Shown here in pieces: positions 1 through 55,624 of a stretch of 55,624 nt of DNA. Position numbers and translations under genes: made by a program. Numbering within the stretch: the first letter of the stretch is position 1; each line of letters begins with the position of its first letter. The notes below the pieces were generated by a model. It was not told where the DNA came from and searched no databases. It saw nothing but the letters and a program-made list of their open reading frames with translations. The DNA comes from Hyphomicrobiales bacterium (GTDB lineage Bacteria; Pseudomonadota; Alphaproteobacteria; Rhizobiales; Beijerinckiaceae): contig JAIXSM010000067.1 of the NCBI GenBank assembly GCA_027484655.1, positions 1-55,624 of the forward strand. Direction: 5' to 3'.

Positions 1-617
<617 letters not shown>

Positions 618-678
618 TCGCGCGCAGATGACATCCCCTCTCCGGCGACGGGGGGGGTCACTGGTCCGGAGATTCACG

Positions 679-1077
679 ATGCCCTCCTTTCAATTCGAAC
701 TCGTCTCCCCGGAGCGTCTCCTGTTCGCAGGCGAGGTGGACTCCGTGGTCGTTCCCGCATCGGAAGGCCAGATCACGGTGCTGAAGGACCATGCGCCCTT
801 CATGTCCACCATGAAGCCCGGCGTGGTCGAGGTTTCGGACGGCGCTCGCACGCAACGTCTGTTTGTGCGCGGCGGCTTCGCCGACGTCTCGGCGAAGGGT
901 CTCACCATCCTCGCCGAGCAGGCTGTGCCGGTTGAGGAGCTGGACCTCGCCGCAATCGACGCCGAGATCAAGAACGCCGAAGAGGATTTCAACGACGCTC
1001 GCACGGACGACGCCCGCCGGGCCGCTTCCGAGCGGCTTTCGCAGCTGCGCGAGGTCAAGGCCGCCCTCGGCCTCTGA
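679..1077 (+). CDS. atpC: F1 ATP synthase subunit epsilon
   Basis: 132 residues, the normal size for the epsilon subunit of the F1 central stalk, which couples and regulates rotation. The N-terminal beta-sandwich carries [19 protein letters not shown] and [15 protein letters not shown], both typical of the family. A C-terminal helical hairpin is present (about residues 90-132). The ATG at 679 matches the conserved N-terminus [11 protein letters not shown]. Longer readings in this frame run into the antisense of atpD and are not credible. It is the last gene of the atp operon and is followed at once by a strong hairpin terminator. Confidence 0.96.
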
Positions 1078-1103
1078 CAGGTTCTCGACGCTCTGCTTGT
1101 TAC

Positions 1104-1134
1104 AAGGGCCGCCATTGCGCGGCCCTTTCCTTTT
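1104..1134 (+). terminator. Rho-independent terminator of the atp operon
   Basis: A perfect 9-bp stem (AAGGGCCGC at 1104-1112 pairing with GCGGCCCTT at 1119-1127, six-base loop) is followed by a pyrimidine/T-rich stretch to 1134. It lies 26 bases after the atpC stop. It also sits at the end of the convergent ParA-like operon, although the T-rich side favours the plus strand. Confidence 0.85.
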
Positions 1135-1138
1135 GGGC

Positions 1139-1849
1139 TCAACCCAGCAGGCTGGTCGCCTCGAACGCACGGCGCACGTCGAAGGCGCGGAACTGCACGA
1201 ACGCCTTCGTCACCCAGTCCCGCATGCGCGCGCGCACCACGATGGACAGGTCTTCCGGTGGATTGTCGATGAAGCGGGCGAGGCGTCCGTTGAAGCCGTC
1301 GAGAACAGACGCCGCGACAGGATCGAGCGCGGGAAAGGAAAAGCCCTGTGTGGTCGGGAAGGAGGCAAGACGGCCCAGCGTATGGTCTCCGGGGGGGACC
1401 CTCGCGCCGTTGACGGCGATCAGAAGCCGCGTATCGGGGAAACGCTCGTGCAGCCCCCACGCTTCGGCCAGCGACCCGTCGCTGCCGTCCGCGGCGAACA
1501 CAATGTGCGTGTCCGTCCCCCGGCGGGCCGCCTCCGCAAAAAATCCGATTTCCCCGGCAAGATCAACGAACCGGCGGTAAGAGCGACACCAGATGTCGGC
1601 GATGCGCGTCGCCCCGTCATCGGCAAGCAGGCCGTCGAACAGGGCCATCTGACCATCGACGGTGGCCAGATCCGCCGTTCTCGCATGGCCATGGACGAAG
1701 CGCGTTTGCGGCGCGAAATCGGGATCGGTGTCGAAAACCGAGACAGGATCTCCGTTGTAAAGTCGCCATTCGGCCAGCAAGCGCGCCGTCGTTGTCACCC
1801 CCGCGCGCGGATTCGGCGCGCAAACGATGAAGACGGCGGGCCGGGTCAT
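1139..1849 (-). CDS. ParA/MinD-like protein with degenerate P-loop (putative pseudo-ATPase)
   Basis: 236 residues, paralogous in layout to the gene just upstream of it. The N-terminus begins with a beta strand and a P-loop-like turn, APNPRAGVTTTARLL. Compared with the ParA/MinD motif KGGVGKTT, both the deviant first lysine and the nucleotide-binding lysine are replaced (Asn and Val), while the following threonines are kept. The motif DGQMALFDGLLA matches SDQMRIFDTLLS in the neighbour. The ATG at 1849 overlaps the neighbour's stop by 4 bases (ATGA), so translation is probably coupled. The function is not known. A non-hydrolysing heterodimer partner of the upstream ATPase is a reasonable inference. 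It is too short and different to call a chromosome-partitioning ParA. Confidence 0.7.
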   Translation of the reverse strand: MTRPAVFIVCAPNPRAGVTTTARLLAEWRLYNGDPVSVFDTDPDFAPQTRFVHGHARTADLATVDGQMALFDGLLADDGATRIADIWCRSYRRFVDLAGEIGFFAEAARRGTDTHIVFAADGSDGSLAEAWGLHERFPDTRLLIAVNGARVPPGDHTLGRLASFPTTQGFSFPALDPVAASVLDGFNGRLARFIDNPPEDLSIVVRARMRDWVTKAFVQFRAFDVRRAFEATSLLG

Positions 1850-2610
1850 CGCGAGCGCTTTTCAGGCTTCGCCGGCGCCGGCGACGGCTTGTTCTCAAGC
1901 AGCTTGGGCAACCCGACACGATCGAACTCAGCGCTGATGTTGCGCATCCAGGTCCGGACATATCCGCGCAGGACGAAAGAATGTCCGGCCGCAGAGCCGT
2001 CGCTGCGCCGGTCGGCGACGAAGGTGGAGAATGGGGTTCCCGCCAGCTCCACCTGCTCATAGGCCATGGCGTTGAGCTTGGGGACCACCAGTTCACCACT
2101 CTCCGGCGCCTTGCGGAAGTAGTGGGAGAAGGTCTGCGGATCCCATTCGAAAAACGTAGTGTCGTTGATGAAGTTCTTGACGAGGAAATAGCTCGCGTCG
2201 CCGATGAACGGCGCGGTTTCCTCGATCTCGTCGAGAGAGGCGATGGAGGGCCCAAGCACGTGAAGCACCACGAGACTGAACTCCCGCGCTTTCACAGCGT
2301 CGAGGAAGCCAACCTCCTGGAGAGCCCGCAGGCTGGCGCCGAGCTGGCCGGCGCGCACGTCAATCATCGACACCTTCGGGCCGGCGGAGAGCAGCGTGTC
2401 GAAAATGCGCATCTGGTCGGAGGTCGAGGTGATGTCCACGACCTCGGTCTGGCCCGGATGGAAGCGTTTCAGCGTCCCACGCGGGTGCTCGGTGTCAAAG
2501 GCGCGGGCGACCACGTTGCGAGAGGCGAGGTAATCGAGCAGCGCCCGTGAGACGGTGGTCTTGCCCACCCCGCCCTTGTCGGCGCCAACGAGGATAACGG
2601 CCGGCTTCAT
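1846..2610 (-). CDS. ParA/MinD-type P-loop ATPase
   Basis: 254 residues from the ATG at 2610, which is chosen because CAGGAG sits just before it; an upstream in-frame start at 2643 has no such site. Residues 4-16 contain the canonical deviant Walker A GADKGGVGKTTVS, followed by a switch-like segment AFDTEHPRGTLKRFHP. The C-terminus is Pro/Lys/Arg-rich. Proteins of this family use ATP-dependent dimerisation to position cargo or regulate partners. No ParB, parS or replication gene lies nearby, so plasmid partition is unlikely. It heads a two-gene operon with the degenerate paralogue downstream. The specific role is unknown. Confidence 0.78.
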   Translation of the reverse strand: MKPAVILVGADKGGVGKTTVSRALLDYLASRNVVARAFDTEHPRGTLKRFHPGQTEVVDITSTSDQMRIFDTLLSAGPKVSMIDVRAGQLGASLRALQEVGFLDAVKAREFSLVVLHVLGPSIASLDEIEETAPFIGDASYFLVKNFINDTTFFEWDPQTFSHYFRKAPESGELVVPKLNAMAYEQVELAGTPFSTFVADRRSDGSAAGHSFVLRGYVRTWMRNISAEFDRVGLPKLLENKPSPAPAKPEKRSR

Positions 2611-2796
2611 GAACGCTCCTGGCGGGGCGCGCCCCAAAAACATAAACTACACCTTTCACATACCATAATGCTCAAGCTCACGCCAATGGGGGGACGCGCG
2701 TTAGGGTTACCGGCCCCCCGCAGCGCGGCGGCGGCTTACCGTATGGCGCTTGCCGCTGGCCGCCGGAGACGGTATCGGCGGCGGGAGGGCTCCGCC

Positions 2797-4413
2797 ATGC
2801 TGCTTCCTGACATCCGCGATTACAACGATCTACGCCGGGCGTTCGCGTGGCGCATCCCTTCGCGCTTCAACATCGCGGCCGCGTGCGTGGACGCCTGGGC
2901 CGCCCGCGAGCCAGACCGCCCGGCGATTCTGGACGCGACCGGCGGCGGCTTGCAGGTGACGAGCTATGGCAAGATCGCCCACCGCGCAGGGCGGCTGGCG
3001 AGCGCGCTCGCGGTCCGCGGCGTCGCGCGCGGCGACCGGGTGGCGATCCTGCTGCCGCAGTCGGCGGATGTGGTGAGCGCCCACATGGCGGCCTACAAGC
3101 TCGGAGCTATTGTCCTCCCGCTGGCGGCCCTCTTCGGCGTGGACGCGCTCGAGTACCGGCTCAGCGATTCCGGCGCACGGGCCGTCATCACCGATGCGGC
3201 GGGCGTCGCCAAGCTGCGCGCCATGACCGACCGCCCGCCGGCGCTTGAGGTCATCGTCTCCAGCGACGGGGACGACGGCGACGCGCTTGGACTGGAGCGG
3301 CTGATCAAGGATGCGGCCAGCGAGGCGCCGACCCTCGACACGTCGAGCGAGGATCCCGCGTTGATGATCTACACATCGGGCACCACGGGCCTCGCCAAGG
3401 GCGCCCTGCACGCCCATCGCGTGCTCCCCGGGCACCTGCCCGGCGTGCAATGGCCGCACGATTTCTTTCCGCAGGCCGGCGATCTGATGTGGACGCCAGC
3501 GGACTGGGCGTGGGCCGGGGGCCTTCTCAACATCCTGCTGCCGTCGCTCTTTTTCGGCGTGCCTGTCGTCGCCCACCGCGCGCCCCGGTTCGACGCGGAG
3601 CAGGCGTTTGGCCTCATGGAGCGGGTACGCGTGCGCAACGCGTTCGTGCCGCCCACCGCCCTGCGCATGCTGCGCTCGGTCGAGCGGCCGCGCGCGCGAT
3701 TCGCGCTCGATCTGCGCACCATGGCCTCGGGGGGCGAGTCTCTGGGCGCAGAAGTGTTCGCGTGGGGCCAGCAGGAACTTGGCATGACGATCAACGAGTT
3801 CTACGGCCAGACGGAGTGCAACCTTGTGCTCGCCTCCTGCGCGGCGGGAGGCGTCAGCCGCGCGGGCGCCATCGGCAAGCAGGTTCCTGGCCATGATGTG
3901 GCGATCATCCGCGAGGACGGTTCTGTCTGTGCGCCCGGAGAACAGGGGCAGATCGCCGTGCGCCGGCCCGATCCGGTGATGTTTCTGGGATACTGGAACC
4001 GTCCCGAGGCGACCGCGACTAAATTCATCGGCGACTGGATGACCACCGGAGATCAGGGCTACGCCGACGCGGACGGGTACGTCTTTTTCGTCGGCCGCGA
4101 CGACGATGTCATCACCTCGTCGGGCTATCGCATCGGGCCCGGCGAAATCGAGGATTGCCTGCTGCGCCATCCGGCGGTTGCGATTGCGGCGGCCGTGGGC
4201 AAGCCGGACGCGCTGCGCACGGAAATCGTGCGCGCGTTCATCGTCCTGCGTCAGGGTTTTGCGGCAAGCGAGGCGCTTGCAGCCGACATTCAGGCGTACG
4301 TGCGCACCCGCCTGTCGGCCCACGAGTATCCGCGCGAGATCACATTCGTGGACGAACTGCCCATGACGACCACAGGCAAGATTATCCGCCGCCTGCTGCG
4401 CGACCGGCCCTGA
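2797..4413 (+). CDS. AMP-forming acyl-CoA synthetase (medium-chain/acetyl-CoA synthetase-like)
   Basis: 538 residues of the ANL adenylate-forming superfamily, which activates a carboxylic acid as acyl-AMP and then as acyl-CoA. The P-loop-like motif YTSGTTGLAKG is at about residues 192-202. The A8 hinge TGDQGYADADGYVFFVGRDD starts near residue 415, and the catalytic lysine motif TTGKIIRR is at about 525. The segment WTPADWAWAGGL resembles the AcsM/medium-chain branch, so a C2-C10 acid is the likely substrate. The ATG at 2797 is preceded by GGGAGG; the upstream part of the open frame is Arg/Ala-rich and not conserved-looking. Its stop abuts the stop of the convergent cobW-like gene with no bases between. 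Confidence 0.9.
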   Translation: MLLPDIRDYNDLRRAFAWRIPSRFNIAAACVDAWAAREPDRPAILDATGGGLQVTSYGKIAHRAGRLASALAVRGVARGDRVAILLPQSADVVSAHMAAYKLGAIVLPLAALFGVDALEYRLSDSGARAVITDAAGVAKLRAMTDRPPALEVIVSSDGDDGDALGLERLIKDAASEAPTLDTSSEDPALMIYTSGTTGLAKGALHAHRVLPGHLPGVQWPHDFFPQAGDLMWTPADWAWAGGLLNILLPSLFFGVPVVAHRAPRFDAEQAFGLMERVRVRNAFVPPTALRMLRSVERPRARFALDLRTMASGGESLGAEVFAWGQQELGMTINEFYGQTECNLVLASCAAGGVSRAGAIGKQVPGHDVAIIREDGSVCAPGEQGQIAVRRPDPVMFLGYWNRPEATATKFIGDWMTTGDQGYADADGYVFFVGRDDDVITSSGYRIGPGEIEDCLLRHPAVAIAAAVGKPDALRTEIVRAFIVLRQGFAASEALAADIQAYVRTRLSAHEYPREITFVDELPMTTTGKIIRRLLRDRP

Positions 4414-5622
4414 TTAGCCCAACAGCCCGGAAGGCCGCGGCGCGAGGGGATTGTCAGCGTGGGCGGCGGCGTCGGCGACGTCAGGGCGGGGGTCGCCGGC
4501 GAACGCGGCCCAAAGACCCTCCACATGCTCGGGCGACAGATCCCGCAGGATGAACACGATGCGCGTGAGCGCGCGCCCGTCCGGCCAGCGCTCCAGCCGC
4601 GCGGGCGGATGAAACACATGCTGCACGCCGTGGATCACCACCGGGCGCGACGGATCGTCGGTGAGGCCGACGATGCCCTTGACCCGCAACATGCTGGCCC
4701 CGTGGATGTTCCGCAGCATGTCGATGAAGAGATCGAACGTCGCCGGCGCGAGCATCCGCTCGCTCGTGAGACAGAACGCGCGGATACGCGCGTCATGGCG
4801 GTTGGGATCGTGCGCGTGATCGTGATGAGCATGCGCATGATGTGCGTGGTCATGCGCGTGATCGTGCTCATGGTGCGCGTGCCCATGATGGCCATGCCCG
4901 TGGCCCGCTGCGTCCTCGGCAAGCGCCTCCGCGTTCAGCCAGCGCTCCACGTCAGGGATCTTGCCCTCGAAGCCGAAAAGCCCGGCATCCAGCAGGTTAT
5001 CCGCGCGGGCGTCGGGCGCCTCGATCAGGCGAGCCGCCGGGGCGAGCGCGTGCACGCGCTCCCGCAAGGCCTGCAGCGCCTCGCGCCGCTCGGGCGTGTC
5101 GGCGAGATCCGCCTTCGTGAGAACGATACGATCAGCCACCGCGACCTGCTTCACCGCCTCTTCCTGGGCGTCCAGCGTCGCGGGTCCGTTGATCGCGTCC
5201 ACAACCGTGACCACGCCCTGCAAGCGAAAGCGCAGCATCAGGTAGGGATGATGCATGATGGTGTGCAGCACCGGCGCGGGATCGGCCAGCCCCGTGGTCT
5301 CCACGATCACCCGTGAGAATGGCTTGATGCGGCCGTTGTCGAGCTTGCGCAGCGCATCTTCCAGCGTTGCGATGAGATCGCCGCGGATGGTGCAGCACAG
5401 GCAGCCCGACGACATCATCACCATGTCGCCGTCGACCTTCTCGACAAACAGATGATCGAGGCCGACCTCGCCGAACTCATTGATGAGCACCAGCGCGTCC
5501 GACAGCGCCGGATCAGCGAGCAGGCGGTTGAGCAAGGTCGTCTTGCCCGCGCCAAGAAACCCGGTGAGGACCGTGAACGGAATCGGCGGCGGCGGCCGCC
5601 TCGTGAGAGCCGTGTCGTTCAT
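4414..5622 (-). CDS. CobW/ZNG1-type G3E GTPase with His-rich metal-binding loop
   Basis: 402 residues. The Walker A motif GFLGAGKTT is at 21-29, the metal-binding motif GCLCC at 73-77, the Walker B-like INEFGEVGLDH follows the P-loop, and the guanine-specificity motif TKAD is at 169-172. A C-terminal CobW_C domain starts near residue 278. Between the domains, residues 240-277 hold 19 histidines mixed with Gly, Ala, Asp and Glu. COG0523 proteins are GTP-dependent metallochaperones for zinc, cobalt or other metals. The stop-start overlap TGATG with dacA upstream indicates translational coupling. Cobaltochelatase genes lie 3-8 kb away, so a cobalt role is possible, but a zinc role is equally likely from sequence. 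Confidence 0.9.
   Translation of the reverse strand: MNDTALTRRPPPPIPFTVLTGFLGAGKTTLLNRLLADPALSDALVLINEFGEVGLDHLFVEKVDGDMVMMSSGCLCCTIRGDLIATLEDALRKLDNGRIKPFSRVIVETTGLADPAPVLHTIMHHPYLMLRFRLQGVVTVVDAINGPATLDAQEEAVKQVAVADRIVLTKADLADTPERREALQALRERVHALAPAARLIEAPDARADNLLDAGLFGFEGKIPDVERWLNAEALAEDAAGHGHGHHGHAHHEHDHAHDHAHHAHAHHDHAHDPNRHDARIRAFCLTSERMLAPATFDLFIDMLRNIHGASMLRVKGIVGLTDDPSRPVVIHGVQHVFHPPARLERWPDGRALTRIVFILRDLSPEHVEGLWAAFAGDPRPDVADAAAHADNPLAPRPSGLLG
4792..4905 (-). repeat. Low-complexity His-codon tract inside the cobW-like gene
   Basis: About 114 bases encoding residues 240-277 of the G3E GTPase. The coding strand alternates CAT/CAC with GCG/GAT/GGC, giving 19 His in 38 residues. Repetitive codons of this kind are prone to length change by slippage, so the loop length may vary between strains. 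Confidence 0.85.
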
Positions 5623-7055
5623 CAGCGCGCCACCGGAGGAGGAGCCGCCTGCAGGCCGGGTCTGGCTGGAGGCTTCGGAGCAGGCTTGGCGGTGGAACTC
5701 GCCGCGGGCTTGGCTGCAGGCTTGGGTGCAGGTTTGGCTGCAGGCTTGGCTGCGGGCTTCGGAGCAGGTCTGGCTGCAGGTTTGGCGGTGGAATTCGCTG
5801 CAGGTCTGGCTGCCGACCTGGGAGCGGGTTTCGCAGCCTGAACTACCGCAGGCTTGGCGCCCGCCCGCTTGGCGGCGCGCTGCCTGCGCGGCGGATTGTC
5901 GATTGCGGGATCCGGCTTCTCGTCGGTCAGCGCCTGACGGGCGACGCCGCTCCAGCCCGGCGCGCGGCCCACATAGACCGGGACGGGCTCAAACGCAGGG
6001 CGCGGTCCCAACTGCCCGCTCGCCAGCGCCTGAAGGGCCGGACTGGCGCCCATCCCCTGATTCGAGAAGAAAGCCGCGTTGCTCTGCTCCATTCCGGAAT
6101 CCTGGTTCGTCATTCCGGCAATGGGAATCGCGAAATCCTCGTCGGCGCCGCGGTTGCGGTTTGGTCCGCACACCTGCGGGCGCAGGTTCGGCGGCTCGGT
6201 GAACTGCGAGGCCGGCAGCTGCGCCAGCGTCGGCCGCGCCCCCCACGACGACGCTGCGAAAGCGTTCTCGAACAGGGCCATGGACTTGAGCGTGCGCGCC
6301 TTGGCGTTGGGCGAGCCCATCACCACCGCGACAAGACGCCGCCCGTTGCGGGACGCGCTCGCCACCACGTTGAAGCCCGAGGCGCACACGAAGCCGGTCT
6401 TCATGCCGTCGGCGCCGGGATATCGGCCAAGAAGTCCGTTGTGAGTGGGGATGACCTGCGCGCCCAGCCGCAGGGCGCCGATCCCGTACAGCGGAGCGTG
6501 CTCGGGAAAATGCGCCAGCAGCGCGCGGGCGAGGATCGCCATGTCCTGCGCGGAGCTGATGTGCTGCTCATGGTGCAAGCCGTGGGGATTGACGAAGTTC
6601 GACTGGCGCATGCCCAGCGCGCGCGCCACCTGGTTCATCTCGGCGGCGAAGTTCTCGACGGATCCGGAAACGCCTTCCGCAATGGTCACGGAGACGTCGT
6701 TCGCGGACTTCACCATGATCATCTTGAGGGCGTTCTCAAGCGTCACCTCCGTGCCGGGCCTGAAGCCCATCTTCGAGGGCGCCATGCGCGAGGCCCGCAC
6801 CGAAACCAGGAGAGCGGTGTCGAGCGTGAGCCGCTTCTCATGCACGGCCCGCAGCGCGACATAAGCCGTCATCAGCTTCGTCAGCGAAGCCGGATACCAA
6901 GGCCGCGTCGCCTCCTCGGCGTGCAGCACCACGCCGGTCGCGGCGTCGATCACCAGCGAGGGGGCCGCCCGCGCGTTCCCGGGCGCCAACCCGCCCGCAA
7001 AGCCCACCAGAACGCACAAGGCGCCGAAAGCGGCGCGCGGCCAACCGAAAATCAT
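5622..7055 (-). CDS. dacA: D-alanyl-D-alanine carboxypeptidase (penicillin-binding protein 5/6 family)
   Basis: 477 residues from the ATG at 7055, preceded by GGCGGAG. Residues 1-31 form a signal peptide ending in ARA. The serine-enzyme motifs are all present: SLTK (Ser57, Lys60), SAN (117-119) and KTG (219-221). The enzyme trims the terminal D-Ala of peptidoglycan stem peptides in the periplasm. After the catalytic part there is a long tail (from about residue 390) built of Ala, Lys and Pro repeats, and I see no SPOR domain. It is the first gene of an operon with the cobW-like GTPase. A RIME-like double palindrome lies right upstream of the ribosome-binding site. Confidence 0.93.
   Translation of the reverse strand: MIFGWPRAAFGALCVLVGFAGGLAPGNARAAPSLVIDAATGVVLHAEEATRPWYPASLTKLMTAYVALRAVHEKRLTLDTALLVSVRASRMAPSKMGFRPGTEVTLENALKMIMVKSANDVSVTIAEGVSGSVENFAAEMNQVARALGMRQSNFVNPHGLHHEQHISSAQDMAILARALLAHFPEHAPLYGIGALRLGAQVIPTHNGLLGRYPGADGMKTGFVCASGFNVVASASRNGRRLVAVVMGSPNAKARTLKSMALFENAFAASSWGARPTLAQLPASQFTEPPNLRPQVCGPNRNRGADEDFAIPIAGMTNQDSGMEQSNAAFFSNQGMGASPALQALASGQLGPRPAFEPVPVYVGRAPGWSGVARQALTDEKPDPAIDNPPRRQRAAKRAGAKPAVVQAAKPAPRSAARPAANSTAKPAARPAPKPAAKPAAKPAPKPAAKPAASSTAKPAPKPPARPGLQAAPPPVAR
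5640..5850 (-). repeat. Imperfect tandem repeats coding the Ala/Lys/Pro tail of DacA
   Basis: Short degenerate units on the plus strand of the type GCTGCAGG(C/T)TTGG encode repeated AKPA/AARPAPKP peptides. A larger unit, beginning GGCTTCGGAGCAGG, occurs at about 5671 and again at about 5755, and both copies include a Ser-Thr interruption (NSTAKP, SSTAKP). The tail is probably extended and cationic, suited to threading or binding peptidoglycan. Confidence 0.75.
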
Positions 7056-7067
7056 GTCTGCTCCGCC

Positions 7068-7171
7068 AGAGCATTTTCCGTCCAAGCAGATGCCGGTTGG
7101 ACGTAAGAAAATGCGGGAAAAACAAGAAGCCAGAGCGGACGACCTGATGCAATCAGGTCGCTTTCCGCTCT
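7068..7171. repeat. RIME-like intergenic mosaic element (two large palindromes)
   Basis: Palindrome 1 (7071-7114): GCATTTTC + CGTCCAA pair with TTGGACG + GAAAATGC across an 11-base loop, with a 3-base bulge (7104-7106). Palindrome 2 (7132-7171): AGAGCGGA + CGACCTGAT pair with ATCAGGTCG + TCCGCTCT across a 3-base loop, again with a 3-base bulge (7161-7163). The whole is about 104 bp. This architecture and the edges AGAGCATTTTC and CCGCTCT match my knowledge of the Rhizobium-specific intergenic mosaic element family, which is multicopy in Hyphomicrobiales. Only one copy is in this window. It lies 13 bases upstream of the dacA start. Confidence 0.75.
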
Positions 7172-7308
7172 CGAGCCCGCGCCGGTCGCGCGTCCGAGCG
7201 GCGAGCGCGAGAGTCGTAACCGTTTTGCGCCTGCGCGCAAAGCGCGCAGACCGCGTCGCGATGAACCACGGCCTCAAGGCATGAAAATGGCGCCGCGCCC
7301 GTCCGCGC

Positions 7309-7587
7309 TTATTCCCCCGGCGCCTTCGCCTGGATGGCCAGCGCGTGAACGCCCTCGGAAAGCTCTTGTGCGAGAACCGCATTGACCATGCGATGACGCT
7401 CGATCCGGCTCTTGCCGGAGAACGCCGGCGACACCACTTTGACCGTGAAATGGGTCTCCCCGTGCGGCTCCACCCCGCCCGGATGAAGGATATGCCCGGC
7501 GTGCTTGTGGGAGTCGTCGATCACGTCGAGCGCCGTCGGCGCCAGATCCCGTTCGAGCTTCTCCCGCATCCGCTCCTTCACGCTCAT
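7309..7587 (-). CDS. bolA: BolA family protein
   Basis: 92 residues from the ATG at 7587, with AGGA upstream. The BolA fold is recognisable from LDVIDDSHKHAGH near residue 25 and the helix-turn segment RIERHRMVNAVLAQEL, ending with VHALAIQAKAPGE. BolA proteins bind monothiol glutaredoxin [2Fe-2S] complexes or act as stress-response regulators. The conserved His residues used for cluster binding (SHKHAGH) are present. The open frame extends further upstream, but that part lacks BolA features. It is transcribed divergently from the J-domain gene, a pairing common in Hyphomicrobiales. Confidence 0.92.
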   Translation of the reverse strand: MSVKERMREKLERDLAPTALDVIDDSHKHAGHILHPGGVEPHGETHFTVKVVSPAFSGKSRIERHRMVNAVLAQELSEGVHALAIQAKAPGE

Positions 7588-7766
7588 TTGCAATTCCTGA
7601 CGTTGCATCGCGTCCGGCGCGACCTCGCATAGATGCGCCGCCGCGCCACACTGCGCAAGGGAGCAGGAGAAACAGAACATGCGCCAAACGCATGACGCCC
7701 TCATCGACCAGCATGCGGCGCTCCGGCTGCTTGCCGCCAGCGACCCGCCTGCCTAGAGTGAGCCGG

Positions 7767-8378
7767 ATGAACCTGAACTCGTCCATATTCGACCGGATTC
7801 GCGTCAAATCGCAGGCGGAACAGCCAACGCGCGAGCACGCGATTGTCTGCGAGCGTATTGGTTGCGCGCAGCCGGGCGAATACCGCGCGCCGAAAGGGCG
7901 AAACCGGGAGGGGCAATACTTCTGCTTCTGCCTCGAGCACGTGCGCGAGTACAACCAGTCCTACAACTATTTCAATGGTATGAGCGACGACGACGTCGCC
8001 CGTTACCAGAAGGAGGCGATCATCGGCCACCGGCCGACGTGGACCATGGGCGCGCGGCGCGCGGCCGGCGACCGCACCCTGGGCGACGATCCCGAACTCT
8101 TCGCCGATCCGCTCGGCGTCATGCGCAATCGCGCAGACCAGGCCCGGGCCCGCGCCCAGCAGCAGCCCCAGGGTCCGCGCGTTGGCGTGGCCGCCGCCAA
8201 GGCTCTGGCGACGCTGGATCTTGACGAGACGGCCGACCCTGCGACGATCCGCGCGCGGTACAAGGAACTGGTCAAGCGCCTCCATCCGGACGCCAACGGC
8301 GGCGACCGGTCGAGAGAGGAAAAATTGCGCGAGATCATTCAGGCCTATAAACATCTGCGCACGGCCCGGCTCGCCTGA
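7767..8378 (+). CDS. DnaJ (J) domain-containing protein
   Basis: 203 residues from the ATG at 7767. The J domain is C-terminal (about residues 137-200) and carries the essential HPD tripeptide in VKRLHPDANGG. The N-terminal region has CERIGCAQPGEYRAP and a YFCFCLEHVREYN segment whose cysteines could bind metal. J domains stimulate the ATPase of DnaK-type Hsp70 chaperones; the client of this family is not known. Its position between bolA (divergent) and cobS is the common alphaproteobacterial arrangement. The longer frame starting at 7692 overlaps the antisense of the bolA leader and is less likely. Confidence 0.88.
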   Translation: MNLNSSIFDRIRVKSQAEQPTREHAIVCERIGCAQPGEYRAPKGRNREGQYFCFCLEHVREYNQSYNYFNGMSDDDVARYQKEAIIGHRPTWTMGARRAAGDRTLGDDPELFADPLGVMRNRADQARARAQQQPQGPRVGVAAAKALATLDLDETADPATIRARYKELVKRLHPDANGGDRSREEKLREIIQAYKHLRTARLA

Positions 8379-8513
8379 CGGCGGACCCGTGGATGACCCG
8401 GCGGACTTCGGCCCGGAAACGGTTGCTGGAGAGTAAGGCCGGGGAGCGTGGCCCGAGACAACGGCGCAACTATTGCCTGTCGCTGAGCATCGGCGTCGAG
8501 GCTTGGAGGACGA

Positions 8514-9500
8514 ATGCAAACGGCAGCGGCACAGACCCCTGGGATGCCCGACACGAAGGTTTCGGTGCGCCAGGTTTTCGGCATCGACTCGGACATGGAG
8601 GTTCCGGCCTACTCCCAGCCGAGCGAGCACGTTCCCGACATTGACACCGAGTACCTGTTCGATCGCCCGACCACGCTGGCGATTCTCGCCGGCTTCGCGC
8701 GCAACCGCCGCGTGATCGTCACCGGCTATCACGGCACCGGCAAGTCCACCCACATCGAGCAGGTCGCCTCGCGCCTGAACTGGCCCTGCGTGCGCCTGAA
8801 CCTCGACAGCCACGTGTCGCGCATCGACCTCGTCGGCAAGGACGCCATCGTCCTCAAGGAAGGCAAGCAGGTTACGGAGTTCCGCGACGGCATTCTGCCG
8901 TGGGCCTACCAGAACAACATCGCGCTCGTGTTCGACGAGTATGACGCGGGCCGCCCGGACGTGATGTTCGTCATCCAGCGCGTGCTGGAGTCCTCCGGCC
9001 GCCTGACGCTTCTGGACCAGAGCCGCGTCATCCGCCCTCATCCCGCGTTCCGCCTGTTCGCCACTGCGAACACGGTCGGCCTCGGCGACACCTCGGGCCT
9101 GTATCACGGCACCCAGCAGATCAACCAGGCGCAGATGGACCGCTGGTCCATCGTCACGGTGCTGAACTATCTGGCGCACGACAAGGAAGTCGACATCGTG
9201 CTCGCCAAGGCGCCCCACTTCCAGAACAAGGAAGGGCGCGACATCATCAACAAGATGGTGCGCGTGGCCGACCTCACCCGCAACGCCTTCATGGCCGGCG
9301 ACCTGTCTACCGTGATGAGCCCGCGCACGGTCATCACGTGGGCGGAAAACGCCGACATCTTCAAGGATGTGGGCTTCGCGTTCCGCCTGACGTTCCTGAA
9401 CAAGTGCGACGAGCTGGAGCGCTCCCTCGTGGCCGAGTTCTACCAGCGCGCGTTCGGGCAGGAGCTGCCCGAGAGCACGGTTAACGTGGCGCTGACCTGA
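8514..9500 (+). CDS. cobS: Aerobic cobaltochelatase subunit CobS (AAA+ ATPase)
   Basis: 328 residues, the full family length. The conserved N-terminus [19 protein letters not shown] is present, then Walker [10 protein letters not shown] (about 71-79) and Walker [10 protein letters not shown] (about 139-147). CobS forms an AAA+ ring with CobT that drives ATP-dependent cobalt insertion by CobN into hydrogenobyrinic acid a,c-diamide, the late aerobic route to cobalamin. GAGGACG precedes the ATG. cobT follows, but with another gene between them. cobN is not in the window. I saw no cobalamin riboswitch in the 135 bases upstream. Confidence 0.95.
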
Positions 9501-9518
9501 GCGCGCCCGGAGGCTGAC

Positions 9519-10229
9519 GTGGAGCGCAACGGTCCGCGCGCGCTGTTCTTCGACGTGTTCGGCACGCTCGTGGACTGGAGAAACGGGATCGCCCGCGAAA
9601 GCGAGGCGATCCTCTCCCCGCTCGGCCATGGGCTCGACTGGCTGGCCTTCGCCGACGACTGGCGCGCGCAGTATCAGCCCACCCTTGAGCAGGTGCGCTC
9701 AGGCGCCCGCGCTTACGTGAAGCTCGACGCCCTGCATCGCGAGAACGTTCAGCCCGTCCTCGCACGCCATGGCGTTACAGACGTGAGCGAACAGACGCTT
9801 GATGAGCTTATGAACGCGTGGCGGCGCCTGCCGCCGTGGCCGGATGTTCCCGGCGCGCTGCGGCGCCTGCGCGCCCGCTTCCTGCTGGCGCCGGTCTCCA
9901 ACGGCAACATCTCGCTCATGGCGGGGCTCGCGCGCACGAACAGCTTTCATTGGGACGCCATTCTCGGCGCGGAGCTCTGCGGCGATTACAAGCCCAAGCC
10001 TGCCGTCTATCTCTCCGCCTGCGCGGCGCTGGATCTGGCGCCGCAGGATTGCGTGATGGTGGCAGCCCACACCTACGATCTGGCGGCCGCCGCCGCGCTC
10101 GGATTGCGCACGGCCCATGTGGCGCGGCCCGACGAATACGGACCCGGCAAGGGCGAGGCTGCACCGGGGATGGCCGTGGACTGGGCGGCGCGCGATCTCA
10201 GCGCCCTCGCCGACCAGTTGGGCTGCTAG
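9519..10229 (+). CDS. Haloacid dehalogenase type II-like HAD hydrolase
   Basis: 236 residues starting at a GTG preceded by CGGAGG. HAD motif I is FDVFGTLVDW (nucleophile Asp12), motif II is the serine/asparagine loop VSNGN, motif III is the lysine in DYKPKPAVY, and motif IV is VAAHTYDLAAA. The combination AHTYDL with HVARPDEYG is characteristic of the (S)-2-haloacid dehalogenase subgroup, which hydrolyses 2-haloalkanoates, though many homologues have unknown phosphatase-like roles. It lies between cobS and cobT, 18 and 54 bases from them. No link with cobalamin synthesis is known to me. Confidence 0.85.
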   Translation: MERNGPRALFFDVFGTLVDWRNGIARESEAILSPLGHGLDWLAFADDWRAQYQPTLEQVRSGARAYVKLDALHRENVQPVLARHGVTDVSEQTLDELMNAWRRLPPWPDVPGALRRLRARFLLAPVSNGNISLMAGLARTNSFHWDAILGAELCGDYKPKPAVYLSACAALDLAPQDCVMVAAHTYDLAAAAALGLRTAHVARPDEYGPGKGEAAPGMAVDWAARDLSALADQLGC

Positions 10230-10283
10230 CCGCCGGCCCGCACGAGGCCTTGTAAACACGCGTTCAAGGGGTATGTTGCGGAC

Positions 10284-12227
10284 ATGTCTTCCCCCACCAG
10301 CAATCGCAAGCCCGCGGGCAAAGGCGAAGCCCCGCAGGAGCCCTTCAAGCGCGCCGTCGCGGGCTGTATGCGCGCCATGGCCGGCGTCAAGGAACTCGAA
10401 GTCACCTACGCGGCCGAGCGCCCCGCCCTTGTGGGCTCAGGAGAGGCCGCCAAGGCGCGCCTGCCCGAGCCCGCCCGCAAGCTATCGCCTGAAGAGGCCG
10501 CCATTGTCCGCGGCCATGCCGACGCCATGGCCCTCAAGCTCGCGTGCCACGACACCGGCGTGCATCGCAAGATGATGCCGCAGAACCAGGCCGCGCGCGC
10601 CGTGTTCGAGGCGGTCGAGCAGTCGCGGGTGGAGGCCATCGGCTCCCGCCGCATGGCGGGCGTGGCCTCAAACCTCTCGGCCATGCTGGAGGATCGCTAC
10701 CACCGCGGCACATACGCGGAGGTCAGCGACCGCGCCGACGCGCCGCTGGAGGACGCCGTGGCCATGATGGTGCGCGAGCGCCTGACCGGCCTTGCGCCGC
10801 CAAAGGCCGCGCAGCGCATCGTCGAACTCTGGCGCCCGATCATCGAGGATCGGTGCGGCGGCGAACTCGACAAGCTCGGCGATTCGCTGGAAGACCAGCG
10901 CGCCTTCGGCCGTGCGATCCACAAGCTGCTCCAGTCCCTCGACATGATGGACGAGGGCGCCATGGATCATGACCAGACCGGCGAGGAAAGCGGCGATTCG
11001 GAGCCTGATTCCAAGCCCGAGGAGAGCGAGGGCGAGGGCGAGCAGGATTCCACCGGCGACGCCGTGGAGATGGAGAAGGCCGAGGACTCGACCGAAGACG
11101 TCGAGGACGGAGAGATGGACGCGGACGACGCGCCCACGGGCGAAATGCCCGAAGACTCCGACATGGGCGAGGCGGAGGAAGCCTCTGAAAGCCGGCGCGC
11201 GCCCAACCCCTCGATGCTCGAACATCGCGGCCCGGACTACAAGGCGTTCACCACGCGCTTTGACGAGATCGTCACGGCGGAGGAGCTGTGCGAGGCCGAG
11301 GAGCTGGAGCGCCTGCGCGCCTACCTCGACAAGCAGCTCAGCAACCTCTCGGCAATCGTCGCCCGCCTCGCCAACCGGCTGCAGCGGCGCCTGATGGCGC
11401 AGCAGAACCGCTCATGGGCCTTCGACCTGGAGGAAGGCATCCTCGACCCCGCGCGCCTGTCGCGCATCATCATCGATCCGCAGCAGCCGCTGTCCTTCAA
11501 GCGCGAGAAGGACATGAACTTCCGCGACACTGTCGTGACGCTGCTGCTCGACAACTCCGGCTCCATGCGCGGGCGCCCCATCACCGTGGCCGCCACCTGC
11601 GCCGACATTCTGGCGCGCACGCTGGAGCGCTGCGGCGTGAAGGTGGAGATTCTGGGCTTCACCACCCGCGCCTGGAAGGGCGGCCAGTCGCGCGAGGCGT
11701 GGTTGCAGGCGGGCAAGCCGCAGGCCCCGGGGCGCCTCAATGACCTGCGCCACATCATCTACAAGGCCGCCGACGCACCCTGGCGGCGCGCGCGCCGCAA
11801 CCTCGGGCTGATGATGCGCGAGGGCCTGCTGAAAGAGAATATTGACGGCGAGGCGGTGGATTGGGCGCACAAGCGCCTGCTCGCCCGCACCGAGCAGCGG
11901 CGCATCCTGATGGTGATTTCCGACGGCGCGCCGGTGGACGATTCCACCCTCTCGGTGAACCCCGGCAACTACCTCGAAAAGCACCTGCGCTTCGTCATCG
12001 ACGAGATCGAGAACCGCTCGCCGGTGGAGCTGATCGCCATCGGCATCGGCCATGATGTGACCCGCTACTACAAGCGCGCGGTGACGATTGTCGATGCGGA
12101 AGAGCTGGGCGGCGCCATGACGGAAAAGCTCGCCGAACTGTTCGACGAGAGCGTCACGCCGCTGGCGCCGATCCAGCCCATGCGCCCGCCGCGGCGCCAC
12201 TCGCTGGCGACGCTGCCAGCGCGGTGA
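10284..12227 (+). CDS. cobT: Aerobic cobaltochelatase subunit CobT
   Basis: 647 residues. The N-terminal part carries the CobT signature region ([28 protein letters not shown]). A long Glu/Asp/Ser-rich acidic linker covers roughly residues 230-315. The C-terminal von Willebrand factor A domain has the MIDAS motif DNSGSM at 423-428 and SDGAPVDDS later on. CobT is the ATP-independent partner of CobS, forming the chaperone-like complex that acts on CobN. A strong terminator follows the stop. The ATG at 10284 gives the expected N-terminus. Confidence 0.95.
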
Positions 12228-12248
12228 CGCGCGCCAGACGGAACAATT

Positions 12249-12273
12249 AAAGCCGCCTCCGGGCGGCTTTTTT
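12249..12273 (+). terminator. Rho-independent terminator after cobT
   Basis: AAAGCCGCC pairs perfectly with GGCGGCTTT across a TCCG loop, followed by further T residues. It is placed 22 bases after the cobT stop and before the convergent rpmB transcript end. Confidence 0.9.
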
Positions 12274-12293
12274 CATGGCGCGATGAGGACCAA

Positions 12294-12326
12294 ACAAAAA
12301 CGCCGACCACGAGGGCCGGCGTTCGG
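12294..12326 (-). terminator. Rho-independent terminator after rpmB
   Basis: On the minus strand the sequence reads GAACGCCGGCC, a short loop, then GGTCGGCGTTTTTG. It is a GC-rich stem with one interruption followed by five T residues. It ends the rpmB transcript 33 bases past its stop. Confidence 0.85.
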
Positions 12327-12358
12327 AAACTTTCAGCAGAAGCGATCAGGCCGAAAAC

Positions 12359-12655
12359 TTACGCGGCCTGGGCCTCAGCCTGCTTCTTGATGATCTCGCG
12401 GCGCAGAACCTTCACGTTCTGGGACAGCTCTTCCTCGCGGGCCTTCAGCAGGAAGGCGTCGAGGCCGCCGCGGTGCTCCACGGAGCGCAGGGCGTGGGCG
12501 CTGACGCGCAGGCGCACGGAGCGGCCCAGCGCATCGGAAATCAGCGTGACGTTGCACAGGTTCGGCAGGAACCGCGTGCGGGTCTTGCGGTTCGAGTGGC
12601 TGACGAGGTTGCCCGTCTGAACAGCCTTGCCGGTGAGCTCGCAGCGGCGGGACAT
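12359..12655 (-). CDS. rpmB: 50S ribosomal protein L28
   Basis: 98 residues, the usual alphaproteobacterial length. The N-terminus [20 protein letters not shown] and the segment [12 protein letters not shown] are diagnostic. GGAAG precedes the ATG. It is a structural protein of the large ribosomal subunit. In related genomes rpmB commonly sits close to the DUF3108 and helicase genes; here a four-gene isoprenoid-sugar operon separates them. Confidence 0.97.
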
Positions 12656-12850
12656 GGATCTTCCTTTCGTCTCTCCGGCGCCTGAACTAGGCTGACCGAA
12701 CAGCGGTTCGTGAATGGTGTTGCCGACAGGACGTTCCCGGCGGGGCCCTTCGGCATCATTGAGCCAAGAACCATCGCCGCGCGTCTGACCGTCGAGCGGG
12801 ATGCGGTTCTTTATGTGACGGGGCTTTGCCCGTCAAGCGAAACGCGACCT

Positions 12851-13606
12851 TCAGATACGCAGCTTCTTGAAAATCGGCTCCGGGATCGCGCCGATGACGC
12901 CCATCACGGCGCGCCACACCGGCTTGGCGTAGACCACATCGCGCTTCTTGAGGACCGCGGCGTAGATCTGGTCCGCCACCGCTTCGGGCGTCGCGGTGAG
13001 GGCGGGAGGCAGTTTCATGCCCTCGGTCATGCGGGTGGCCACGAAGCCGGGCTTCACGGTCATCACATGCACGCTCTTTTTCGCCAGCCGGTTGCGCAGG
13101 CCTGACAGGAAGGCGGTGAAGCCGGCCTTGGCCGAGCCGTAGACGTAGTTCGTCGCACGCCCACGGTCGCCCGCCACGGAACTGACGCCGATGATGACCC
13201 CGGAGCCACGCGCCTCAAACCGGTTGGCGATGACGCCGAGAATCGCCGCCGGGCCCTCGAAGTTCGAGCGCATCACGCGCACGGCGGCCTCCAGATCAGT
13301 CTCGCTCTCGCGCTGGTCGCCGAGCAGGCCCACGACGCACACGACCGCCTCCGGCAGCGCGGGGAGCGTGTCGATGAAATGCTCATGGGCGTGGATCGCG
13401 AGCGCGTCGAAGGCGTGCAGGCTCACGGGAACGCTGTAACGCACCTCGATGTCGGCCTTCGCGGTCTCCAGCTCCTCGGGCCGGCGTGCGGCGAGCTGGA
13501 TGGGGTGGCCTTCGCGCGCGAACCGCCGGGCGACGGCGAGCCCGATGTCGGAGGCGCCGCCCAGAACGAGGACTGGACCTTTTTCAAGAACGGGATCTTT
13601 GGTCAC
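12851..13606 (-). CDS. dprE2: DprE2-like short-chain dehydrogenase (decaprenylphosphoryl-2-keto-ribose reductase)
   Basis: 251 residues. The NAD(P)-binding motif GGASDIG is at 16-22, the catalytic serine region GVSSVAGDRG at about 140-149, and the YxxxK pair is Tyr156/Lys160. In mycobacteria DprE2 reduces the 2-keto intermediate made by DprE1, completing epimerisation of ribose to arabinose on the polyprenyl phosphate. The start is GTG at 13606, overlapping the DprE1 stop by four bases (GTGA). The assignment rests on the family plus its partner genes; SDR sequence alone would not fix the substrate. It is the last gene of the four-gene operon. Confidence 0.82.
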   Translation of the reverse strand: MTKDPVLEKGPVLVLGGASDIGLAVARRFAREGHPIQLAARRPEELETAKADIEVRYSVPVSLHAFDALAIHAHEHFIDTLPALPEAVVCVVGLLGDQRESETDLEAAVRVMRSNFEGPAAILGVIANRFEARGSGVIIGVSSVAGDRGRATNYVYGSAKAGFTAFLSGLRNRLAKKSVHVMTVKPGFVATRMTEGMKLPPALTATPEAVADQIYAAVLKKRDVVYAKPVWRAVMGVIGAIPEPIFKKLRI

Positions 13607-14952
13607 AATGAAAGCCTTCCTGATTGCAATGACTTGAAGGAGGCGGCGAAGCCCTGGGCCTCCCGCGCCTCACGGAACGCGGCGATGCGGGAATCGGACC
13701 GCTCGAAGGTGGAGCGGCTCATGCGCGCGTCCTTTGCCAGATAGAAGCGTCCGCCATGGGCCAGCGTGATCGCATCCAGCCGCTCCATGAGCGCCAGCGC
13801 GCGGGGGCTCGCGGGGAAATCAAGCGCCAGCGTGTAGCCTTCCATGGGAAACGAGATCGCGCCCGCGCCTGCATTCGCGCCCGCGCCCATGCGCTTGAGC
13901 ACGGCGAGGAACGAGCCCTGCCCGGACGCCGAGATGGCCTCAAGCAACTCGCCGAGACCCGCCTTCGAGGATTCGAGCGGAAGGACGCACTGAAACTGGG
14001 CGAAGCCGCGCCGGCCGTAGATGCGGTTCCAGTCAGCGATGGCGTCGAGCGGATAGAAATAACTGTCCCAGTCCACCAGCCGCTCGCCGGCGCCTGCGAC
14101 GCCGCGCCGCCAGTAGAGGGCGTTGAAGGCCCGCACCGACCACGGATTGAGCGCCCACGACGGGGCGTCGAACGGGGCGGCCATCATCCGCCTGCGCGGC
14201 GTGGCGAAGGGCGCGGCGCGCTTGGGATGGTCGAGTTCGTCCAGCCGGGCGTGCTCGCCCAGAAGCAGGATGGAGCGGCCGAGATCGGCGCCGCGCGCCA
14301 GACAGTCGATCCACGCGACCGAGTATGTCGCGTCAGCGGACGCCTCGAACGTCTCCATGGCGGCGGCGAGATTGGGCGCAGCCACGCTCGTCTGGCGGAT
14401 CCAGCCGCTCTCGACCCGCATGAGCCGAAACGCGGCGCGCACGATGATTCCGGTGAGCCCCATGCCGCCGATGGTTTGCGCGAACAGATCGGCGTTCTCG
14501 GTCCGCGAGCAGCGTGTGAGGGCGCCATCCGGCCCCATGACGTCGATCCAGTCGACGAAGGCGCCGAAGGAGCCGGCCTTGTGGTGATTCTTGCCATGCA
14601 CGTCGGCGGCGATCATGCCGCCGATGGTCACATGCTTGGTGCCTGGCGTGACGGGCGGAAAAAACCCGCGCGGCAAAAAGCTCTCGATCACATCGCCCAG
14701 CGCGACGCCGCCCTCCGCCGTCAGAACGCCTGTCTGCGCGTCGAACGCGAGCATGTGCCGGAAGCCGGTCATGGCGATGGTGGAGGCTGGCGCGAGCGCG
14801 CTGTCGCCATAAGAGCGGCCGAGGCCGCGCGCGATCCCGGGCCCGCGCGCCAGCGCCGCGCGCAGCTCCTCGATGTTGCGCGGACGCGTCACGACGCACT
14901 CGGTCTGCGGAAAACGGCCCCAGCCGGAGAGTTTCAGGATCATTTCGCGCAT
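13603..14952 (-). CDS. dprE1: DprE1-like FAD-dependent decaprenylphosphoryl-ribose 2-oxidase
   Basis: 449 residues from the ATG at 14952 (GAGG five bases before it; a second ATG at 14943 forms an ATGA overlap with the upstream stop). The FAD-binding segment includes ARGLGRSYGDSAL (41-53) and TIGGMIAADVHGKNHHKAGSFG split across 109-130. From memory of the Mycobacterium tuberculosis enzyme, its active-site histidine motif HGKNHH and catalytic Lys418 (here Lys407 in YLAKDAR) are kept. The benzothiazinone-target Cys387 aligns, with identical spacing to the lysine, to Ala376 in TLALDFP. The enzyme oxidises the 2-hydroxyl of polyprenylphosphoryl ribose. Confidence 0.88.
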   Translation of the reverse strand: MREMILKLSGWGRFPQTECVVTRPRNIEELRAALARGPGIARGLGRSYGDSALAPASTIAMTGFRHMLAFDAQTGVLTAEGGVALGDVIESFLPRGFFPPVTPGTKHVTIGGMIAADVHGKNHHKAGSFGAFVDWIDVMGPDGALTRCSRTENADLFAQTIGGMGLTGIIVRAAFRLMRVESGWIRQTSVAAPNLAAAMETFEASADATYSVAWIDCLARGADLGRSILLLGEHARLDELDHPKRAAPFATPRRRMMAAPFDAPSWALNPWSVRAFNALYWRRGVAGAGERLVDWDSYFYPLDAIADWNRIYGRRGFAQFQCVLPLESSKAGLGELLEAISASGQGSFLAVLKRMGAGANAGAGAISFPMEGYTLALDFPASPRALALMERLDAITLAHGGRFYLAKDARMSRSTFERSDSRIAAFREAREAQGFAASFKSLQSGRLSL

Positions 14953-15371
14953 GGGCGCCTCGCGGCGTTGGACGATGTGAAGACGAACCGCCGGTCGAGT
15001 TCGTATTTCACGAGATAGCCGATCGTGAGGCCGATGACGGCGCCGACCTCGCGCATCAGGTCCGTGCGCCACACCAGCCAGAATCCAGCCTCAAAACCCC
15101 AGAAGATGAGCGTCGTCACCACGCCCATCGCCGTGTAGAGCGAGAAGCGCTTCCCGTGAGCGGCGAGCCCGGCGGAGGCGTCGTAGAAGATCCAGTTTTT
15201 GTCGAGCACATACTTCACGACGAGACCTGCCGCCGTGCCAGCGAGAATCGCGGCGACGAGTTCGGCGCGCGCGTCCAGGGCAGCGAGAACGACGCGCTGG
15301 GTGGCCAGGTTGGCGAGGGTCGCAAGCGCCGCGAATGCAGCGTAGCGCAGGGCGATCTGACGCCCGGTCAC
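14940..15371 (-). CDS. GtrA-family small membrane protein
   Basis: 143 residues starting at GTG, which overlaps the upstream stop by four bases (GTGA). Four transmembrane segments are evident at about residues 8-28, 38-55, 80-102 and 108-124. The motifs VKYVLDKNWIF and VKYELDRRFVF, each at the end of a helix, are typical of the GtrA fold. GtrA proteins are thought to move or anchor polyprenyl-phosphate-linked sugars. A GtrA homologue, Rv3789, lies next to dprE1 and dprE2 in M. tuberculosis, the same order as here. The frame extends further upstream to 15770, but that part overlaps the UbiA gene and is rejected. Confidence 0.88.
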   Translation of the reverse strand: MTGRQIALRYAAFAALATLANLATQRVVLAALDARAELVAAILAGTAAGLVVKYVLDKNWIFYDASAGLAAHGKRFSLYTAMGVVTTLIFWGFEAGFWLVWRTDLMREVGAVIGLTIGYLVKYELDRRFVFTSSNAARRPCAK

Positions 15372-16744
15372 AGGAACGTCGCCGCCATAAGGGCGCCGCC
15401 GACGCCCGCGCCGCAGAGATGGCTCACGCGGTCGCGGAAAGCGAAGATGATGGGGTCGTCGTCCATCTCCCCGCGATGGGCGATGAAGGCCGCCCGCGCC
15501 AGCCAGTACAGCAGGATGGCCGAGACGATCCAGAGGTACTCGGAGTTGGCGTAAAGCTCCTGAACGGAGGGCGTGTTGATGTAGAGGGCCGAGACAAGGG
15601 TTGCGGCGCACGCGGACGCCACCGCCAGGGCCTCGATGATGGGCAGGTCGTCCACCCGATAGCCGCGCCCGGCGGCTGTTCGCCCCGACGACGCGCTGTC
15701 GATCAGTTCCGCCTGCCGCTTCATCGCCGCCAGCGAGAGGAAAATGAACATCGAGAACGCCAGCAGCCACATGGACAGAGGCACGTCCGTGGCGGCCGCG
15801 CCCGCGCCGATGCGGATGGTGTAGAGCGCCGCCAGCGCGCAGATGTCGATGATCGGCTCGCGCTTCAGACGCACGGAGTAGGCGGTGGTGAGGACGAGAT
15901 AGGCGATCACGACCGCCACCAGCGCCATGCTCCCGGACAGGGCGGCCACGGCAAGCCCCCCAATCGCAAGCCCGGCGGCGAGGCGGGACGCCGCCGCCAG
16001 CGGCACGGCGCCGGATGCGATAGGGCGATTGCGCTTGCGCGGATGGGCGCGATCGGCGCGCAGGTCGAGCAGGTCGTTCACCACGTACACGCTCGAAGCC
16101 ACGAGGCTGAACGCGAGGAAGGCAAGGAGCGCAGCGCCCCAGGCCTGCGCGGAAAACTCATGCGCCGCGAGCAGGGGCAGGAACACGAGCACGTTCTTGG
16201 ACCATTGGTAGGTGCGCATCGCGCGGGCGTAGATGCGAAGGGTCTCCCGCGCGCTCGCCGGCGCCGCCTGCGCGGCGGGGGCTGGCTCCTTCTCGCGGGC
16301 TCTATCGCCGGACGGAGCGTCGAGCACCGCGTCCGGCAGCGCCACGGCGCGCCCGGCGCCATGAGCCTCGTCCACGCAGCCAAGACGCTCGGCGAGGCGG
16401 TCAGCGAACGCCTGCGGCCGCGCCGTGACCAGAACCACGCGACCGCCCTGCGCGCGACATTCCCGCATGGCGGCGAGCACATCTTCGTTCATGGGAGGCA
16501 GCGGATCGTCAGCCGCCATGGCGACGAGCTCGCTCTCGATAGCGGCGCGCCAGCGCTTGCCTGAACCATCCGCCGCCGCGACCAGTTCTAGGGGCGAACG
16601 CGAGGCCAGCCGCCAGAACCCCTCCAGAGGCAGGGCGGTGCGCCACAATGTTGTGTCTGCATCGACGACAAGAACGGGAGAATGAGTCATCACATGACGC
16701 TGCGGCAATGAAACGGCATCCGTCAGACGTAGAGCGGGATCCAC
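15368..16744 (-). CDS. HAD-UbiA fusion: polyprenyl-phosphate phosphoribosyl (prenyl) transferase with phosphatase-like domain
   Basis: 458 residues. The N-terminal part has a HAD-type nucleophile motif VVDADTTLW (about 26-34), and a second motif in VVLVTARPQAF. After an Ala/Pro-rich linker, residues about 170-458 form a UbiA prenyltransferase with the Asp-rich motif NDLLDLRADRAHPRKRNRP and YSVRLKREPIID, plus multiple membrane helices. The M. tuberculosis UbiA homologue Rv3806c transfers phosphoribose to decaprenyl phosphate; a separate phosphatase then removes the 5-phosphate. The fused HAD domain could do the latter here (inference). A GTG at 16744 has AAGGA nine bases upstream; ATG at 16690 is an alternative. 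First gene of the operon. Confidence 0.85.
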   Translation of the reverse strand: MDPALRLTDAVSLPQRHVMTHSPVLVVDADTTLWRTALPLEGFWRLASRSPLELVAAADGSGKRWRAAIESELVAMAADDPLPPMNEDVLAAMRECRAQGGRVVLVTARPQAFADRLAERLGCVDEAHGAGRAVALPDAVLDAPSGDRAREKEPAPAAQAAPASARETLRIYARAMRTYQWSKNVLVFLPLLAAHEFSAQAWGAALLAFLAFSLVASSVYVVNDLLDLRADRAHPRKRNRPIASGAVPLAAASRLAAGLAIGGLAVAALSGSMALVAVVIAYLVLTTAYSVRLKREPIIDICALAALYTIRIGAGAAATDVPLSMWLLAFSMFIFLSLAAMKRQAELIDSASSGRTAAGRGYRVDDLPIIEALAVASACAATLVSALYINTPSVQELYANSEYLWIVSAILLYWLARAAFIAHRGEMDDDPIIFAFRDRVSHLCGAGVGGALMAATFL

Positions 16745-17051
16745 AATTCACAATCCTTTTCAAAATATTGCGTGGCTTCCGCAGGGGCAGCCGAAATCTA
16801 TCCCAAACTTAGCCGGAACAGATTGCCGCGTGGTTTACGCCAGCGCGCCCTTTCGGGTTTCGTCGCCGGCGCGGCGCGGTTTGCGAAAAACCGTCGCATG
16901 ACTTTGGAACGTGGTTAACGACGCATTAAGCCCCACCGGGGGATAGTCGCTCCCCAACAAACCCGCCCGGCGCGGCGACGACCACGAAACCGTCGGAATC
17001 GGGACGGATGAATGGTAGTGGTATCCCCCGGTTCGAACCCGACGTGGTCTC
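16745..17051. other. Divergent intergenic region between the DprE operon and the DUF3108 gene
   Basis: 307 bases that must hold the promoters for both flanking divergent units. It is a little richer in A/T near 16745-16800. I see no convincing hairpin, tRNA or small gene. A GGTTCGAACC core at 17032 resembles a tRNA T-loop, but no other tRNA arm can be built around it. Confidence 0.6.
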
Positions 17052-17894
17052 ATGGTCGCCCAGCTCCACTGCCGTCACGCCCGCTTTGCGCTCGCGACTT
17101 TCCTGCTCGCGCTGTCCGGCGCCCCGGCCTTCGCCGCCGGCGAACAGCTCGACGTGAAGTACTCCGTGCGGATGATCGGACTACCGCTTGGCACGGCGGG
17201 GCTGTCAGCGAAGCTGGACCCGGCGAGCTACAACATCGAGGTCTCGGCCCGGCTCGCGGGTCTCGCAACAATTGTCTCTCGCGCTCAGGGTATTGCCCAG
17301 TCGAGCGGATCGATCGCGCAAGGGCGCGTTCAACCCCGCGCCTATGCGACCACGTCGTCCAACAGCAAGGAGACGCGCACGGTGCGAATGGCCATGAACG
17401 GCGGCGCAGTGCGGGCGGTGGACGTCGCGCCGCCGCTCGAGCCCAATCCGCACCGGGTTCCGGTGACGGAGGCGCACAAGCGCGGGATCGTGGATCCGCT
17501 CAGCGCGCTCGTCATGCCGGTGGCCGGCCGCGGCCCGCTGACCGGCGCTGCCGCGTGTGATCGCACCCTGCCCGTGTTCGACGGCTACGCGCGCTTCGAC
17601 GTGAGCCTCTCCTACGCCGGCACGCGCGAGGTCCGCGCCCCTGCCTACAAAGGCCCCGTGGCGGTCTGCACCGCCCGCTACACCGCCATCTCCGGACATC
17701 GCCAGGACCGCGCCTCGACCCGGTACATGGAGAACAACCGTAGTATGGAGGTATGGCTGATGCCGGTGGAGAGCGCCCGCGTCGTCACGCCCTACAAGAT
17801 CTCCGTGGCGACCCAGATGGGCACCGTCGTGATCGAGGCGACGGCCGTCTCGCTGGCGTCCGCCGGCGGCGCAGCCCGCAGCGCTACGCGCTGA
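17052..17894 (+). CDS. DUF3108 domain-containing exported protein
   Basis: 280 residues with a clear signal peptide (hydrophobic segment FALATFLLALSGAPAFAA, cleavage after AFAA near residue 28). The mature part is beta-rich with the DUF3108 pattern: ARLAGLATIVSRAQG, TSSNSKETRTVRM, GIVDPLSALVMPV and a late AVCTARYTAISGHR. The function of the family is not established; a periplasmic or outer-membrane-associated beta-barrel-like or lipocalin-like protein is plausible. It is commonly near the helicase and S4 genes that follow here, which supports a core alphaproteobacterial location. Confidence 0.85.
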   Translation: MVAQLHCRHARFALATFLLALSGAPAFAAGEQLDVKYSVRMIGLPLGTAGLSAKLDPASYNIEVSARLAGLATIVSRAQGIAQSSGSIAQGRVQPRAYATTSSNSKETRTVRMAMNGGAVRAVDVAPPLEPNPHRVPVTEAHKRGIVDPLSALVMPVAGRGPLTGAAACDRTLPVFDGYARFDVSLSYAGTREVRAPAYKGPVAVCTARYTAISGHRQDRASTRYMENNRSMEVWLMPVESARVVTPYKISVATQMGTVVIEATAVSLASAGGAARSATR

Positions 17895-18297
17895 CGCGGC
17901 TCCGCACCAAACCACGGGCGACCAGACCCGGACCATCCACCTCTGAACTTACTGCGCGGGAGCCTTCCGCGCTGCGCGCCGAAGTTTAGTCCGGCCGCCG
18001 GAATCAGCTGACGAGTCCAGCGCTTGACAAAAAACGCGTCCGGAGCCCGCTGGTGAGTCGAGCGAAAGAAGAAAAAAATGTGGCGAGATTCGAGGTGCGC
18101 CACAAAAGCTGGTTTAACTTGAGGGCGCGTGCGCTACATCTTGCGATGAACAAAACAGGACTCGTCCACAGTCGTTGATTCGGGCGCGGTTCGTTCGCGA
18201 CTCGTTCGATCCGGCCTGCCTGTCATGGCCGCAACGTACGATTGTGGTACAACCCGCCGGCGCTCATGGAAGCGCCCCAATGGAGGCGCCCCATACG
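17895..18297. other. 403-base intergenic region upstream of the helicase
   Basis: No credible gene was seen. The region contains a TTGACA hexamer at about 18025, without a good -10 partner, and a purine-rich stretch at 18061-18078. A 7-bp inverted repeat (annotated separately) lies 190 bases before the helicase start. The stretch 18175-18297 is open in the helicase frame, but its predicted residues look non-conserved. Confidence 0.55.
18079..18104. repeat. Inverted repeat TGTGGCG-N12-CGCCACA
   Basis: Perfect 7-bp arms at 18079-18085 and 18098-18104. It could be an operator or an RNA hairpin in the helicase leader. It is not followed by a T-tract, so a terminator for the DUF3108 gene is unlikely. 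Confidence 0.4.
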
Positions 18298-21200
18298 ATG
18301 ACCTATGCATCGCCTGCCCCGGCCCCAGGGCGTCCGGCGACAAGTTCGCGGCGTGTGGCCGCTGTTCTCGGCCCCACGAACACCGGCAAGACGCACCTGG
18401 CCATCGAGCGCATGCTCGGGCACCCCAGCGGCGTCATTGGCCTGCCGCTGCGCCTCCTGGCCCGCGAGGTTTACAACAAGGTTGTCGCCCGGGTGGGGGC
18501 CGACCAGGTGGCGCTCGTCACTGGCGAGGAAAAGATCAAGCCCCGCAACGCCCGCTACTGGATCGCCACCGTGGAGGCCATGCCGCGCGATCTCGACGTG
18601 TCGTTTGTGGCGGTGGACGAAATCCAGCTCGCTGCGGACCTCGACCGCGGCCACGTGTTCACCGACCGGCTGCTCAACCGTCGCGGACGCGAGGAGACAA
18701 TGATGATTGGCGCCGCCACCATGGCGCCAGCGCTCGAACGGCTGCTGCCCAACGTGTCGTTCGTCACCCGTCCGCGCCTGTCGAACCTGACGTTCGTGGG
18801 CGAGCGCAAACTGTCGCGCCTGCCGCGCCGCAGCGCCATTGTCGCCTTCTCCGCGGAGGAGGTTTACGCCATCGCCGAGTTGATCCGCCGCCAGCGCGGC
18901 GGGGCGGCCGTGGTTCTCGGGGCCCTTTCGCCGCGCACCCGCAATGCGCAGGTGGCGATGTATCAGGAAGGCGAAGTCGATTTCATCATCGCCACCGACG
19001 CCGTCGGCATGGGCCTTAACCTCGACGTGGACCATGTGGCGTTCGCCAGCGACCGGAAGTTTGACGGCTGGCAGTATCGCCGCCTCACTCCGGCCGAGTT
19101 CGGGCAGATCGCCGGGCGCGCCGGGCGCCACGCCAATGACGGCACCTTCGGCACCACGGGGCGTTGCCCGCCCTTCGAGGAAGAACTGGTGGAGGCGCTC
19201 GAGACCCACGCGTTCGACCCGCTGTCCACCCTGCAATGGCGCAACTCGGAGCTGGATTTCTCTACGATCAGCTCCCTTCAGGCCTCGCTCGAACGCGACC
19301 CCGGTCGCCCCGGCCTGACCCGCGCGCCGCTGGGCGAAGACGTCATCGTGCTCGATCTTCTGTCGCGCGACCCCCAGATCCGGAAGAGCGCGGCGACAAA
19401 AGCGGACGTGCAGAGGCTGTGGGAAGCTTGCCAGGTTCCAGATTATCGGAAAGTCTCTCCCACGGCCCATGCGGAGCTGGTGGAGACGCTTTACGGATTC
19501 GTGGTGCGCGCCGGGCGTGTGCCAGACGCCTGGTTTTCCTTGCAATTGCGAGCACTTGACCGCACCGACGGGGATATTGACGCGCTCTCGGCCCGCATCG
19601 CTCAGGTGCGCACATTCAACTTTATCGCCAATCGGCCGGACTGGCTTGCTGATCCGGAGCATTGGCAGGGCGTCACGCGTCAGGTAGAGGACAACTTGTC
19701 CGACGCCCTTCACGAGAGGCTGACCCACCGGTTCGTCGACCGGAGGACCAGCGTCCTGATGCGTCGATTGAGAGAGAACGCGATGCTGGAAGCGGAAATC
19801 ACGACGGCGGGAGACGTCCTCGTCGAGGGACAACATATCGGTCTCCTGCATGGATTCCGCTTCACACCTGATCCGCAGGCGGAGGGCGAAGCCCAGCGCA
19901 CGCTGAACGCGGCGGCGCTGAAGGCTCTCGCAAGCGAGCTTGAAAGCCGCGCGCAGCGGGTCAGCGACGCGGTGGATCAGGCCTTTGTGCTCGCCCATGA
20001 CGGCGTGCTCCGCTGGCTGGGAGAGCCGATCGCAAAGCTCACCAGCGGCGATCACATCCTCAAGCCGCGCGTTCGCGTGCTGGCTGACGAGCAACTGTCC
20101 GGCGGCTCCCTTGAACTGGTGCAGCGCCGGCTCAACCTGTGGATCGACCAGCACGTCAAGAAGCTGCTCGGGCCGCTCCTCGACCTTGAGAATGGCGAGG
20201 GGCTGGAGGGCATCGCCCGGGGCGTCGCCTTCCAGGTCGGCGAAGCGCTGGGCGTTCTCGAACGCTCGAAGGTCGCCAACGATATCAAATCGCTGGACCA
20301 GAGCGCCCGCGGCGCCCTGCGCAAGGTCGGCGTGCGGTTCGGCGCCCATCACATCTACGTCCAGCCATTACTGAAGCCCGCGCCGCGCGCCCTGGCCGCC
20401 CAACTCTGGGCGCTCAAGCACGGCGGCCTCGAGGTCGTGAAGGGGTTTGACGAGGTTCCCCACCTTGCGGCGTCGGGACGCACCTCGTTCGCCGCCGACA
20501 AGGACATCCCGCGCGGTCTCTACCTCGCAGCCGGCTTCCGCGTGTGCGGCGAGCGCGTTGTGCGCGTGGACATTCTGGAGCGCCTTGCGGACCTGATTCG
20601 CCCCGCCATCGCCTATCGCCCCGGCGTCACCCCGGGCGATCCGCCGCCAGGCGCCGCCGATGGCGACGGCTTCGTGGTGTCCGTCGCGATGACCTCTCTT
20701 GTGGGGTGCTCTGGCGAGGCGTTCGCCTCCATCCTGCGCTCGCTCGGCTACGCGCCGGAGCAGCGCAAGGGGCCTGCGATCACCGTGCCGCTTGTGCCCG
20801 CCGCGCCGACCACCCCCATCACGCCTGCGGCGACGCAGGACGGGGCGGAAGCGAGCGATGCGACTGAGTCAGCGGCGGAGACCGCCGAGGCATCGGACGC
20901 GCCTGCGGGCGAGGCAGAAGCCGTGACAGAGGCGCCGGCTGCGCCAGAAACCCTCGCAGAAGAGGCGCCCGCGCCGGAAGCTGTCGCCGAAGAGGCGCCT
21001 GCTGCAGCGCCCGCCACGGCAGAAGAGGCCACGCAGGACACGGCGACAGAGCCAGCCGCAGAAGCAGCCCAGGATGCCGCAGCAGAGACGGCGGCGCAGC
21101 TTGAGCCTGCGACGACGGAAGACGCTGCGCCTGCGGAAGCGGCGGAAGAACCCCTCATCGAGGTGTGGCGTCCCCATCGCCAGCAACATCACCGCCGGCC

Positions 21201-21642
21201 GCATCAGGGCCGCGACCAGCGCCCGGGCGGCGGACGCGATCGGGACCGCAACCGCGGCGACCGGCGCCCCGGCCGCAGCAGCCCCCCTGGCCAGCAGGCG
21301 ACGGAGGGCGCGCAGAGCGCAGCGCCGGCAGCCCCCGCTCCGCAGCAGGAGGGACGGCCCGAACGGCGCGCCGACCAGCGCCCACAGCGTCGGGACGACC
21401 GTCCACGCGGCGACCGCCCGGAGCAGCGCGGGGACCGCGGCGATCGTGGTCCGCGTCCTCCCCGGCGCGACGACCGCAGGGATGATCGCAGAGACGACCG
21501 TTCCGGCCAGCGCGGCGGACCCCCGCGCCAGTTCGGCGGCGAGCAGCGGCGCGAGCGCGACAAGCAGCCGGATCCGAACTCGCCGTTCGCGAAACTGCTC
21601 GCTCTCAAGCAGCAGCTCGAAGGCAAGGGCGACAAGGATTGA
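18298..21642 (+). CDS. SUV3/DEAD-like ATP-dependent helicase with long charged disordered tail
   Basis: 1114 residues from the ATG at 18298 (GGAGG upstream; an ATG at 18280 is possible). Walker A GPTNTGKTHLA is at about 25-35 and the DExH-type motif VDEIQLAAD at about 105. Later helicase motifs include TDAVGMGLNLDVDHV and QIAGRAGRH, as in SUV3-type RNA helicases. From about residue 840 an Ala/Glu-rich acidic segment leads into an Arg/Asp/Gly-rich basic tail, ending with SPFAKLLALKQQLEGK. Such tails bind RNA or promote condensates; the exact role is unknown. The S4-domain gene overlaps its stop, suggesting a shared RNA-related job. Confidence 0.88.
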   Translation: MTYASPAPAPGRPATSSRRVAAVLGPTNTGKTHLAIERMLGHPSGVIGLPLRLLAREVYNKVVARVGADQVALVTGEEKIKPRNARYWIATVEAMPRDLDVSFVAVDEIQLAADLDRGHVFTDRLLNRRGREETMMIGAATMAPALERLLPNVSFVTRPRLSNLTFVGERKLSRLPRRSAIVAFSAEEVYAIAELIRRQRGGAAVVLGALSPRTRNAQVAMYQEGEVDFIIATDAVGMGLNLDVDHVAFASDRKFDGWQYRRLTPAEFGQIAGRAGRHANDGTFGTTGRCPPFEEELVEALETHAFDPLSTLQWRNSELDFSTISSLQASLERDPGRPGLTRAPLGEDVIVLDLLSRDPQIRKSAATKADVQRLWEACQVPDYRKVSPTAHAELVETLYGFVVRAGRVPDAWFSLQLRALDRTDGDIDALSARIAQVRTFNFIANRPDWLADPEHWQGVTRQVEDNLSDALHERLTHRFVDRRTSVLMRRLRENAMLEAEITTAGDVLVEGQHIGLLHGFRFTPDPQAEGEAQRTLNAAALKALASELESRAQRVSDAVDQAFVLAHDGVLRWLGEPIAKLTSGDHILKPRVRVLADEQLSGGSLELVQRRLNLWIDQHVKKLLGPLLDLENGEGLEGIARGVAFQVGEALGVLERSKVANDIKSLDQSARGALRKVGVRFGAHHIYVQPLLKPAPRALAAQLWALKHGGLEVVKGFDEVPHLAASGRTSFAADKDIPRGLYLAAGFRVCGERVVRVDILERLADLIRPAIAYRPGVTPGDPPPGAADGDGFVVSVAMTSLVGCSGEAFASILRSLGYAPEQRKGPAITVPLVPAAPTTPITPAATQDGAEASDATESAAETAEASDAPAGEAEAVTEAPAAPETLAEEAPAPEAVAEEAPAAAPATAEEATQDTATEPAAEAAQDAAAETAAQLEPATTEDAAPAEAAEEPLIEVWRPHRQQHHRRPHQGRDQRPGGGRDRDRNRGDRRPGRSSPPGQQATEGAQSAAPAAPAPQQEGRPERRADQRPQRRDDRPRGDRPEQRGDRGDRGPRPPRRDDRRDDRRDDRSGQRGGPPRQFGGEQRRERDKQPDPNSPFAKLLALKQQLEGKGDKD

Positions 21643-21965
21643 GCCGCTCGCCGCGCGCGCCCTCGGAAGAGGCCAGCGCCGCGCGGCAGCGGCTGGACAA
21701 GTATCTCTGGTTCGCGCGCATGGCGCGGACCCGCTCGGCGGCCGCGCAACTTGTCTCCAGCGGCCATGTCCGAGTGGACGGCCGCAAGATCGACCAGCCC
21801 GCACGGGCGGTCGGCCCGGGAGATGTGCTCACGATTTCGCTGGAACGGGCCGTGCGCGTGCTGCGCATCGTGGCGCTGGCGGAACGGCGCGGGCCCTATG
21901 AGCAGGCACGGCTGCTCTACGAAGATCTGACGGAAGGCGCAGGCGGCGAGCGCCCGACCGACTGA
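21639..21965 (+). CDS. RNA-binding S4 domain protein (Hsp15-like)
   Basis: 108 residues. The S4 motif is clear: RLDKYLWFARMARTRSAAAQLVSSG split across residues 18-42, followed by VRVDGRK and a VGPGDVLTI loop. Hsp15-type proteins rescue stalled 50S subunits carrying nascent chain-tRNA in E. coli; whether this homologue does the same is not shown here. The start is a TTG that overlaps the helicase stop (TTGA), so it is translationally coupled. No ATG is available before the conserved part. Confidence 0.88.
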   Translation: MSRSPRAPSEEASAARQRLDKYLWFARMARTRSAAAQLVSSGHVRVDGRKIDQPARAVGPGDVLTISLERAVRVLRIVALAERRGPYEQARLLYEDLTEGAGGERPTD

Positions 21966-21968
21966 ACA

Positions 21969-22529
21969 TCAGGCGCACCACCGCGCCCGGGCGCGGCCGT
22001 CATAGGGGCGCGCGTAGCCGCCCGCCACCAGCATGTCGCCGACGCTGTCGCGGCCATGCCCCGTCTCCAGCCACGCCGAGGCGACCACGCGACCATTGTA
22101 CTTGTCCGGCGCCAGCTCGGTGAGGACCACACGCCCGCCGCCCAGGATTTCGCCAAGCGTCGCGGTCGCGTCGCGCGCCATGGCGACCTCCCGGACGCAT
22201 TTGCCATTTGTCTCCGGCGCGTCCACGCCCCGCACGCGCACAAGCACGGTGATTTCCTGACCGAACCATACCGGCGCGCGCGCCTCAAAGGTGTCGCCGT
22301 CGATCACGCGAAGGGGAGTGACGGCGACAGGCCCCGGCAGGATTCTGGGCGAGACTGCGCGGGGCGCCTGAATCGCAGACTCCCTCGGGACGGGCGCGGG
22401 CCGCGGCGCGCCGCCGGCCAGCAGCCCGATCAACACGCCAGCCACAAGGCAAGCGCCCCCGAGCACGGCGGGGGGCGCGGCGCGAGAGCCAGAGGGCGCG
22501 CACGGAATGGAATCGGACGCGGTGGACAT
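21969..22529 (-). CDS. Thermonuclease (SNc) family protein, membrane-anchored or secreted
   Basis: 186 residues from the ATG at 22529. A hydrophobic segment (VLGGACLVAGVLIGLLAGG, about residues 22-40) serves as signal or anchor. The nuclease-like fold shows VIDGDTFEA, VRVRGVDAPET and YNGRVVASAWL, which match the staphylococcal nuclease family motifs with the catalytic Asp and Arg residues. It probably hydrolyses nucleic acid outside the cytoplasm. It converges on the S4 gene three bases away. A TTGACA-N17-CATAGT promoter-like pair lies just upstream. Confidence 0.86.
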   Translation of the reverse strand: MSTASDSIPCAPSGSRAAPPAVLGGACLVAGVLIGLLAGGAPRPAPVPRESAIQAPRAVSPRILPGPVAVTPLRVIDGDTFEARAPVWFGQEITVLVRVRGVDAPETNGKCVREVAMARDATATLGEILGGGRVVLTELAPDKYNGRVVASAWLETGHGRDSVGDMLVAGGYARPYDGRARARWCA

Positions 22530-22536
22530 GGACTTG

Positions 22537-22565
22537 ACTATGCCACGCGTCCTATGTTCTGTCAA
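22537..22565 (-). promoter_or_regulatory. Candidate sigma-70-type promoter of the thermonuclease gene
   Basis: On the minus strand TTGACA (22565-22560) is separated by 17 bases from CATAGT (22542-22537). The predicted transcription start is about at the ATG (22529), so the message may be nearly leaderless. This is a motif match only. Confidence 0.4.
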
Positions 22566-22606
22566 ATATTCCTACAACCCGTTGTGGGTTTAGGTTGTGT
22601 CGCGGG

Positions 22607-23377
22607 TCAGGCGATCCGAGCCAGCCGCTGCGCGACCACCATGTAGTTCACGTCGAGGTCGCGGGCGGTGTCCCAGGAGCGGCGCAGCGGATCGTAACGA
22701 ACCCCCGTCAGCGCGAAGAGGTCGAGGCCCGCCGCTTCGATAGCGTCCTCCAGCTCCTCTGGGGTGACGAACTTCTCCCACTGGTGCGTGCCGGGAGCGA
22801 CCCAGCGCAGCACGTATTCGGCGCCGACGATGGCGAGCGCGAAGCTCTTCAGGGTGCGGTTGATCGTCGAGCAGAAGAACAGCCCGCCCGGCTTCACCAT
22901 GGACGCGGCGACCCCGATGAACGCCGCCGGATCGACCACGTGCTCGATGACTTCCATCGCGCACACTACGTCGAAGCGCGCGCCTTCACCCGCCAGCTCC
23001 TCAGCGGTGACGGCGCGGTACTGCGCCGGCGCGCCTGTCTCTTCCGCGTGGGCGCGGGCGATCTCGATGTTGCCCGGCGCGGGGTCGATGCCCAGCACCT
23101 GCGCGCCAACGCGCGAAAACGGCTCGCACAAAATGCCGCCGCCGCAGCCGATGTCGAGGATCGACAAGCCTTCCAGCGAACGCAGCGAGTCGGGATCGCG
23201 CGCAGACCCATCGAGCCCCGCGAAATGCTCCACCATGGCGGCGCGCATCCAGCGCACGCGCACCGGGTTCATCTTGTGGAGCGGGCGCATGGGGCCATCT
23301 TCGCGCCACCAGTCCGCGCCAAGCCGCTCGAACTGGTCAATTTCGCGGGGATCGACGGACGCGCGGGCAGATTCCAT
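22607..23377 (-). CDS. ubiG: Ubiquinone biosynthesis O-methyltransferase UbiG
   Basis: 256 residues. The N-terminal signature DQFERLGADWWREDGPMRPL and HKMNPVRV is specific for UbiG. The SAM-binding motif LDIGCGGGILCEP and the downstream CAMEVIEHV and FCSTINRTLKS segments are all present. It performs both O-methylation steps of ubiquinone synthesis in the cytoplasm or at the membrane surface. CCGGAG precedes the ATG. It is divergent from lysC with 156 bases between them, an arrangement widespread in Hyphomicrobiales. Confidence 0.96.
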   Translation of the reverse strand: MESARASVDPREIDQFERLGADWWREDGPMRPLHKMNPVRVRWMRAAMVEHFAGLDGSARDPDSLRSLEGLSILDIGCGGGILCEPFSRVGAQVLGIDPAPGNIEIARAHAEETGAPAQYRAVTAEELAGEGARFDVVCAMEVIEHVVDPAAFIGVAASMVKPGGLFFCSTINRTLKSFALAIVGAEYVLRWVAPGTHQWEKFVTPEELEDAIEAAGLDLFALTGVRYDPLRRSWDTARDLDVNYMVVAQRLARIA

Positions 23378-23409
23378 AGGCGTGATCTCCGGATGCGGCG
23401 AAGCCGGGT

Positions 23410-23437
23410 TTGACAGGCGGCACGCCCAAGGTATCTA
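23410..23437 (+). promoter_or_regulatory. Candidate promoter of lysC
   Basis: TTGACA (23410-23415), 16-base spacer, then TATCTA (23432-23437). A small GC-rich hairpin follows in the leader (CGCCC/GGGCG near 23441-23458). Position and strand fit lysC, whose start is about 90 bases downstream. Motif match only. Confidence 0.4.
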
Positions 23438-23533
23438 TACGCGCCCTTTGCAGGGGCGGCGAGCGGCGACTTCGCCGCGCCTTTCCATTCCCCCGAAGCC
23501 CCACGGGTTTTCGCGACGCAGCGATCGAGGCAC

Positions 23534-24772
23534 ATGGCCCGACTGGTGATGAAATTCGGCGGCACGTCCGTCGCCAACATTGAGCGCATCCGCAACGTGG
23601 CGGCGCACGTGCGCCGCGAGGTGCAGGCTGGCCATCAGGTGGCCGTCGTGGTCTCCGCCATGTCTGGCAAGACCAACGAACTCGTCGGCTGGGTCAACGA
23701 CTGCTCCAAGCTCTACGACGCCCGCGAATATGACGCAGTGGTGGCGTCCGGCGAGCAGGTGACGTCCGGTCTGCTCGCCCTCGTGCTTCAGGAGATGGGC
23801 ATTCCGGCCCGCTCCTGGCAGGGCTGGCAGATCCCGATTCGCACCAGCGACGCCCACGGCTCGGCGCGCATTGAGGGCATCGACCCCGCGGCGCTCAACG
23901 AAGGCTTCGCCCGCGGCGAGGTGGCTGTGGTTGCGGGCTTTCAGGGCGTCCATGAGCCCTCGGGCCGTGTGACCACGCTGGGCCGCGGCGGCTCAGACAC
24001 GAGCGCGGTGGCGGTGGCCGCCGCCATCGGCGCGGAGCGGTGCGACATCTACACCGACGTGGACGGCGTCTACACCACCGATCCGCGCGTGGTGCCGAAA
24101 GCCCGCAAGCTCGACAAGGTGTCGTTCGAGGAGATGCTGGAGATGGCGTCTCTGGGCTCCAAGGTGCTCCAGGTGCGTTCCGTCGAGATCGCCATGGTTC
24201 ACAAGGTCAGGACTTTTGTGCGGTCCTCATTCGACGATCCGGCCAATCCGACGCCCGGAACGCTCATTTGCGAGGAGGAGGAGATCGTGGAACAGCAGGT
24301 CGTCACCGGCATCGCCTTCTCGAAGGACGAGGCGCAGATCACCCTGCGGCGCATCGCCGACAAGCCGGGCGTGGCGGCGAGCATCTTCGGACCCCTCGCC
24401 GACAGCAACATCAACGTGGACATGATCATCCAGGTCGTGTCCGGCGACGCCAGGACCACGGACCTCACCTTCACGGTGCAGGCGGCGGACTATGAGCGCG
24501 CCATGGACCACTTGCGCAAGCGCCAGGCCGAAATTGGCTACGAGGCGCTGCAGGGCGCGACCGACGTGGTGAAGATCTCCGCCATTGGCGTGGGAATGCG
24601 CTCCCACGCGGGCGTCGCCGCCCGCGCGTTCAAGGCGCTGGCCGAAAAGGGCGTGAACATCCGCGCGATCACCACCAGCGAGATCAAGTTCTCCGTGCTG
24701 ATCGACAAGGATTACACGGAACTGGCGGTGCGGACGCTGCACTCGCTCTACGGCCTCGACAAGGCGGCCTGA
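23534..24772 (+). CDS. lysC: Aspartate kinase
   Basis: 412 residues, the monofunctional class with tandem ACT domains. The kinase motif is VMKFGGTSVANIERI at about 4-18, then the substrate-binding GRGGSDTSAVAVAA. The C-terminal ACT repeats show RIADKPGVAASIFGPLAD and IGVGMRSHAGVAARAF. It phosphorylates aspartate as the first step to lysine, threonine, methionine and diaminopimelate, and the ACT pair normally binds the feedback inhibitors. GAGG precedes the ATG. ptsP and prfA follow in the same orientation, a conserved alphaproteobacterial order. Confidence 0.97.
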   Translation: MARLVMKFGGTSVANIERIRNVAAHVRREVQAGHQVAVVVSAMSGKTNELVGWVNDCSKLYDAREYDAVVASGEQVTSGLLALVLQEMGIPARSWQGWQIPIRTSDAHGSARIEGIDPAALNEGFARGEVAVVAGFQGVHEPSGRVTTLGRGGSDTSAVAVAAAIGAERCDIYTDVDGVYTTDPRVVPKARKLDKVSFEEMLEMASLGSKVLQVRSVEIAMVHKVRTFVRSSFDDPANPTPGTLICEEEEIVEQQVVTGIAFSKDEAQITLRRIADKPGVAASIFGPLADSNINVDMIIQVVSGDARTTDLTFTVQAADYERAMDHLRKRQAEIGYEALQGATDVVKISAIGVGMRSHAGVAARAFKALAEKGVNIRAITTSEIKFSVLIDKDYTELAVRTLHSLYGLDKAA

Positions 24773-24942
24773 GGCCGCCCCGCGAGCTGGCCCCGTCCGA
24801 GCGTGGCCCAGGCTGCGGCATGGTCGCCCTTCCGTAGTTTTGCGTCCCTATCTCACCTTGCCGCCGCCCGGCCCTGTGGCTATAGCCTCAAGGGAACCTG
24901 CCGACGGCCAGGCGCTTGTTCGGCGGCTTGAGAACGGACCAC

Positions 24943-27210
24943 ATGATGCCCACGCGCGGCGCGCTCGGCGGACCCCGCCTTCTGCTGCGCCGGCTCCGCG
25001 AACTCATGGCGGAGCCGGTGAACGCGCAGGCGCGCCTCGACCGCATCGTGGTGCAGGTCGCCTCCAACATGGTGGCCGAGGTCTGCTCGGTCTACGTCCT
25101 GCGGGCTGACCAGCGGCTCGAGCTGTTCGCCACCGAGGGCCTGAAGCGGGAAGCCGTCCACATCACCACCATGCGGGTGGATGAAGGCCTCGTCGGCCTC
25201 ATCGCCAAGACGGCCGAGCCGCTGGCGCTGACCGAGGCCCAGGCGCATCCCTCGTTCTCCTACCGCCCGGAAACAGGCGAAGAAATCTACCATTCCTTCC
25301 TCGGCGTGCCGATCCTGCGCGGCGGCAACACGCTCGGCGTCCTTGTCGTGCAAAACAGGGTGAAGCGCGCCTACTCCGAGGAAGAGGTCGAGGTTCTCGA
25401 AACCATCGCCATGCTGCTTGCCGAGATGATCGCATCCGGCGAGTTGCAGTCCATCGTGCGTCCGGGCGCGGACATCAACCTGCGCCGCCACGTGGCGCTC
25501 AAGGGCTCGCCGATCAACGACGGCGTGGGGCTTGGCCACGCAGTGATGCACGAGCCGCGCATCGTCGTCACGCAGATCGTCGCCGAGGACACCACCAAGG
25601 AGCTTGAGCGCCTCGACGCGTCCCTTCAGGCGATGCGCGCGAACATCGACGAACTGCTCGACAACAACGGCTCCGCCGGCGAGAGCCGCGAGGTGCTGGA
25701 GGCGTTCCGCGTCTTCGCCAATGATCGCGGCTGGCTGCGCCGCCTGCGCGAGGCGGTCTCCACCGGCATCACGGCGGAAGCCGCGGTCGAGCGCGTCCAG
25801 AACGACGCCCGCGCCCGCCTGCAGCGGCAGACTGATCCCTATATGCGCGAGCGTCTGCACGACCTCGACGACCTGGCCAACCGCCTCCTGCACCAGCTCA
25901 CCGGCCAGTCGCTTGTCGCCGCGCCTGAAAGCATCCCGGAGAATGCGATTCTCGTGGCGCGCAGCATGGGGCCTGCGGCGCTGCTTGAGTACGACCGCAA
26001 GAAGCTGCGCGGCCTCGTGCTGGAGGACGCGGGCGGCGCCAGCCACGTGGCCATTGTCGCCCGCGCGCTGGGCATCCCCACGGTGGGGGACGTGGACAAC
26101 GTCACCAACCTGCTGGAGCAGGGCGACGCCATCATCGTCGACGGATCGAGCGGCGAGGTGCATCTGCGCCCGCAGCCCAACGTGGAGGCGGCCTACCGGG
26201 AGAAGGCGCGTCTGCGCGCCCGCCGGCAAGAGCAGTATCACCGCCTGCGCAACGTGCCCGCGGTCACCCTCGACGGCGTTGAAATCAACCTGATGATGAA
26301 CGCAGGCCTGATGGTGGACCTGCAGCATCTGGAAGAAGCGGGCGTGCGGCAGATCGGGCTGTTCCGCACCGAACTGCAGTTCATGATGGCGTCGCGCTTC
26401 CCCAAGCTCGAGCAGCAGCAGGCCTTCTACCGGCAGGTGTTGGAGGCGGCGCCCGGCGGCGTGACCTTCCGCACGCTGGACATCGGCGGGGACAAGATCC
26501 TCCCCTACATGGCGACCTACGAGGAGGAGAACCCGGCGCTGGGGTGGCGGGCGATCCGTATCGGCCTCGACAGGCCAGGCCTGCTTCGCCTTCAGTTACG
26601 GGCGCTGCTGCGCGCAGCCGAAGGGCGCGAACTGCGCATTCTTTTTCCCATGGTGACCATGGTCAGCGAGTTTGATGAGGCGAAAGCCATCGTCGAACGC
26701 GAGCTTGCGCACCTGCGCCGCCACAACCACGGCGCCCCCGACAGCCTCAAGCTCGGCGTGATGATGGAGGTGCCGTCCCTGCTGTGGCAGCTCGATGAAC
26801 TGCTGGAGCGCGTGGACTTCCTGTCGGTCGGCTCGAACGATCTGGTGCAGTATCTGACCGCAGCCGATCGCGACAACCGGCGCGTCGCCAACCGCTTTGA
26901 CGTGCTCTCAGCCCCGGTGCTGCGCGCCCTTCGTCACGTCGCCGTCAAGGGCCAGGAGGCCGGCAAGCCCGTCACGCTGTGCGGGGAAATTGGCGGGCGC
27001 CCGCTTGAGGCGCTCACACTCGTCGCGATTGGGTACAAAGCGCTGTCGATGTCGGCCACCAGCATTGGCCCCGTGAAGGCCGCCCTGCTGGCTGCAGACG
27101 CAGGCGAATTCGCCGACTTCACGGCGAAGCTGCTCGACGGACGCGACGGCGCCCCCAGCCTGCGGGAGCGGCTGCGCGCCTTCGCCGACGCCAGGGGCGT
27201 GCCGTTGTAG
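24943..27210 (+). CDS. ptsP: Phosphoenolpyruvate-protein phosphotransferase PtsP (EI-Ntr)
   Basis: 755 residues from the ATG at 24943; a TTG at 24916 would add nine residues. An N-terminal GAF domain (about 20-170) precedes the enzyme I fold. The phosphorylated histidine lies in [18 protein letters not shown] (His368). The PEP-binding TIM barrel shows [29 protein letters not shown] and [10 protein letters not shown]. PtsP starts the nitrogen-related phosphotransferase chain to NPr and EIIA-Ntr, which regulates rather than transports. It follows lysC by 170 bases and precedes prfA by 49. Confidence 0.95.
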
Positions 27211-27259
27211 CGGACGACGCAACCCCGTCGCCCTGCCCGCCCGCAACGAGACCTTGCCC

Positions 27260-28333
27260 ATGCTGCCTCAGGAAAAGCTCGATCTGATCATCCGCCGCCG
27301 GGACGAGGTGGCGGCAAAACTCGCCGCCGGCGCGAACGGCGCCGAATTCGGCGGGCTGTCGCGCGAACTATCGGAAATCGAGCCGGTGGCCGCCTCCATC
27401 GCCGCCTGGCGGCAGGCGGTCGCTGATCTGGAGGGCGCTCGCGCCCTGCTGGCGGACCCCGCCAGCGACCGGGAAATGCGTGAGCTTGCGCAAACCGAGA
27501 TCGAGGACACGCAAGCGCGCATTGAGGAGCTTGAACGGGCGATCAGCCTGGCCCTCCTGCCCAAGGACGCCGCCGACGAGGGCGGCGCCATTCTGGAAGT
27601 GCGCGCGGGCACGGGTGGCGACGAGGCGGCGCTGTTCGCCGGCGACCTGTTCCGCATGTATGCGCGCTACGCCGAGCAGAAGGGCTGGAGCGTCGAAATC
27701 CTGTCCACGAGCGAGGGGACGGCCGGCGGGTACAAGGAAATCATCGCCTCGATCAATGGGCGGGGCGTGTTCGCACGGCTGAAGTTCGAATCGGGCGTGC
27801 ATCGCGTCCAGCGGGTGCCGGCCACAGAGACGCAGGGACGCATCCACACGTCCGCCGCAACCGTCGCGGTGCTGCCCGAAGCGCAAGACGTGGACATCGA
27901 CATCAACGAAGCGGACCTGCGCATCGAGACCATGCGCGCGCAGGGAGCCGGCGGGCAGCACGTCAACAAGACCGAGTCGGCGATCCGCATCACCCACGTG
28001 CCGACCGGTTTCATGGTGATGGTTCAGGAGGAGCGCTCGCAGCACAAGAACCGGGCGCGGGCCATGTCGCTTTTGCGCTCACGCCTTTACGACGAGCAGC
28101 GGCGCAAGCTCGACAGCGAGCGCGCCGCCGACCGCAAGTCGCAAGTGGGCTCAGGCGACCGCTCGGAGCGCATCCGCACGTACAATTTTCCGCAAGGGCG
28201 CGTCACGGATCATCGCATCAACCTGACGCTCTACAAGCTCGATCAGGTCATAACCGGCGAGGCGCTCGACGACGTGATCGAGCCGCTCATCACCCAGCAT
28301 CAGGCGGATCTTCTGGCCGCGAGCGGGGGGTGA
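27260..28333 (+). CDS. prfA: Peptide chain release factor 1
   Basis: 357 residues from the ATG at 27260. The stop-codon-reading tripeptide PAT is present in [14 protein letters not shown] (187-189), identifying RF1 (UAA/UAG) rather than RF2. The GGQ motif is at 231-233 in [18 protein letters not shown], where the glutamine is normally methylated by PrmC. The usual downstream prmC is absent: a small YbjQ-like gene on the opposite strand converges on it instead. Confidence 0.97.
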
Positions 28334-28350
28334 ACGCTCCCCGGGCGGGA

Positions 28351-28623
28351 TTATCCCCGCGCGAGCTTCACCGCCACGCCGACAGCGTTCACACGCTCCA
28401 GCGGCACAGGGGCGAGTTCGCCGGCCTGCACAGCGTCGATCTCGAAATCGAGACCGACGATGGCGTCGGCCTCAAACTCCAGCGCGAGCGCCTTCAGCTT
28501 CTCCAGCGCGGCCATGCGCTGCTGCTCTGTGGACTGACCACGCCATTCCGACGCCGCCGAGATACGGCCGATTTCCGTGACGATGCGGGCTTCTTCAAAC
28601 TGACGGTTGGCGGTGACGCGCAC
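28351..28623 (-). CDS. Small YbjQ/heavy-metal-binding-domain-like protein
   Basis: 90 residues if started at the GTG at 28623, with GGAG ten bases upstream. The pattern SEWRGQSTEQQRMAALEKL, then ALEFEADAIVGLDFEID and a final NAVGVAVKLARG, resembles the YbjQ/UPF0145 fold, a small protein that forms pentamers and was named for putative metal binding. Function unknown. The open frame runs upstream to 28692 with Arg-rich residues that do not look conserved. It converges on prfA with 17 bases between them and lies upstream of no obvious partner. Confidence 0.6.
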   Translation of the reverse strand: MRVTANRQFEEARIVTEIGRISAASEWRGQSTEQQRMAALEKLKALALEFEADAIVGLDFEIDAVQAGELAPVPLERVNAVGVAVKLARG

Positions 28624-28794
28624 GTTATGAACACTCCGGTTGAGCGTCCACTGCGGACGCTGACCGGACCCTCGCCTGCGCTGACGGCGCAAAAACGGCC
28701 GATGCGAAGCAAATATGGTCTGGCTTCAGGCAAAATCGCGGCGAAACGCTAACCGCCGGTTAACGCGCGCCGCCGGCCCACACGCCTTTCCCCG

Positions 28795-30387
28795 TCAGTG
28801 CCGGAAATGACGATGCCCTGTCATCACCATGGCGAGGCCGGCGTCGTTGGCGGCCTTGATAACCTCGTCGTCGCGCATGGAGCCGCCGGGCTGGATGATG
28901 GCCGTAGCGCCGGCTTCCGCCGCCGCCAGCAAGCCGTCGGCGAAGGGGAAGAACGCGTCGGAGGCCACCACCGATCCCTTCGCGAGGCTTTCGGGCAGGC
29001 CGGCGGCCTTGGCGGCTTCGGCAGCCTTCCACGCGGCGATGCGCGAGGAATCGACGCGGCTCATCTGCCCCGCGCCAACGCCCACGGTGGCGCCATCCTT
29101 CACGTACACGATGGCGTTCGATTTCACGTGCTTGCAGACGCGGAACGCGAACTTCAGGTCAGCGAGCTCCTGAGCGGTGGGAGCACGCTGCGTCACCACC
29201 TTCAGCTCCATGTCGTCCACGACCGCGTTGTCGCGGCCCTGCACGAGCAAACCGCCTGCGACGGTGCGCACGGAAAGACCCTTCGCGCGGGGATCGGGCA
29301 GGCCGCCGGTGAGGAGGAGCCGCAGGTTTTTCTTCGCGCCGACGATGGCGATCGCTTCGTCATCCGCATCCGGGGCGATGATGACCTCCGTGAAGATCTT
29401 CACGATCTCGCGGGCGGCCTGCACATCGAGGCGGCGGTTGAGCGCGACGATGCCGCCAAAGGCGGACACCGGATCGCAGCGCAGCGCGCGCGCGTAAGCC
29501 TCAGCCAGCGACGCGCCTTCGGCCACGCCGCACGGGTTCGCGTGCTTGATGATGGCGACAGCCGCGGTACGCGCGGGATCAAACTCCGCCACGCACTCGA
29601 AGGCGGCGTCCGTGTCGTTGACGTTGTTGTAGGAGAGCGCCTTGCCCTGCACCTGCCGCGCAGTCGAGACGCCGAAACGCTGCTCGGGCGTGCGGTAGAA
29701 GCCGGCGCTCTGGTGCGGGTTCTCGCCGTAGCGCATGGTCTCGGCCAGCGCGCCGCCAACGGCGCGGTAAGCGGGCGAGGTCTCGCCGAGCTGATCGGCC
29801 ATCCAGTTTGAGATGGCGGCGTCGTAGGCCGCGGTGCGCGCGTAGGCCTTCTGCGCGAGGCGCTTGCGGGTGGCGAGGTCGAGCGCGCCGTTGTTGGCAG
29901 CAAGCCCTTCGAGGACAAGCGCGTAGTCGGCCACGTCAACCACCACCGCCACGTCGGCGTGGTTCTTGGACGCCGCGCGGATCATCGCCGGGCCGCCGAT
30001 GTCGATGTTCTCGATGCAATCGTCGTAATCGGCGCCCTTCGCGACGGTCGCCTCGAACGGATAGAGGTTGACCACGAGCAGATCGATGGGCGCGATGTTG
30101 TGGGCGAGCAACGCGGCCTCGTGCTCGGGGTTCTCACGAATGGCGAGCAGGCCGCCATGGACAGCCGGGTGCAGCGTCTTCACGCGCCCGTCCATCATCT
30201 CCGGAAATCCCGTCACGTCGGAGACATCGCGCACCGGCAAACCGGCGTCGGCGATGGCCTTGCGGGTGCCTCCCGTCGAGATCAGCTCCACCCCGCGAGC
30301 GGAAAGCGCCCGGGCGAAGTCAATGAGGCCGGTCTTGTCGGAAACGGAAAGGAGCGCGCGCGAGACGCGGCGATGGTCCACTGGCAT
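28795..30387 (-). CDS. purH: Bifunctional AICAR transformylase / IMP cyclohydrolase
   Basis: 530 residues from the ATG at 30387. The N-terminal IMP cyclohydrolase part shows [16 protein letters not shown] and the [10 protein letters not shown] and [13 protein letters not shown] motifs. The C-terminal transformylase part has the catalytic KHANPCGVA motif and [10 protein letters not shown]. It performs the last two steps of de novo purine synthesis: formylation of AICAR by 10-formyl-THF, then ring closure to IMP. It is the last gene of the rsmB / heparinase / purH set on this strand, a conserved Hyphomicrobiales order. A long antisense open frame here is a coding shadow. Confidence 0.97.
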
Positions 30388-30449
30388 GGCTGAAGCTCGT
30401 GTGATGGGCGTGGGGGCGCGATTAGCACGCTGAAGACGCAGGGGGAAGC

Positions 30450-32144
30450 TTACCCCCGCATAAAGACCCAGTTGACCTCTGGGTTGGACATCGTGGCGCC
30501 GCGGACCACGAGTTGCTGGCAGGCGCGGATGCGCTCGGGCGCCGCAAAGTACGCGCTTTCCTCGATCTCGACCCCAGCGCCGCCGGCATGGAAGGTCCAC
30601 TGTTCGCCCGAGGGCGTCACGATCAGCGCGCCAAGGCCATTCTCCACGCGCCCGGCCTTGACGCCGGGATGAAGGTGGAAACGGATCACGTAGGGCTCAT
30701 CCGCGCGGGAGATGGGCGCGCCTGCAGGCACCAGGCGGTCGCGCCCTTCAACCCGGCGGCCGTCCGCAAGGACGAACACCCGCCGCGCGTGGACGACGCC
30801 GAAGCGGCTCACATACCCGTCGTGGGCCGCTTCCGCGGAGGAGCCATCCTCGTCGTCGATGCGCATCACCTTGATTGGCGAGGGCCCAATGACGATCTGC
30901 CCCGCAACCCAGTCGCGGCCGCCGTGCTCGTAGGGAATGCGCGCAGACGACGCGTCGGCCACCGCAAGCGTCGAGTGAGCCGCCGTCAGGCGGGCCGCCT
31001 CGCGCAAGGCGCCCCCCTGGGACGGCGCGCCGCAGTTCACGACGATCCGCTCGCCCCGGCCCGAGAACTCGAACGACAGGGCGCCAGCATGCGCCTCCTG
31101 CGAGAAATCCGGCGGCGGAGACGCCCCGGTGTCCAGGATGAGGACAAGATCCCCCCCCTCCAGGCGCTGGTAGCCGGAGAAGGGAGCGTTCAGGGTCGCG
31201 CTTGAACGGGCGTCATCATAGGCGAGGACCGTGGCGAGCATGTCCGCCTCCGACAACCCCATCCCGTTGAAGAGCGCCAGCGAGGAATCCGGATGCCGCA
31301 ACATGCGCACCATCGGAATCATGCGGTCGATTGCGTTCACCAGCGCTTCTGGCGGCGGGATATTGCGCGCTGTGTAAGCCTGCCGCAGCGGCAAAGCATC
31401 GAGCAGCAACTCCACAATCGTGCGCGGATTGCGTCCGACGTGACCGCCATCGGCCAGAATCTGCCGCGAAAACTCTTCGGCCATCCATCGCGTCGCGCGC
31501 GTGCGCAAGGCGGTGTAGCCGTCCGAACAAAGCGTCGCCTGCGCGAGCGCGATCGCCACCATCAGGCGCCGCTCCCCAACAAGACCGCCGCGCAGTTCGG
31601 TGCGCAGAAAAGTGATGTGTCTCCCGAACGAACGGATGAAAAGCCGGTAGAACTCCGCGTCCGCGCCTTCAAGCAGCAAGGGCGACTGGCTCACCCATGA
31701 CATGATGCGCCGCGCCGCGACCTCTGGGCGCCACGCGGGTGTCCGGGCGGGACGTGGATGCAGGAGCATGAACTCACGCACAAGGGCGCGAGCGTTTTCA
31801 CGGGACAGCTCGGTATGGCTCGCGCGCAGGTGGCGCAACCATCCGAACCCCAGCAGACCCGCCTCCCAGTCGTCGCTCGGCGGGACGATGGCGAACGGCG
31901 ACGAGCCGCGCGCATCGACAATGCGCGAACCGAAGGCGAAATACCCGGCGTAGATGTCATCCGCGATTGTCGGGTCGCTCGTGCGAATATCCTGCGGCGC
32001 GATCACGAGACGCTCCGGCCCCGGCCCGCCCATCTGTCCCAGGAGGTGCAAAGGCTCGCGAAGGATCCTGCGACCCTCGCGGAGCTTCAGTCGCGCCGCA
32101 TGGCGTGCCATACGCAGACGTTCAGCGACGGTGCGCCGGGTCAA
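30450..32144 (-). CDS. Heparinase II/III family protein
   Basis: 564 residues. The first half is an alpha-helical toroid-like domain ([19 protein letters not shown] split over about 98-117, then [21 protein letters not shown] near 225-245). The second half is the beta-sandwich heparinase II/III domain ([41 protein letters not shown]). Family members are polysaccharide lyases; in Rhizobiales this conserved purH-linked member has no proven substrate. The start is probably TTG at 32144, downstream of GGAGGCC; ATG at 32111 is an alternative. It lies between rsmB and purH. Confidence 0.9.
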
Positions 32145-32230
32145 GGATCAGGCCTCCATGATGCGCCGCCGCACGCAGGGCATCGAGCTTTCAATTGTAT
32201 GGCATTTCGGCTTGGCATCAAAATTCGGCC

Positions 32231-33613
32231 TCACTGCCGTCTGCGCACAAGGCGGCTGGCGAAGAAGCCATCCAGACCCGCAAGACGCGACTCCGCGTTG
32301 GGCAAATGACATGGCAGCGTACGCACGTCTCCGTCGGGGGTGATGAACTCGCTCAGCCCTCCGACTTCAGCGGCCTCCACGGGCGCGCGCTGGATGTCGG
32401 GATTGCGACGCAGCAACGCGGCGACCTGCGCTTCGCCCTCCTCCCGTTCAATGGAGCATGTGCAGTAGACAAGGCGTCCGCCAGGTTTGAGCAGATCACA
32501 CGCGCGATCGAGCATTTTCGCCTGCACCGCGGATAATGCGCCGATGTCCCCGACACGTTTGACCCACGCCACGTCGGGGTGACGGCGGATGGTGCCGGTG
32601 GCCGTGCAGGGGGCGTCAAGAAGGATCGCATCGAACGGCGCGGCTTCGTATGAGAGCGCATCGCCGACGGCGATTTCCACAGGTAATCGCAGGCGCTCGA
32701 AATTTTCCGCCAGCCGCCGCATGCGTTCGGCGGAGCGGTCGAGCGCGATGACGGAGGCGCCTGCGGCCGCAAGTTGAGCCGCCTTACCGCCAGGCGCAGC
32801 GCAAAGATCAGCAATCCGCTCGCCGTGTTGCGCCGCGAGCAAGCGAGCGGGAATGGCGGCGGCGGCGTCCTGCACCCACCACTGCCCGTCCGCATATCCC
32901 TCAAGTTCACTGACCGCCTGCCGCGTCGTGAGGCGCACGGAACCGGTGGGCAGAACAATCCCGCCGAGCTTTTCCGCCCAACCGGCCGCATCGCTGCGCA
33001 CGGTGAGATCGAGCGTGGGCTCATGGCGGTGCATCAGCGCAATGCGCGCCGCGGCCTCTTCCCCCCACGCCTTTTTCCACCGCGCAGCGAGCCACGGCGG
33101 CGTGTCGAGGAAAGGATCCTCAGCGTCCTTTACCTCATCGCGCGCACGAACAAGGTTCCGCAGAACGGCGTTGGCGAGCGCGGCGAAGGGAGCCGAGCGC
33201 TGGTCCGCGCGCACGGCCCGCACGGCGAGATCGACAGCCGCATGATCGGGCACGTCCAGGTAGAGAATCTGCGCTGCGGCGACGAGAAGCGTGGGCTCCA
33301 GGGCGCCGCATTTGCGTGGCAGTCCGCGCTCGAGGAAGCGCGCGAGCGCCGCGCGGATCGTTCCGAGCCGACGCAGGGTGGTGGTGACGATGGAGCGGAT
33401 CAAGGCGCGGTCGCGCGCATCAAAGGCCTGCTGGCGCCCAGCAGCAGCGTCCGCAGCGAAACGCTCCTCCAGTGTGTGCCCGTTGCCAAGGATGTCGGCG
33501 AGGGCGGCGGCCGCAGCCATGCGCACGGCGAGCCCAGGCGGCGGAGGCGGCGGAGGCTCCGCGCGGTCAGCACGACGATTTCGGGCCCCGAAGGGCCGCG
33601 CATTCTGATTCAA
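32231..33613 (-). CDS. rsmB: 16S rRNA (cytosine-C5) methyltransferase RsmB/NOP family
   Basis: 460 residues. An N-terminal NusB-like helical domain covers about 30-170 (RALIRSIVTTTLRRLG, ANAVLRNLVR). The methyltransferase domain has the SAM motif DLCAAPGGKAAQLAAAG, and the two catalytic cysteines in DAPCTATGTIRR and YCTCSIEREE. It methylates cytosine 967 of 16S rRNA in E. coli. The start is TTG at 33613, with GGAG ten bases before it; no ATG precedes the conserved domain. A Pro-rich stretch near residues 20-26 is unusual but lies in the variable N-terminus. Confidence 0.94.
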   Translation of the reverse strand: MNQNARPFGARNRRADRAEPPPPPPPGLAVRMAAAAALADILGNGHTLEERFAADAAAGRQQAFDARDRALIRSIVTTTLRRLGTIRAALARFLERGLPRKCGALEPTLLVAAAQILYLDVPDHAAVDLAVRAVRADQRSAPFAALANAVLRNLVRARDEVKDAEDPFLDTPPWLAARWKKAWGEEAAARIALMHRHEPTLDLTVRSDAAGWAEKLGGIVLPTGSVRLTTRQAVSELEGYADGQWWVQDAAAAIPARLLAAQHGERIADLCAAPGGKAAQLAAAGASVIALDRSAERMRRLAENFERLRLPVEIAVGDALSYEAAPFDAILLDAPCTATGTIRRHPDVAWVKRVGDIGALSAVQAKMLDRACDLLKPGGRLVYCTCSIEREEGEAQVAALLRRNPDIQRAPVEAAEVGGLSEFITPDGDVRTLPCHLPNAESRLAGLDGFFASRLVRRRQ

Positions 33614-33680
33614 GACTTGGCCACTCCAGGTGTGTTCAGGGGGCGAATCGCGTCATCAGCGAAACGCCCTGTGCGCGCGA

Positions 33681-34640
33681 TCAACCCCAGGGACCGCGCG
33701 GCCGACCCCATTTGGAGTTATCACGAACCTCGCCGCCGTTCCACGGCCCCGAAGGACTATCACCATGAAAACCAGAGGCATAGGCCTCGGAGAATGTAGC
33801 CTTGCCGGAGCGCGCGGCGAGATCGTCGAGCGCGGCGATGCGGTTTTCGACATTCGGGTGCGTTGAGAAGAGGTTATCCATCCCCTGCCCGGTGAGCGGG
33901 TTGATGATGAACATATGCGCCATGGCCGCGTTCGCCTCGGCGTTCTGGTTCGGGATCGCCGCCGCGCCGCCGGAAATCTTCGCCAACGCGCCCGCGAGCC
34001 ACACGGGGCTTCCGCAGATCTCGGCGCCCATACGGTCGGCCTCGTACTCCCGCGAGCGGCTGATGGCCATCTGCACCAGCATTGCTGCGAGCGGAGCGAG
34101 CACCATCAACGCCAGCGAGCCGATAACACCCGGTCCGTTGTTGCGATTTCCGAACAGGGCGCCCCACTGGGCGATGGACGAGATCGCGCCGGCGAGCGTG
34201 GCGGTGATCGTCATCGTCAGGGTGTCGCGGTTCTTGATGTGGGCGAGTTCGTGAGCGATCACGCCCGCCAGCTCCTCCCGCGTGAGGATCTGCATCAGCC
34301 CGGTGTTCACGGCGACCGCAGCGTTCTCCGGATTGCGCCCGGTGGCGAAGGCGTTCGGCTGATCCTCGTGAATGATATAGACTCTCGGCATCGGCATCTG
34401 GGCGCGATACGCCAGCTCCGCGACCATCTGCACCAGTTCGGGCGCGCTCGCCGCGTCCACCTCCTGGGCGTTGTTGGCGGACAACGCCATCTTGTCGGAG
34501 TTCCAGTAGGCGTAAAGGTTCGTGACGCCGGCGAAAGCCAGCGCAAGGAGCATCCCGGTCTGGCCGCCAAGCAAGGCGCCGACGGCGACGAACAGGGCGG
34601 TCATGGCGGCCATGAGAATGGCGGTGCGCATGAAATTCAT
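33681..34640 (-). CDS. htpX: Membrane zinc metalloprotease HtpX
   Basis: 319 residues. Two N-terminal transmembrane segments (about 4-40) precede the zinc motif [11 protein letters not shown] (His130, Glu131, His134). A second hydrophobic pair follows around 145-200, then [12 protein letters not shown] supplies the third zinc ligand region. The enzyme degrades misfolded membrane proteins together with FtsH. GAGGAGG precedes the ATG. It is divergent from the SdhAF4-like gene and upstream of rsmB, a conserved order. Confidence 0.95.
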
Positions 34641-34747
34641 CGAACGAACCTCCTCGGCCGCGCCTGTCGGGGGCGCTGGCGGCAGACTATATGTGGGGTC
34701 GAACCCGGCGGCCGCGCAAGGCGCGACCGCAACGAAGGCGACGAGAG

Positions 34748-34972
34748 ATGAGCCAGCAACCAGATACGACCATCGAAGTTCCCGCCGAGGCCGCGCCCGC
34801 CCCTCGCGTGTTGTCCCCGGCGGCGCAGCGCGCCCTGGCCGAGGCGGAGGAGCGCAGACGGCTGGCGGAAGCGCAGACGGCGCAGGGGCCCCGCGAAATC
34901 GACGGGCGCGGCGGACTGGACCCGGTTCGCTACGGCGACTGGGAGGTGAAGGGCATCACCAGCGACTTCTGA
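34748..34972 (+). CDS. SdhAF4-like DUF1674 protein (succinate dehydrogenase assembly factor 4)
   Basis: 74 residues from the ATG at 34748 (GAGAG upstream). The conserved C-terminus [19 protein letters not shown] is the DUF1674/SdhAF4 signature. In eukaryotes SdhAF4 binds flavinylated SdhA and protects it during assembly; bacterial members are presumed to act in the same way. The N-terminal half is Ala/Glu-rich and probably flexible. It is divergent from htpX (107 bases) and ends four bases from the convergent MFS gene. Confidence 0.85.
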
Positions 34973-34976
34973 CCGA

Positions 34977-36179
34977 TCAGGCCTTGGCCGCCCGATCCCG
35001 CCCATAGGCGACCGTGAGGATGGTCGCCGCAGACGTCGCCACGAGCATCACGGCGAACGCAGGCGCGTACGAGCCCGACCCGTCAAACGCGAGCGCGCCG
35101 ATCCACGCGCCGAGGCCGCCGAACGCATGATGCACCATGGTGATGAGCCCGGTGAGGGCGCCGAGGTGGCGCACGCCGAAGGATTCCCGCACGAACAGGA
35201 CAGTCGGCGGCGCCGTGATGAAGAACGTGAAGCCAAATGACAGGGCGAACACGGCGACCGAAATCGTGTTCGTGTCCACAAGCACGAGACCGAATGCGGC
35301 GATGCGAATGAAGTTGGCGACCAGCGTCGGCCAGACCGGGCCGTACTTGTCGGCCGCAGCGCCAGCCCACAGCACGCCCACGAGCCCGGTGAGCCCCATC
35401 AGGGCCAGCAGATTGCCGGCGACCAGCGCATCAACACCGTTGTCCTGGGCGAAGGCGACCACGTGGGCGCTCACAAAGAAGTCGTTGAAGCCGCACACGC
35501 CATAGACCCCCATGAGGAGCCAGAATGGCTTGGTGCGGGCCGCCTCGCGGATCGACATGCCCTCGGTTGGGCGCACAGCGCTGGCGGATCCAGCCGAGTG
35601 AGAAGGCGCCGCGAGCAGCACGAGCGGGATGACTGCGATGTGCGCCACGCCGATCCAGAAAAAGATCGAGCGCCAGCCAGCCTGCATCAACACCGCCGCC
35701 AGCACGGCGACAATGATGAGTTGCCCCACGCCCATGCCCGACAGCGCAACCGAATTGGCGAGGCCCGTACGGCCGGGGAAGGTGCGCGTCACCATCACCC
35801 CCACGGGGATCGTGGACGCCACGCCATTGCCGATCCCGAACACCACGCCATAAAGCGCGATCGCCTGCCACGGCTCGCGCACGAACGTCATCGCTCCGAT
35901 GCCCACGGCAGCGATGGCGAGACCCGCGCACAGCACAATCCGCAGGCTCATCCGATCAGCCATACGCCCGGCGATGAACATGCACACCGCCGACACGAAC
36001 TGGAACACGCCGACGGCCGCGCCGATATCCCCGCGCGCCCACGACAGCTCCTCGACCATGGGCCGCAGCGTGAGGCCAATGGCCATGCGCGAGCCGCCGC
36101 CGATGAAAAGCACAAGAAACCCGGTGACAAGCACAAGGACGGCGGCGGGAGCTAATCTGGACAAAGTCACATCGGACAC
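34977..36179 (-). CDS. Major facilitator superfamily transporter (monocarboxylate/oxalate-formate-like)
   Basis: 400 residues with about twelve hydrophobic segments and the MFS loop 2-3 motif GRMADRMSLRIV. The pattern SWARGDIGAAVGVFQFVSAV and MGVGQLIIVAVLAA fits the group around oxalate:formate antiporters and monocarboxylate transporters. The transported compound cannot be fixed. The start is GTG at 36179, with no strong ribosome-binding site. It is flanked by the convergent SdhAF4-like gene and the DUF1178 gene on the same strand. Confidence 0.85.
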   Translation of the reverse strand: MSDVTLSRLAPAAVLVLVTGFLVLFIGGGSRMAIGLTLRPMVEELSWARGDIGAAVGVFQFVSAVCMFIAGRMADRMSLRIVLCAGLAIAAVGIGAMTFVREPWQAIALYGVVFGIGNGVASTIPVGVMVTRTFPGRTGLANSVALSGMGVGQLIIVAVLAAVLMQAGWRSIFFWIGVAHIAVIPLVLLAAPSHSAGSASAVRPTEGMSIREAARTKPFWLLMGVYGVCGFNDFFVSAHVVAFAQDNGVDALVAGNLLALMGLTGLVGVLWAGAAADKYGPVWPTLVANFIRIAAFGLVLVDTNTISVAVFALSFGFTFFITAPPTVLFVRESFGVRHLGALTGLITMVHHAFGGLGAWIGALAFDGSGSYAPAFAVMLVATSAATILTVAYGRDRAAKA

Positions 36180-36243
36180 GGGTTAGAGAACACGTCGTCC
36201 CGTGTAGCCGTGTTCGCGGACGGCGCCAAACCCGATCGCGCGC

Positions 36244-36738
36244 TTAATTCCGATCATCCGGCAGGGCCGGAATGGGAAATACCGGAACGCCCTCCTCCCA
36301 CAGCTCCTTGGCCTGGGCGACTGTCGCCTCGCCGCGGATGGGGCGGGTCGGCGCTTCGCCCAGATGCATGCGGCGCGCCTCTTCGGAAAATTGCGCGCCC
36401 ACATCGACCGTCTGCTCGCGCACCTTTGCGTGCAACTCGCGGATCGCCTCGCGCAGCGCGCGCTGGCGCTCATCAATGAGCGCGACTTCGCCGGTAGCGG
36501 CTTCGGGCGCGGCATCCGGCGCAGGCGGCTGCGATTCCGACTGCCCTGCGGCCTCGTTGCGGGTGCGGCGTTTCGAGGTGGAGACCGCTGGCGCCATCAA
36601 CGCCTTGCGCACCTGCGTGGAGCCGCAATGCGGGCATTCGACGAACCCGCGGCTCGCCTGGGTTTCAAAACTCTCCGAACCGGAAAACCAGCTTTCGAAC
36701 TCGTGGCCCTGCTCGCAGACAAGGGCGTACTTGATCAT
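36244..36738 (-). CDS. DUF1178 family protein
   Basis: 164 residues. The N-terminus MIKYALVCEQGHEFESWFSG and the zinc-like knuckle VECPHCGSTQVRKALMAP are characteristic. The C-terminal half (EAIRELHAKVREQTVDVG, ALPDDRN at the end) is also typical of the family. It is uncharacterised but widely conserved in alphaproteobacteria near grxC. It starts 10 bases after the grxC stop, so the two are probably cotranscribed. The carbon-nitrogen hydrolase gene often found between them in relatives is absent. Confidence 0.88.
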   Translation of the reverse strand: MIKYALVCEQGHEFESWFSGSESFETQASRGFVECPHCGSTQVRKALMAPAVSTSKRRTRNEAAGQSESQPPAPDAAPEAATGEVALIDERQRALREAIRELHAKVREQTVDVGAQFSEEARRMHLGEAPTRPIRGEATVAQAKELWEEGVPVFPIPALPDDRN

Positions 36739-36748
36739 GGGATGTCCT

Positions 36749-37006
36749 TCAGCCCGCCAGCAGCGGGTCGAGCTGTCCCGCGCGCTCAAGGGCGTAGAGA
36801 TCGTCGCAGCCGCCCACATGGCGGTCGCCGATGAAGATCTGCGGCACGGTCCAGCGCCCGCCGGCCCGCTCGGACATGGCCTGCTGGCCGGCCGAGTCGC
36901 CATCCACGGAAATTTCCTCGAAGGCGGCGTTCTTCTTGCGCAGCAAGTCCTTGGCGGCGGCGCAGTAGCCGCAGGTTGATTTCGTGTAGATGGTGATTGG
37001 CGGCAT
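36749..37006 (-). CDS. grxC: Glutaredoxin 3
   Basis: 85 residues from the second of two close ATGs (37006), which has AGG eight bases before it; the first (37012) is too near that site. The dithiol active site is STCGYCAAAKDLL (CGYC), followed by WTVPQIFIGDRHVGGCDDLY, the cis-proline and GSH-binding segment. It reduces disulfides and glutathionylated proteins in the cytoplasm. comF lies upstream in the same direction, DUF1178 downstream. Confidence 0.95.
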   Translation of the reverse strand: MPPITIYTKSTCGYCAAAKDLLRKKNAAFEEISVDGDSAGQQAMSERAGGRWTVPQIFIGDRHVGGCDDLYALERAGQLDPLLAG

Positions 37007-37062
37007 GGGCATAACCTGGACGTAACCTGGGCAAAATCTCGTGCGCCTTCATATAGGCGCCG

Positions 37063-37848
37063 TCACGGCGTTGTCACAACCCGCGCGAAGACCAGCGCGT
37101 CCACCCGTTCCGCTCCCGCCCGCAAAAGCGCGCGAGCGCAGGCGTTTGCGGTGGCGCCCGACGTCATCACGTCATCAACGAGCACAACCCGGCGCCCGGC
37201 GACATCCTGGCGCCGCTCCGGCGGCGTGCGGAAGGCGCCTTGCAGATTCTCGGCGCGCTGCGCCCGGGTGAGCCCGACCTGCGGACTGGTGGCCTTCACG
37301 CGCTCAAGGGCCAGCGGGTTCGCGGGCGCGCCGCACGCCCGCGAGACCGCGGCCGCAAGCTCCGCGGCCTGATTGAACCGGCGCGCGAACAGTCGCCGCC
37401 GATGCAACGGCACCGGGACTAGCAGATCCGCGTCCGCCAGCAACTCGGCGCCGGCTCGGGCCATCCAGGCGCCCATGGGGCCAGCCAGTTCGATGCGGTC
37501 CCCATACTTGAGGCGATGCACGAGCCGGCGCGCGGGGCCATCCTCATAGCGGGCCACCGCCCGGGCGCGGCTCCACACCGGCGGATCCGCGATCACCTCG
37601 GGCGAGAACAGGCCATCGCCAAGATCTTGTGCGAACGGCGCGCCGGAACGCTCGCAGAACGGACGCTCGATGAACGGCGTTGACACCCAGCAGGGCGCGC
37701 ACAGGAACCCATTGCGCGCCACGGGCGCAAAACACGCCGGACATGCGGCGGGGTACAGAACATCCAGAGCGCGGGCTGCCGCCGCCCGCAAACGCCGCGT
37801 CAACGGTTCGCGGGTCCGGCTCTGAGGTGATGCCGATGCGTCAGACAT
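37063..37848 (-). CDS. comF: ComF family phosphoribosyltransferase-like protein
   Basis: 261 residues. The N-terminal zinc-finger-like CPACFAPVARNGFLCAPC is present, then LVHRLKYGDR, LLVPVPLHRRRLFARRFNQA and the PRPP-binding loop VVLVDDVMTSGATANACA. ComF is a competence-associated protein in Gram-positive bacteria and Haemophilus; in alphaproteobacteria its role is unproven. It is divergent from the methyltransferase gene, and the two potential starts lie within a few bases of each other if the longer methyltransferase frame is used. Confidence 0.92.
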   Translation of the reverse strand: MSDASASPQSRTREPLTRRLRAAAARALDVLYPAACPACFAPVARNGFLCAPCWVSTPFIERPFCERSGAPFAQDLGDGLFSPEVIADPPVWSRARAVARYEDGPARRLVHRLKYGDRIELAGPMGAWMARAGAELLADADLLVPVPLHRRRLFARRFNQAAELAAAVSRACGAPANPLALERVKATSPQVGLTRAQRAENLQGAFRTPPERRQDVAGRRVVLVDDVMTSGATANACARALLRAGAERVDALVFARVVTTP

Positions 37849-37915
37849 GGCTCAGCCTAAGGCGCCCCGGCCCGTCGCGACAACCCTTTTGACGCAGACC
37901 CTGCAGGTGACCCAT

Positions 37916-38818
37916 ATGGATCCCATGCAACAAAATGGCCCCGCCCCCCGGATTTTCGACCGCGACCTGATGCGCCGCCGCATGGCGCGGGCGCGTCGTG
38001 GCCAACCCGAAACGTTCCTTCTGGAGCGGGCGGTTGAAGACCTCTGCGAGCGGCTCGGCGCAGTGCTGCGCCCGTTCCCCCGCGTGCTCGACGCCAGCAC
38101 ACCAACGCCCGCCCTCGCCGCCGCGCTCGCGCGCCTTTCCGAACAACGTGCAATCACCCGACTCGCGCCACTCGACGAACCCGACGACCCGCGCTGGCGC
38201 ACGGTGGTGGGCGATGAGGAAGCGCTGCCGTTCGCTGCGGAAAGTTTTGAACTCGTCGTTTCAGCCCTCGCGCTGCAATCGGTGAACGATCTGCCGGGGG
38301 CGCTGATCCAGATGCGCCGCGCCCTCGCCCCTGACGGCCTGCTGATGGCCTGCCTGTTGGGAGGCCAAACGCTGCGGGAGCTGCGCGAGGCTTTCGCCAC
38401 GGCGGAAGAGGAACTCACCAGCGGTATCAGCCCGCGGGTGGCGCCCTTCGCGGACGTGCGCGATCTGGGCTCACTGCTGCAGCGCGCAGGGCTCGCCCTG
38501 CCTGTCACCGACGTGGACACCGTGACCGTGCGTTACTCTGACATGTTCGGCCTGTTGCGCGATTTGCGCGCCATGGGCGCCACGAACGCGCTCAACGAAC
38601 GCCTGCGCCGCCCCTTGCCACGCGCGCTGCTGATGCGCGCTGCACAAGTGTACGCGGAACGCTTCAGCGACACTGACGGCCGCGTGCGCGCGACATTCGA
38701 GATCATCTGGCTGTCAGGATGGGCCCCGCACGAAAGTCAACAAAAGCCGCTCGCGCCCGGTTCTGCGAAAATGCGGCTCGCTGACGCGCTGGGCGCGCAG
38801 GAGCAAAAACTGAAGTAA
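37916..38818 (+). CDS. SAM-dependent methyltransferase (NDUFAF5/BioC-like)
   Basis: 300 residues from the ATG at 37916 (CAGGTG seven bases before). Conserved parts include RIFDRDLMRRRMARARRG, GDEEALPFAAESFELVVSAL and LLGGQTLRELREAF, which match the alphaproteobacterial homologues of mitochondrial NDUFAF5, a complex I assembly hydroxylase. The classical GxGxG loop is poor here (DASTPTPALAAAL), as in that subgroup. It is the last core gene before the accessory glycosylation region. An upstream in-frame ATG at 37847 overlaps comF and is less likely. Confidence 0.85.
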   Translation: MDPMQQNGPAPRIFDRDLMRRRMARARRGQPETFLLERAVEDLCERLGAVLRPFPRVLDASTPTPALAAALARLSEQRAITRLAPLDEPDDPRWRTVVGDEEALPFAAESFELVVSALALQSVNDLPGALIQMRRALAPDGLLMACLLGGQTLRELREAFATAEEELTSGISPRVAPFADVRDLGSLLQRAGLALPVTDVDTVTVRYSDMFGLLRDLRAMGATNALNERLRRPLPRALLMRAAQVYAERFSDTDGRVRATFEIIWLSGWAPHESQQKPLAPGSAKMRLADALGAQEQKLK

Positions 38819-38899
38819 GCATAAATCAGTCCCGAGCGCTTTATTGCCCCTGAACGAGACGACGATCAGGCCGGTTGAACTTGAAAAAAGACAGCGCTC

Positions 38900-39901
38900 T
38901 CAAGCGGCCCCCTGATTGCGGTCTGATCCCGGCAGCGGGCTCGACCCCTCTACGCTGCCCCCGCTAGCGGGAAAATTGATTCGCTCCTTCTCGATCACCA
39001 GCGGAAAGTTGCGACTGTAATTCAGGAGCAATCCGACGTACTCGCCCAAAACGCCAAGAGCGAACAGTTGCAACGCGGAAAGAAAGAATACTGCGATCAG
39101 CACCGGGGCCACGCCAATCGGAAGACTGTACCAAAACGTCAACTTGATGATGAGGTAAGCGAAGCCGACGATAAAACTGACGACTGCGCCAGAGAAGCCG
39201 AGGAGCGTCATAAGCCGAAGCGGCGCCCGGGATGACACCGAAAGGCCAAGAAGCGCGAAATCAGCAAGCGAGTAAAGATTGTAGCTTGATTTTCCGTGCA
39301 ATCGCGGCGGCTGGTCGTACATGATGACCGATCGTTCAAAACCAACTTCAAGCACAAGCCCGCGAAAATAAGGCTCAGGCTCGCGAAGCGTGCGCAATGC
39401 GTCAAGGATGCACCGGTCATAAAGCCCGTACCCTTCAAAGTCCGGAATTTGCTCGGTTCTCGAAAGGACGCGGAGCAGTCTATAGTAGAGAGCACGGGGC
39501 CAACGTTGAAACCAGTTTTGGTCACCTGAGCGTTTCACCGCCAGAACAGCCTTCGCGCCAGCACGCCAGCGCGCGATCATCTCGGGGATGACTTCTGCCG
39601 GTGTCTGCAGATCCGCCAAGACAGGAATGACTGCATCTCCACGAGCCTGAAGCAAGGCGTGGTAGGGGGAACGCGCCGGGCCGAAGTTGCGCGCGTTCAC
39701 GATCACGCGCACATGTGGGTCTCCGGCCGCCAACACGCGCAGGCGGTCTACGGTCGAGTCCATTGAACAATTATCGATGAAAATGTGCTCATACGCGACA
39801 TCCGGCGCGTGCGCGGCGAGCACATCACGCACCGCGGCATGACAGGCCTCAATCGTGGCCTCTTCGTTGTAGCATGGCGTTACAATGCTGAGCGTCACCA
39901 T
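38900..39901 (-). CDS. GtrB-like polyprenyl-phosphate glycosyltransferase (GT2)
   Basis: 333 residues. The GT2 domain has SIVTPCYNEEATIE, HIFIDNCSMDST, RNFGPARSP and the metal motif region VLADLQTPAEVIP, where DLQTP replaces the usual DLQDP. Two C-terminal transmembrane helices (about 232-262 and 270-300) follow KSSYNLYSLADFALLGLS, as in GtrB/ArnC-type enzymes that load a sugar onto undecaprenyl phosphate at the inner membrane. It is the natural partner for the GtrA domain fused to RfbH and the GT-C-like membrane protein in the nearby operon. It is divergent from the methyltransferase gene. Confidence 0.87.
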   Translation of the reverse strand: MVTLSIVTPCYNEEATIEACHAAVRDVLAAHAPDVAYEHIFIDNCSMDSTVDRLRVLAAGDPHVRVIVNARNFGPARSPYHALLQARGDAVIPVLADLQTPAEVIPEMIARWRAGAKAVLAVKRSGDQNWFQRWPRALYYRLLRVLSRTEQIPDFEGYGLYDRCILDALRTLREPEPYFRGLVLEVGFERSVIMYDQPPRLHGKSSYNLYSLADFALLGLSVSSRAPLRLMTLLGFSGAVVSFIVGFAYLIIKLTFWYSLPIGVAPVLIAVFFLSALQLFALGVLGEYVGLLLNYSRNFPLVIEKERINFPASGGSVEGSSPLPGSDRNQGAA

Positions 39902-39993
39902 TCGTCAAACCATTCGCGCGGGGCTGCATCAGGAAACTTGGACGTAACCATCGAGGCGTTAAAGATTGCGGAACGCTCATTTCGAAGGTGCCC

Positions 39994-40854
39994 ATGAAAA
40001 TCAGTCACGCCTGCGTCGCTTGTCACAGCACCCGCCTCAGAAGTCGCTCGGCCGTGTTAATGCCCTTCCTGGCTGCACGCATATTCGGCTGGCAGCCAAC
40101 GACAATCACACCCGAGTGGGGGCTCCGCGACATTGACGCCGGACAGGCGTACTCGCTTTGCGCGACGCTCATGTGCGACGAATGCGGGATGATTTTCCTG
40201 GACATGCGATTTGATGCGGACGAGATGGATGCTCTCTACCGCGACTATCGAGGCGCGCAGTACACTGAATTGCGCAACAGGATCGAGCCCGGCTACGCGG
40301 CGCTGAACGCGATGCTGCGCGAAGGCGGTGACTACACCGCACAGGTCGAGGCGTTCATTCGCCCGCATCTCACATGCGATCGGCCGCGCGTGTTGGACTG
40401 GGGTGGCGATACTGGAGCAAACACGCCTTTCAGGGCAGAAGCTGTCCGCCATGATGTTTATGACATATCGCAGCGCACACTCGTGGAGGGAGCGACAGCC
40501 GTCACCGAAGACGAAATCAGCCCGGGCGCGTACGATCTCGTCGTCCTCGCCAACGTCCTGGAGCATGTGTCCCATCCAACTGCTACACTCCGCCTTGTCA
40601 CAAGCGCAATGGATCAGGACACATTACTTTATATCGAGTTGCCTTATGAAGACTTGATCCGGCATCACCATTCGGATGACGAGCGACTTGCGCTGAAACG
40701 GCATTGGCACGAGCATATCAACTTCTTTACTCCAGACTCTCTGGACCACCTGCTTCGAAACACCGGCCTCCAAACGGTGAATCGAACGACCAAAGCCGTC
40801 ACAGTGGCGGGCCGGGAGCGACATGTGTTCTTGATTGCGGCTCGCCTCGCATAG
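39994..40854 (+). CDS. Zinc-knuckle class I SAM methyltransferase, sugar C-/O-methyltransferase-like
   Basis: 286 residues from the ATG at 39994 (GAAGG upstream). The N-terminus has two paired-cysteine knuckles, CVACHSTRL and CDECGMIFLD, as in sugar C-methyltransferases. The SAM fold follows with VLDWGGDTGANTPF and YDLVVLANVLEHVSHP, and the late HEHINFFTPDSLDHLL motif. This group modifies nucleotide-linked sugars or glycans. It is the only plus-strand gene in the accessory region, and ends three bases before the convergent reductase gene. The substrate is not determinable. Confidence 0.82.
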   Translation: MKISHACVACHSTRLRSRSAVLMPFLAARIFGWQPTTITPEWGLRDIDAGQAYSLCATLMCDECGMIFLDMRFDADEMDALYRDYRGAQYTELRNRIEPGYAALNAMLREGGDYTAQVEAFIRPHLTCDRPRVLDWGGDTGANTPFRAEAVRHDVYDISQRTLVEGATAVTEDEISPGAYDLVVLANVLEHVSHPTATLRLVTSAMDQDTLLYIELPYEDLIRHHHSDDERLALKRHWHEHINFFTPDSLDHLLRNTGLQTVNRTTKAVTVAGRERHVFLIAARLA

Positions 40855-40857
40855 CGA

Positions 40858-41901
40858 TCAGCGCGAGGCGCGTCCTGTTCGAAGGGCGTGCATGATCGTA
40901 ACCCTGATCGCTTCGTCAAGCGACGTCCACACGTCAAGACCAAGGCCACGCGCATTCGTAATGGCGGGAACGTATCTTTGGCGCGCGCCGTCGCCTGTTT
41001 GCCCAAGTATGCATACGGGCGGCCTGCCAGGCGCATGCGCTGAAACACATGTGGCGACTTCGCGAAGCGCGTAAGCCTGATCTGAACCCACGTTATAGAC
41101 GGATCCCGCCGGCGCATGGGCGAGGAGTGTCAGCAACCATGCGGCAAGGTCGCCCGCGTAGAGATATGACCGGACCGTCTCACCATTGCCCCTTATCAGA
41201 ATCGGGCGTCCAGCCACCGCATCAGCGATGAAATTGCCAATGGCGAAGTGTCCTTCCAATGGCAGTCCGGGGCCAATGAACGCGAACCCACGCGCAATGA
41301 CAGGCGCGAAGTCCGCGCTTGCCTGAGCGAGGCAGAGCTGTTCGGCAAGACGTTTCGCTTGCCCATACACAGACCCGCCCTCAAGCACAGGTGGCGCTCC
41401 CTCAAAACTCTCAGGCATCCATTCAAGAGTTGGGGGCTGCGGTCCGTACACCGCTCCAGAGCTGACGTACAACATACGGCGGACGCCGCTCGTGCGCGCA
41501 AACTTCAAAACTCGGACGGAACCTCTGACGATTGTGTCCGCCAGGGTCAGCGAGTCCTGATCGGCTGTCGCGCTCGTGTCCGTCGCTGCGTGAATGACAT
41601 GGGTGAAGCTCCCGCCAGGGGCCTCAAATGTCCTGACATCTCCTTCCACGAGTTTGATTGCGGGGTCGTTCGCGAGACCCGGCGCAGCGCGCTGAAACGC
41701 CTGCGCGTCTCGGGTCAGTACGACAGCATGAAGATCATATCGGCGCGAGGCGCGAGCCAAACTCCCCAAAAGCCAAAGCCCGAAGAAGCCCGTTCCCCCC
41801 GTGACAAAGATACGCGCGCCCCTGAGCGCTTCGAGCGCCGACGAAGAGCGTGCGAGCACCTGCTCGAGATCCCCGACCTCAACGCCCGCAAACACCGTCA
41901 C
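40858..41901 (-). CDS. NAD(P)-dependent epimerase/reductase of the extended SDR family
   Basis: 347 residues. The nucleotide-binding motif IFVTGGTGFFGLWLL is at about 31-45, and the catalytic Ser and YxxxK lie in YVSSGAVYG and GSVYGQAKRLAE. The C-terminal half has IRGNGETVRSYLYAGDLA and YNVGSDQAYALREVA, typical of nucleotide-sugar epimerases/dehydratases. It starts at GTG, overlapping the upstream stop by four bases (GTGA). As the last gene of the CDP-sugar operon it may do the final reduction or epimerisation, comparable to YerF in yersiniose synthesis (inference). Confidence 0.85.
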   Translation of the reverse strand: MTVFAGVEVGDLEQVLARSSSALEALRGARIFVTGGTGFFGLWLLGSLARASRRYDLHAVVLTRDAQAFQRAAPGLANDPAIKLVEGDVRTFEAPGGSFTHVIHAATDTSATADQDSLTLADTIVRGSVRVLKFARTSGVRRMLYVSSGAVYGPQPPTLEWMPESFEGAPPVLEGGSVYGQAKRLAEQLCLAQASADFAPVIARGFAFIGPGLPLEGHFAIGNFIADAVAGRPILIRGNGETVRSYLYAGDLAAWLLTLLAHAPAGSVYNVGSDQAYALREVATCVSAHAPGRPPVCILGQTGDGARQRYVPAITNARGLGLDVWTSLDEAIRVTIMHALRTGRASR

Positions 41902-43742
41902 GCCTGCGCCTCGCGAGGCCTGGCGCTCAATGACACAGGATCGAGCGGAACGATCATATTCCGCTGCAATTCCTCAAGGGAGAGAAGCGGCGACATGTCT
42001 TCAAGCGGCATTGAGCGCATCGAACCATCAGGAAGCGAAATCGCCGCGCATTTTGGCGCTAGCGCCTCATCGGAAACGAGTTGAATATCAACCAGCAGTG
42101 GACCGGGCCGACCAAGGGCATCCCCTATCTTGCGTTCAAGGTTCGCACCGTCATCAATCCGCATGAACTCCCAGCCAAAGGCGCGAGCCAGATCTTCGAG
42201 ATCAGGCATCTCCAGCCCGGCGTTCGAGCTGCTCCCAACATAACGTCCGCCAAAGTAATTGCGCTGAGTGTTCCGAATGGAGGCATAACCTTTGTTGTTC
42301 AGAACAAAGAGGCGAACCGGCGCGCGTAAGGTGGCCAGCGTCTGCAACTCCTGCACGTTCATCATGAGCGAGCCATCGCTCTCGATACAAACGAATGGCC
42401 GCCCGTCTGACGCCATGTGGGCGCCTATGGCAGAGGGCAGCGCATACCCCATCGCCCCGAGCCCGGACGTCAGGAAGACCCGCTGTCCTTCCTTGTTTTG
42501 AAAACCCATGTAGAAGAACTCTATCGCCAACCCCGACGACCCCGTGACGATCAGGCAATCGCTCGGGAGCGCGCTCGAAAGAGCCTGCGTTATGCGATTA
42601 TGGCTGATGGGTCCCGCACAGTCGGCAGGTGAGCCATGCGCGGCGGGAAATCGAAGCTTCCATGCATCGCATTGTGCAAGCCAATCCGCACGATCCAGCG
42701 CCATGGAAGCATCCGTTTGCGCAAGTAACGCATCAATGAACTCAGCAGCGTTGGCGCAAATCACCCTTGCATAGCCAGGAACCCCGTTGAATTTCTGAAG
42801 CTCGCTCGGATCGACATCGACCACGATCTTTTGCGCGGCGCGACCAAAGTTCTCCAAATTATGCGCTGTAACGACAGCGTCCAGCCGCGCGCCGATCGTG
42901 AGAATAACGTCGGCGTTCTGCACGGCAAAGTTCGGCGCACGAAGCGCGACGACACCGGGCTTCCCGACATTAAGCGGATGATCGAAAGGGATCAGGTCAC
43001 TGGCGTTCCACGTCGTCACGACTGGAACTTGTAACGCTTCAACAAGCTGCCTGAACGCTCGTGCGGCGCCGGCGAGCCGAACTCCATGTCCAGCGAGGAT
43101 TAAGGGGCGACGCGCGCCGACGAGGGCCGCCATCACCTCATGCACATCCTGTGGCGCGATGAATACGCTCGCGGCAGTGTCGGCAGTGTATGCCGGAAGA
43201 TCATCCGGGACGATGGTTGCGTTCTGCACATCAAGCGGGATATCGACCCAAACGGGGCCCCGGCGCCCACTCGTCGCAAGATGAATTGCTTCATCAAGAA
43301 CACGACGTATGTCCAACGGGTCCGTCACCGTGGCCGCGTACTTGGTGATTGGGCGCACAATCGAAACTATATCCACTTCCTGCGGACCGCGCTGTCGAAC
43401 GCCGCTGTCGCCCATCAAATCGCTTCGCTTCACCTGCCCGGACAAAATGAGCAACGGCACGGATTCAATCCACGCACCCGCGCAGGGAGTGACAGCATTG
43501 GTGGCGCCTGGACCCGTGGTTACGAGCGCGCAGCCTAGATGGCCATGGATCCGGGAATAGGCTTCAGCCGCTATCGCGGAGGCCTGCTCATGATGGTTCG
43601 CGACATATTGGACGCTCTCGTGGTTCCCAAACGCATCATTGAGATGCATCGCGCCGCCGCCCGGGACGAGGAAGACGCATCCCACGCCTTCCGCAGCGAC
43701 CCGGTTGGCCACGTAGTCCGCGAGCCGGATGGATTGTTTCAT
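41898..43742 (-). CDS. Thiamine-diphosphate enzyme, acetolactate synthase-like (YerE-like candidate)
   Basis: 614 residues with all three ThDP-enzyme domains. The N-terminal domain has FLVPGGGAMHLND and the catalytic glutamate in ANHHEQASAIAAEAYSR. The central domain has PLILAGHGVRLAGAA. The C-terminal cofactor-binding segment is ESDGSLMMNVQELQTL ... LNNKGY, where ESDGS replaces the usual GDGS. The operon otherwise encodes CDP-3,6-dideoxyhexose synthesis rather than amino-acid synthesis, so a YerE-type role is favoured: adding a two-carbon unit from pyruvate to a 4-keto sugar. An atypical acetolactate synthase remains possible. It starts 18 bases after the neuB-like gene. Confidence 0.8.
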   Translation of the reverse strand: MKQSIRLADYVANRVAAEGVGCVFLVPGGGAMHLNDAFGNHESVQYVANHHEQASAIAAEAYSRIHGHLGCALVTTGPGATNAVTPCAGAWIESVPLLILSGQVKRSDLMGDSGVRQRGPQEVDIVSIVRPITKYAATVTDPLDIRRVLDEAIHLATSGRRGPVWVDIPLDVQNATIVPDDLPAYTADTAASVFIAPQDVHEVMAALVGARRPLILAGHGVRLAGAARAFRQLVEALQVPVVTTWNASDLIPFDHPLNVGKPGVVALRAPNFAVQNADVILTIGARLDAVVTAHNLENFGRAAQKIVVDVDPSELQKFNGVPGYARVICANAAEFIDALLAQTDASMALDRADWLAQCDAWKLRFPAAHGSPADCAGPISHNRITQALSSALPSDCLIVTGSSGLAIEFFYMGFQNKEGQRVFLTSGLGAMGYALPSAIGAHMASDGRPFVCIESDGSLMMNVQELQTLATLRAPVRLFVLNNKGYASIRNTQRNYFGGRYVGSSSNAGLEMPDLEDLARAFGWEFMRIDDGANLERKIGDALGRPGPLLVDIQLVSDEALAPKCAAISLPDGSMRSMPLEDMSPLLSLEELQRNMIVPLDPVSLSARPREAQA

Positions 43743-43760
43743 GGGACCATGCCCTTCCGC

Positions 43761-45287
43761 CTAAAGCCAGTACCGGAGAATGGTCTTGCGGTTCGTATTC
43801 TTGTTTATTGCCTCATCGCAATAGAATGAGTCCTCCGCCACATGCGTCGATGAGATTTCCTCAAAAACACACCCTGTCTCACTGTCGAACTCATGGACAG
43901 CTCCTGCCATGATCGTGATGACATCGCCGGGATGACAGACCCTGCGTCGCCCATCGACCGTGAGATTGAGCGTTCCATGCAGCACATGGAACGTTTCTTC
44001 CTTTATCTTGTGGAATTGCGCTGGATGTCTCTGGCCAGGAAGCACCGCGATGAGCTTCTTGCAATAGCCCCGGTTAACCACCGTAATCATCGTCGCGCCA
44101 GCCTCGTCGAACCGCTCAAGGCCATAGTGGTGGGACAATTCCAGGACAGCTTCACCTGGCACCACGCCCTTACTTTCGGTGATGAGCTGCTTCACTCGCA
44201 TAACGATAGCGCGCACCTGAGAGTGCACGTCGGTGCATGTTGTATCCGTATGCAAGACTGGCGAACCAGCCTCGAGCTGGCGCCCTGAAAAATACTGCCG
44301 ATATTTGGACCACTCATTTGCGGTAATCTGATCGGTCTGCGCTGGAATCGCAAAGCACACATCATCATCGGTCAGGCGTAGGCCTGCTTTCACATCTCTT
44401 TTGAGATACACACCCCTTCGCAACTCACCCAGCGCTTTTCTTTCAGATTCGCACGGTCCGTCCCGTAATGTGCTCCGCCCAGCCATTGCGAAGGCCGTCT
44501 CCGCCGCCTCAAGCCACCGGCGAACCTGTTCGGGATTGGCGGAATAGGCATTGAGAGAGTACTTGTCTGTTGGCACGCCAACATGCTTTTCAAAAATGCA
44601 CGCACCCTTGGCAATGGCCATAACCACCGGTAGGATCTCGTCTGGCTCCTCATGTGTAGAGTAGCCAACACGGACCGATGGATATCGCGCTCGCAGTAGG
44701 TCAATTTGATTCAACTCCAGCGAGGCGGACGGAGTCGGGTACTCCGCGACACAAGCCATCAGTGAAAGAGCCTTCTGGCGATTCGTGAAGAAAGATACCA
44801 CTCGGTCCATATCTTCGATCGATGCCCCCCCTGTCGAAGCAATAATCGGCAGAGTGGCGCTGGCGATTTCCTCAAGCAAGGGCCAGTCGGTGAAAGAACA
44901 GCTTGCGATCTTCAGCGTATCAAAGCCATCATCCACAATACGGCGCACCGATACTTCGTCGAATGGGGTGCATACCGCTTTGAACCCTCGGGCCTTGATC
45001 GCAGAGACCAACGCCGAGGTTTCCTTGCGCGATAGCCTGGTGTCCATAAAGCGCTTTACCATCCGCACATCCATACGCGCGTGGAATGATGGATGAATGA
45101 ATGTATCAAGCTCACGATATTGCAGCTTGAATGCGAAATCGTAATTGAATCTCTCCGAGACCTTGGCGCATTCATCAATAATGCGCAGCCCATGGTCGAG
45201 ATCGCCCATATGATTGTTGGCCATTTCAAACACGAACAATGGTGATTTGTCCGATCTTGTTTCAATCAATTGATGCGCCGCAGCCAT
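43761..45287 (-). CDS. NeuB-SAF-cupin fusion (sialic-acid-synthase-like)
   Basis: 508 residues from the ATG at 45287, preceded five bases earlier by GGAGG. Residues about 10-270 are NeuB-like: FVFEMANNHMGDLDHG, FAFKLQYRELDTF, STGGASIEDMDRVVSFF and VGYSTHEE. A SAF-like domain covers about 285-345 (LRRGVYLKRDVKAGLRLTDDD). Residues about 390-500 are a cupin with HPAQFHKIKEETFHVLHG and HPGDVITIMAGAVHEF. NeuB enzymes condense PEP with an N-acyl or free aldose. The cupin may isomerise the sugar substrate or product. The substrate is unknown; no NeuA (CMP-transferase) or NeuC is in the window. Confidence 0.85.
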   Translation of the reverse strand: MAAAHQLIETRSDKSPLFVFEMANNHMGDLDHGLRIIDECAKVSERFNYDFAFKLQYRELDTFIHPSFHARMDVRMVKRFMDTRLSRKETSALVSAIKARGFKAVCTPFDEVSVRRIVDDGFDTLKIASCSFTDWPLLEEIASATLPIIASTGGASIEDMDRVVSFFTNRQKALSLMACVAEYPTPSASLELNQIDLLRARYPSVRVGYSTHEEPDEILPVVMAIAKGACIFEKHVGVPTDKYSLNAYSANPEQVRRWLEAAETAFAMAGRSTLRDGPCESERKALGELRRGVYLKRDVKAGLRLTDDDVCFAIPAQTDQITANEWSKYRQYFSGRQLEAGSPVLHTDTTCTDVHSQVRAIVMRVKQLITESKGVVPGEAVLELSHHYGLERFDEAGATMITVVNRGYCKKLIAVLPGQRHPAQFHKIKEETFHVLHGTLNLTVDGRRRVCHPGDVITIMAGAVHEFDSETGCVFEEISSTHVAEDSFYCDEAINKNTNRKTILRYWL

Positions 45288-45367
45288 TTTGACCTCCAAA
45301 ATCGATTTACTAGAAACGTTTTCAATGTTCTCTCTTCGACACGAGTCGACTCTCTATAATTAGAAAG

Positions 45368-46927
45368 TCACCCCGGCAATTGAGCTTCAGCCGCTCTAAT
45401 TCCGCCAAAAATGCCAGTCTGGTAAAGCTCCTCGTTCAAGCTCCAACATTCGCGGGGCGCGGTCGGGCGCAGTTCACTGCTTCCACGGATCATGAGCCAG
45501 TCGGGAATCACGCTCCAACGCGCGTGATAGTGAGGCGACAGTTCGCCGGCTCCAAGCTCACGTGCGCTCTGAACAATTGAACAATAACTTATTGGCCAAC
45601 CGGGAGCCAGATGATGCATGGCGAGCGTTCCGACTGCCGACAGACTGCAAAGGACCCCGGTTACCATGCCAAGCCATCTATCTCTCACGTGTTGGATTGA
45701 AGCGCCAAGGAGAACGTAGCCGAAAAGAAACCATAAAATTGTCAGCGGCACGATTGACCCGCGCATAACGATGTCGTTCGATGTTCCGAAGATAAATGCG
45801 GGAAGTGTGAAAAGAAGAATGAGAGAAATGACAGCCGCCATACGATATTGCTTGGGCAGCGACTTGCGATTGAGAAATAGGAACGCTGCATGCGGGGCCA
45901 AAGCTAGCACGAACAAAGAATAAAGTGAGAAAGTTTCGGCGGTCGCGGGGGCTGTCGAAAGGGGAATGCTTGAAGCGTCGGCGGTGAAATAAATGACCAC
46001 CGGCGCGAAGCAGCAGGCGATGAGCGCCGAGATCCACATTCTTGGCCGCACTACGTGCTCACGCAGCCGCCCTAACAGCAGGAAGGGAACAGCAAAGACC
46101 ACGAGCGGCGACCAGAAGAGAGCCGCTGAGGTTGTTGCAGCGACGCTCGCGCCGTCGAGTTCCTCCTCAAAATGAAGGAGAAATGCAACTGCAATCCACC
46201 AGCCCGGGATCGCGTGATTCGGAACCCAGAAGAACTGGATCATCGCGGATGAGTATTGGTAGGTCGGATGCCACGCGTCCAATCCGTAGACAAGGAGACC
46301 ATTGAATGGCGGCAGGGCGCCCAAGAACCAGAGTAGAGCCACCGGGAGGATCGCACACGTTCCCGACAACAGCAGAAGGGCGGCGTGTCGAAGACCAAAT
46401 CCCAGTGCGCAGATGAAGTAGAGGATCACACCAAGAGCGAAGCTGTTCTGAATCCATAAAGCGATGTGGGCGCTGAACAACCCAGAGGAAAACCCCAACA
46501 TTGCAGGCATGACGTACATGCCGATTGGGGCCCTCAGCAGGTACTCTTCGCCTCCAACACGATAGGTTGCTGGAAAGCCGGCCGCGCTCAAATCGGCGAG
46601 CACTGCATCGCGGATGCGCCAGTCGAAAGTTGGTGGGAAAAAATGCAGCGAACCGGAGTAGAACAAGAGCGCTGCAGCAATGCAAATGCATGCTCCGAGC
46701 AGCAAGGGGTTCACCCTTTGCTGCAGGACGCCGTCTGGGCGCATGGAGGGGTCACGCGCGACGAGAGCAATCACGCCAAGACATCCGGTGAGAAGGACCG
46801 CGGCTGGGAGCGGTTTGAAGCCAACCGAGACAAGCGCTGTCGGGATCACCATCAGCACGCTCATACCCAAAAACACGGTGCGATTCGTTATGACTATCGA
46901 ACGGGCGAGGGCGCCAACCGTGTTCAC
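45368..46927 (-). CDS. Polytopic membrane protein, GT-C glycosyltransferase-like
   Basis: 519 residues starting at GTG, which overlaps the RfbH-GtrA stop by four bases (GTGA). About eleven hydrophobic segments fill residues 20-440, and a short soluble C-terminus follows (residues about 450-519). The first long loop contains SLHFFPPTFDWRIRDAVLADL with acidic residues placed as in GT-C enzymes that use polyprenyl-phosphate sugars. I do not recognise a named family. The context (GtrA domain just upstream, GtrB-like gene nearby) suggests the strain-specific third component of a Gtr system. It is noticeably more AT-rich than core genes. Confidence 0.7.
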   Translation of the reverse strand: MNTVGALARSIVITNRTVFLGMSVLMVIPTALVSVGFKPLPAAVLLTGCLGVIALVARDPSMRPDGVLQQRVNPLLLGACICIAAALLFYSGSLHFFPPTFDWRIRDAVLADLSAAGFPATYRVGGEEYLLRAPIGMYVMPAMLGFSSGLFSAHIALWIQNSFALGVILYFICALGFGLRHAALLLLSGTCAILPVALLWFLGALPPFNGLLVYGLDAWHPTYQYSSAMIQFFWVPNHAIPGWWIAVAFLLHFEEELDGASVAATTSAALFWSPLVVFAVPFLLLGRLREHVVRPRMWISALIACCFAPVVIYFTADASSIPLSTAPATAETFSLYSLFVLALAPHAAFLFLNRKSLPKQYRMAAVISLILLFTLPAFIFGTSNDIVMRGSIVPLTILWFLFGYVLLGASIQHVRDRWLGMVTGVLCSLSAVGTLAMHHLAPGWPISYCSIVQSARELGAGELSPHYHARWSVIPDWLMIRGSSELRPTAPRECWSLNEELYQTGIFGGIRAAEAQLPG

Positions 46928-48741
46928 GGACGCCTCCCGAACACAACATATCGGCTCAGAATAAAGCTCATGACCACTGCGGCAGGCAGGAGCAAGAGGC
47001 CCGCTGCCCACGATGCCATGCCAATTCCCTCCAAGGCACGCAAGCCGATGGCCTGGAACGTCAGGATAAATGCATGAGCGCCAAAGAACGGGATCAGGCG
47101 GTCAGGGCTCGTACTTCCGAACACGTACCCTCCCGTACTCCAGAAATTGAAAGATAACGCCAGCACATAGCTCGCGACTAAAGCGCCAAAGCTGCTCGGG
47201 ATGACGGCAAGGGCAGCGATGAAGAGGGAGTACCCAACAGCCGTATTCAGAATCCCGACCGTCACGAAACGCGCCAAAAGCGGGTCCAGAAGAATCTTCC
47301 GCGTGCGGCCCATTAAACCTTCAACAGGGCCGCTCGCTGTGTTTGGTTCCGACAGCGCAGATAATGCCGGCGAAGAAGGCTCGACGCTGGCTCCATCCGG
47401 GGGCCTTGAACCCATACCGCCCCGCAGGAGATCATGCAGGGTCTCAATCGTATAGTTGAGCGCGGGTTCCGAGAGGCCGGGGTACAGGCCGATCCAGAAT
47501 GTACGGTCAACGACAATGTCGGCATTGACCAGCGGCGCCGGCGCCCGGAAGGTCCGCTCTTTCATGTATGGCTGCCGCACAAGATTGCCGCCAAACAGAA
47601 GGCGCGTTCCAATACGGCGCGCATTAAGGGCCTTCACAAGCTCATCTCTGGTCGACGAAGCGCCCTCTCTAAGGGTAAGGGGGTAGCCGAACCATGACGG
47701 ATCGGCGCCCTCGATTGAGGCTGGAAGAATGAAGTATTCCTCCAGCTCCTTGAGGCCATCTTGCAGCGTCGCGAAGTTTCGGCGTCGTTCCGAGATAAAG
47801 CTCTGAAGCCGGTCAAGTTGCGCAAGGCCGACTGCGGCCTGCATATCGGTTATTTTCAAATTGAAGCCAAGATGTGAATAGACATACTTGTGATCGTAGC
47901 CTGTCGGGAGGTCGCCAAGCGTCCAGCCGAATCTGTTGTTACAGGTGTTGTCGCATCCAGGTTTGCAATAGCAGTCGCGACCCCAATCGCGAAACGACTC
48001 CATTACCTTCGCCAGCATGAGATTATCTGTGAAGACGGCGCCGCCCTCGCCCATTGTAATATGATGCGCGGGATAGAAGCTAAGTGTCCCGATGTCACCG
48101 AAAGTGCCGACAGGCTTCCCGTTAACAGTAGCGCCCAGCGCGTCGCAGCAATCCTCGATGAGATAGAGATCGTATTTGTCGCAGAACGCCCGGATGGCGC
48201 GGACATCGAATGGATTTCCAAGAGTATGCGCAAGCATGACCGCACGAGTGCGCGGGGACACCGCAGCTTCCAGGGCGGATACGTCGATATTGTAGGTTGG
48301 TAAATGCACATCGACGAAGACCGGAGTCATACCCCACAGAATCGCGGGATTGATCGTTGTTGGAAATCCAGTGGCGCAGGTTATGACTTCGTCGCCCGGC
48401 TGGAGGCGCCGTCCTTTCAACTTATGGGAGGTTAGCGCGGAGAAGGCGATCAGGTTCGCTGATGAGCCCGAGTTAACGGTCAGTGTATGCCGCGCGCCGA
48501 CGCATTGCGCGAGACGCTCCTCGAAAGCATCGTTGAACCGTCCGCTTGTGAGCCAGAAGTCAAGGGCCGAGTCGACCAGAAACTGCATTTCCCGAGCGCC
48601 ATAAACGCGCCCTGCTACAGGGACGAGCGAAACAGCCGGATCAAAGGGCGGCGGCACGTGGGCAAGCGCATGGTAGCGCTCAACGAGCTCAAGAATTTCG
48701 CGACGTATCGTGGCCGCGGAAGGATCAACCGGGTTAGACAT
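46924..48741 (-). CDS. rfbH: RfbH-GtrA fusion: CDP-4-keto-6-deoxyglucose 3-dehydrase with C-terminal GtrA membrane domain
   Basis: 605 residues. Residues 1 to about 437 are RfbH/DdhC (E1), a PMP and [2Fe-2S] enzyme of 3,6-dideoxyhexose synthesis. The diagnostic histidine in place of the PLP lysine is in FYPAHHITMGEGGA, and the cluster cysteines lie in DCYCKPGCDNTC (about 253-264). After a linker (about 440-478) comes a GtrA domain with four transmembrane segments (GILNTAVGYSLFI, ALSFNFWSTGGYVFG, final LSRYVVFGR). The start is ATG at 48741; an adjacent TTG could add one residue. The fusion links sugar synthesis to a flippase-like domain. The E3 reductase partner gene is not in the window. Confidence 0.9.
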   Translation of the reverse strand: MSNPVDPSAATIRREILELVERYHALAHVPPPFDPAVSLVPVAGRVYGAREMQFLVDSALDFWLTSGRFNDAFEERLAQCVGARHTLTVNSGSSANLIAFSALTSHKLKGRRLQPGDEVITCATGFPTTINPAILWGMTPVFVDVHLPTYNIDVSALEAAVSPRTRAVMLAHTLGNPFDVRAIRAFCDKYDLYLIEDCCDALGATVNGKPVGTFGDIGTLSFYPAHHITMGEGGAVFTDNLMLAKVMESFRDWGRDCYCKPGCDNTCNNRFGWTLGDLPTGYDHKYVYSHLGFNLKITDMQAAVGLAQLDRLQSFISERRRNFATLQDGLKELEEYFILPASIEGADPSWFGYPLTLREGASSTRDELVKALNARRIGTRLLFGGNLVRQPYMKERTFRAPAPLVNADIVVDRTFWIGLYPGLSEPALNYTIETLHDLLRGGMGSRPPDGASVEPSSPALSALSEPNTASGPVEGLMGRTRKILLDPLLARFVTVGILNTAVGYSLFIAALAVIPSSFGALVASYVLALSFNFWSTGGYVFGSTSPDRLIPFFGAHAFILTFQAIGLRALEGIGMASWAAGLLLLPAAVVMSFILSRYVVFGRRP

Positions 48742-48782
48742 CAACGACCATCGCTTAAAATCGAGTTGTGTGAAGAATTCTG

Positions 48783-49838
48783 CTACCCGTTCAATGCGAG
48801 ATAAGAATCGACCTGCGCCAAAGTGATCGCACGCACATCAGCGCCCCCTGCATAAGCCCGATACCAGTCGGCGCTCCATTGAACGGTGTTGCTGAAGTCC
48901 AACAAAGGTCGCCATCCCAGGGTGTGCCGGGCCTTCGTTGAATCAAGACGCAACGTCACAGTTTCAGGAGGATGCGGCGTAAGGTCTGCTATCCACGCTG
49001 CAGGAGTTCCCCAGGCGGCGGCTAGTTTGGTCACCAACGCCTCCACGTCGTGCTCGTCATCCTCGTCAGGTCCGAAGTTCCATGCTCCCGCGAGGGTTTG
49101 TCGCCATGCCTGCTCCGCAAGCAGGAGGTATCCAGACAACGGGTCAAGGACATGCTGCCACGGGCGTACGGCGCCGGGCATGCGCACTGAGACAGGTTGG
49201 CCACTCATGAATGCGCGGACCGCATCCGGGACAATCCTGTCAGTCGCGAAGTCTCCCCCGCCGATGACGTTGCCGCTGCGAGCGGTCACAATACGGAGAG
49301 TCTGAATCTGGCGAAAAGCAGCCTCGAAAGAGGAGCTGACGAGTTCCGCGCATGCCTTGCTGGCGCTGTAGGGGTCGCGTCCGCCCAGGCGAGCGTTCTC
49401 GCTATGGCGAACGCCCCGGGGATCGACTTCGTAGCATTTATCCGAGGTGACGATGAGCACGGCTCGAACATTTGAGCGCCGACGGGCCGCCTCAAGAATG
49501 TGTGCGACGCCGAGAACGTTCACCCGATACGTTTCGATTGGATCGACGTAACCAGCCTTCACGAGCGGCTGCGCCGCAAGATGCAGAATGATTTCGGGAT
49601 CAGCTTCGTTCAACGCGTTCGCCAATGCCTCTGCGTTACAGATGTCGGCTCGGAAATCACCGGCGAGGTCGCGGCGAACGTGGGCGAGTTCGAAGAGCGA
49701 TTGGTTTACGGGCGGTAATGCATAGCCAGTCACAACGGCGCCGAGACGACTCAGGAGCAACGTCAGCCATGAGCCCTTGAAGCCCGTGTGGCCCGTAACC
49801 AGCACGCGACGATCGTTCCAGAAGCCTTGCACGGTCAC
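48783..49838 (-). CDS. rfbG: CDP-glucose 4,6-dehydratase
   Basis: 351 residues from a GTG at 49838 that overlaps the rfbF stop (GTGA) and has GGAGG five bases before it; ATG codons at 49871 and 49850 are less consistent with this. The Rossmann motif VLVTGHTGFKGSWLTLLL is characteristic of RfbG (GHTGFKG). YxxxK is in DPYSASKACAELV, and TSDKCYE provides the catalytic Thr/Asp/Lys-like segment. It converts CDP-glucose to CDP-4-keto-6-deoxyglucose with bound NAD. It is the second enzyme of the pathway, followed by rfbH-gtrA 41 bases downstream. Confidence 0.94.
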   Translation of the reverse strand: MTVQGFWNDRRVLVTGHTGFKGSWLTLLLSRLGAVVTGYALPPVNQSLFELAHVRRDLAGDFRADICNAEALANALNEADPEIILHLAAQPLVKAGYVDPIETYRVNVLGVAHILEAARRRSNVRAVLIVTSDKCYEVDPRGVRHSENARLGGRDPYSASKACAELVSSSFEAAFRQIQTLRIVTARSGNVIGGGDFATDRIVPDAVRAFMSGQPVSVRMPGAVRPWQHVLDPLSGYLLLAEQAWRQTLAGAWNFGPDEDDEHDVEALVTKLAAAWGTPAAWIADLTPHPPETVTLRLDSTKARHTLGWRPLLDFSNTVQWSADWYRAYAGGADVRAITLAQVDSYLALNG

Positions 49839-50605
49839 CACACCCTCCATGGAGGGGCGCCGCCTGACCATTGCTCTTCAAGGAAAGTCTTGTCTCGGAG
49901 AGTGTCCATGGGATGCCAGAAGCCCTGGTGCCGAAAGGCGCGCAGTTCATCGTTGCGGGCGAGCCATTCCATGGGACCAAGCTCCCATACGGCGCCATCG
50001 CCATCCAGCAAGTCGAGCACCTTTGGCGAAAGAATAAAGAATCCGCCGCTCACCCATCCGCCGTCTTCGTGAGGCTTTTCGATAAAATTGACGACTTTGG
50101 TTCCGTCGAAGGCGATTGCGCCAAAGCGGCGGGGTGGGCGCACAGCAGTGACAGTCGCCATTTTTCCATGAGCGCGATGAAATCCCAGCGCCGCAGCGAT
50201 ATCCATATCGCCAACACCATCGCCATATGTCATCGCAAACGCCTCATCGTCACGGATATGATCAGCGATGCGACGGATCCTCCCTCCAGTCTGGGTGTTT
50301 TCTCCGGTGTCAATCAGCGTCACGCGCCAAGGCTCAGCTGTGTCGCGCAAGATCTGCATCGTGTTTGCGCGGACGTCGAAAGTCACGTCCGCAGTATGCA
50401 GGAAGTAATTAGAGAAAAATTCCTTGATGTAGTATCCGCGATACCCGAGGCAGATCACGAAGTCGTTCAGTCCGTAAGCCGAATAGATTTTCATGATGTG
50501 CCACAGGATCGGGCGGCCGCCGATCTCGATCATTGGCTTGGGCCGGACCGCCGTCTCCTCCGCGAGGCGCGTGCCAAACCCGCCTGCCAAAATGACAACC
50601 TTCAT
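49835..50605 (-). CDS. rfbF: Glucose-1-phosphate cytidylyltransferase
   Basis: 256 residues, the usual length, from the ATG at 50605 (GGGGAG six bases before). The nucleotidyltransferase signature AGGFGTRLAEETAVRPKPM is complete, followed by GGRPILWHIMKIYSAYG and MTYGDGVGDMDIAAAL. It makes CDP-glucose from glucose-1-phosphate and CTP, the committed step to CDP-linked 3,6-dideoxyhexoses. It is the first gene of a seven-gene minus-strand operon. A 15-bp palindrome lies 61 bases upstream of its start. Confidence 0.95.
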   Translation of the reverse strand: MKVVILAGGFGTRLAEETAVRPKPMIEIGGRPILWHIMKIYSAYGLNDFVICLGYRGYYIKEFFSNYFLHTADVTFDVRANTMQILRDTAEPWRVTLIDTGENTQTGGRIRRIADHIRDDEAFAMTYGDGVGDMDIAAALGFHRAHGKMATVTAVRPPRRFGAIAFDGTKVVNFIEKPHEDGGWVSGGFFILSPKVLDLLDGDGAVWELGPMEWLARNDELRAFRHQGFWHPMDTLRDKTFLEEQWSGGAPPWRVW

Positions 50606-51117
50606 CCGCGGCTCCCCAAAGATCATGCGAACTAGCGCAGCTGCACGACTCCCGGGCGGGCGCCAAGATCAGCTTGATCTAGGCTATGATTGGTACCGAT
50701 GTTTTGGTTAATGGATTGTTAATGACGGCTGTGAGACGCGCGGCAATTGCGACGCTCACGTGCCACGATATCGCGCGCCATCCTTACAAGCCGTCATGAT
50801 CGCGCGTGCGTTGCTCAAGAGCGGGCTTACGTCCAGACAGAAGGCGCAATGGCGGCGTGCATCAACCGATACAATCGATGGCGCGCTTCTCCGCCCACAA
50901 AGTGGTCGGCCCATGCTGAGAGCTTTTCAGCCTCCTGGGATTGTTTGCCCCGGGATGGTTTGCAAGGAACAGAGATGAGGCGCGTCTGAAGGGCTTTTTG
51001 CGATGGGCGATCACGCCCAATCTCGCCTGAAAACTCTGAGGCGGGCGACACACGTGTGCGCTGTCACCCCGGCGGGCATCAAAGAATATGAAGGAAACAC
51101 AATCGACTAGATAATCT
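50606..51117. other. 512-base intergenic region between the CDP-sugar operon and tRNA-Ser
   Basis: No convincing gene. It contains the palindrome AGATCA-GCT-TGATCT (50666-50680), a 6-bp hairpin TGGGCG-ATCA-CGCCCA (51004-51019), a 5-bp hairpin CGCCT/AGGCG just after it, and a CACACGTGTG palindrome near 51050. A weak minus-strand promoter candidate, TTAACC-N17-CATAGC, lies near 50680-50712. Short open frames here (up to 80 codons) show no recognisable domain. It may be a decayed remnant or a regulatory region. Confidence 0.55.
50666..50680. promoter_or_regulatory. Palindrome AGATCA-GCT-TGATCT upstream of rfbF
   Basis: Perfect 6-bp arms separated by three bases, 61 bases before the rfbF start codon and close to a weak promoter-like pair. 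A dimeric regulator binding site is possible. No regulator gene is in the operon. Confidence 0.35.
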
Positions 51118-51207
51118 TGGCGGAGGGAGCGGGATTCGAACCCGCGATACGGTTTCCCGTATACACACTTTCCAGGCGTGCGCCTTCAACCACTCGGCCA
51201 CCCCTCC
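51118..51207 (-). tRNA. tRNA-Ser (anticodon GGA)
   Basis: 90 bases including an encoded CCA (51118-51120). Read on the minus strand, GGAGGGG pairs with the 3' CTCCCTCC side to form the acceptor stem. GCCGAGTGGTTGAAGGC is the D arm. CTGGAAA contains the anticodon GGA. A long variable arm (TACGG/CCGTA) is present, as required for class II tRNA-Ser, and GCGGGTTCGAATCCCGC is the T arm. All stems pair. It decodes UCC/UCU. Its 3' end points toward the accessory sugar region. Confidence 0.97.
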
Positions 51208-51218
51208 GGACGGAGTGT

Positions 51219-51247
51219 CTGATAGACCAAATGTTCTCACGAGCCAA
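51219..51247 (-). promoter_or_regulatory. Candidate promoter of tRNA-Ser
   Basis: On the minus strand TTGGCT (51247-51242), exactly 17 bases, then TATCAG (51224-51219). The predicted start is a few bases before the mature 5' end of the tRNA at 51207. Motif and spacing only. Confidence 0.45.
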
Positions 51248-51326
51248 GCGTTAAGAAACGAGCAGCGCAGCAGAAGGAACCGCGCCCCGCTTGCCAGACA
51301 GGTCGTACTGGGTACATGGTGCCAAC

Positions 51327-51647
51327 ATGGTTCGCTTTCTTGTCCGGACTGTCGCACTTCTTCTCCTTGCGGCCGCGTTCGCAGCCCTGGTGGTGGACGG
51401 GGTCCGCTCCATCGCTGTGTCAAGAATCGTCGTCACGGCCTTCGGGGAAACGATTTACCGCTTGCTGCCCCACCATTTTCCCCTTTTGCAGCCGGCGGTG
51501 GAGCAGCGCTTTCACCCCCTCGTCTGGGATCCATTTCTCCTGTCTGTCTTCCTGGCGCCTGGCTGGCTCGTGCTGGCGGTCCTCGGCGTCCTCCTCTACT
51601 GGGCGGCGCGGCCGCGCGCCTCACAGGTCGGGTTCTCCAGCCGCTGA
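51327..51647 (+). CDS. Small two-helix membrane protein of unknown function
   Basis: 106 residues from the ATG at 51327. The first transmembrane helix is at about 7-25 ([19 protein letters not shown]) and the second at about 72-94 ([20 protein letters not shown]). The loop between has [24 protein letters not shown]. No function known to me. It ends 17 bases before msrA in the same direction, so the two are probably cotranscribed; a link with envelope oxidative damage is only a guess. Confidence 0.72.
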
Positions 51648-51664
51648 GTTTTCAGGATGCGCCA

Positions 51665-52315
51665 ATGATCTTCTTCCGCAAGAAAGTCGAGTTGCCCGCT
51701 CGTGAGGAGGCCCTCCCAGGCCGAACCGAGCCGGTTCCGACGGCGGCGACCCATTTCGTCAACGGTCGCGCTCTTCACGGACCCTGGCCCGCCGGGCTTG
51801 AGGCGGCCATGTTCGGCATGGGTTGCTTCTGGGGCGCCGAGCGCAAGTTCTGGCAGGCGGGGCCGGGCGTGCATGTGACTGCTGTGGGATACGCGGCGGG
51901 GTTCACGCCGAACCCCACCTATGAAGAGGTCTGCTCTGGCCGCACCGGGCATAATGAGGTTGTGCTCGTCGTCTTTGATCCAAAGGCGATCTCCTATGGC
52001 GATCTGCTGCGCGTATTCTGGGAAAATCACGACCCGACTCAGGGCATGCGTCAGGGCAATGACGTTGGCACCCAGTATCGCTCCGGGGTGTACGTGTTCA
52101 GCGACGCCCAGCGGGCGGAGGCGGAAGCCTCGCGGGCCGCTTACGCGGCGGCCCTCGCGGCGAAGGGATATGGCCAGATCACGACCGAAATCCTCGACGC
52201 CGGCCCGTTCTACTACGCCGAAGCCTACCACCAGCAGTACCTTGCAAAGAACCCGAACGGGTACTGCGGCCTTGGCGGAACCGGCGTCGCGTGCCCTGTA
52301 GGATTGACCGCTTGA
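51665..52315 (+). CDS. msrA: Peptide methionine-(S)-S-oxide reductase MsrA
   Basis: 216 residues from the ATG at 51665 (AGGA eight bases before). The catalytic motif is [13 protein letters not shown] (Cys54). The conserved [34 protein letters not shown] (split), and [16 protein letters not shown] follow. The C-terminal cysteines in [14 protein letters not shown] can resolve the sulfenic acid. It reduces methionine-S-sulfoxide in proteins using thioredoxin. A much longer open frame upstream in the same frame passes through the tRNA and is not real. Confidence 0.96.
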
Positions 52316-52393
52316 CGCGACGAACAGGGCTTGCGGTCAGGCCGCCGCCGTGTCAAATCGCTAAAACTTCGCTGTTCATCACAGGATCGCCTC

Positions 52394-52897
52394 ATGATTG
52401 AGCGTTCGCTCGAGCGTTTTCTCTTTGCGAGTCGGTGGCTGCTGGCGCCCTTCTATGTGGCGCTGGTGATCGCCCTCACGGCGTTGCTGCTGAAGGCGGC
52501 CCAGGAACTGTGGCACCTCATGAGCCATGCCCTCAGTGCAACCGAGGCGGAGGTCATTCTCGGCGTGCTGGCGCTGGTTGACCTGACGCTAACGGGCTCG
52601 CTCATCGTCATCGTGATTTTCTCCGGGTACGAGAACTTCGTCTCGAAGATCGACGAGGCCGAGCACAAGGATTGGCCGGACTGGATGGGCAAGATCGATT
52701 TCACAGGTCTGAAGCTGAAGCTTCTATCCTCCATTGTGGCGATCTCCGGCATTCAGGTCCTGAAGGCGTTCATGAATCTCGAGAACACCACGGACCGCGA
52801 GTTGCTCTGGCTCGTGGGCATCCACGGCGTGTTCGTGGTCACCGGCGTCCTGCTTGCGCTGACCGATCGCCTGTCGGGCGAAGCCGGCAAGCACTGA
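52394..52897 (+). CDS. YqhA (UPF0114/TIGR00645) family membrane protein
   Basis: 167 residues with three or four membrane helices (about 16-36, 55-79, 107-127 and 138-156). The N-terminus IERSLERFLFASRWLLAPFY, the middle GYENFVSKID and the KIDFTGLKLKLLSSIVAISG segment are diagnostic of the family. Its function is not established. It stands alone between msrA and the convergent mepA. Confidence 0.9.
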   Translation: MIERSLERFLFASRWLLAPFYVALVIALTALLLKAAQELWHLMSHALSATEAEVILGVLALVDLTLTGSLIVIVIFSGYENFVSKIDEAEHKDWPDWMGKIDFTGLKLKLLSSIVAISGIQVLKAFMNLENTTDRELLWLVGIHGVFVVTGVLLALTDRLSGEAGKH

Positions 52898-52906
52898 TGC
52901 GGCAAA

Positions 52907-52931
52907 GCGCCCGGTGTCTTCACCGGGCGTT
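52907..52931. terminator. Hairpin between convergent yqhA-like gene and mepA, probable bidirectional terminator
   Basis: CGCCCGGTG (52908-52916) pairs perfectly with CACCGGGCG (52921-52929) across a TCTT loop, with two further weaker pairs outside. It starts ten bases after one stop codon and includes the stop of the other gene. There is no long T-tract, so efficiency is uncertain. Confidence 0.5.
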
Positions 52932-53837
52932 CAGAACGATCCTGCACTCATTGGGCAGATCAGCCATGGTGAGCGGCGGCCGCGGCTTTGCGTTGGGATC
53001 GGGCTTCGGGTTAAGCACCGCGTCGGTGAACCACCAGTCCAGCGACGAATCGCAGCCCTCTCCCGGGGGCGGGGGCTCCTGCGGCCGACACGCCGGATCG
53101 CCCGCCGGACAATTCACGCGCACGTGAAAATGGAAGTTGTGCCCCCAGTAGGGGCGGATCTTCGCCAGCCAGCTGCGATCCCCGCGCGCGTCGCGGCACA
53201 CCGCCTTCTTGATAGCCGCATTGACGAGCACGCGCTCCACGTTTGGCTGCTGGGCTGCAATCCGCAGAATCTGGACGTGAGCAGGCGTCCAGCGAGCGGG
53301 ATCGACATCGCGCCTGTCGGGTCGCACCATATCGAGCGCGGACATTTCCTCGCGCTCAAGCCGGCTAAGGGTGCGTGTCGGCATGGGGGTGAGCCAGATG
53401 TCGGCGTCGAGTCCGATCTGGTGCGAGGCGTGGCCCGTGAGCATCGGCCCGCCGCGGGGCTGGGCGAGGTCGCCCACGAGGAGACCGGGCCACACGCCCT
53501 CCGCCTTCGCCTGCCGGGCGATGCGCTCGACGGTCGCGACGAGTTCGGGATGACCCCAGTTGCGGTTGCGCGACAGGCGCATCACCTGCCAGGCGTCGCC
53601 ATCCACCGCCAGCGCGGCGCCGCCGGCGAGGCACCCGCGCGAGTAAAAGCCGATGGAGCGCGCAGCCATGCTGGCGGGCTCCGGCTTGCGGCCGAAGAGG
53701 TCCTTTGCAGGCGTCGCGGGATCGTCGGGGCGCGCCAGCGGCGGCAGCGGCTTGGGCGCCAGCGTCCCGCGCTCCTGGGCGAGAGCGCCGCAGGGCGCAA
53801 GCAACAGCGCCAACCCGAGTTTCGCAACCGTTCGCAT
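52920..53837 (-). CDS. mepA: Penicillin-insensitive murein endopeptidase MepA
   Basis: 305 residues from the ATG at 53837, which has GGAGGCGCAG directly before it; upstream ATGs in the same frame lack this. The signal peptide is residues 1-20 (LGLALLLAPCGALAQ). The LAS-type zinc motifs are complete: GHASHQIGLDADIWLTP and the final GHNFHFHVRVNCPAGD. It cleaves D-Ala-meso-diaminopimelate cross-links of peptidoglycan in the periplasm and is insensitive to penicillin. A Pro-rich PQEPPPPGEG stretch precedes the last domain segment. Confidence 0.94.
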   Translation of the reverse strand: MRTVAKLGLALLLAPCGALAQERGTLAPKPLPPLARPDDPATPAKDLFGRKPEPASMAARSIGFYSRGCLAGGAALAVDGDAWQVMRLSRNRNWGHPELVATVERIARQAKAEGVWPGLLVGDLAQPRGGPMLTGHASHQIGLDADIWLTPMPTRTLSRLEREEMSALDMVRPDRRDVDPARWTPAHVQILRIAAQQPNVERVLVNAAIKKAVCRDARGDRSWLAKIRPYWGHNFHFHVRVNCPAGDPACRPQEPPPPGEGCDSSLDWWFTDAVLNPKPDPNAKPRPPLTMADLPNECRIVLNAR

Positions 53838-53916
53838 CTGCGCCTCCGTTATGCGCCGCATGATCATCACGCGACGCAAACGAACCGTTAACCACGCGGG
53901 GACCCGCGAGTTTCCT

Positions 53917-55071
53917 TCAGCGCGAGGCTTTGAGCCCCATCAGTCCGGCGATGAGATTGCGCTGTGTCTGCGAGGTGCCGGCGGCGATGGTGGCGCTGCG
54001 CGCGTCGCGGAAATAGCGCTGCATGTCGTACTCGGCGTTGAGGCCGTAGCCGCCCATGATCTGCACGCCCATGTTGGCCACCTTGGCGTAAACCTCCGAG
54101 GCGAAGAGTTTCGCCATGGTGATCTCGCGCAGCGCGTCCTTGCCTTCAGACGCAAGCCATACCGCGCGCCACATCAGCATGGTGGCGGCGTCCACCTCCG
54201 TCGCCATGTCGGCGACCATGTGAGCGATGGACTGGAACGAACCGATGGGCCGGCCGAACTGCTCGCGCTCGCGCGCATAGCTGGCGGCCAGATCGACGAT
54301 GGCCTGCGCCGCCCCGCATGAGCCAGCGGCGGAGACCGCGCGCTCGATCTGGAGGCCGCCCATCAGGCAATCCCACCCCTTGTTCTCGCCGCCGATGAGT
54401 TGGTCGACAGGAACCTCCACATCGCGGAAAAACACCTCGTAGGTGCCCACACACCGCCGGCCCAGCATGTCGAGCTTGCGACACTCCACGCCTGGCGCGT
54501 CGTTGTCGATGAGCAGCAGCGACATGCCATCGCGATAATGCGCGTCGCGGTTGGTCTTCACATACGCGCTGATGACCGTGTTCTTCAGGCCGCCGCCGGT
54601 CATCCAGAGTTTCTGGCCGTTGACGATGTAGCGGTCGCCCTCGCGCTTGGCGAACGTCTTGATGGCGCCCACGTCAGAGCCCGCATCGGGTTCCGAGATG
54701 CCGATGGCGAAGCGCGTCTGCCCGCGCACCATGGGCTCGATGAACCGGCGCGCCTGCTCGGGCGTGCCCTTGCGCAGAATGTTCAGTCCACAAAAGATGC
54801 TGCCGCCATAGGCCATCGCGAGATCGGCGCTGACGCGCGACAACTCGAAACTGACAATAGCGAGGTCGATCACGCTCCCGCCAAGTCCGCCGAATTCTTC
54901 CGGAAATGGGAGCGCGAGCAAGCCCGCCTCAGCCCACGCCTTATACAGCTCATAAGGGAACGTCTGCTCGCGATCATGCCGGCGCAACGCGTCAGCGGGC
55001 GCATGGCGGGCCATCAGCTTGCGCACGCTGTCGCGCAGCAGATCCTGTTCCTCCGTGAAGCTGAAATCCAA
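53917..55071 (-). CDS. Acyl-CoA dehydrogenase, isovaleryl-CoA dehydrogenase-type active site
   Basis: 384 residues from TTG at 55071, which has GGGGGAAA upstream and gives the expected N-terminus LDFSFTEEQDLLRDSVRKL; another TTG at 55155 would add 28 unlikely residues. The FAD-binding segments FAIGISEPDAGSDVGAIKT and KLWMTGGGLKNTVISAYV are complete. The usual catalytic Glu of YEGT is Ala in IAAGTSQTQRNL, while GGLQIERAVSAAG keeps the glutamate used by isovaleryl- and long-chain-type enzymes. It oxidises an acyl-CoA to the enoyl-CoA. It is divergent from the FAH gene. Confidence 0.88.
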   Translation of the reverse strand: MDFSFTEEQDLLRDSVRKLMARHAPADALRRHDREQTFPYELYKAWAEAGLLALPFPEEFGGLGGSVIDLAIVSFELSRVSADLAMAYGGSIFCGLNILRKGTPEQARRFIEPMVRGQTRFAIGISEPDAGSDVGAIKTFAKREGDRYIVNGQKLWMTGGGLKNTVISAYVKTNRDAHYRDGMSLLLIDNDAPGVECRKLDMLGRRCVGTYEVFFRDVEVPVDQLIGGENKGWDCLMGGLQIERAVSAAGSCGAAQAIVDLAASYAREREQFGRPIGSFQSIAHMVADMATEVDAATMLMWRAVWLASEGKDALREITMAKLFASEVYAKVANMGVQIMGGYGLNAEYDMQRYFRDARSATIAAGTSQTQRNLIAGLMGLKASR

Positions 55072-55198
55072 CGTTTCCCCCGTCGTTCCGCGGCGCCAGA
55101 CCGGCGTTGCCAACTGCGGCGGCGGACAGTAGACAATATCAGGATCACTGATCAAGCGGCCGCGTGAACGCGGCGTGCGTCATATGGGGAGGCCCGGG

Positions 55199-55624
55199 AT
55201 GAAGCTGGTTACGTTTTCGGCAGGCGGCAAGGTGAGCTGGGGCGCTGTCGTTGACGGCGGCGTCGTGGATCTCGGCGTCCGGCTTCCCAATATCCCGGAC
55301 GTCCGCTCACTGATCGCAGCCGGCGCGCAGGACCGCGCCAAGGCGGCGCTGAACGGTGCGAAGGCCGACCACGCTCTGGACGCTGTCACGCTACTGCCGC
55401 CGGTGCTGAACCCGGAAAAAATCATCTGCGTCGGCCTCAACTATGACGAGCACGTGCGCGAGACCAAGCGCGAGAAGACCGAGGATCCGGCGCTGTTCGT
55501 GCGTTTCGCCAACAGCCAGCTCGGCCACGATCAGCCGATCCTCATCCCGCTTGAGTCCGACAAGCTCGATTACGAGGGCGAGATCGCGGTTGTGATTGGC
55601 AAGGGCGGCCGCCGCATCGCGGAA
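55199..55624 (+). CDS. Fumarylacetoacetate hydrolase (FAH) family protein, 5' part (runs off window)
   Basis: 142 codons are visible from the ATG at 55199, preceded by GGGGAGG, with no stop before the window end. The N-terminal domain (MKLVTFSAGGKVSWGAVVDG) leads into the catalytic FAH fold: EKIICVGLNYDEHVRETK, PALFVRFANSQLGHDQP and LDYEGEIAVVIGKGGR, where the Glu residues after DYEGE are metal ligands. Family members are hydrolases, decarboxylases or isomerases of beta-keto acids such as 2-hydroxyhepta-2,4-diene-dioate derivatives or acylpyruvates. The exact substrate cannot be fixed from this part. Confidence 0.88.
   Translation, partial: MKLVTFSAGGKVSWGAVVDGGVVDLGVRLPNIPDVRSLIAAGAQDRAKAALNGAKADHALDAVTLLPPVLNPEKIICVGLNYDEHVRETKREKTEDPALFVRFANSQLGHDQPILIPLESDKLDYEGEIAVVIGKGGRRIAE

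What the first reader, a model, noticed from the sequence alone, without database searches (positions are those of the whole stretch)
38900..50605. Candidate new glycan system: CDP-3,6-dideoxyhexose pathway, ThDP branching enzyme, NeuB-cupin protein and a Gtr-type transfer module in one region
Seen: seven minus-strand genes with tight overlaps (rfbF, rfbG, rfbH-gtrA, GT-C-like membrane protein, neuB-SAF-cupin, acetolactate-synthase-like ThDP enzyme, extended-SDR reductase), flanked by a GtrB-like GT2 and a zinc-knuckle methyltransferase. Known: RfbF/G/H make CDP-4-keto-3,6-dideoxyglucose (with an E3 reductase), YerE adds a two-carbon branch to it in Yersinia, and GtrA/GtrB/Gtr proteins flip and transfer polyprenyl-phosphate sugars to O-antigen. 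Inference: the region makes and attaches an unusual, probably C-branched and possibly chain-extended sugar. The set as a whole is not one I know.
Basis: partly seen in the sequence, partly recalled or inferred. Interest (0 to 1): 0.78.

Follow-up and report, generated by a model that had tools for sequence, protein, structure and literature searches.

The report
Long-branched sugar gene island
A block of bacterial genes that very probably joins two sugars carbon-to-carbon to make an unusual long, branched sugar and moves it to the cell surface; such pathways are known from other bacteria, but the likely source of the long branch was not spelled out in the papers I could read.

Summary
The set is not new: RfbF-G-H-NeuB/cupin-ThDP recurs in 37 of 45 well-covered loci from many phyla, including Mycobacterium gastri, whose published gastriose is a C4-branched 3,6-dideoxyhexose. 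The ThDP enzyme groups with these and JanthE, not with the strain's acetolactate synthase or yersiniose-type enzymes. Best reading: NeuB condenses PEP with an aldose; the ThDP enzyme decarboxylates that 2-keto acid and adds the long acyl chain to C4 of CDP-4-keto-3,6-dideoxyglucose; the SDR reduces the new ketone. Support: NeuB keeps catalytic residues but not those for N-acetyl sugars; a CMP-sugar synthetase was found in 1 of 80 such loci but 17 of 20 canonical neuB loci; in Pseudomonas, NeuB accompanies 15 of 15 long-type ThDP genes and 0 of 7 other rfbH loci. Against: no E3 reductase gene; distant NeuB-cupins lack this ThDP. Chemistry, substrate and transfer are untested. A new member of the known YerE-like branched-sugar kind.

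The parts
49835..50605 (-). rfbF: glucose-1-phosphate cytidylyltransferase
   Evidence: TIGR02623 equivalog 419 bits over cut-off 300
48783..49871 (-). rfbG: CDP-glucose 4,6-dehydratase
   Evidence: TIGR02622 equivalog 423 bits over cut-off 278
46924..48741 (-). rfbH-gtrA fusion: CDP-4-keto-6-deoxyglucose-3-dehydrase (residues 10-440) fused to a GtrA flippase domain (492-602)
   Evidence: NF011936 697 bits over cut-off 423; PF04138 39 bits over cut-off 26. The fusion is not seen elsewhere: 0 of the 60 loci (of 80) with an RfbH match of 350 or more residues has a tail over 60 residues
45368..46927 (-). GT-C-fold membrane glycosyltransferase, proposed polyprenyl-P-sugar transferase
   Evidence: no Pfam/NCBIfam hit; 77 homologs, P0281 carrying a GtrA domain; model pLDDT 88.5; best structural matches are GT-C enzymes
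43761..45287 (-). NeuB-SAF-cupin: proposed PEP-dependent synthase of a 2-keto-3-deoxy-aldonic acid; cupin half folds like D-lyxose isomerase
   Evidence: PF03102, PF07883; active-site columns; 2y0o match
41898..43742 (-). ThDP-dependent YerE-like carboligase, proposed to add the long acyl chain to C4
   Evidence: three TPP domains; closest solved structure JanthE 8rph; trees
40858..41901 (-). extended SDR, proposed reductase of the new side-chain ketone
   Evidence: PF01370 118 bits; overlaps the ThDP gene by 4 nt
39988..40854 (+). SAM methyltransferase, proposed sugar (O-)methyltransferase
   Evidence: PF13489; 47-56% identical relatives in 5 of 80 loci
38900..39901 (-). GtrB-like GT2, proposed to load the sugar onto polyprenyl phosphate
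   Evidence: PF00535; NCBIfam hits far below cut-off to PgfS and PRK10714 undecaprenyl-phosphate transferase; a relative of 38% identity or more in 12 of 45 well-covered loci
51118..51207 (-). tRNA-Ser (GGA) at the right border of the low-GC block
   Evidence: ARAGORN; no exact 13-mer or longer of it elsewhere in the window

Best explanation
The island makes a long-branched 3,6-dideoxyhexose and hands it to a Gtr-type transfer machine. RfbF, RfbG and RfbH make CDP-4-keto-3,6-dideoxyglucose (from family knowledge). NeuB-cupin condenses PEP with a non-N-acetylated aldose into a 4-hydroxy-2-keto-3-deoxy acid (inferred). The ThDP enzyme decarboxylates that acid and adds the remaining acyl chain, one carbon shorter, to the C4 ketone of the CDP-sugar (inferred). 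The SDR reduces the new ketone and the methyltransferase may methylate the chain (inferred). The GtrB-like GT2 loads the sugar onto polyprenyl phosphate, the GtrA domain flips it and the GT-C protein transfers it to a surface glycan (inferred). Shown here are only gene content, conservation, active-site pattern, predicted folds and co-occurrence.
For: Synteny: of 80 named loci, ThDP lies within 1 kb of NeuB in 75; of 45 with at least 9 kb on both sides, ThDP 45, RfbH 41, RfbF+G+H+ThDP 37. No CMP activation: a CTP_transf_3 match in 1 of 80 held stretches (L086, about 9 kb away) against 17 of 20 canonical neuB stretches, of which 1 has a ThDP relative. Reciprocal pattern: of 8 further NeuB-cupin loci, the 2 with this ThDP type have no CTP transferase; of the 6 without it, 4 have one within 4 kb and a fifth about 8 kb away. 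Pseudomonas: RfbH in 22 of 149 genomes; a NeuB-family match in 15 of 15 with the long-type ThDP and 0 of 7 others. NeuB columns E25, T110, F112, K129, S132, S154, Y186, S213, H215, E234 and H236 are kept; N74, E134, N184, D247 and R314 are replaced in 16 of 16 (site list in PMC6795526 passages). The tree joins the window to the M. gastri locus, which also has GtrA, GT2, SDR and two methyltransferases. Chemistry: ErwE prefers 4-hydroxy-2-oxo acids, MMAR_2332 resembles it, MygE takes C3-C8 keto acids (PMC12247030); caryophyllose is C12 with a C6 chain on C4 (PMC7821131), i.e. 6+6.
Against: No E3-type reductase gene for RfbH in the window or any of the 80 loci; best match in the own genome 28%. 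NeuB substrate unknown. The NeuB residue pattern does not single out the donor role: distant NeuB-cupins beside CTP transferases also have Ser134, Asn247 and no Arg314. Distant NeuB-cupins (39-44%) occur without this ThDP and without RfbH, so the cupin fusion alone does not predict branching; L213 among them carries another ThDP-type protein. A HAD hydrolase matched in 39 of 80 loci is missing here. MygE showed no activity with ketones and MMAR_2332 was not testable with them. 4 of 80 loci show no ThDP; three end within 4.3 kb downstream, and L026 has 10 kb upstream and 4.5 kb downstream. L086 has both ThDP and a CTP transferase; L187 has a canonical-scoring NeuB with a ThDP gene some 6 kb away and no CTP transferase. 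'NeuB' and 'neuraminate' occur 0 times in the review.
Confidence: 0.7

Rival explanations
1. A yersiniose-type pathway plus an unrelated sugar acid: the ThDP enzyme uses pyruvate to put a two-carbon branch on C4, and NeuB makes a separate ulosonic acid.
For: RfbFGH + ThDP is the yersiniose logic (PMC12247030); JanthE, the nearest solved relative, accepts pyruvate.
Against: No CTP_transf_3 match in the window or in 79 of 80 loci. The six NeuB-less Pseudomonas rfbH loci with a ThDP gene carry a distant enzyme (30-35%), and five of the six group away from the window's, L139 being a long branch on the NeuB side. NeuB tracks the ThDP subtype there, 15/15 against 0/7.
Confidence: 0.15
2. The ThDP enzyme ligates its acyl group to another acceptor (for example an aldehyde), so two sugars are made side by side with no branching at C4.
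For: MygE and MMAR_2332 are reported active with benzaldehyde-type acceptors; ketone acceptance was not seen for MygE and is pending for MMAR_2332 (PMC12247030).
Against: RfbH accompanies NeuB-cupin and ThDP in 41 of 45 well-covered loci, and M. gastri is typified by a C4-branched 3,6-dideoxyhexose (title of Gilleron 1993 in a reference list).
Confidence: 0.1
3. A decayed or silent horizontally acquired remnant without function.
For: Low GC, tRNA border, no E3 or HAD gene in the window, NeuB-cupin in only 1 of 18 other same-genus genomes, some of them incomplete.
Against: All nine frames are intact; NeuB catalytic residues are kept.
Confidence: 0.05

Closest known systems
Gastriose (MygE) locus of Mycobacterium gastri (L025)
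   Same: rfbF, rfbG, rfbH, NeuB-cupin (55%), ThDP (61%) in one locus, with GtrA (PF04138, 57.9 bits), GT2, Methyltransf_23 methyltransferase and Epimerase-type SDR; ThDP in the same supported clade
   Different: M. gastri has a separate gtrA, a HAD hydrolase and a second, FkbM-type methyltransferase; no relative of the window's GT-C was detected there. That this ThDP gene is the MygE of the literature is inferred, not checked by accession.
Yersiniose A pathway (YerE/YerF)
   Same: CDP-4-keto-3,6-dideoxyglucose as acceptor and ThDP carboligation at C4 as the proposed step (PMC12247030)
   Different: pyruvate donor; the putative Pseudomonas counterparts carry an E3-type reductase gene and no NeuB match; their ThDP enzyme branches elsewhere
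JanthE (PDB 8rph/8rpi/8rpj)
   Same: closest solved structure, 391 bits; YerE-like; accepts long 2-keto acids and ketones
   Different: deep separate branch whose place is unsure; CDG motif where the window has SDG; physiological substrate unknown
ErwE (erwiniose) and MMAR_2332 (caryophyllose)
   Same: hydroxylated 2-keto acid donors, branched sugar product (PMC12247030)
   Different: their sequences were not compared here; whether a NeuB serves them was not tested
Gtr three-component glycosylation systems
   Same: GtrA domain, GtrB-like GT2 and a GT-C-fold protein together
   Different: GtrA is fused to RfbH here; the GT-C family has no Pfam or NCBIfam model; acceptor unknown

Membership tests
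YerE-like ThDP branching enzymes | ThDP decarboxylase-superfamily architecture | tested here: met
   PF02776, PF00205 and PF02775 all over cut-off
YerE-like ThDP branching enzymes | groups with characterised YerE-like enzymes, not acetolactate synthase | tested here: met
   on one side of a 100/99 branch with JanthE and the M. gastri locus enzyme, own ALS (L002) and yersiniose-type enzymes on the other; JanthE's place is flagged as unsure (long branch) and YpYerE itself was not in the tree
YerE-like ThDP branching enzymes | CDP-4-keto-3,6-dideoxyhexose genes alongside | tested here: met
   RfbF, RfbG, RfbH over equivalog cut-offs
YerE-like ThDP branching enzymes | carboligation onto a ketone | not testable with these tools
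   needs an enzyme assay
Yersiniose A pathway | E3 reductase gene in the cluster | tested here: not met
   no hit of a Pseudomonas E3 candidate (named by position and domains Fer2/FAD/NAD) in the window or 80 relatives; present in 6 of 7 NeuB-less rfbH loci
Yersiniose A pathway | YerE-type ThDP enzyme without NeuB | tested here: not met
Gastriose-type (NeuB-cupin) loci | RfbF-G-H + NeuB-cupin + ThDP together | tested here: met
Gastriose-type (NeuB-cupin) loci | HAD hydrolase next to ThDP, as in M. gastri | tested here: not met
   none matched in the window; HAD-like match in 39 of 80 loci, so not universal
Sialic/nonulosonic acid synthases (NeuB) | PEP and metal active-site residues | tested here: met
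   11 columns kept in 16 aligned proteins (E25 in 15, one truncated); the aligner put a gap at K53/Q55, so these two were not scored as kept
Sialic/nonulosonic acid synthases (NeuB) | Arg314-type N-acetyl recognition in the SAF domain | tested here: not met
   Ile in 15 of 16, Phe in 1; role of Arg314 from PMC6795526 passages
Sialic/nonulosonic acid synthases (NeuB) | CMP-sugar synthetase nearby | tested here: not met
   no match in the window; 17 of 20 canonical neuB stretches have one
D-lyxose isomerase (cupin half) | fold | tested here: met
   2y0o TMt 0.69, rmsd 2.0 over 167 columns; sequence hit E 3e-5, but quercetin dioxygenase cupins score higher
D-lyxose isomerase (cupin half) | four metal ligands His-His-Glu-His | tested here: inconclusive
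   by eye Q428, H430, E435, H469, all invariant in 16: one His is Gln; ligand identities recalled
Gtr-type glycan modification systems | GtrA + GtrB-like GT2 + GT-C-fold transferase | tested here: met
Gtr-type glycan modification systems | transfer of a polyprenyl-P sugar to an envelope glycan | not testable with these tools
   needs mutant glycan analysis

The most novel reading that the evidence does not exclude
A carbon-carbon sugar-stitching relay: the cupin half converts a ketose to an aldose, the NeuB half of the same chain extends it with PEP to a Kdo-like 2-keto acid, and the ThDP enzyme decarboxylates that acid and welds it to a second sugar, giving C11-C13 monosaccharides. NeuB would then be a donor synthase for ThDP chemistry rather than a maker of CMP-activated sugar acids, and one rule (ulosonate minus CO2 on C4) would explain the branch lengths of gastriose and caryophyllose.
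Probability: 0.4. Interest if true: 0.72.

Novelty: new member of a known kind. Interest (0 to 1): 0.55.

Why it matters
Gastriose and caryophyllose carry long polyhydroxylated branches, and no paper I could read says what makes the 2-keto acid donor. The clustering gives a direct testable answer: NeuB makes it. If right, the branch length of unseen glycans could be predicted from the NeuB substrate, many known clusters gain a predicted product class, and a two-enzyme route to tertiary alcohols from PEP and plain sugars becomes available. Caveat: the papers most likely to contain this idea (Krug 2024, Steitz 2022, the Steitz 2019 thesis) were not held, so it may already be in print.

Tried and rejected
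Rejected: acetolactate synthase (tree; the likely housekeeping enzyme is elsewhere, G000:C51:134206, 33% identical); sialic-acid-type NeuB; classical yersiniose locus.

Led nowhere: att-type repeat of the tRNA-Ser end. Empty site: beside the left flanking gene in 10 relatives no island gene was seen (up to 16 kb, in L184 only 1.4 kb), but neither tRNA-Ser nor the right flank either, so no empty site is shown. The same-genus G596 cassette is a different one (NeuB-cupin 52%, ThDP 50%, no GT-C, GtrA, GtrB or methyltransferase match). Papers not held. No literature link of NeuB with YerE-type enzymes, nor of D-lyxose isomerase with NeuB. M. marinum papers searched for MMAR_2331/2332 annotation gave none. 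The VIA list for NeuB-cupin was filled by the NeuB half and did not test the cupin half.

Limits of counts: the 80 loci are the best 80 of 294 hits found with two peptide patterns, so they favour close relatives, and many are MAG contigs; the less selected sample showed that distant NeuB-cupins lack this ThDP. CTP transferases were sought with 8 reference frames, one of which (L094) looks antisense; 'found' means anywhere in the held stretch. For several of L122-L133 the stretch begins at or near rfbF, so absence of E3 upstream was not tested there; it was for the 45 loci with 9 kb on both sides. L029 and L059, two of the 15, had first been fetched because of NeuB-cupin; the ThDP and RfbH searches found their genomes independently. 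Loci of one lineage are not independent, so the Fisher values (6e-6, 3e-15, 1e-15) overstate the evidence.

Full report

How common the set is. One scan of named genomes with a NeuB-cupin profile returned the best 80 of 294 loci. ThDP lies within 1 kb of NeuB in 75 of 80 and is unseen in 4. Among the 45 loci with at least 9 kb on both sides: ThDP 45, RfbH 41, RfbF 38, RfbG 37, all four 37, SDR 21, GtrB-like 12, GT-C 4, GtrA 3, methyltransferase 4 (with its identity thresholds; relatives below them, such as the GtrA of M. gastri, are missed). The loci come from Pseudomonadota, Actinomycetota, Acidobacteriota, Chloroflexota, Cyanobacteriota, Verrucomicrobiota and others; many are MAGs.

Which enzyme the ThDP protein is. 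Its nearest solved structure is JanthE (8rph, 391 bits), ahead of acetohydroxyacid synthases (259 bits and less). In a 24-row tree it falls with loci from Enterovirga and Methylocystis (99/97), then with M. gastri, M. szulgai and Mycolicibacterium rhodesiae (100/99), and a 100/99 branch separates the 18 NeuB-associated enzymes plus JanthE from the strain's own acetolactate synthase and four putative yersiniose-type Pseudomonas enzymes (the root is midpoint, and JanthE and L002 are long branches). The 97-row tree agrees, except that L139, a NeuB-less locus, is a long branch on the NeuB side. The review PMC12247030 (passages and reference list read) says that YerE adds acetaldehyde from pyruvate to CDP-4-keto-3,6-dideoxyglucose; that ErwE makes erwiniose and prefers 4-hydroxy-2-oxo acids; that MMAR_2332 (caryophyllose) has a similar donor preference; that MygE (gastriose, M. 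gastri) takes C3-C8 2-keto acids with benzaldehyde as acceptor; [quoted passage not shown] The window is a further member. The M. gastri locus also holds GtrA, a GT2, a HAD hydrolase, two methyltransferases and an SDR.

Why NeuB should be the donor synthase. (a) Residues: against N. meningitidis NeuB, eleven columns of the site are kept, while N74, E134, N184, D247 and R314 are replaced (R, S, A/G, N, I/F) in all 16 aligned proteins. PMC6795526 (passages) lists E25, Q55, N74, T110, F112, K129, N184, Y186, S213, H215, E234, F288 and R314 as site residues and reports that Arg314 helps place the N-acetyl group and that R314A is inactive; S132, E134, S154, H236, D247 and K53 are recalled. The aligner put a gap at K53/Q55; K58 and Q60 of the window are invariant and probably correspond (by eye). 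F288 is not conserved. So it looks like a PEP-dependent synthase for a sugar without an N-acetyl group. This pattern is shared in part by NeuB-cupins that sit beside CTP transferases, so it speaks to the substrate, not to the product's fate. (b) No activation gene: a CTP_transf_3 match occurs in 1 of 80 NeuB-cupin stretches (L086; 0 of the 45 well-covered ones) but in 17 of 20 canonical neuB stretches, where a ThDP relative was found in 1 of 20. The M. gastri genome's best PF02348 match is 25 bits (cut-off 22.6). (c) Reciprocity: in eight further NeuB-cupin loci, the two with this ThDP (L210, L216) have no CTP transferase; of six without it, four have one within 4 kb and a fifth about 8 kb away, and one (L212) has neither. 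One of the six, L213, carries a different ThDP-type protein. (d) Subtype tracking in Pseudomonas: 22 of 149 genomes have RfbH. All 15 with the long-type ThDP have a NeuB-family match (13; L029 and L059), in 12 of them only over the NeuB part at 25-40% identity. The other 7 have none, though 6 of these have a ThDP gene. (e) Chemistry: NeuB-type condensation gives a 4-hydroxy-2-keto-3-deoxy acid, the donor class ErwE prefers. Loss of CO2 leaves a chain one carbon shorter: a C7 acid gives the C6 chain of caryophyllose, which PMC7821131 describes as a C12 sugar with a hydroxylated C6 chain on C4 (passages). A C8, Kdo-like acid would give a C7 chain, the branch I recall for the M. gastri sugar; its C4-branched 3,6-dideoxyhexose is confirmed only by a reference title.

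The cupin half. Its best structural matches are D-lyxose isomerases (2y0o, TMt 0.69, rmsd 2.0), and 2y0o also appears in the sequence search (E 3e-5), behind quercetin dioxygenase cupins. An isomerase that feeds NeuB an aldose is attractive, but one of the recalled metal ligands is Gln in all 16 aligned proteins, so activity is open.

What does not fit. RfbH needs an electron-transfer partner (E3; family knowledge). A Fer2/FAD/NAD reductase that I take for E3 by position and domains stands before rfbF in 6 of 7 NeuB-less Pseudomonas loci but matches nothing in the window or the 80 NeuB-cupin loci. The own genome's best match is 28% identical; it and the Pseudomonas protein both score best, below cut-off, with BenC-type reductases, so a reductase in trans is plausible. 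Otherwise the RfbH step differs: PMC9912281 (passages) notes relatives of caryophyllose that differ at C3, including a 3-O-methylated sugar in Rhodopseudomonas palustris. A HAD hydrolase matched in 39 of 80 loci but not the window, so whether the NeuB product is phosphorylated is open. MygE showed no ketone activity in vitro.

Verdict. Observation confirmed; interpretation largely right about the product class but wrong that the set is unknown. The locus is a new member of the YerE-like long-branched-sugar clusters, with a local twist (RfbH-GtrA fusion and an unannotated GT-C family) and a supported but untested proposal that NeuB makes the ThDP enzyme's donor. Literature checked for that proposal: searches, and the review ('NeuB' and 'neuraminate' occur 0 times in its main text). 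Krug 2024 and the ErwE and JanthE primary papers were not held, so priority cannot be claimed.

Noticed in passing
41898-43742: The ThDP-binding motif reads SDG instead of GDG (JanthE: CDG). Of 73 ThDP enzymes from NeuB-cupin loci, 51 have SDG, 18 GDG and 4 gave no match.
   Followed up: partly
L211, L213, L214, L215: Distant NeuB-cupin proteins (41-44%) beside CTP_transf_3 genes without this ThDP type: apparently nonulosonate-like pathways with the same cupin fusion. L213 also carries a different ThDP-type protein at 13061-14650.
   Followed up: partly
L187 (G240:C15): A canonical-scoring NeuB (TIGR03569, 531 bits) some 6 kb from a ThDP enzyme (35%) and near an RfbH-like fragment (43%) at the stretch's edge, with no CTP transferase found.
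   Followed up: no
L135, L138: Putative yersiniose-type Pseudomonas loci also carry a GT2 and a roughly 760-residue protein (in L135 its C-terminus is DUF7024), so Gtr-like transfer may be general for branched dideoxyhexoses.
   Followed up: partly
L122-L131: Pseudomonas long-type loci whose NeuB matches at only 25-28%; L126 also has a nucleotidyltransferase-like gene between rfbH and neuB (by eye), a further variant of the cassette.
   Followed up: partly
80 NeuB-cupin loci L009-L088: No match to the Pseudomonas E3-type reductase in any of 80 loci although most carry RfbH.
   Followed up: partly
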